Source: a virus. Taken from it: 20,764 nucleotides of DNA. Of the stretch, positions 1-20,764 are shown one piece after another (position 1 is the stretch's first letter; each line of letters begins with the position of its first letter). The notes beneath the pieces are model-generated. The model did no database searches. It worked only from the letters and a program-made list of their open reading frames with translations, and was not told where the DNA came from. The stretch is taken from IMG/VR virus record IMGVR_UViG_3300032820_000152, positions 1 to 20,764 of that record. One strand, 5' to 3'. The position numbers were made by a program, and so were the translations under genes.

Positions 1-1872
1 ATTATTTATTTCTTTTTCTATGGCTTGCATATAATATTTTGTATTAATATCATATTCTTCCCATGTTGGTTTCTTTTTTATTTTATTGAATGCTGTTTGT
101 ATCCATTTTCCTGCTTCTAATTGTATCTCTCTCCCGTCATTCTTATTTCTTTTAACAAGCTTAACACCATTGTCTGAGATATAATACCTATTAATCTTTT
201 GTAGATTCTCTTGTTTAAGCACACCATCTTTAAGACTATCCGCAACAACTTGCCAACCACTATTAGTTTTAGAACCAATACAGTAGTCTAGTATATTCTT
301 ATTTGTTTCTAGATAATCTTCAGGTAGTATATCATTTACAAAATATTGATAGATTGCTTTAGGTATAACTAACTTGGATTTGTTTTTATGAAGAGCAAGA
401 TTTTCAAATTCAAAACGTCCTTTACATTTAGCTTTCCCATAATTATCAATTGCTATATAATTATTTACATCAGCTAATATAATCTTCTTATATTCATCAT
501 GTTCAAGATTAAAGTCTGTTATGCGCTCCCAGCGGGCACAGACTTTAAGATATTCTTCTTTTGCTGATTTAGGAATGATTGTCTCAATACCATCTGTATT
601 TTGTAATAAAGGTATAGCTTCAGGAATTGCTTCCATGATCATTTCATATAGCATCATCAATGTCAGTTGACCATTAATGGTAATACGCATAGTAAATTCA
701 GGATCATATAGGAAAGAATTTTTATCATTAGATAAACCATATGTACTATTAAGTATAATTTTATATACATAGTTCATAGGATTACTCTTAGGGATTTTCT
801 TTCTTTCATCAAAGAACCATTGATATAGTTCACAAAACTCTCTACTAGGTAGATGTGCAGGAGACCACCCATTCTTAATTGCTAACATAGGGTAGAAGCT
901 AGTTACATCAGAAGACATTATAATGTTCTCATTATCAGACTTATATACTCCAGGAATTGTGCAACCGTGTGCACCACCTAAGCCAAAGTGAGTTTTTACT
1001 CCATTATATATAATAGAATGTTTAAAGGCCCCTTTTATATTATTAGGATCAAGTTCCACTGTTTTAAATCTTTCTAGCAGATTATTAAATGTTTGAGTTT
1101 GAAATTCAACATAAGGGAGAATAATCCGGTCTAACTTAATAACTTTTCTAAACGTTCTCATTCTTTTTAATTCCCTTTTATCTATGTTTAATTCCTTACT
1201 CAAATAATAACTAAATAATTCTTTAGAAATCCTTGGTTCAGATGCACTAAATAGATTAATGTTATATTGATCTGTTAATGTCTTTCTTAATGCAATTAAA
1301 TCCTTAGATCTATTATATATTTCAGTAGTAGCAGCTACATCATTTATACAATATCTAATAATTATATTCAGTTCTTCTTGAGTAGTTATTTCTGACTCAT
1401 GATCAATAGGCATATCTAAGATATTATCCCAATCCATAGTATATTCAATCCATTTAAGACTAGAACGTTTAGCCATATTATCCCAATGGTTTAGTTTAAA
1501 TACATCTATTTGGCCAATTACCATTTCCCATTCAGGGAAAGTTTGAAATTCTCTATTATTAGATTTTTTAATTGCTTCTTGGGCATATCCATATATTTCT
1601 TCAGCAATTGTTTCTCCATCCATCTTCTCATGTCTTCCATATTGATGATCTCTTATTATACAATGAGTAACTTGCGCATCAAATGCTAATCCATTATAAG
1701 ATATATGCCATTCTTTATTGTCTATATTCTGTTTTAGGAATTCTATAAACTCTTCATAATCATTTTGCAATTTACAAATAGAAAAGACACGTATCTCTTC
1801 AGTTTTATAATGTTTAAACACACCTACAAAACAATTAGATAAAGTTTCATAATCCATTATCCAATGATTCAT
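1..1872 (-). CDS. Family B DNA polymerase with 3'-5' exonuclease domain (partial, C-terminus off the left edge)
   Basis: Replicative DNA polymerase. I translated 624 codons without a stop; the C-terminus lies beyond base 1. Exonuclease motifs come first: DYE at residues 7-9 (Exo I), YNGLAFD at 59-65 (Exo II) and YCIND at 174-178 (Exo III), so proofreading should be active. The polymerase domain follows: motif A DVTSFYP at 322-328, motif B KIILNSTYG at 371-379 and motif C NTDG at 425-428. Motif C has Asn in place of the first Asp of DTD; the second, catalytic Asp (D427) is kept. The ATG at 1872 puts Exo I very close to the N-terminus; a second ATG five codons later (1857) is possible. An in-frame TAA lies upstream. 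The polymerase sits downstream of a terminator and an RNA fold, apart from the other replication genes. Probably only a short C-terminal piece is missing. Confidence 0.93.
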   Translation of the reverse strand, partial: MNHWIMDYETLSNCFVGVFKHYKTEEIRVFSICKLQNDYEEFIEFLKQNIDNKEWHISYNGLAFDAQVTHCIIRDHQYGRHEKMDGETIAEEIYGYAQEAIKKSNNREFQTFPEWEMVIGQIDVFKLNHWDNMAKRSSLKWIEYTMDWDNILDMPIDHESEITTQEELNIIIRYCINDVAATTEIYNRSKDLIALRKTLTDQYNINLFSASEPRISKELFSYYLSKELNIDKRELKRMRTFRKVIKLDRIILPYVEFQTQTFNNLLERFKTVELDPNNIKGAFKHSIIYNGVKTHFGLGGAHGCTIPGVYKSDNENIIMSSDVTSFYPMLAIKNGWSPAHLPSREFCELYQWFFDERKKIPKSNPMNYVYKIILNSTYGLSNDKNSFLYDPEFTMRITINGQLTLMMLYEMIMEAIPEAIPLLQNTDGIETIIPKSAKEEYLKVCARWERITDFNLEHDEYKKIILADVNNYIAIDNYGKAKCKGRFEFENLALHKNKSKLVIPKAIYQYFVNDILPEDYLETNKNILDYCIGSKTNSGWQVVADSLKDGVLKQENLQKINRYYISDNGVKLVKRNKNDGREIQLEAGKWIQTAFNKIKKKPTWEEYDINTKYYMQAIEKEINN

Positions 1873-1874
1873 AT

Positions 1875-1970
1875 CTATTGTTTTAGTTCTTTAATTATTA
1901 AATCTCTTAATTGTTTTCTTATAATGGAATTATGTATCCATCTATCTAACATTTCATCTATTTCTTTCAT
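1875..1970 (-). CDS. 31-residue ORF directly upstream of the DNA polymerase
   Basis: Short ORF of 31 codons, from ATG at 1970 to TAG at 1875-1877, ending two bases before the polymerase ATG. The predicted peptide is charged and helical in character, beginning MKEIDEMLDRW, with no membrane segment. The leader before the ATG is A/T-rich like those of the clear genes. The tight spacing suggests translational coupling or a leader peptide for the polymerase. No family is recognised and the ORF could be chance, although it fills the gap between the upstream RNA fold and the polymerase exactly. Confidence 0.5.
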   Translation of the reverse strand: MKEIDEMLDRWIHNSIIRKQLRDLIIKELKQ

Positions 1971-1983
1971 ATTATTTATTTTA

Positions 1984-2076
1984 AAAAAAGAAAGGAGAAG
2001 GACTAGAGGTAAGCACTCTTGGGTTCGTCTGATGCCGGTCTTAGACATAGTACCTCAGCTTACGTAGCCTTCTCTC
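1984..2076 (-). ncRNA. Predicted structured RNA or attenuator in the DNA polymerase leader
   Basis: Gene-free stretch with three nested helices. The outer stem is GAGAAGG (1995-2001) with CCTTCTC (2068-2074). The middle stem is GTAAGC (2009-2014) with GCTTAC (2058-2063). The inner stem is GTCTGA (2027-2032) with TTAGAC (2041-2046), closing an 8-base loop. A further GGT/ACC pairing is possible between the middle and inner stems. Read on the minus strand, the outer stem runs into a T-rich tract (1980-1993), as in an intrinsic terminator, and the polymerase transcript begins just beyond. The local base composition is clearly richer in GC than the flanks. It could be an attenuator, riboswitch-like leader or small RNA; no known family was recognised. 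The strand is inferred from neighbouring genes and the T tract. Confidence 0.55.
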
Positions 2077-2093
2077 AATCTTATATTAGAGCC

Positions 2094-2118
2094 AAAAAAA
2101 GGAGCCCTAAAGCTCCTT
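2094..2118 (-). terminator. Rho-independent terminator of the leftward operon
   Basis: Perfect 7-base-pair hairpin, AAGGAGC (2099-2105) with GCTCCTT (2112-2118), loop of six bases. On the minus strand it is followed at once by a run of seven T. It lies 28 bases after the stop of the 2146-2589 gene and would end the operon that starts near 14655. Confidence 0.85.
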
Positions 2119-2145
2119 ATATTTGGATTGGTTAAATAGTGGTAA

Positions 2146-2589
2146 TTAGCTCACTATATTCAAATTTGTTGCTTTGTTAGAAGGAAGAGGTTTTTTGGAT
2201 ACTTTTTCTTCTTTAAAATAAGTGTTAATAGGAAATGAGTCAGCATTAATTGCAAATCCATTTACTAAGTTTTCAATTTCATTTCTTTCAGAAACATAAT
2301 ATTCAGCATGAGTATCCATTAATACTCTTTGTTCCTTGGTATCTTTACCATTAGGTCTTTTTCCTATTCTCATTTTAATTTCATCACCGTTATCATCTAA
2401 CTTTGGAATCATATGATAAGATGATTTAGCTACCTTTGATATAATAGCAAGTATTTTACTACTTGGATCAAAGATGGCCTCTACATAAGGACAATCTTGG
2501 TTAATAGGAATCATCTTAAAGGTTTTATTAGGACCCCAGTTTGATGTAGTTAACATCATGCTTTTGTTAATGCTCATAATTTTACTCAT
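2146..2589 (-). CDS. Conserved-type phage hypothetical protein, 147 aa
   Basis: Last gene of the leftward operon. Its ATG at 2589 overlaps the TGA of the upstream gene (ATGA), and a terminator follows its stop. The protein is soluble, with no signal peptide or membrane segment. Its N-terminal half is rich in beta-type residues, with a motif around DCPYVEAIFDPSSKILAI; its centre is charged and the tail is lysine/asparagine-rich. The style resembles small unknown proteins of replication modules in Bacteroidota phages, but I cannot name a family or function. Confidence 0.8.
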   Translation of the reverse strand: MSKIMSINKSMMLTTSNWGPNKTFKMIPINQDCPYVEAIFDPSSKILAIISKVAKSSYHMIPKLDDNGDEIKMRIGKRPNGKDTKEQRVLMDTHAEYYVSERNEIENLVNGFAINADSFPINTYFKEEKVSKKPLPSNKATNLNIVS

Positions 2590-3179
2590 ATGCTATTTCT
2601 TTTTGATTTAAGTAGCAAAGATATACTTTTTTCTTTAATTATATTCAATTCTTTTATTTTTATTTTTAAATTTTCTTTTTCTAGATCAGGTTTACTGCAT
2701 AACTCCCAAACTCTTTCTATATCTTCTAGATTAACGTTCAATTCATTTGCATAATCTTCATGATAATACTCAGGATATATATAACTTTCTATATATTCAG
2801 ATATAGGAGCTATATCACCAAAGAAATCTAATATTTGTGTTTTAGTTTTCTTTCTCATTTTTGAATATGATCCTTTAATTACATTCTGTATATCTTTTTT
2901 ATAATTAACTAGATCAAAAACATATAAATGTAAGTCTTTATCTAATTCTCTATAATCATCAAGATATTTATGATTTAATAATTGAAATTCTTCAAATTTT
3001 GCAAAAGCTTTTGTAAATTTCTGTTGATATAAGCACATTAATTTTGAGTCTTCAAAAGAATATTGCCCTTCCCATGCCATATATGTATTAATAGGTACAT
3101 ATTTAACACCTTTTTGTATTTCTAATAACGGGTATAAAAAGATTTTACTCTTTTGGAAATAGTCTTTATATATTTTCAT
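2586..3179 (-). CDS. Hypothetical protein, 197 aa
   Basis: ATG at 3179 overlaps the TAA of the exonuclease gene (TAATG), and its TGA overlaps the next ATG (ATGA), so it is translationally coupled on both sides. Predicted to be mainly helical and charged, rich in Tyr, Lys and Glu, with a lysine-rich C-terminal helix. No catalytic motif, cysteine cluster or membrane segment. Its position directly after the RecE-like nuclease suggests a role in replication or recombination, but that is context only. Confidence 0.8.
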   Translation of the reverse strand: MKIYKDYFQKSKIFLYPLLEIQKGVKYVPINTYMAWEGQYSFEDSKLMCLYQQKFTKAFAKFEEFQLLNHKYLDDYRELDKDLHLYVFDLVNYKKDIQNVIKGSYSKMRKKTKTQILDFFGDIAPISEYIESYIYPEYYHEDYANELNVNLEDIERVWELCSKPDLEKENLKIKIKELNIIKEKSISLLLKSKRNSI

Positions 3180-4222
3180 TATAAACTTATAGTTTTAGTT
3201 AAAAAATCATATGGAAGATCATATTTATTTTCTTTAATATGATAATCTGCCATGTCTAAAATCCCATTTAATCCAACTCCCCATTTATATATTGAATCCT
3301 TAGATACAGGAAAATTATAGACTTGATTATATTTATCTATCACTATAAAGTTAAACTTAATTTCATAATTCTGTACATCTTTTTCAAGATTTCTTACAAC
3401 AAGGTTGATATAAATTGCTGCTTGTAGCCAATAATTATAGAATTCTACTGTCTCAGGAAAATCTGTAATTGTCTTTCCTGTAGTCTTAATATCAATAATT
3501 GTTATTGTTTTCTTATCATGATCTATCATATACCTATCTATAAAGCCTTTTAAGCCAAAATTATAATCATTAAGGGTACAAGTAAGGAAAGCTTCATTAT
3601 GTATTTCTACAGTGTCTATTTCAAAATCAGTAGTTTCTTTAGTAAGAAGAGCATTTATAGGTTCATTATCTCTAATAATACCTACACGTGCTAAAGCTTT
3701 ATCATACATATCTTGATCTACAATGTCTTTTCCTTCAGATGTACATAAGAATCTATAATAATCTTCATTATCTGTTGTTTGAATTTTAGCAACTCTTTTT
3801 GCTTCATCTTTCATAGATTGATATAAGTTCTGATGCTTTAATGCTGTATTAATTTCTTTATTTAAAAGTGATAACTTTTCCCATTCCCAATTTTGTTCTA
3901 CTTCAGGATCTCCACTGTTAAGTGGAAGAGGTAAGTTATCTTTAACTTCATTCAATACTCTACGTACTGCTTCAGATGGGATTTTACCAGGTATCATTGA
4001 AAACTGTTTATTAAATTCCTCCGGTTGTAATAATAATAGGTGTAATAGCTTACCTTCTATAAGATGTTTATCTGTTCTTATTTCTCTATCTTTCAATATG
4101 TAATCTTTATAGAATAATTGTGGTGAAAAGATCATTCTATTAAGAGAGGAGTAACTAAAGTTAAACCTCCCTTTTTCAACACTCTCTATAAAGTTTTTTT
4201 CTAATTGTTTATCTTTTCTCAT
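3179..4222 (-). CDS. PD-(D/E)XK exonuclease, RecE / exonuclease VIII-like
   Basis: Likely processive 5'-3' nuclease that resects DNA ends for annealing. The N-terminal block SYSSLNRMIFSPQLFYKDY (about residues 23-41) followed by GKLLH (57-61) matches the usual opening of RecE/YqaJ/Cas4-type nucleases. The core follows: GFIDR with D229, then IIDIKTT with D244 and K246, and QAAIY at 267-271, the QxxxY motif of this superfamily. All catalytic residues appear present. About 350 residues fits the C-terminal nuclease domain of RecE. There are no cysteine pairs for a Cas4-type iron-sulfur cluster, which favours RecE over Cas4. It should work with the Sak4-like protein (11637-12329) and the ssDNA-binding candidate. 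Confidence 0.85.
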   Translation of the reverse strand: MRKDKQLEKNFIESVEKGRFNFSYSSLNRMIFSPQLFYKDYILKDREIRTDKHLIEGKLLHLLLLQPEEFNKQFSMIPGKIPSEAVRRVLNEVKDNLPLPLNSGDPEVEQNWEWEKLSLLNKEINTALKHQNLYQSMKDEAKRVAKIQTTDNEDYYRFLCTSEGKDIVDQDMYDKALARVGIIRDNEPINALLTKETTDFEIDTVEIHNEAFLTCTLNDYNFGLKGFIDRYMIDHDKKTITIIDIKTTGKTITDFPETVEFYNYWLQAAIYINLVVRNLEKDVQNYEIKFNFIVIDKYNQVYNFPVSKDSIYKWGVGLNGILDMADYHIKENKYDLPYDFLTKTISL

Positions 4223-4234
4223 AATAATAAAAAT

Positions 4235-5467
4235 TTAAAATGGTAAATCATTACTAATTCTTGTATATTCAGAATTTTGATTACTTAATACTATTTCAGA
4301 TAATGTTGTTTCTTTTGCTATTACCTGTTTCTGATATTTATCAGTTAATTTAACATTAGGACGATCAATTTTAAATGCACAGTCTTTTTCAAATCCACTA
4401 GATGCTTGTAATACATTTTTAAATACAAGATCTAATATTGATTCTACAACATCTGTTGTTAATGCGTCATCTTCTGCTAACATTGTTATTAATTGTGTAT
4501 ATCTACTAGTATGTCCACTATTCCAACCACCAACCATATATTTTTCAAAATCTTGTCTTAATGTTTTAAAACCAACTTGATTCCAAGTTTTAATATGTTT
4601 AAGGTGTTCTAAGTAATGAAAGAATAATAAACCCAAATATGTTTTGCTTTTTTGAATATTACAATTAGCCATCATAGTCATACCCATAATTATATCATCA
4701 TTATTTACACTTTTTAACATTTGAACTATTTTATCATATTCTTCAATATTAATAATAACAGAATCTTCTGAGGCAGCTTCATTTACATATGTATCCAAGA
4801 CTGTTTTATTTGGATTATTACATAAATATTCATAATTTGTTATATCTTCTTCTTGAATATAGTTTAGATGATAAGTTTGAAATTCTCCTAAGGCATCTTC
4901 AAAATCTGCTAGTTGTGTACCTTCAATATGATCTGCATGATAATAAGAATTAGTTAAATCAAGAGCTATATAAGTATCTTGTAATGTTGGATCATCAAAT
5001 ATTTTCCATAAATCTTCACGTATTTTTTCATCAAATAAATGTTTGTATTTATCAAATATAACTTTGAATGATGATACTGATGATAGTGATACACCATAGT
5101 GACTACTTACATAAGTTGTAAAAGTTTTTTCTGATACAATTTCTAAATCAGCTTTAGATTTATCTCTAATGACTTTGATATTATACTTATCTTTTAAACA
5201 ACTTAATTTATCTCTTGATAATGTAATCTTTGGATGTCTGTATACAGTAGATATAGTATTCCAATCAATATTATTATTTACAGTAATATTCATTGCTGTT
5301 ACTTTATCATGGTAATTATTATAACCATCTGAAATAAATAGTGCTTTTGATATATTAAAATGGTTAAGTGTTAAAGGAAAAGTCTGTTTAACATCTTCTT
5401 CATCTATACGGTTAGTATAAAAATCTATTAGTATTATTTTCTCATGTTGTTTAATCTGTGATTTCAT
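4235..5467 (-). CDS. Unknown protein, 410 aa, paralogous to its upstream neighbour
   Basis: Unknown soluble protein; its start overlaps the end of the 5451-6506 gene by 17 bases. Two segments look alike in the two proteins: residues 86-111 here (DKLSC, then KADLEIV) against 81-105 there (DRIKT, then QADCIV), and a segment with LKSVNNDD here against LKAMMNGDD there. They probably arose by duplication and then diverged. Both lie directly downstream of the MoxR ATPase and VWA/peptidase genes and may be substrates or partners of that pair. It ends with a Phe after an acidic/polar stretch (SNDLPF). No enzyme motif is visible. Confidence 0.82.
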   Translation of the reverse strand: MKSQIKQHEKIILIDFYTNRIDEEDVKQTFPLTLNHFNISKALFISDGYNNYHDKVTAMNITVNNNIDWNTISTVYRHPKITLSRDKLSCLKDKYNIKVIRDKSKADLEIVSEKTFTTYVSSHYGVSLSSVSSFKVIFDKYKHLFDEKIREDLWKIFDDPTLQDTYIALDLTNSYYHADHIEGTQLADFEDALGEFQTYHLNYIQEEDITNYEYLCNNPNKTVLDTYVNEAASEDSVIINIEEYDKIVQMLKSVNNDDIIMGMTMMANCNIQKSKTYLGLLFFHYLEHLKHIKTWNQVGFKTLRQDFEKYMVGGWNSGHTSRYTQLITMLAEDDALTTDVVESILDLVFKNVLQASSGFEKDCAFKIDRPNVKLTDKYQKQVIAKETTLSEIVLSNQNSEYTRISNDLPF

Positions 5468-6506
5468 CTGGTAATTTTATATAGTTATTGTCTTTTGTTC
5501 TTAATAATTTTCTGTATTCAGGTTTAACCTGTACAGTAAATGTATACATTTCTCTATTTGAGATGGATATTTCCTTTCTACATATAGGTTCAAAATATTT
5601 AAACACTTTATTATTTAATACTCCCTTACGTTCAAAATGTAATATTGCATCTTCAGCATTCATATGACTTAAGTCATGTATGTTTGCTTGTTCCCACCAC
5701 CATTGTACATCTTTATTTCTATTAAAATGATGTGAATGATAGTTTATAGATCCAGCTAATTCCCATAATAATTCAGGTTCTTTATTAAAATCAATAGTTG
5801 GTAGTATTGATGCTGCTACAGTACGGTCATCATCACCATTCATCATAGCTTTTAAATCTGCTACTAGTTGAGGAGTGAGAGTTTGTTTATTAGCTGAGGA
5901 TCCTAATACTGTTTCAACATCTATTACATGCATATCTCCTTTATCTATTTTACAAGCAAGTTCTAATGCTAAACCTGTTATAAGATATAAATCATATGGA
6001 ACTGATTCTGTCTCTTGATTATATGATGGATAATTAGCTTTTATTCTATCATCATATAATATAGGATACTTAATTGTTTTTGATAATGCATTAATTGAAT
6101 TACAAAAATAATAATTATTTAATTTAGACATCATTTGAGTTGTTTTCAAACTTTCTCCATTATAAAAATGTTCATCATAATTATTATGTGTAACTATACA
6201 ATCTGCTTGCTCATAATCATTAGTAACAATAATCTTATGTTCTTTAAGAGCTGTTTTAATTCTATCTGCAGATACATTACATAAAGGAAGTACAAATGCT
6301 TTCTTAACTAAAGTTAAATCATTTGTTGTCTCATCTTTTAATATATCTTTAATTTTATCATATATAATTTCTGACTCTGTTCCTAATACTGTTCCTATTT
6401 CTTTACACATAGAGTTTATCCATATACCGTAGGATCTCTCATCATCAATATTGAAATAAGAAACAGTCCCAGGATCTATGTCCTGGAATACTGTTTTCTT
6501 TGCCAT
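5451..6506 (-). CDS. Unknown protein, 351 aa, paralogous to its downstream neighbour, partner of MoxR/VWA genes
   Basis: Begins one base after the stop of the MoxR ATPase gene, so it is probably co-translated with it. It shares the KIIVTNDYEQADCIV-type segment (about 91-105) and the LKAMMNGDD segment with the next protein. Its middle has a tryptophan-rich stretch with SINYHSHHFNRNKDVQWWWE. There is no membrane segment, signal peptide or recognised catalytic motif. In other MoxR/VWA gene pairs the adjacent genes often encode the complex being remodelled or activated; that role is inferred here from position alone. Confidence 0.82.
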   Translation of the reverse strand: MAKKTVFQDIDPGTVSYFNIDDERSYGIWINSMCKEIGTVLGTESEIIYDKIKDILKDETTNDLTLVKKAFVLPLCNVSADRIKTALKEHKIIVTNDYEQADCIVTHNNYDEHFYNGESLKTTQMMSKLNNYYFCNSINALSKTIKYPILYDDRIKANYPSYNQETESVPYDLYLITGLALELACKIDKGDMHVIDVETVLGSSANKQTLTPQLVADLKAMMNGDDDRTVAASILPTIDFNKEPELLWELAGSINYHSHHFNRNKDVQWWWEQANIHDLSHMNAEDAILHFERKGVLNNKVFKYFEPICRKEISISNREMYTFTVQVKPEYRKLLRTKDNNYIKLPDEITD

Positions 6507-6507
6507 A

Positions 6508-7773
6508 TTATTTTACCGTCATTTTGATGATTTCAGGGTTCATCATCATTTTATTAAACTTTTGCTTATTTCCATTAAAGATAGTTCTTACAATTAAGTA
6601 TTTTAAATCATTAGTGAAATGATTTGCTGTACATAACATAATTAATCTATCAGTAATTTTCTGATTTATTGTATTTTCATTTGAATATACAATAGAATAG
6701 TTAGATAATCTTGTTGCTAAAGTTGACGCAATGTCTGCTCTATAATCATCTCCTTTTCCAACACATGTTGTTAGTTCACCCTTTATATATGCTTCATCAG
6801 GATGAGTTAATAATTCTTTTGGATGAACTAATTTATCTAACTTGTTGTTAATGAACGTAGTAAACATAGATGCAAATTCATCACCCACACTACCTTCACC
6901 AATCATTTGGATAAGAGAAAGATTATCTCCAAAAGATTCAAAACTAGATATAGCATTAAAGAACGTTGAGATAGATCTTGCATTAGTTTCTTGTGTTACT
7001 AACTCAGGATGTAACAATAAGAAGTTGATACATCTTGAATCTATACCGGATTCTTCTGCCCACTTGGCCCAAACATCTACATCAAACTTTAAGTTAGCTG
7101 TAATATATCTAGTCTTTTGTGCTGAGTCAATACTATTAACCATGTAATCACCATTGTCAGGATTAGCAGTTAATATAATGTGCCAATCTTTAGGAAGGGT
7201 CCACGAGATATATGTCTGTCTATCTACTAATTCCATACATGCTTGAATAAATCTAACATCTGCACGGTTCCAGTCATCTAATAATAATATACCACCTTGT
7301 TTCTTATCAGCAATCCATTCAGGAGCACAATAAGACATTCTATTCTTACCAGTCATTTGGTATCCATTCTTTAAGTAATCAGATACTGCTAATTCATCAA
7401 CCCATTGGCCAATTTTCTTTGTTACTGTTGTTATTTTTGCCAAGTCTTCTCCTCTTTGTGTACTTCTATATTCTAAATCATCTGCATCAGGAGTTACATT
7501 AATTGTTTTCTCTTTATACATTTGAAATTGTCTTACAGGAAATCCTACTAGATCACCCAACTCTTCTATCTGTGCTAAGTTTAACTTAACAAAATCCAAC
7601 TCATGTTTTTTTGCCATTTGCATTACTGCAGATGTTTTACCAATACCGGATTCACCTACTACTTCTATTGCAACAGGTAATTTATTTTCTTTTTGTAAGA
7701 ATCTATTATTCTCAATGATGTGTCCCACAAAAGAGTCTAGCTCTTCAATGTTTAAGTTTACTTCTTGTGCCAT
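6508..7773 (-). CDS. MoxR-family AAA+ ATPase (AAA_5 type)
   Basis: Chaperone-type ATPase that would remodel a protein complex using ATP. Walker A is GESGIGKT (residues 40-47), Walker B is ILLLDDWNRA (162-171), sensor 1 is LTANP (201-205) and a likely arginine finger lies at R222 in QKTRY. The spacing and the DDWNRAD form fit MoxR/AAA_5 proteins. The next gene upstream encodes a protein with zinc-peptidase and VWA domains, the classic partner of MoxR ATPases, 17 bases away. The leader AAAAAAATT before the ATG supports the start. Alternatives such as a sliding-clamp loader are disfavoured by the partner gene. Confidence 0.9.
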   Translation of the reverse strand: MAQEVNLNIEELDSFVGHIIENNRFLQKENKLPVAIEVVGESGIGKTSAVMQMAKKHELDFVKLNLAQIEELGDLVGFPVRQFQMYKEKTINVTPDADDLEYRSTQRGEDLAKITTVTKKIGQWVDELAVSDYLKNGYQMTGKNRMSYCAPEWIADKKQGGILLLDDWNRADVRFIQACMELVDRQTYISWTLPKDWHIILTANPDNGDYMVNSIDSAQKTRYITANLKFDVDVWAKWAEESGIDSRCINFLLLHPELVTQETNARSISTFFNAISSFESFGDNLSLIQMIGEGSVGDEFASMFTTFINNKLDKLVHPKELLTHPDEAYIKGELTTCVGKGDDYRADIASTLATRLSNYSIVYSNENTINQKITDRLIMLCTANHFTNDLKYLIVRTIFNGNKQKFNKMMMNPEIIKMTVK

Positions 7774-7790
7774 AATTTTTTTTTATTTAT

Positions 7791-8957
7791 TTAATTAAGT
7801 TGAATTTTCTGTCCCGGTAAGTCTTCATTGATCTCACAGTAATTATTACTACTATGAACCCATAATGCATTCTTTGGGCAATCTTCTGGAGTATGTGCTT
7901 CTCCATCTGTTAAATATATTAGAGCTGTGTATACTCCTTTCTTTTCATTATAATGATCTATAACTGGTTGAAAGTCAGTACCACCTCTACCTTTTATATC
8001 CCAATCTTTCTTAGGATTAAATACTTCTATACTACCTATCTGTGTATCACATTGTGCTACAGTGATTTGATGACCTGTCTTATGCATATGACATATCTCA
8101 TTCATAAATTCTTTAAGTTCATCAGTTGATACTGAGCCAGATGTATCTACACCAACAAGGATGTGATTCTTAAATTTAATCTTGAGTCCCGGATTAAGAG
8201 TATACCTTTTGTTATATTTACGCCTAAGCTTCTTAGTATAAGAGATAGATGAATTACCAACAAATCTTCTTAGATATTGTTTCCAAGGAAATGAAGGTGG
8301 TTCAACATTCTTTAGTCTATCAATAATCTCATATAATTCACCAGGTATATTACCACAACTCTTTTCAGTTTGTTCTGCAGTTTCTTTAAGTTGATGTTCA
8401 ATTTGTTTTTGTACTAATTTCTTATCAGCTTCAGATAACTCATCAAATTCTTTCCATGTAGGGTGATCATATTTACTATTACCATCCATCTGAGATAATA
8501 TATTTCCTACTATTGGACAAGGATTGGGTCCTGTTTGATTACATTGAAGTAAATCATAATAAACTTTTGTTCCTGCTTTCTTTGGTAAATTTAAATCAGG
8601 AAAAGTTTCAGGATACAATGCTCCTTCAGGTAAAAAATCCTTATTTATATATTGATTGATCTCTACATCTGCTGCTATATTAAATAGTTTATGATCAGGA
8701 TACATGTCCCTCATTACTAAATGTCCAAATGAAATATGTAACAATTCATGTTTTAATATCCCAATTCTTTGATTATCAGTTAGTTGCATATAAAAATCAG
8801 GATTAACACTTAACTGTACTCCTATACCATTTTTACTTACACCTGCTGTGGGTAAATCTTTTCTTATCTTTTTATTTAATCCAATTAAAAAGAAGCCATA
8901 AAAAGCTTCTTTCAACATTAGAGTTTTTCCTGCTCTGGATAATGCTTCTTGTACCAT
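7791..8957 (-). CDS. Zinc metallopeptidase-like plus VWA domain protein (DUF2201 type), MoxR partner
   Basis: Two-domain protein. The N-terminal half has HELLHISFGH at residues 70-79, an HExxHxxxGH zinc-peptidase motif, followed by NIAADVEIN (93-101), typical of the DUF2201 putative peptidase domain. The C-terminal half is a VWA domain with a complete metal-ion-dependent adhesion site: DTSGS at 271-275, Thr327 in GGTDF and Asp351 in LTDGE. An acidic linker joins them. Such proteins pair with MoxR ATPases in bacteria, and here the MoxR gene is the next gene in the operon. The A-rich leader supports the ATG at 8957. Whether the peptidase is active or only structural cannot be told, but all expected residues are present. 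Confidence 0.9.
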   Translation of the reverse strand: MVQEALSRAGKTLMLKEAFYGFFLIGLNKKIRKDLPTAGVSKNGIGVQLSVNPDFYMQLTDNQRIGILKHELLHISFGHLVMRDMYPDHKLFNIAADVEINQYINKDFLPEGALYPETFPDLNLPKKAGTKVYYDLLQCNQTGPNPCPIVGNILSQMDGNSKYDHPTWKEFDELSEADKKLVQKQIEHQLKETAEQTEKSCGNIPGELYEIIDRLKNVEPPSFPWKQYLRRFVGNSSISYTKKLRRKYNKRYTLNPGLKIKFKNHILVGVDTSGSVSTDELKEFMNEICHMHKTGHQITVAQCDTQIGSIEVFNPKKDWDIKGRGGTDFQPVIDHYNEKKGVYTALIYLTDGEAHTPEDCPKNALWVHSSNNYCEINEDLPGQKIQLN

Positions 8958-8962
8958 AATTT

Positions 8963-9343
8963 TTATTTTTTTAGTTTAATTTTTATGGGATCTATATACT
9001 CCTTTATATCCCGTATGAATGGTTTATTCAATATAATGTGTTCAAATTCTTCTGTTAATAGTTCTCTCTCAAGATCTGTAATGTTATCCCAATCAATTCT
9101 TTCTAGTATTTCATCCCATGGTAGGGGTTTTTCTGGAAGTAATTTAATTTCTGCATTAACTCTATTCTCAAAATATAAACGTTTAACAAGTAATAAAGTT
9201 AATAATTTAGAAGGTTTCATATTTTGCCATGATTCTACAGCTATTTCTAAATCTTCAGGATTGCTTGATTCAATCATTAACTTTACATTCTCATATATTT
9301 CTCTGGTGATTTTAATCTTTTTTTCTTTTATTTTTTTTTTCAT
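8963..9343 (-). CDS. Hypothetical protein, 126 aa
   Basis: Lies between RusA and the VWA/peptidase gene. The ATG at 9343 overlaps the lysine-rich end of the RusA gene by 32 bases; the next possible Met is about 23 codons in, so the longer start is kept. The N-terminus is a run of lysines (MKKKIKEKKIK); the rest is predicted helical and charged, ending in basic residues. It could bind nucleic acid or be an adaptor for the MoxR cassette. No family recognised. Confidence 0.7.
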   Translation of the reverse strand: MKKKIKEKKIKITREIYENVKLMIESSNPEDLEIAVESWQNMKPSKLLTLLLVKRLYFENRVNAEIKLLPEKPLPWDEILERIDWDNITDLERELLTEEFEHIILNKPFIRDIKEYIDPIKIKLKK

Positions 9344-9701
9344 TTATTTCTATTGTTACTCCAGGTTTTTTTTTATTGTATTCATATGGTTTGAATGATG
9401 GTATTATAAATTCACAATTGTCATCTTCAATCCATTCATGTTTTACCATATCATCTTGTACAGTTTGTAAAGGATTAACATAGTCAAATTTGTGCCGTGT
9501 ACCTCTAAAAAATTTAAAAGTTACTGATACAGGTAATTCATACTTATTAAACTCTTTAGCAAAGGAAGCGGATTGCTTTTTGTATACTTTAGCAGTTTCT
9601 TTTCTATATTTCATAACAGTTTTACTTGCTATAAAGAATTTTCCAGTCCACCGTCTACTATTTTTAGAACTTGGTACGTTACCAGGGATCCACCATTTCA
9701 T
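9312..9701 (-). CDS. rusA: RusA-like Holliday junction resolvase
   Basis: Endonuclease that cuts four-way DNA junctions. It opens with PGNVPSSKNSRR (residues 6-17), the usual RusA N-terminal motif. The acidic core follows: FDYVN (D73, N76), QDD (D83, D84) and EDDNCEF (D93, D94), matching the DxxN...D...DD pattern of RusA active sites. At 129 residues it is close to the usual 120-140. The start overlaps the primase stop by four bases (ATGA). In phage it would resolve recombination intermediates or branched DNA before packaging. Confidence 0.88.
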   Translation of the reverse strand: MKWWIPGNVPSSKNSRRWTGKFFIASKTVMKYRKETAKVYKKQSASFAKEFNKYELPVSVTFKFFRGTRHKFDYVNPLQTVQDDMVKHEWIEDDNCEFIIPSFKPYEYNKKKPGVTIEINEKKNKRKKD

Positions 9702-10684
9702 ATTGAATTTTTTATTAATTTAAATAACTTAGGTTCTACTGCAGTGAATCCATATTTAGCAACAGCATCTGATAAATCCTTCTCTGATTTAAGATAAATA
9801 GGTTCTATATTGTGTACTTTCTTATACTTAACCATTGCATCATGTCCGGCTTGATCATTATCTAGTAATGTTAGGACCTTTTTGTATTTACTCTTCAGAT
9901 TTTCAATTATATATGGTTTTATCATAGTATTCTCTGAGTCAGGAGCAATAACTTCTAAACCAAAGTTAAATGATTTAAGACACATTGCATCCTTAAGTGA
10001 TGAACATATTACAAGGTAATCTTTATCATACTTTAACTGATCAAATCCTTGTAGATGTGTAGCAATTTTTATAAACTTATGTTTCTTCTGCATAGGTTGA
10101 TATATCTTATAACATTTTGTACGTGTTTTATCATAAAAACCATACATCATTTTATTTTCTATGACTAATTTATTTACACCTTCATCTGTACTCTTAACCA
10201 TAGTATAATATTCAAGAGGGAGTACATTATATTCTTTTAATAAAGAACTTCCTATATTATATTGTAACCAATATTCTTGATCTTGTTTATTAAAATCAAC
10301 TTTAAGCTCAATATGATCTATTTTATATTTAGCTACAGGTTTATATTCTTCTGTATAATCATCCCAAAAGTTACCATTTAATACATGTGTATTATAATCT
10401 TCTGTAATTCTAAATAAAGCTTGTGAATAAGTGAGTTTAAATAATTCTTGAACTATATCAACTTTACTACCTTGTTTACCTGTGGAGAAATCTTTATACT
10501 TATACTCCATTGAAGAAGGATCAAGATAGATAAACATACTTGGTGTTCTTTCTGAGGGATTAAATACAGATGTAATTTGTACATCTTGTCCTGTTAATTT
10601 TTCTGGAAGAGTTAAGTAATGTTCAAATACCCAACTACTTCTTATTTCATTTTGATGACTTATAAAGTTTTTTGTACTAATCAT
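9698..10684 (-). CDS. TOPRIM-domain DNA primase
   Basis: Makes RNA primers for DNA synthesis. The N-terminal half resembles phage primase N-domains: SVFNPSERTPSM (39-50), KDFSTGKQGS (64-73) and VDIVQELF (75-82). The TOPRIM domain contains LLDNDQAGHDA (273-283) with the metal-binding DxD, and KDLSDAV (302-308). The usual TOPRIM glutamate position reads SSLKDAM (228-234), with Ser/Lys instead of an EG pair, a variant common in phage primases as far as I recall. No zinc-ribbon cysteines and no fused helicase are seen; the helicase is a separate gene at 13063-14019. Its leader holds two folded elements. Confidence 0.85.
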   Translation of the reverse strand: MISTKNFISHQNEIRSSWVFEHYLTLPEKLTGQDVQITSVFNPSERTPSMFIYLDPSSMEYKYKDFSTGKQGSKVDIVQELFKLTYSQALFRITEDYNTHVLNGNFWDDYTEEYKPVAKYKIDHIELKVDFNKQDQEYWLQYNIGSSLLKEYNVLPLEYYTMVKSTDEGVNKLVIENKMMYGFYDKTRTKCYKIYQPMQKKHKFIKIATHLQGFDQLKYDKDYLVICSSLKDAMCLKSFNFGLEVIAPDSENTMIKPYIIENLKSKYKKVLTLLDNDQAGHDAMVKYKKVHNIEPIYLKSEKDLSDAVAKYGFTAVEPKLFKLIKNSI

Positions 10685-10693
10685 AATTTAATT

Positions 10694-10801
10694 TAGTTAT
10701 AGGGAGGCCTAATTCCTGGCTACGCAAGTGCATTAGAAAAGTTTAATATTGTTATTACCACGTCTGGGTTTATGCCAATTAACCAATAACCTTTATAACT
10801 A
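10694..10801. other. Predicted folded element B, first of two tandem elements upstream of primase
   Basis: Gene-free. The closing stem is TAGTTATAGGG (10694-10704) with CTTTATAACTA (10791-10801), eleven pairs including two G-T. Inside are CTAAT (10709-10713) with ATTAG (10732-10736) and GGTT (10767-10770) with AACC (10781-10784). The G-T pairs exist only on the plus strand; on the minus strand they become A-C mismatches, so plus-strand RNA or DNA folding fits better, although the surrounding genes run leftward. It shares the sequence ATAnGGGAGGnCC at its left arm and CCTTTAT at its right arm with the next element. Function unknown. Confidence 0.4.
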
Positions 10802-10806
10802 TAATT

Positions 10807-10922
10807 AAATAAGGGAGGACCCGTTGAACTGAGGACATTGTTACAATGGGTATGCGCACAGATTACTGCTTTTCAACCTTGAGATTTCCAGACCTGCTTA
10901 GTATCAGGGCCCTCCTTTATTT
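10807..10922. other. Predicted folded element C, second tandem element, branched structure
   Basis: Closing stem of 16 positions, 10807-10822 with 10907-10922 (AAATAAGGGAGGACCC with GGGCCCTCCTTTATTT): 14 Watson-Crick pairs plus one G-T and one A-C. A second helix GTTGAA (10823-10828) with TTCAAC (10872-10877) stacks on it and encloses a hairpin CATTG/CAATG (10836-10848) and a smaller CAG/CTG hairpin (10859-10868). A further hairpin CCTG/CAGG (10893-10908) lies in the other branch. This looks like a designed multi-branch RNA or an origin structure between the ssDNA-binding candidate and the primase gene. GC content is far above the flanking sequence. No T run follows on either strand, so it is not a standard terminator. 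Confidence 0.55.
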
Positions 10923-10930
10923 ATTAAATA

Positions 10931-11608
10931 TTATAATTCAAAATCTGATGAACCTGCATTAACAACAGGTTTTTCTGAAGTTACTTGACCATTAGTTTCA
11001 TTTTTTTTAACTAATACTTTTACATGTAATGCAGGATCAAAGTTTATTAGTCTAGAATTTTCAGTATCTAATGCTTCCATAGGTATACCATTTCTAGATA
11101 ACTTAGGAAGATATAAATCATTATTGATATATCCTTCTTTGTTTTCCCATTCACGGCTAGCTAAACAAGCATTAAAGAAATTACTATTAGAGAATAATGT
11201 GTTACATTCAGTTATAAATACTTCAATTGTATCCGCTTCAATAGAATCTAACTCATCTCTTTTTCCTAATACTTCTCCTAGGAAGATCATACCTTTTAAG
11301 ATTTCTTGATCTCTACTAATTTCTCTACCACTAGGTAAAGTTGTATCTTTATATGGAAATGGTCCCATTCTAACTCTACCAATTTGACCTTCATATCTAC
11401 CTTTAGATTCATTATCTTTATTTCTAAAGAATCCTTCAAATTCTCCTTCTACTGGTTGAGTTTCTACATGTAAGTTTACATTCCATGCTTCTGAATCATA
11501 AGGTGTTTGATCTAAAGTAATAGAATTAATTCTAACTTCAGTGTTTCCTGGGCCCATTAAGGGTCTTGCTTTGCCGCTTCCAACGGTCATGTCTTTAGTG
11601 TTTAACAT
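10931..11608 (-). CDS. Single-stranded DNA-binding protein candidate, 225 aa
   Basis: Candidate ssDNA-binding protein, from context and tail. The N-terminal part is rich in beta residues with aromatic positions (for example AWNVNLHVE and EGFFRNKDN), and the C-terminus ends in SSDFEL, acidic with a Phe near the tip, like tails of phage ssDNA-binding proteins such as T7 gp2.5. It directly follows the Sak4-like gene; Sak4 annealases usually work with an SSB. I chose the ATG at 11608: a longer frame from 11647 exists, but its extra codons are simply the A-rich leader AATAATAAAAAAAAAATT and it would overlap the upstream gene. No fold motif proves the function. Confidence 0.6.
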   Translation of the reverse strand: MLNTKDMTVGSGKARPLMGPGNTEVRINSITLDQTPYDSEAWNVNLHVETQPVEGEFEGFFRNKDNESKGRYEGQIGRVRMGPFPYKDTTLPSGREISRDQEILKGMIFLGEVLGKRDELDSIEADTIEVFITECNTLFSNSNFFNACLASREWENKEGYINNDLYLPKLSRNGIPMEALDTENSRLINFDPALHVKVLVKKNETNGQVTSEKPVVNAGSSDFEL

Positions 11609-11636
11609 AATTTTTTTTTTATTATTAATTAATTGA

Positions 11637-12329
11637 TTATTGTTCATATTCTGTTATACAGCGTTTAACTAACTGTAAATCATTATCTATAAAGGGAAGT
11701 GAAAACATTTTCATTGGTGTTTTACATGTATTTTCCCCATTGTTAACAGTATCAAATCCATACTCTAAATTGTTTGGATATTCATCTTCTGTTTTTCTTA
11801 CTCTACCAAATAGCACTATAGAAAATAGTCCTTCCAAAGTTAAAGTATTATCTATCATTTTACCAATAGTTTTAGCTTTAACTTTTCTATGTCCATTTAC
11901 ATCTGTTGTTTCTTCTGAGTGAGTCAAGAAAAATATAGTTAAGTCTTCTCTCATATCTTTAGGCATCTTAGCAACCTGTGCTAGATTAGCTGCAATTTGA
12001 GTAAACTTATCATATCCTTTTTCATTTGCTCTATCAAAGTATTCAAAACTGGACATATATTGCCAATCATCTACAACTAAATTAGTTATATGTGGCATTT
12101 TATCATTCACATGTTGCATTGCTTTTATGATACCAGGTGCTGTAGAAGCTGATGTCATATTACCTTTTGAATTTTCTTTAGAAATCATAGTGTAATCTTT
12201 TTTCCAACCTTGAAAAGGTAACGGTTTGTTTGCAATGTTAATTATAAATGTTTCTTTAGGATCTAATGTCCTAATTGCTGTGGACTTTCCTGTCCCTGAG
12301 TCAGCTATGACTAATACGCTTTGTGCCAT
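11637..12329 (-). CDS. Sak4-like RecA-family P-loop ATPase (single-strand annealing protein)
   Basis: RecA-like ATPase of the type that phages use for DNA annealing or strand exchange. Walker A is ADSGTGKS (residues 9-16) right at the N-terminus, Walker B is NLVVDDWQY (83-91), and FFLTHSE (133-139) fits the following strand. At 230 residues, with no extra domains, it matches Sak4/AAA_24-type phage proteins rather than full RecA (about 350). Pairing with the adjacent ssDNA-binding candidate and the RecE-like exonuclease in the same operon supports a recombination role. A DnaC-type loader is less likely because of the N-terminal P-loop and fold order. Confidence 0.78.
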   Translation of the reverse strand: MAQSVLVIADSGTGKSTAIRTLDPKETFIINIANKPLPFQGWKKDYTMISKENSKGNMTSASTAPGIIKAMQHVNDKMPHITNLVVDDWQYMSSFEYFDRANEKGYDKFTQIAANLAQVAKMPKDMREDLTIFFLTHSEETTDVNGHRKVKAKTIGKMIDNTLTLEGLFSIVLFGRVRKTEDEYPNNLEYGFDTVNNGENTCKTPMKMFSLPFIDNDLQLVKRCITEYEQ

Positions 12330-12330
12330 G

Positions 12331-12540
12331 TTATTCTTGTTTTAATTTTAATAATTTTTCTATATAATTTTGAACTGATATTGTTGCCCACATCTCTGCA
12401 AACCTTATTAGTTGTTCTTCAGTATATTCTTGTTTCCCTCCAGGATCAAAAACTGTGTCCCATTCATTTAACTCATCTGAATGTAAAAATTGTTTTGCTG
12501 TAATAGGGGTATCTAATCCCTCTTGTGTAATGTTTGCCAT
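12331..12540 (-). CDS. Hypothetical small protein, 69 aa
   Basis: Short acidic protein ending one base before the ATG of the Sak4-like gene. Starts MANITQEGLDTP; the second half, from EEQLIRFAEMW, is predicted helical. No motif or membrane segment. Dense packing on both sides and A-rich spacing support it as a real gene; function unknown. Confidence 0.7.
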   Translation of the reverse strand: MANITQEGLDTPITAKQFLHSDELNEWDTVFDPGGKQEYTEEQLIRFAEMWATISVQNYIEKLLKLKQE

Positions 12541-12541
12541 T

Positions 12542-13066
12542 CTATTTTAATTTTTGATTAATACTTAGTAATGCTTTTTCTATTCCTTTTAATACATCAA
12601 TTATATCCCTTTCAGTTTCTGGATTAGGTATCTTATAGAATTCCTTTTCTTCTCCTGATAATTCAGGTAAAGGATTTCTATCAGTAACATCATTAATTAC
12701 TTTTAATTCTCCTACAGGGACCATATGTCTCTTAAATCCTGAGTTACTTGTAATCAATTCATACTCTTCTTTCCAATGAGGATTATATTTTAATAGATAT
12801 AATGTTCTTTTAGGATCTTCTGATTCATAATCAATACTTACAAACTCTGTATATATATCTGTGTTATTTTCTAATTCACTAGGAAAGAATGTAACATGTA
12901 GTTCATCTTTGCCAGGTGGCCTGTATGCCATTTTAGGTATATATGCTGGTTCAGGTATATTACCATGAAAATAATCTACATGTTCTTGTAATAATTCTTC
13001 TACCTTTGTTTTACGTTCTTCTGGAGTCATTCTTTTTTTATCATTATTTTTTGTTGTTATTGTCAT
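12542..13066 (-). CDS. Hypothetical protein, 174 aa, between helicase and Sak4-like genes
   Basis: Its ATG at 13066 overlaps the end of the helicase gene by four bases (ATGA). The N-terminus is lysine-rich (MTITTKNNDKKRMTPEERK) and helical, the middle is beta-rich with YRPPGKDELHVTFFP, and the end is a helix. No catalytic or zinc motif. Its place in the replisome genes suggests an accessory role, but I recognise no family. Confidence 0.75.
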   Translation of the reverse strand: MTITTKNNDKKRMTPEERKTKVEELLQEHVDYFHGNIPEPAYIPKMAYRPPGKDELHVTFFPSELENNTDIYTEFVSIDYESEDPKRTLYLLKYNPHWKEEYELITSNSGFKRHMVPVGELKVINDVTDRNPLPELSGEEKEFYKIPNPETERDIIDVLKGIEKALLSINQKLK

Positions 13067-14019
13067 CTTCTTTGTTGTTGTGGAGGTGTGTCCATCTCCT
13101 GAATTTCCATTCTCTCAAATGCAGCTTTAAAGAAAGACATACGGGCATCCCCATTTCTTGCTTTAAGAAAGTGTAATACTAAAGTTTTTTCATCTTCTAT
13201 TATATATCTATCAGGTCCATATAATCTAATCTTTTGTTTAGCAGGCCGGTTAAGACCAATCAAAGTATCAGCATGTTGTAACATTGCATCTGAACCAAAT
13301 ATATCTGATTCAAGTACGTAATTACCATACTTACCATCTACTGCTCTCTCAGTAGTATCTATATTTCTATTAAGTTGTGATAAACATAAAAACATACAAG
13401 GATATTCACGTTTTGCTTGTGTAAAAAATTCACCTAATTCAAATAATACATCTAATCTATTATTTTGATATGGTGCTTTCTTTACTAACAAAGTATGATC
13501 TAAAGTAACTATGGTTTTAGTTCTTTGATGTTCATGCATATACATATCTAATTGTTCTTTCATTTGATTAACAGTCATTGGTGTAGATATAATATCAATA
13601 GGATATTTTACTCTATCTTTTGCATGTGAATGACATTTATTAAATACATTATCAGGTAATATAGTTCCTGCACTACATAATTCTTTATAAGTTTTACCTG
13701 TAACAGAACTAAATTCTCTTATTGCTGAGGTTCTTCCTACCATTTCAAATTGAAATTCAAGAACTCTAAAATTTTCTTCAGGATTTAATACAAATGATTC
13801 TCTAATTATTTGATCTTTAATTAAAGTTTTACCTGTACCCGGTCTACCTCCTATAACTGTAAGTGTATTCCATTCTAATCCATCTGTTATAGCATCATTA
13901 AACTTAGGCCATGGTGTTTGTATAGATTTCTCCTTACCGGATTGTCTATCAAGCATATATTTGAGTGCTTCATTAAAAGATTTATATTGTCCATCCCATG
14001 CTGGTTCTGAATTACTCAT
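13063..14019 (-). CDS. DnaB-family replicative DNA helicase, RecA-like domain only
   Basis: Hexameric helicase that unwinds DNA at the fork. Walker A is GGRPGTGKT (57-65), a catalytic Glu lies at 92 in FQFEM, Walker B is TIVTLDH with D174, the sensor motif is CLSQLNR (212-218), and FLKARNGDARMSFF near the end fits the arginine finger/coupling region. At 318 residues it lacks the DnaB N-terminal primase-binding domain of full proteins (about 450-470), with only about 30 residues before the core. It is coupled by ATGA overlap to the upstream loader candidate and to the next gene. Confidence 0.9.
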   Translation of the reverse strand: MSNSEPAWDGQYKSFNEALKYMLDRQSGKEKSIQTPWPKFNDAITDGLEWNTLTVIGGRPGTGKTLIKDQIIRESFVLNPEENFRVLEFQFEMVGRTSAIREFSSVTGKTYKELCSAGTILPDNVFNKCHSHAKDRVKYPIDIISTPMTVNQMKEQLDMYMHEHQRTKTIVTLDHTLLVKKAPYQNNRLDVLFELGEFFTQAKREYPCMFLCLSQLNRNIDTTERAVDGKYGNYVLESDIFGSDAMLQHADTLIGLNRPAKQKIRLYGPDRYIIEDEKTLVLHFLKARNGDARMSFFKAAFERMEIQEMDTPPQQQRR

Positions 14020-14618
14020 ACTACTTTTTCTTTAAAATGTTGTGTCTCATCATCTGTTCCTTCTTTAATCATATCACAATAATCTGCTAATTCAGATTGC
14101 TTTACTTTAGATTGGTCAGCTTTTGATATAAAATATTGACTTGTTTTCATATACATATAATCTTGATCTTCATATTCATTTAAATATCTTTTTGTTGCTG
14201 CTATAACTTCATCCCATGTATAATCATAGTTATCAAAAAACCATCTAAAGTTATTAGTTAAAGTTTTAACATTAACTCTAGCTGGTTTACCACTAGGTAG
14301 TTTCTTTGCAGGCCAGAGTTCTCTATACTTTTCTACTTTATCAACATATTTTTTACCCATTAATACTACATTACTAATCTTTTTTGACTTAGTAAAATAA
14401 GCATCATATTTATTTTTTAATTCTCTACCAGATATTGTTAATTCACAACCTGTATCAACATCTTCATTCATTACTATATATCCTTGTTTCTTTAAACCCT
14501 TTATTTCTAAATGAGGATTTATGTGTGGAATAGACAGTGAGTCATCTATTGCATATAATAACAATAGTTGATTTGGTGTTATTTTATCTTCTAAAATCTT
14601 TTGTAATAGTTCCCACAT
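14016..14618 (-). CDS. Replication initiator / helicase-loader candidate with winged-helix-like N-terminus
   Basis: First gene of the leftward operon, under the promoter at 14661-14691. The N-terminal 70 residues look like a winged helix of the MarR style: helices, then GLKKQGYIVMNEDVDTGCELTISGREL resembling the recognition helix and wing. The C-terminal part (about 105-170) has the pattern VKTLTNNFRWFFDNYDYTWD then YMYMKTSQYFI, found in phage replication proteins that carry or load DnaB. It overlaps the helicase start by four bases, as initiator/loader genes often do. The function is inferred from context and this pattern; a transcription regulator is the alternative. Confidence 0.65.
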   Translation of the reverse strand: MWELLQKILEDKITPNQLLLLYAIDDSLSIPHINPHLEIKGLKKQGYIVMNEDVDTGCELTISGRELKNKYDAYFTKSKKISNVVLMGKKYVDKVEKYRELWPAKKLPSGKPARVNVKTLTNNFRWFFDNYDYTWDEVIAATKRYLNEYEDQDYMYMKTSQYFISKADQSKVKQSELADYCDMIKEGTDDETQHFKEKVV

Positions 14619-14660
14619 ATTATATTATTTTTTTCATATTCTGAACATTTTTAGGGTTAG

Positions 14661-14691
14661 CAAATATAGTCATTAATGTTGTAATTATCAA
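14661..14691 (-). promoter_or_regulatory. Bacteroidota-type promoter for the leftward replication operon
   Basis: On the minus strand TTG (14691-14689) is separated by exactly 20 bases from TATATTTG (14668-14661), matching the Bacteroides primary sigma consensus TTG N19-21 TAnnTTTG. The start of transcription would fall near 14655, about 37 bases before the ATG at 14618. It interlaces with the plus-strand promoter at 14679-14709. Confidence 0.8.
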
Positions 14692-14709
14692 CTATTTATT
14701 GTATCTTTG
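14679..14709 (+). promoter_or_regulatory. Bacteroidota-type promoter for the lone plus-strand gene
   Basis: TTG (14679-14681), 20 bases, then TATCTTTG (14702-14709), a full match to TTG N19-21 TAnnTTTG. The predicted transcript would start about 15 bases before the ATG at 14729. The two promoters are mirror images about position 14685, and each -33 element lies inside the other's spacer. Confidence 0.8.
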
Positions 14710-14728
14710 TTATATAAAATCATTAATT

Positions 14729-15211
14729 ATGGCAGATAAAAACACAGTTACAGAAAAACCAGATGAGATATCTATAGAAGAAAAAGATTCTATGTTAACT
14801 ATATTTAATAATTTACCAGAAGATACTTTTGTCACAATACCTCCTGATAATATAGTATATATAGGTGTATCAGGATTATTTATTGAACAATTAACATCTG
14901 TACAAAATTTTATAACTTCATTAATACCTGAAGCAGATTTTGAAAAATTATATATAGATATGGGAAATGACTTTAAAAATAAAGATGATGAATCATGGAC
15001 TCCTCCTGAAAGATTTCATATGATAATGAAAGAATTATTATATGAAATAGCATTTCAAGGTAGTAAACAAAAACAAGATAGAATATATGATAGAAATAAA
15101 GTAGGTGAATATATGGCTAAACTTGATAAAGGAGAAGAAGTTAAAGATAAAGGTATTGATCCGTTAACATTAGATGAACTTATAAAAAGAAAAACATCTA
15201 ACGAAGATTAG
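14729..15211 (+). CDS. Unknown acidic protein, 160 aa, only plus-strand gene
   Basis: Sole rightward gene, with its own promoter 20 bases upstream. I start it at ATG 14729 (MADKNTV) because the longer frame from 14699 runs through the promoter -7 box. The protein is acidic, helical in its second half, and ends in a lysine/aspartate-rich tail; no membrane segment, cysteines or known motif. Purine-rich coding sequence, like the sense strands of its neighbours, supports reality. The end overlaps the end of the opposite gene by 14 bases. Interlaced divergent promoters suggest a regulator or very early product, but nothing in the protein shows DNA binding. Confidence 0.82.
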   Translation: MADKNTVTEKPDEISIEEKDSMLTIFNNLPEDTFVTIPPDNIVYIGVSGLFIEQLTSVQNFITSLIPEADFEKLYIDMGNDFKNKDDESWTPPERFHMIMKELLYEIAFQGSKQKQDRIYDRNKVGEYMAKLDKGEEVKDKGIDPLTLDELIKRKTSNED

Positions 15212-15554
15212 ATCCACTCCAGTCTCCTATTTTCAATATAGTTTGTATAACATCATTTAATTCATCTGTGTCACAATCTGCAAATGACTTATCAATCATT
15301 GCTTCTTCTTTAATTTGTTCTTTAAGAGTAGCAGTTTCCTCACCTATATCACTAGCCAGTTGCCTTAACATAGCATGAATCTTAGCTAACTGGGCATTAC
15401 TACCCTTCATACCTACAGTATTAGCAAAGACTTCTATCTTGGTACCTTCAGGAAGATCCTTAATGAGTTCATCAAGGAGTGCTTCCTTAGCTTGTATTGT
15501 GTGTTCTAATTTACCATCACGTTTAATAAGAGTGGTATTAAATATTTTTTTCAT
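15198..15554 (-). CDS. Hypothetical protein, 118 aa, weak resemblance to NinB/Orf-type recombination proteins
   Basis: Last gene of the second leftward operon, converging with the plus-strand gene. The first half is beta-type (KIFNTTLIKRDGKLEHTI and GTKIEVFANTVG) and the second is helical, with SNAQLAKIHAMLRQLASDIG, a Q-A-K-x-H-A-x-L pattern like that in phage NinB/Orf proteins, which help load recombinases on ssDNA. The resemblance is weak and unproven. Its sequence is visibly less AT-rich than nearby genes, which may point to separate origin. The leader contains a GAT repeat. Confidence 0.75.
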   Translation of the reverse strand: MKKIFNTTLIKRDGKLEHTIQAKEALLDELIKDLPEGTKIEVFANTVGMKGSNAQLAKIHAMLRQLASDIGEETATLKEQIKEEAMIDKSFADCDTDELNDVIQTILKIGDWSGSNLR

Positions 15555-15597
15555 AATATTATACTGAGATTAGATGAAATGATGATGATGATAGTGA

Positions 15598-15720
15598 TCA
15601 CTTCTTTATTCTTTTATCTATATGCTTTTCTACTTGACTAGATATATACATACCAATTACTACTCCTAATACACCTACTATAATTAATAGTGGTATCATT
15701 ACTATTATTTTTGATATCAT
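15598..15720 (-). CDS. Small membrane protein, 40 aa
   Basis: Forty-residue protein with one hydrophobic segment at about residues 4-25 (long run of Ile, Val, Leu and Gly) and a basic tail ending DKRIKK. ATG at 15720 overlaps the TGA of the 58-residue gene (ATGA). Likely a single-pass inner-membrane protein with a cytoplasmic tail. It sits next to a second membrane micro-gene. Possible roles such as superinfection exclusion or membrane attachment of replication are guesses. Confidence 0.7.
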   Translation of the reverse strand: MISKIIVMIPLLIIVGVLGVVIGMYISSQVEKHIDKRIKK

Positions 15721-15893
15721 TTCTTATATTTTTCTTTACTCCATTTATTCATTTTGTTTACTAAAGTTTTTCTTTCTCTGTCTCTATACTTATTGTAACC
15801 TGTGTTATAACCTTTAAGCCATCCTGTAAGATAACCTAAACCTAAACAAAATATAATTGCTGATATTCCTATTATGTAATTTAATATAATCAT
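15717..15893 (-). CDS. Small membrane protein, 58 aa
   Basis: One N-terminal hydrophobic segment (about residues 3-22), then a glycine/tyrosine stretch (GWLKGYNTGYNKY) and a strongly basic tail (RDRERKTLVNKMNKW). Predicted single-pass membrane protein with a cytoplasmic basic tail. ATGA overlaps join it to the gene before (15890-16123) and after. Function unknown. Confidence 0.72.
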   Translation of the reverse strand: MIILNYIIGISAIIFCLGLGYLTGWLKGYNTGYNKYRDRERKTLVNKMNKWSKEKYKK

Positions 15894-16123
15894 TTTCTTT
15901 TCTTATGTATTAGTGTTGCTAATTCTTCATCATATGTTTTTCCATTACCTCTAACTGAATATTCCCAATTGCTATCTGAATTTGTATTTAATATATGTGC
16001 CATATTCAAAGCTTTATCTAATTCTTTTATTTCTAATATAGAAGACAATCCATCTAGTAATAATACATTTATAGTTTTACCAGTTTCTTTATCTTTCATT
16101 GTTTTCATTATATTATAAGTCAT
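15890..16123 (-). CDS. Hypothetical protein, 77 aa
   Basis: Overlaps its neighbours by four bases at each end. Small soluble protein with a beta-rich centre (TINVLLLDGLSSILEI) and basic end (IHKKRK). Starts at 16123 or the Met six codons later; the overlap with the upstream stop favours the first. No motif recognised. Confidence 0.72.
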   Translation of the reverse strand: MTYNIMKTMKDKETGKTINVLLLDGLSSILEIKELDKALNMAHILNTNSDSNWEYSVRGNGKTYDEELATLIHKKRK

Positions 16124-16281
16124 CTCTTAGTTTTTAATTTAGCTTTTAAAGTATTTCTTCTTGATGATAAGGTTGAAATCTTTTCTTCATTATTCTTAAA
16201 TCTTTTTAACCTTTTATCTATTTGATTGATCTCATTTAAGATCTCTAATTTTCTATTTGTTTTTTCTTTTCTTTTACTCAT
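16120..16281 (-). CDS. Small basic coiled-coil protein, 53 aa
   Basis: I start at ATG 16281 (MSKRKEK), because it forms an ATGAGTAA overlap with the upstream stop, the same join seen at 16554-16561; a start at 16308 would add only nine residues. The protein is almost all charged helix with heptad-like spacing of Leu and Ile (KLEILNEINQIDKRLKRF) and a basic end. Probably forms a coiled coil or binds nucleic acid. Function unknown. Confidence 0.65.
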   Translation of the reverse strand: MSKRKEKTNRKLEILNEINQIDKRLKRFKNNEEKISTLSSRRNTLKAKLKTKR

Positions 16282-16561
16282 CTTCTGGTGGATTATTATA
16301 AAATTCATTTACATTTTTTATTACTTGTTCTTGTAACCAATCATAGTCACATTCTACATCTAGTACACCTAGGACATCTACCTTTGCATAGCCTCCAGTT
16401 TTATGCATACTTAAGTTCATCCATGCATGCTTTATATCTACTGATGTACCTGTACCTGGATCATCACGTGTTTCTTTTTCACCAAGTTCATATGTATATT
16501 CAAATTCTATATCACATCCGTCTATTTCTACGTCATATGTATCTCTTAATTCTTTACTCAT
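16274..16561 (-). CDS. Hypothetical protein, 95 aa
   Basis: Acidic, beta-rich small protein with an opening YDVEIDGCDIEFEYTYELG and a conserved-looking centre TSVDIKHAWMNLSM. The start at 16561 overlaps the stop of the 29-residue membrane ORF as ATGAGTAA; an upstream Met at 16570 is possible. Two acidic stretches and an NPPEDE tail. No metal or catalytic motif. Function unknown. Confidence 0.72.
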   Translation of the reverse strand: MSKELRDTYDVEIDGCDIEFEYTYELGEKETRDDPGTGTSVDIKHAWMNLSMHKTGGYAKVDVLGVLDVECDYDWLQEQVIKNVNEFYNNPPEDE

Positions 16562-16643
16562 TATCTTCAAATTTTTCTATTATCCAAAATATAAATCTAA
16601 ATACCAAATATATACTTACTATTATTACTATTCCTATTGCCAT
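16554..16643 (-). CDS. Micro membrane protein, 29 aa
   Basis: Too short for routine gene callers. ATG at 16643 lies one base after the TGA of the zinc-ribbon gene (TGATATG), and the stop overlaps the next start by eight bases. The product is nearly all hydrophobic for residues 2-22 (AIGIVIIVSIYLVFRFIFW) and ends in EKFEDNE, so it is a single membrane helix with an acidic tail. It fills a gap in an otherwise gap-free operon. Confidence 0.6.
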   Translation of the reverse strand: MAIGIVIIVSIYLVFRFIFWIIEKFEDNE

Positions 16644-16644
16644 A

Positions 16645-16884
16645 TCATTTAAATTTTACTGTATTAGCATCTACTAATACAAATTCTTGACCACAACCTA
16701 TATCACATCTTATATCATTTACTGTAGTAAACATTAACTTTTCTTTCATACAATTAGGACATAATATATCTATACTAGTTGGTTCAGGTTCATGACCATA
16801 ATAACTCTCTGCTAACTTATCATGATATCCATTTTCCATTTCTTCATTCATTTGTTTGATAAATAGTTCTTTCATTTTTCCCAT
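16645..16884 (-). CDS. Small zinc-ribbon protein, 79 aa
   Basis: C42-x2-C45 and C60-x3-C64 form a likely zinc ribbon (CPNC, CDIGC) near the C-terminus, preceded by a helical charged N-terminus. Zinc ribbons of this size in phages often bind DNA, RNA or a polymerase, but no specific family is recognised. It lies just after the SF2 helicase gene, with two bases between the helicase stop and its ATG. The start could be 16884 or the Met three codons later. Confidence 0.75.
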   Translation of the reverse strand: MGKMKELFIKQMNEEMENGYHDKLAESYYGHEPEPTSIDILCPNCMKEKLMFTTVNDIRCDIGCGQEFVLVDANTVKFK

Positions 16885-16886
16885 GA

Positions 16887-17987
16887 TTAATTATTTAAAG
16901 GGTTATAATATTTAATTTTATTTTGATCAAATCCAGATAGTGCTGACTTAACCCATTTCTCATCTTGTGTATTCATATAACATAAGATATGACATGTTGC
17001 TGTTTGATCAGGACTAAGTCTTAGTAATCTTCCTATACGTTGAGAAGATTTTCTTTCATTACCATATGAATGCATAATGATACCTTGTTTAAGACCTGGT
17101 ATACTAACACCTTCACTCAATTGTAATACACATGAAAGTTTATCTATTCTACCATCAGCAAACATTTCTAAGTTATCTTTTGAATCTTTATTCTTTGAAT
17201 GATAACTATGTTTACATATTCTATCTGCTTGTTTCTGTGTATTAGCAAAGACAATACATTTCTGACCCATATTCTTTAAGAGAGATTTAGTATAGTCTTC
17301 TTTAGTTATATAGTCCATCATAGATTTCATTCTCATTATAGATGAAAACTTTTTTTGTGCTGGTGTTTGTGCATCACCTAATCTCATTGTTGAGTATTGA
17401 TAATCATTATACTCTGATGTATACCATACACCACCTGTTTCTTTATTCTTTTTGGGTAATGTATATACTTTAGATAAGTGTAACTCATGTATAACAATTT
17501 GATATTGATTAAGTATCTTAGTATCAGATGCTTCATCAACACTAAATTCATACTTAATAGGACAGTACTTTTGTACCATTCTATATTTCTCACTTCCTTT
17601 TCTTATAGGTGGTGTACCAGTAAGTCCTAATATCTTTCCTGTAAATGAAGATAGAAAAGGTTCATGATTATCTAGAAGACTATGACATTCATCTAAGTAT
17701 ACCACATCATAATCATTTGGATTATGTTTATTAATAGATAAATATGTAGTAAATACTAGATGATTTTCTAATGGTTCTAAATCCATTTTCTGTAATTCTT
17801 TTATCCATGAATCTTTTACAGATAACTTTGGTATAACTACTAAAGCTTTTACAAAAGGATTATAGTTAGCTTGTAGGTGTTGGATCCCTATCCTAGTTTT
17901 TCCAACACCCATGCTAATACCCAAACCACACCTATTATTATTTGTAGCAATATCTAATGCTTCTTGTTGTACGTCATTCCTTCCCAT
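16887..17987 (-). CDS. SF2 DNA/RNA helicase, UvsW-like
   Basis: ATP-driven helicase. Motif I is GISMGVGKTR (23-32), motif II DECH (99-102) in VVYLDECHSLL, motif III TGTPP (123-127), motif IV-like QKCIVFANTQKQAD, motif V LSEGVSIPGL and motif VI SSQRIGRLLRL. The compact 366 residues with both RecA folds fit the UvsW/DEAD-like phage branch, which drives branch migration and restarts stalled forks. It overlaps the upstream unknown gene by 14 bases. No extra N- or C-terminal domains. Confidence 0.88.
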   Translation of the reverse strand: MGRNDVQQEALDIATNNNRCGLGISMGVGKTRIGIQHLQANYNPFVKALVVIPKLSVKDSWIKELQKMDLEPLENHLVFTTYLSINKHNPNDYDVVYLDECHSLLDNHEPFLSSFTGKILGLTGTPPIRKGSEKYRMVQKYCPIKYEFSVDEASDTKILNQYQIVIHELHLSKVYTLPKKNKETGGVWYTSEYNDYQYSTMRLGDAQTPAQKKFSSIMRMKSMMDYITKEDYTKSLLKNMGQKCIVFANTQKQADRICKHSYHSKNKDSKDNLEMFADGRIDKLSCVLQLSEGVSIPGLKQGIIMHSYGNERKSSQRIGRLLRLSPDQTATCHILCYMNTQDEKWVKSALSGFDQNKIKYYNPLNN

Positions 17988-18363
17988 CTAACTTCTTTTT
18001 TAATTCATCAAATTTATCATGCTGAAAAGTTTCTTGATAATATCCTAAAGTCATCTTATCTAATTCATCTTTAAGATATTGAGCTGTACCATATGCATGT
18101 ATAAGTAATTGTAACATTTGTTCTTTACTACATGCTAATATACTTATAGGAAAAGGATTATAAAATTTAGGATCACTACAATATGGTGCCCACTCTCTCA
18201 TTTCTCCTATTGATTTACCTACTTTATCTACAACTTCCATAGATTTTTTAAATCTTTCAGTATTTTCTATAGCTCTAGTCTCTTCTAGCTCTTCAGCTTC
18301 TATCTTTATATCTTCTTCCTTACGGAGTTTTAATTTTTTTAGTATACTTTTTGGTATATGCAT
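17974..18363 (-). CDS. Hypothetical protein, 129 aa
   Basis: Charged helical N-terminus (KLKLRKEEDIKIEAEELEE), then PYCSDPKFYNPFPISILAC with two cysteines, then a helical end. The TAATG join with the upstream 61-residue gene and the 14-base overlap with the helicase suggest coupled translation. Might be a helicase partner; no family recognised. Confidence 0.75.
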   Translation of the reverse strand: MHIPKSILKKLKLRKEEDIKIEAEELEETRAIENTERFKKSMEVVDKVGKSIGEMREWAPYCSDPKFYNPFPISILACSKEQMLQLLIHAYGTAQYLKDELDKMTLGYYQETFQHDKFDELKKKLDGKE

Positions 18364-18548
18364 TATAATTCTTCTTTATTAATATTATGTTTCTTCATTA
18401 TTTTTTCCATCTGTTTCTTTAATACAGATACTTTTACTATTGGTTTATTAAACATTGAATTTGAAAACTTAGTACATGTTTTATTTATTTCTTTACTTAA
18501 TGTTTTCTTTATGTTTTTGCAAATCTCTATTGCTTTTTCTCTAGCCAT
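18363..18548 (-). CDS. Small basic protein, 61 aa
   Basis: Lysine-rich helical protein (MAREKAIEICKNIKKTL) ending NINKEEL. Its stop overlaps the next start (TAATG). The ATG lies one base from the stop of the HNH gene. No motif; possibly nucleic-acid binding from its charge. Confidence 0.65.
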   Translation of the reverse strand: MAREKAIEICKNIKKTLSKEINKTCTKFSNSMFNKPIVKVSVLKKQMEKIMKKHNINKEEL

Positions 18549-18549
18549 T

Positions 18550-18966
18550 TTAATTTCTTTTTATTGATAAACCTAATTCTATTGCTTCTGTTGGATGTGT
18601 CTCAATCCAATCATGACATGTCCTACATACTGATAACCAAGTAGTTGGATCATTATGATACTTATCTCTACCTTTTTTATGATGTATATCAGTAGAATTT
18701 TTTGTACATTTTGGTAATGATGCACAACACAAAGGGTATTGTTCTAAATAGTTTACTCTTAATTTAGAATAAACTGTGTCAAGAGCAGTCATCTTAGAAG
18801 ACTTATGTCTCATTGGTTTTTGAGATGGTTTGAGCGGTGTACGTTTGATAGGTTTAGTTGGGACCTTAGTTAGCCAACATGCCTTACAATATTTATACCT
18901 ACCTTCAGACTTCCAGATGAACTGCTCTTTTCCACAGCCAACACACAGTTTGCGTTTAGCTTTCAT
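18550..18966 (-). CDS. HNH endonuclease-like protein with N-terminal zinc finger
   Basis: N-terminal zinc knuckle C8-x2-C11 and C27-x2-C30 (CVGC, CKAC), a basic linker rich in Lys and Pro (40-58), then an HNH-type fold: CT (87), STDIHHKKGRD with H95/H96, DPTTWLSVC (106-114) and CRTCHDWIE with C114, C117 and H118. The DIHH and CRTCH pieces supply the catalytic His and zinc ligands. It could be a recombination nuclease like NinG or a homing-type enzyme; being inside a co-translated operon argues for a resident phage function. The ATGA overlap with the upstream gene supports the start. Confidence 0.82.
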   Translation of the reverse strand: MKAKRKLCVGCGKEQFIWKSEGRYKYCKACWLTKVPTKPIKRTPLKPSQKPMRHKSSKMTALDTVYSKLRVNYLEQYPLCCASLPKCTKNSTDIHHKKGRDKYHNDPTTWLSVCRTCHDWIETHPTEAIELGLSIKRN

Positions 18967-19454
18967 TGTAACTCAAAATAATTTTTAGGTAACAATCCTT
19001 CTGTATAGAATTTTACTATAAGGTCCTCTGGTTTTACACCTAATGTTCTAAATGACATTTTATTTATGAAACGTTGGTCAACTTCTTCAACAGGTACACT
19101 CATTATTTGTTTAGCTAATTTACTTGATGTAAAGATACTAAGAATTTCATTAGATCTCTTGTTACAAATCTTTTGTTTTAAAGCATTTATAACATTTTGT
19201 GCACGTTTCCATACCTTCTTAATTCTTCTCTTCTTATCCCAATGCATCTTCTCTAATTCTTCTGATGTAAATGCATTTAAACCATGCAATACTCTCTTAT
19301 ATAAGTGTAACTGTTGTGTATTTAATTCCGTATATATTATTTTTTGAACTAACTTACCACTTACTATTTGATATTCTGATAATAATCCTAGATATTCATA
19401 TCTATTTCTTTCTCTTTGTGTATTTAATTTTTCTAATTGTTCTTCTGTAAACAT
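18963..19454 (-). CDS. Hypothetical protein, 163 aa, basic and helical
   Basis: First gene after the hairpin-bearing gap at 19455-19618. The N-terminus begins MFTEEQLEKLNTQRERNRYEYL. A strongly basic core (WDKKRRIKKVWKRAQNVINALKQKI, given here in two parts: WDKKRRIKKVW and KRAQNVINALKQKI) suggests nucleic-acid contact. C-terminal FINKMSFRTLGVKPEDLIVKF is mixed. No membrane segment. The overlap with the HNH gene (ATGA) suggests shared function. Not recognised. Confidence 0.75.
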   Translation of the reverse strand: MFTEEQLEKLNTQRERNRYEYLGLLSEYQIVSGKLVQKIIYTELNTQQLHLYKRVLHGLNAFTSEELEKMHWDKKRRIKKVWKRAQNVINALKQKICNKRSNEILSIFTSSKLAKQIMSVPVEEVDQRFINKMSFRTLGVKPEDLIVKFYTEGLLPKNYFELQ

Positions 19455-19504
19455 TTTCTTTTAAGTGTTTTAAGGTGAGTGAATAATTTGTGTGATTGTA
19501 TATA

Positions 19505-19547
19505 TAATATAAGAGGGAACAATTTTGCAACTGTCCCCTCTATATTA
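19505..19547. repeat. Strong inverted repeat / hairpin in a gene-free leader
   Basis: TAATATAAGAGGGAACA (19505-19521) pairs with TGTCCCCTCTATATTA (19532-19547): 15 Watson-Crick pairs, one bulged A and one mismatch, with a 10-base loop. It lies in the 164-base gap 19455-19618, after the 20272-19619 gene and before the next leftward gene. No T run follows on either strand, so it is not a typical terminator; RNA processing, mRNA end protection or an operator is possible. The rest of the gap holds a second weaker stem (GG-TATATATA near 19551-19561 with TATATATACC near 19596-19605) and no convincing promoter. Confidence 0.6.
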
Positions 19548-19618
19548 ATAGGATATATATAATTGGATACTTATTATTCTCCTCTATATATACCCAGAGC
19601 TCTTAACTCCCTATTGTA

Positions 19619-20272
19619 TTACAGATCAAATTTTACTTCTTCTTCAACTTCTTCTTCTATTACATTGTCTTCTACTTCAACTCCTTGATCTTCAAGTACT
19701 ATTTCATCTTCTTCTTCTATTGTTTCTTTTAATTCTTCATGTGAAATCATACTCTTTTCTTCTTCTACTTCAGATATTGCATCTTCTAGATCCACTTGTT
19801 TAGGATCTACTGTAGGATATTTAGCTAGTATATCATCTGCTGTACTATTATTTGCTTTTCTTATGTCATCTCCATTTGTATGAGCTATTAACTCATCTTC
19901 TTTAAGACCTGTAGCATCATAGAAACATTTTCTATATATAGGTTGACCATCAACACAACATACTACTCCTGTTTTACCTGCATACTTATAATCTTGATCA
20001 GAATCTTCTTCATTGAAAGGAGTTAATTGTTCTGTAACTATAATTTGTCCTGGTAAATATTTCATTTTAGATATACCTAAATCTTTTATTGCTTCAACTT
20101 TACCGTGTAATAATGTATGTAATATTCTTGTGTTGATCCATCCATTACTTCCTATTATAGTTTTGTCTTGACGTAATAATACGTGAGCATATTCTGCATT
20201 GTTCTTACTGATTCTGATTTTATTATTTAATTCATCAGATACAATTGTTACTTGGTTTTCTTTTTTTGCCAT
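19619..20272 (-). CDS. Unknown protein, 217 aa, with long acidic C-terminal tail
   Basis: Structured N-terminal domain of about 140 residues, beta-rich (KIRISKNNAEYAHVLLRQ; GNGWINTRIL-type segment; GKTGVVCCVDGQPIYRKCF), then an acidic tail of about 50 residues ending VKFDL. The tail tip resembles that of the ssDNA-binding candidate, which ends SSDFEL. Such tails in phage ssDNA-binding proteins bind partner replication proteins, so a second DNA-binding or replisome protein is possible. No catalytic motif or membrane segment. The hairpin gap follows its stop. Confidence 0.72.
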   Translation of the reverse strand: MAKKENQVTIVSDELNNKIRISKNNAEYAHVLLRQDKTIIGSNGWINTRILHTLLHGKVEAIKDLGISKMKYLPGQIIVTEQLTPFNEEDSDQDYKYAGKTGVVCCVDGQPIYRKCFYDATGLKEDELIAHTNGDDIRKANNSTADDILAKYPTVDPKQVDLEDAISEVEEEKSMISHEELKETIEEEDEIVLEDQGVEVEDNVIEEEVEEEVKFDL

Positions 20273-20301
20273 GTTTATTATTTAATTGGTTTATAAAATT
20301 G

Positions 20302-20556
20302 TTACTTATCATCATTGTTATGAAAATATTTATCATTTCTTTTAATTTGTTCAGGCATATCTATAAGATTATGTTCATCATGAATCTTATTATACTGTTT
20401 TCTTTTTCCTGTGTATGATCCAAAGAAAGGATTATTAATTTCCATTGTGTGAGTTGAACCTAAACAATCTAATTCTCTAAGTTCATCATCTGTCATGTCA
20501 AGGTATTGTTCTACAGATATTTCTATAGTTCTACCACTAGGTAATTGATATAGCAT
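20302..20556 (-). CDS. Hypothetical protein, 84 aa
   Basis: Starts MLYQLPSGRTIEISVEQYL, then MTDDELRELDCLG, a pattern seen in small uncharacterised phage proteins. The second half is polar and charged, with an asparagine-rich tail. No motif. First gene after the gap at 20557-20656 and possibly the first gene of the second leftward operon. Confidence 0.72.
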   Translation of the reverse strand: MLYQLPSGRTIEISVEQYLDMTDDELRELDCLGSTHTMEINNPFFGSYTGKRKQYNKIHDEHNLIDMPEQIKRNDKYFHNNDDK

Positions 20557-20583
20557 TGTGTGTTATTTTTTTGTTAATAAAAA

Positions 20584-20591
20584 CAAAAGTA
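20584..20591 (-). promoter_or_regulatory. Possible -7 promoter element
   Basis: On the minus strand TACTTTTG matches TAnnTTTG, 28 bases upstream of the ATG at 20556. No TTG is found at the expected -33 distance, so this is half a match only. Confidence 0.3.
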
Positions 20592-20633
20592 ATAAAACAA
20601 TTACCTATTATGTTGTATACTAATTACTTATAT

Positions 20634-20655
20634 AAAAATATATAGGAGATATATA
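20634..20655 (-). terminator. Weak terminator-like hairpin
   Basis: TATATA (20639-20644) with TATATA (20650-20655), loop GGAGA, followed on the minus strand by five T. It comes just after the stop of the right-edge gene. The all-AT stem makes it weak. Confidence 0.35.
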
Positions 20656-20656
20656 G

Positions 20657-20764
20657 CTAACGTATAATATTTAAATCTTTAAATATTGTATTTGCATACT
20701 TAATTAGCTTAGAATCATCTATAATTTTTATTTCTTTAGCATCTATTGTTGCATCTATACATAT
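20657..20764 (-). CDS. C-terminal end of an unknown gene (partial at the right edge)
   Basis: An open frame of 35 codons enters from the right edge and stops with TAG at 20657-20659. The visible end reads as a charged helical piece (IDATIDAKEIKIIDDSKL, then KYANTIFKDLNIIR). The start lies outside the window, so no function can be given. Confidence 0.55.
   Translation of the reverse strand: MCIDATIDAKEIKIIDDSKLIKYANTIFKDLNIIR

Follow-up and report, generated by a model that had tools for sequence, protein, structure and literature searches.

A MoxR-like ATPase and zincin-VWA pair with two paralogous putative partners in the replication operon of a crAss-like phage

In its replication region, an uncultivated crAss-like phage combines in one operon a MoxR-like AAA+ ATPase, a protein that joins a zincin-like metallopeptidase domain to a VWA domain, and two further proteins, here called Y1 and Y2, which are diverged paralogs of each other. 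The ATPase/VWA pair is already known: it is of the N4 gp24/gp25 type (PHROG 1297/1314) and has a counterpart in jumbo phages (PMC7824862). Unusual here are the paralogs Y1 and Y2 beside this known pair, and the joint travel of vwa, moxR and Y1, which, as judged from sequence identities, were probably transferred between phage lineages as a unit.

A tight operon among replication genes

The window (the whole 20,764-nucleotide stretch that was analysed) holds the four open reading frames, all confirmed on the minus strand, at positions 4235 to 8957. Their order in the operon is vwa (7791..8957), encoding a DUF2201-type protein of 388 aa with an N-terminal zincin-like metallopeptidase domain and a C-terminal VWA domain (PHROG 1314, N4 gp25 type); moxR (6508..7773), encoding the ATPase of 421 aa (PHROG 1297, N4 gp24 type); Y1 (5451..6506), encoding a putative partner protein of 351 aa with a new fold family; and Y2 (4235..5467), encoding the diverged paralog of 410 aa. 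Spacers of 17 nt and 1 nt and then an overlap of 17 nt join the genes to one another, and 5 nt and 12 nt separate the block from its flanking genes. Together they make up a single compact operon set between RusA and the RecB/exoVIII-like nuclease: next after Y2 comes the PD-(D/E)XK, exonuclease VIII-like (RecE/RecB-like) nuclease (3179..4222), while on the other side lie a small unknown ORF of 126 aa (8963..9343), with BLAST matches in the nearest relatives only, a RusA-like Holliday junction resolvase (9312..9701) and a DnaG-type primase (9698..10684), all likewise on the minus strand. The first-pass annotation had named the RecE-like nuclease and RusA as neighbours correctly, and these genes support its placement of the set in a replication operon. 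A promoter scan gave no more sites than shuffled sequences did and so does not define the operon boundaries.

The window itself contains no structural genes; the crAss-like assignment was tested on relatives, in which crAss-type terminase, portal and head genes are found. In one near relative, contig L164, the portal and terminase match those of crAss-like phages and their relatives; furthermore, the window PolB matches that of Cellulophaga phi14:2. The VWA and Y proteins have no match in nine named crAss-like or related genomes. Two gut genomes among the nine carry other CbbQ/CobS-type AAA genes nearby; a gut crAss-like gene of this type was considered as kin of the ATPase and rejected, the similarity being confined to the Walker region. 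We claim no host: relatives occur in two cellular bins, and these point to different groups (Pseudomonadales vs Campylobacteraceae).

The ATPase and its zincin-VWA neighbour

The VWA protein exceeds the Pfam cut-offs for both halves of DUF2201, scoring 56.8 bits for PF13203 (cut-off 23.2) and 57 bits for PF09967 (cut-off 26.4). The zinc-site motif HELLHISFGH spans residues 70–79 (8721..8750, minus strand) and the MIDAS motif DTSGS residues 271–275 (8133..8147, minus strand), the latter site being completed by T327 (the T in GGT) and D351 (the D in TDG); the earlier reading of both a zinc motif and a complete VWA metal site in a single protein is thus confirmed. Across 106 distinct relatives the MIDAS is retained in every one and HExxHxxxxH in 105. 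Zinc binding and peptidase activity are putative. The protein is present in 470 phage records at E 1e-5. T4-like large phages such as 121Q and GAP32 encode it too, and for this reason an association between the pair and virion RNA polymerases was considered but dropped.

The ATPase, also encoded on the minus strand, carries Walker A as GESGIGKT (residues 40–47, 7633..7656), the sensor 1 asparagine N204 in LTANPD (7162..7164), an arginine finger at R222 in AQKTR (7108..7110) and the sensor 2 arginine R266 in NARS (6976..6978), and all four elements are found in nearly all of its relatives. The canonical Walker B, hhhhDE, is absent: the region reads LLLDDWNRA (residues 163–171, 7261..7287), with aspartate in place of the usual catalytic glutamate, and LLLDD recurs in all 97 relatives in which the motif was located. 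Isolate relatives have DE or EE at this point. The change from glutamate to aspartate could weaken hydrolysis. The MoxR type suggested by the first-pass annotation holds at the level of these motifs, whereas of the two profiles it named for a check only DUF2201 scores above its cut-offs, the ATPase reaching 17.6 bits for AAA_5 (cut-off 22) and 15.5 for AAA_3 (cut-off 27). We therefore write “MoxR-like” and not strict membership, a label that derives from the partner protein and from the PHROG relatives (PHROG 1297, E 1.5e-35). In simple pairwise NG86 estimates, partly saturated, dN/dS is 0.08–0.09 for the ATPase and 0.16 for the VWA protein, which indicates strong purifying selection on both.

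Pairs in N4-like PEV2, AR9, MTATph1 and AD45-P1 match the same PHROG families, 1297 and 1314, with the two genes adjacent or one small gene apart. There is a close likeness to the N4 gp24/gp25 pair of the Schitoviridae (e.g., PEV2 gp33/gp35), likewise encoded by neighbouring genes; gp24 and gp25 belong to the core genome of the N4-like group and in N4 are expressed as middle genes (PMC4193335). The window proteins, however, are only 22–31% identical to this type, PEV2 has a small ORF between the two genes, the N4 type has Walker B as DE and not DD, and no Y1 or Y2 is detected nearby. In group 2.2 jumbo phages, a MoxR AAA+ gene also adjoins one for a zincin+vWA protein, and the portion of that account used here (Iyer et al., PMC7824862) reports the pair without Y1 or Y2 and proposes virion assembly, whereas the window genes sit in a replication operon. 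The cellular systems NorQ/NorD, CbbQ/CbbO, RavA/ViaA and CobS/CobT share the arrangement of a MoxR ring with a VWA co-chaperone bearing a MIDAS and serve as a working model of how the pair operates, but belong to other subfamilies and have metabolic enzymes as partners, and the sections of PMC9976466 drawn on here describe no zincin domain for NorD. NCBIfam models gave nothing useful, and PADLOC defence-system models only weak P-loop matches (E 0.003 and 0.009).

Y1, Y2 and probable movement between phage lineages

Plain BLASTP finds no match between Y1 and Y2. Profile–profile alignment with hhalign, on the other hand, joins them at probabilities of 63–82% and E-values of 7e-5 to 1e-5, the best alignment (82%, E 1e-5) covering 270 columns, vs at most 1% for control alignments with in-operon and shuffled proteins. 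The predicted structures of both have the same four viral proteins as their only significant structural neighbours (BFVD A0A8S5QMV2, A0A8S5TL70, A0A8S5TKB2 and A0A6J5LXR8), encoded by crAss-like phages and other podoviruses, with a single genome contributing two of the four; these share the predicted fold but are uncharacterised and only 10–15% identical across aligned columns. Y1 and Y2 are diverged paralogs, homologous over most of their length, as had been suspected when they were first described as two related unknown proteins. The predicted fold of Y1 has no significant match in the PDB, and tblastn with Y1 and Y2 against 50,697 phage records returns nothing up to E 1. Conserved patches of Y1 lie near residues 76–105 and 301–330. 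For the N-terminal part of Y1/Y2, BRCT is hinted at by weak PF00533 matches in 6 of 36 Y1 members (best E 0.017) and by PARP-1 BRCT as the weak top match in a PDB profile search (E 0.036), but hhalign against bacterial BRCT does no better than shuffled sequence. Pairwise NG86 dN/dS, again partly saturated, is 0.26–0.47 for Y1 and 0.52–0.80 for Y2, the highest values measured in the operon, with Y2 the fastest-evolving of the proteins compared.

Gene order was surveyed in about 100 viral loci, counting as testable only those with room for the neighbour. The vwa gene lies directly upstream of moxR in 102/103 testable loci, Y1 directly downstream of moxR in 76/76 and, within the window's lineage, Y2 next after Y1 in 52/52; synteny of the four genes, whose lack had been named beforehand as grounds for refutation, is thus borne out. 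Synteny by itself is no proof of a MoxR–VWA–Y1/Y2 complex. Between two crAss-like lineages the vwa-moxR-Y1 trio is 37–71% identical, vs only about 23–30% for portal, terminase, DnaB and primase, a contrast that makes transfer of the three genes as one block probable. In the second lineage, whose helicase has about 25–30% identity to that of the window's lineage, no relative of the window PolB, RusA, RecB-like nuclease or Y2 was found. Y1 and Y2 profiles run on the genes downstream of the PEV2, AD45-P1, MTATph1 and AR9 pairs gave nothing convincing (best E 0.79); the MoxR/VWA pair does not generally need Y1 and Y2, since they go undetected near the N4-like, AR9, Moorella and AD45 pairs.

Possible roles of the machine

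The reading we favour, to which we give an even chance, is an ATP-driven MoxR chaperone and VWA co-chaperone with Y1 and Y2 as dedicated partners, expressed with the replication genes. The MoxR protein would form an ATP-driven ring, and the VWA protein would dock on it and use its MIDAS to reach acidic residues on a target; movement of the ring would remodel this target, which the zincin domain may bind or cleave. Biochemistry of NorQ/NorD has the MIDAS touching the target and not the ring (PMC9976466). Y1, and Y2 where present, would bind as obligate subunits, most likely as substrate adaptors or as the client complex itself, a role suggested by Y1 travelling with vwa-moxR between lineages. 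The machine would act in the early/middle (replicative) phase.

That the pair and its partners help to build or proteolytically mature the virion we consider unlikely. Virion assembly has been proposed for the jumbo-phage pair (PMC7824862), there is an analogy with Acidianus two-tailed virus, and a relative of the pair lies near the mid-phase structural module of roseophage RPP1 (PMC4193335); in L164, however, the module is part of the replication block, with the portal, terminase and head genes on the other strand, N4 gp24/25 are middle and not late genes (PMC4193335), and the portals of the two trio-sharing lineages are only 23% identical. An equally small chance goes to a host-directed or counter-defence role, in which MoxR/VWA would remodel or dismantle a host complex, with Y1 and Y2 as fast-evolving recognition subunits. 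Their dN/dS, well above the 0.08–0.16 of MoxR and VWA, is consistent with this, as is movement of the trio between lineages with different replisomes, because of which the target need not be phage-specific; the rates may, however, reflect relaxed constraint, no PADLOC match is of note, and anti-defence genes are patchy, whereas Y1 is kept in all testable loci and Y2 throughout the window's lineage.

A remodeller of the phage's own replisome, acting on PolB, DnaB, primase, Sak4 and RusA, would suit the operon position between primase/RusA and nuclease, which is conserved across the lineage. Yet the second lineage keeps the trio, with DnaB and primase at about 30% identity and no relative found there of the window PolB, RusA or Y2; probable transfer of the trio as a module argues against a dedicated remodeller, and this suggestion of the first-pass annotation is weakened to a rather doubtful one. 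We would offer as speculation, just as doubtful, that vwa-moxR-Y1 is a self-contained, mobile machine in which Y1 and Y2 are recognition subunits of a new fold that aim an unfolding or proteolytic MoxR–VWA at a host, possibly defensive, target, Y2 being a duplicated, rapidly diversifying second one. A cobaltochelatase-like (CobST) auxiliary metabolic pair borrowing host CobN is highly improbable: CobS/CobT likewise combine a MoxR-type and a VWA protein, reports of cobST clusters in viruses are widespread (PMC8651126) and the ATPase weakly matches phrog_249 “porphyrin biosynthesis” (E 4.7e-6), but its PHROG 1297 match is better by about 30 orders of magnitude, the partner is a DUF2201 protein with HExxH and no CobT match, and no cobalamin gene is recognised in the window.

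Pairs of the N4 gp24/gp25 type occur in hundreds of phage records, many annotated as “HNH endonuclease” or hypothetical, and a lineage with seemingly obligate, probably co-transferred partners offers a way towards the pair's client or adaptor. The evidence suggests that the machine can pass between phages that differ in replisome and virion, so that fewer targets come into question, and Y1 and Y2 are the best clue to the role of MoxR/VWA machines in phages.

Layout and synteny of the vwa–moxR–Y1–Y2 block

In the window, 20,764 bases of an uncultivated virus record, the minus strand holds nearly all of the long ORFs, which together form a replication block: PolB (1–1872), an exonuclease VIII/RecB-like nuclease (3179–4222), the four genes under study, Y2 (4235–5467), Y1 (5451–6506), moxR (6508–7773), and vwa (7791–8957), followed by RusA (9312–9701), a DnaG-type primase (9698–10684), a Sak4-like gene (11637–12329), DnaB (13063–14019), and a helicase (16887–17987). 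The catalytic motif C of the PolB reads QNTDGIE, versus the usual DTDS, and an apparently real 170-aa gene lies on the plus strand (14699–15211) amid the otherwise minus-strand block. From vwa to Y2 the genes are separated by 17 nt, by 1 nt, and then by a 17-nt overlap, with flanking genes 5 and 12 nt away; because the spacing is this tight, a single transcript is likely, though promoter evidence for one was indistinguishable from chance in a promoter scan. Just past the Y1 start codon, a terminator-like stem-loop of 8 pairs (6467–6488, −) could tune Y1 translation.

Once duplicates were removed, 104 moxR loci were left: vwa lies directly upstream in 102 of the 103 loci with room, Y1 directly downstream in 76/76, and Y2 next after Y1 in all 52 testable loci of this lineage. 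The first-pass annotation would have counted missing synteny in related phages against its reading; in these loci the synteny is kept. The sole exception to the upstream order is a contig piece (L095) that stops short of where vwa would lie; there, some 1.07 kb of inserted sequence (L095:906–1980) splits moxR exactly past the Walker B stretch LLLDDWNRA. The insert has a GIY-YIG endonuclease ORF and, judged by eye, a 3′ part resembling a group I intron, with no match in Rfam. Selfish introns are usually located in conserved, important genes. Further inserts leave the gene order undisturbed: moxR and Y1 are separated by an HNH/endonuclease VII-like ORF in L073 (10446–11048), and vwa and moxR by the ORF of a 128-aa protein (MGRYYxGDIEGKF…) in L065 (9139–9525) and L072 (5699–6085).

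A MoxR/VWA pair of a known kind

For the VWA protein, scores clear the cut-offs of both Pfam DUF2201 models and PHROG 1314 is matched at E 6.7e-69, with HExxH kept in 105 of 106 distinct relatives and a full MIDAS in all 106. These motifs argue against the name “HNH endonuclease” given to PHROG 1314, which is also found on many RefSeq phage records (e.g., NC_021532, NC_031039). The ATPase matches PHROG 1297 (E 1.5e-35) and, weakly, general AAA models; Walker A, sensor 1, arginine finger, and sensor 2 are conserved, and Walker B is LLLDD across this lineage and DE or EE in isolate relatives. Relatives of the VWA protein occur in 470 phage records (E 1e-5), and the two families are found together in AR9, Moorella phage MTATph1, Alteromonas phage AD45-P1, and N4-like PEV2, where the pair is annotated as N4 gp24- and gp25-like. 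In N4-like phages gp24 and gp25 are core genes, middle-transcribed in N4 (PMC4193335), and a jumbo-phage survey by Iyer and colleagues describes a MoxR/metallopeptidase-vWA chaperone pair (PMC7824862). With both already on record, the pair is of a known kind and not itself the point of interest. The gut crAss-like phages cr114_1 and cr118_1 differ in having two adjoining CbbQ/CobS-type AAA genes in the replication block (L185:1642–3715; L186:11831–13001), without the DUF2201 VWA protein.

Two related partner proteins

Pfam, PHROG, and NCBIfam gave no assignment for Y1 or Y2, tblastn of both against the phage collection found no relatives, and BLASTP saw no relation between them. Profile comparison did (probability 63%, E 7e-5); with more sequences the probability rose to 82% and E to 1e-5 across an alignment of 270 columns, and no control (VWA, MoxR, column-shuffled) exceeded 1%. 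AlphaFold2 predicted both with confidence (mean pLDDT 85 for Y1 and 83 for Y2), placing secondary-structure elements in much the same order over the C-terminal part, and among viral models each has four significant matches, the identical four proteins, two of them from one genome. The earlier claim that the two are paralogs is thus borne out. The Y1 model, queried alone, had no match in the PDB. A BRCT-like N-terminal module, weakly matched in searches, is a lead only since the direct profile test failed. Y1 conservation peaks near residues 76–105 and 301–330. Pairwise dN/dS against nearest relatives (simple NG86, some on partial alignments) was 0.08–0.09 for MoxR, 0.16 for VWA, and 0.08 to 0.24 for the remaining operon genes measured; the values for Y1 (0.26–0.47) and Y2 (0.52–0.80) are compatible with diversifying selection or relaxed constraint alike.

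Mobility of the trio and its possible role

A near relative of 114.7 kb in a Pseudomonadales bin (L164) shares the window's block; its terminase, portal, and head genes, encoded on the other strand, have their matches in crAss-like phages and related ones. In nine named crAss-like or related genomes the VWA protein is absent (two positive controls were detected), and Y1 and Y2 had no match in searches run without a positive control. A second contig set, also with a crAss-type portal, retains vwa–moxR–Y1, with Y2, RusA, the RecB-like nuclease, and a related PolB all undetected. Identity between the sets is 66–71% for MoxR, 62–63% for VWA, and 37–43% for Y1, and about 23–30% for DnaB, primase, helicase, terminase, and portal. 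In the MoxR and VWA trees alike, the second set forms one clade; VWA places it as sister to the first set, and the MoxR root is unresolved. Both lineages encode a ~280-aa protein, 35–37% identical between them, whose CxxxCxYC-like motif suggests radical SAM on visual inspection (L120:6765–7619, directly upstream of vwa; L169:14061–14891).

The simplest reading of these sequences is that the trio passed from one deep crAss-like lineage to another; alternatively, the trio genes alone are under strong constraint, although Y1 is itself fast-evolving. A partnership of Y1 with the pair is suggested by their joint inheritance and apparent joint transfer. By analogy with NorQ/NorD, in which one VWA co-chaperone sits on each MoxR ring, its MIDAS touches the target and not the ring, and ATP hydrolysis remodels the target (PMC9976466), a MoxR ring here would bear the VWA/zincin protein as co-chaperone, and Y1, along with Y2, would serve as its dedicated adaptor or client. 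Such a machine may bind, remodel, or cleave its target. Rival readings are a role in virion assembly, as proposed for jumbo phages, action directed at the host, remodeling of the replisome, and a metabolic role resembling that of CobST. What the first-pass annotation observed is confirmed, and its interpretation, a machine that remodels the replisome or a host complex or serves counter-defense, is supported in part: paralogous partners and fixed synteny stand, whereas a machine tailored to the replisome or virion of this phage is made less likely by a trio shared between lineages with divergent replication and virion genes. The interest lies in obligate, paralogous partners of new fold and in the apparent mobility of the trio.
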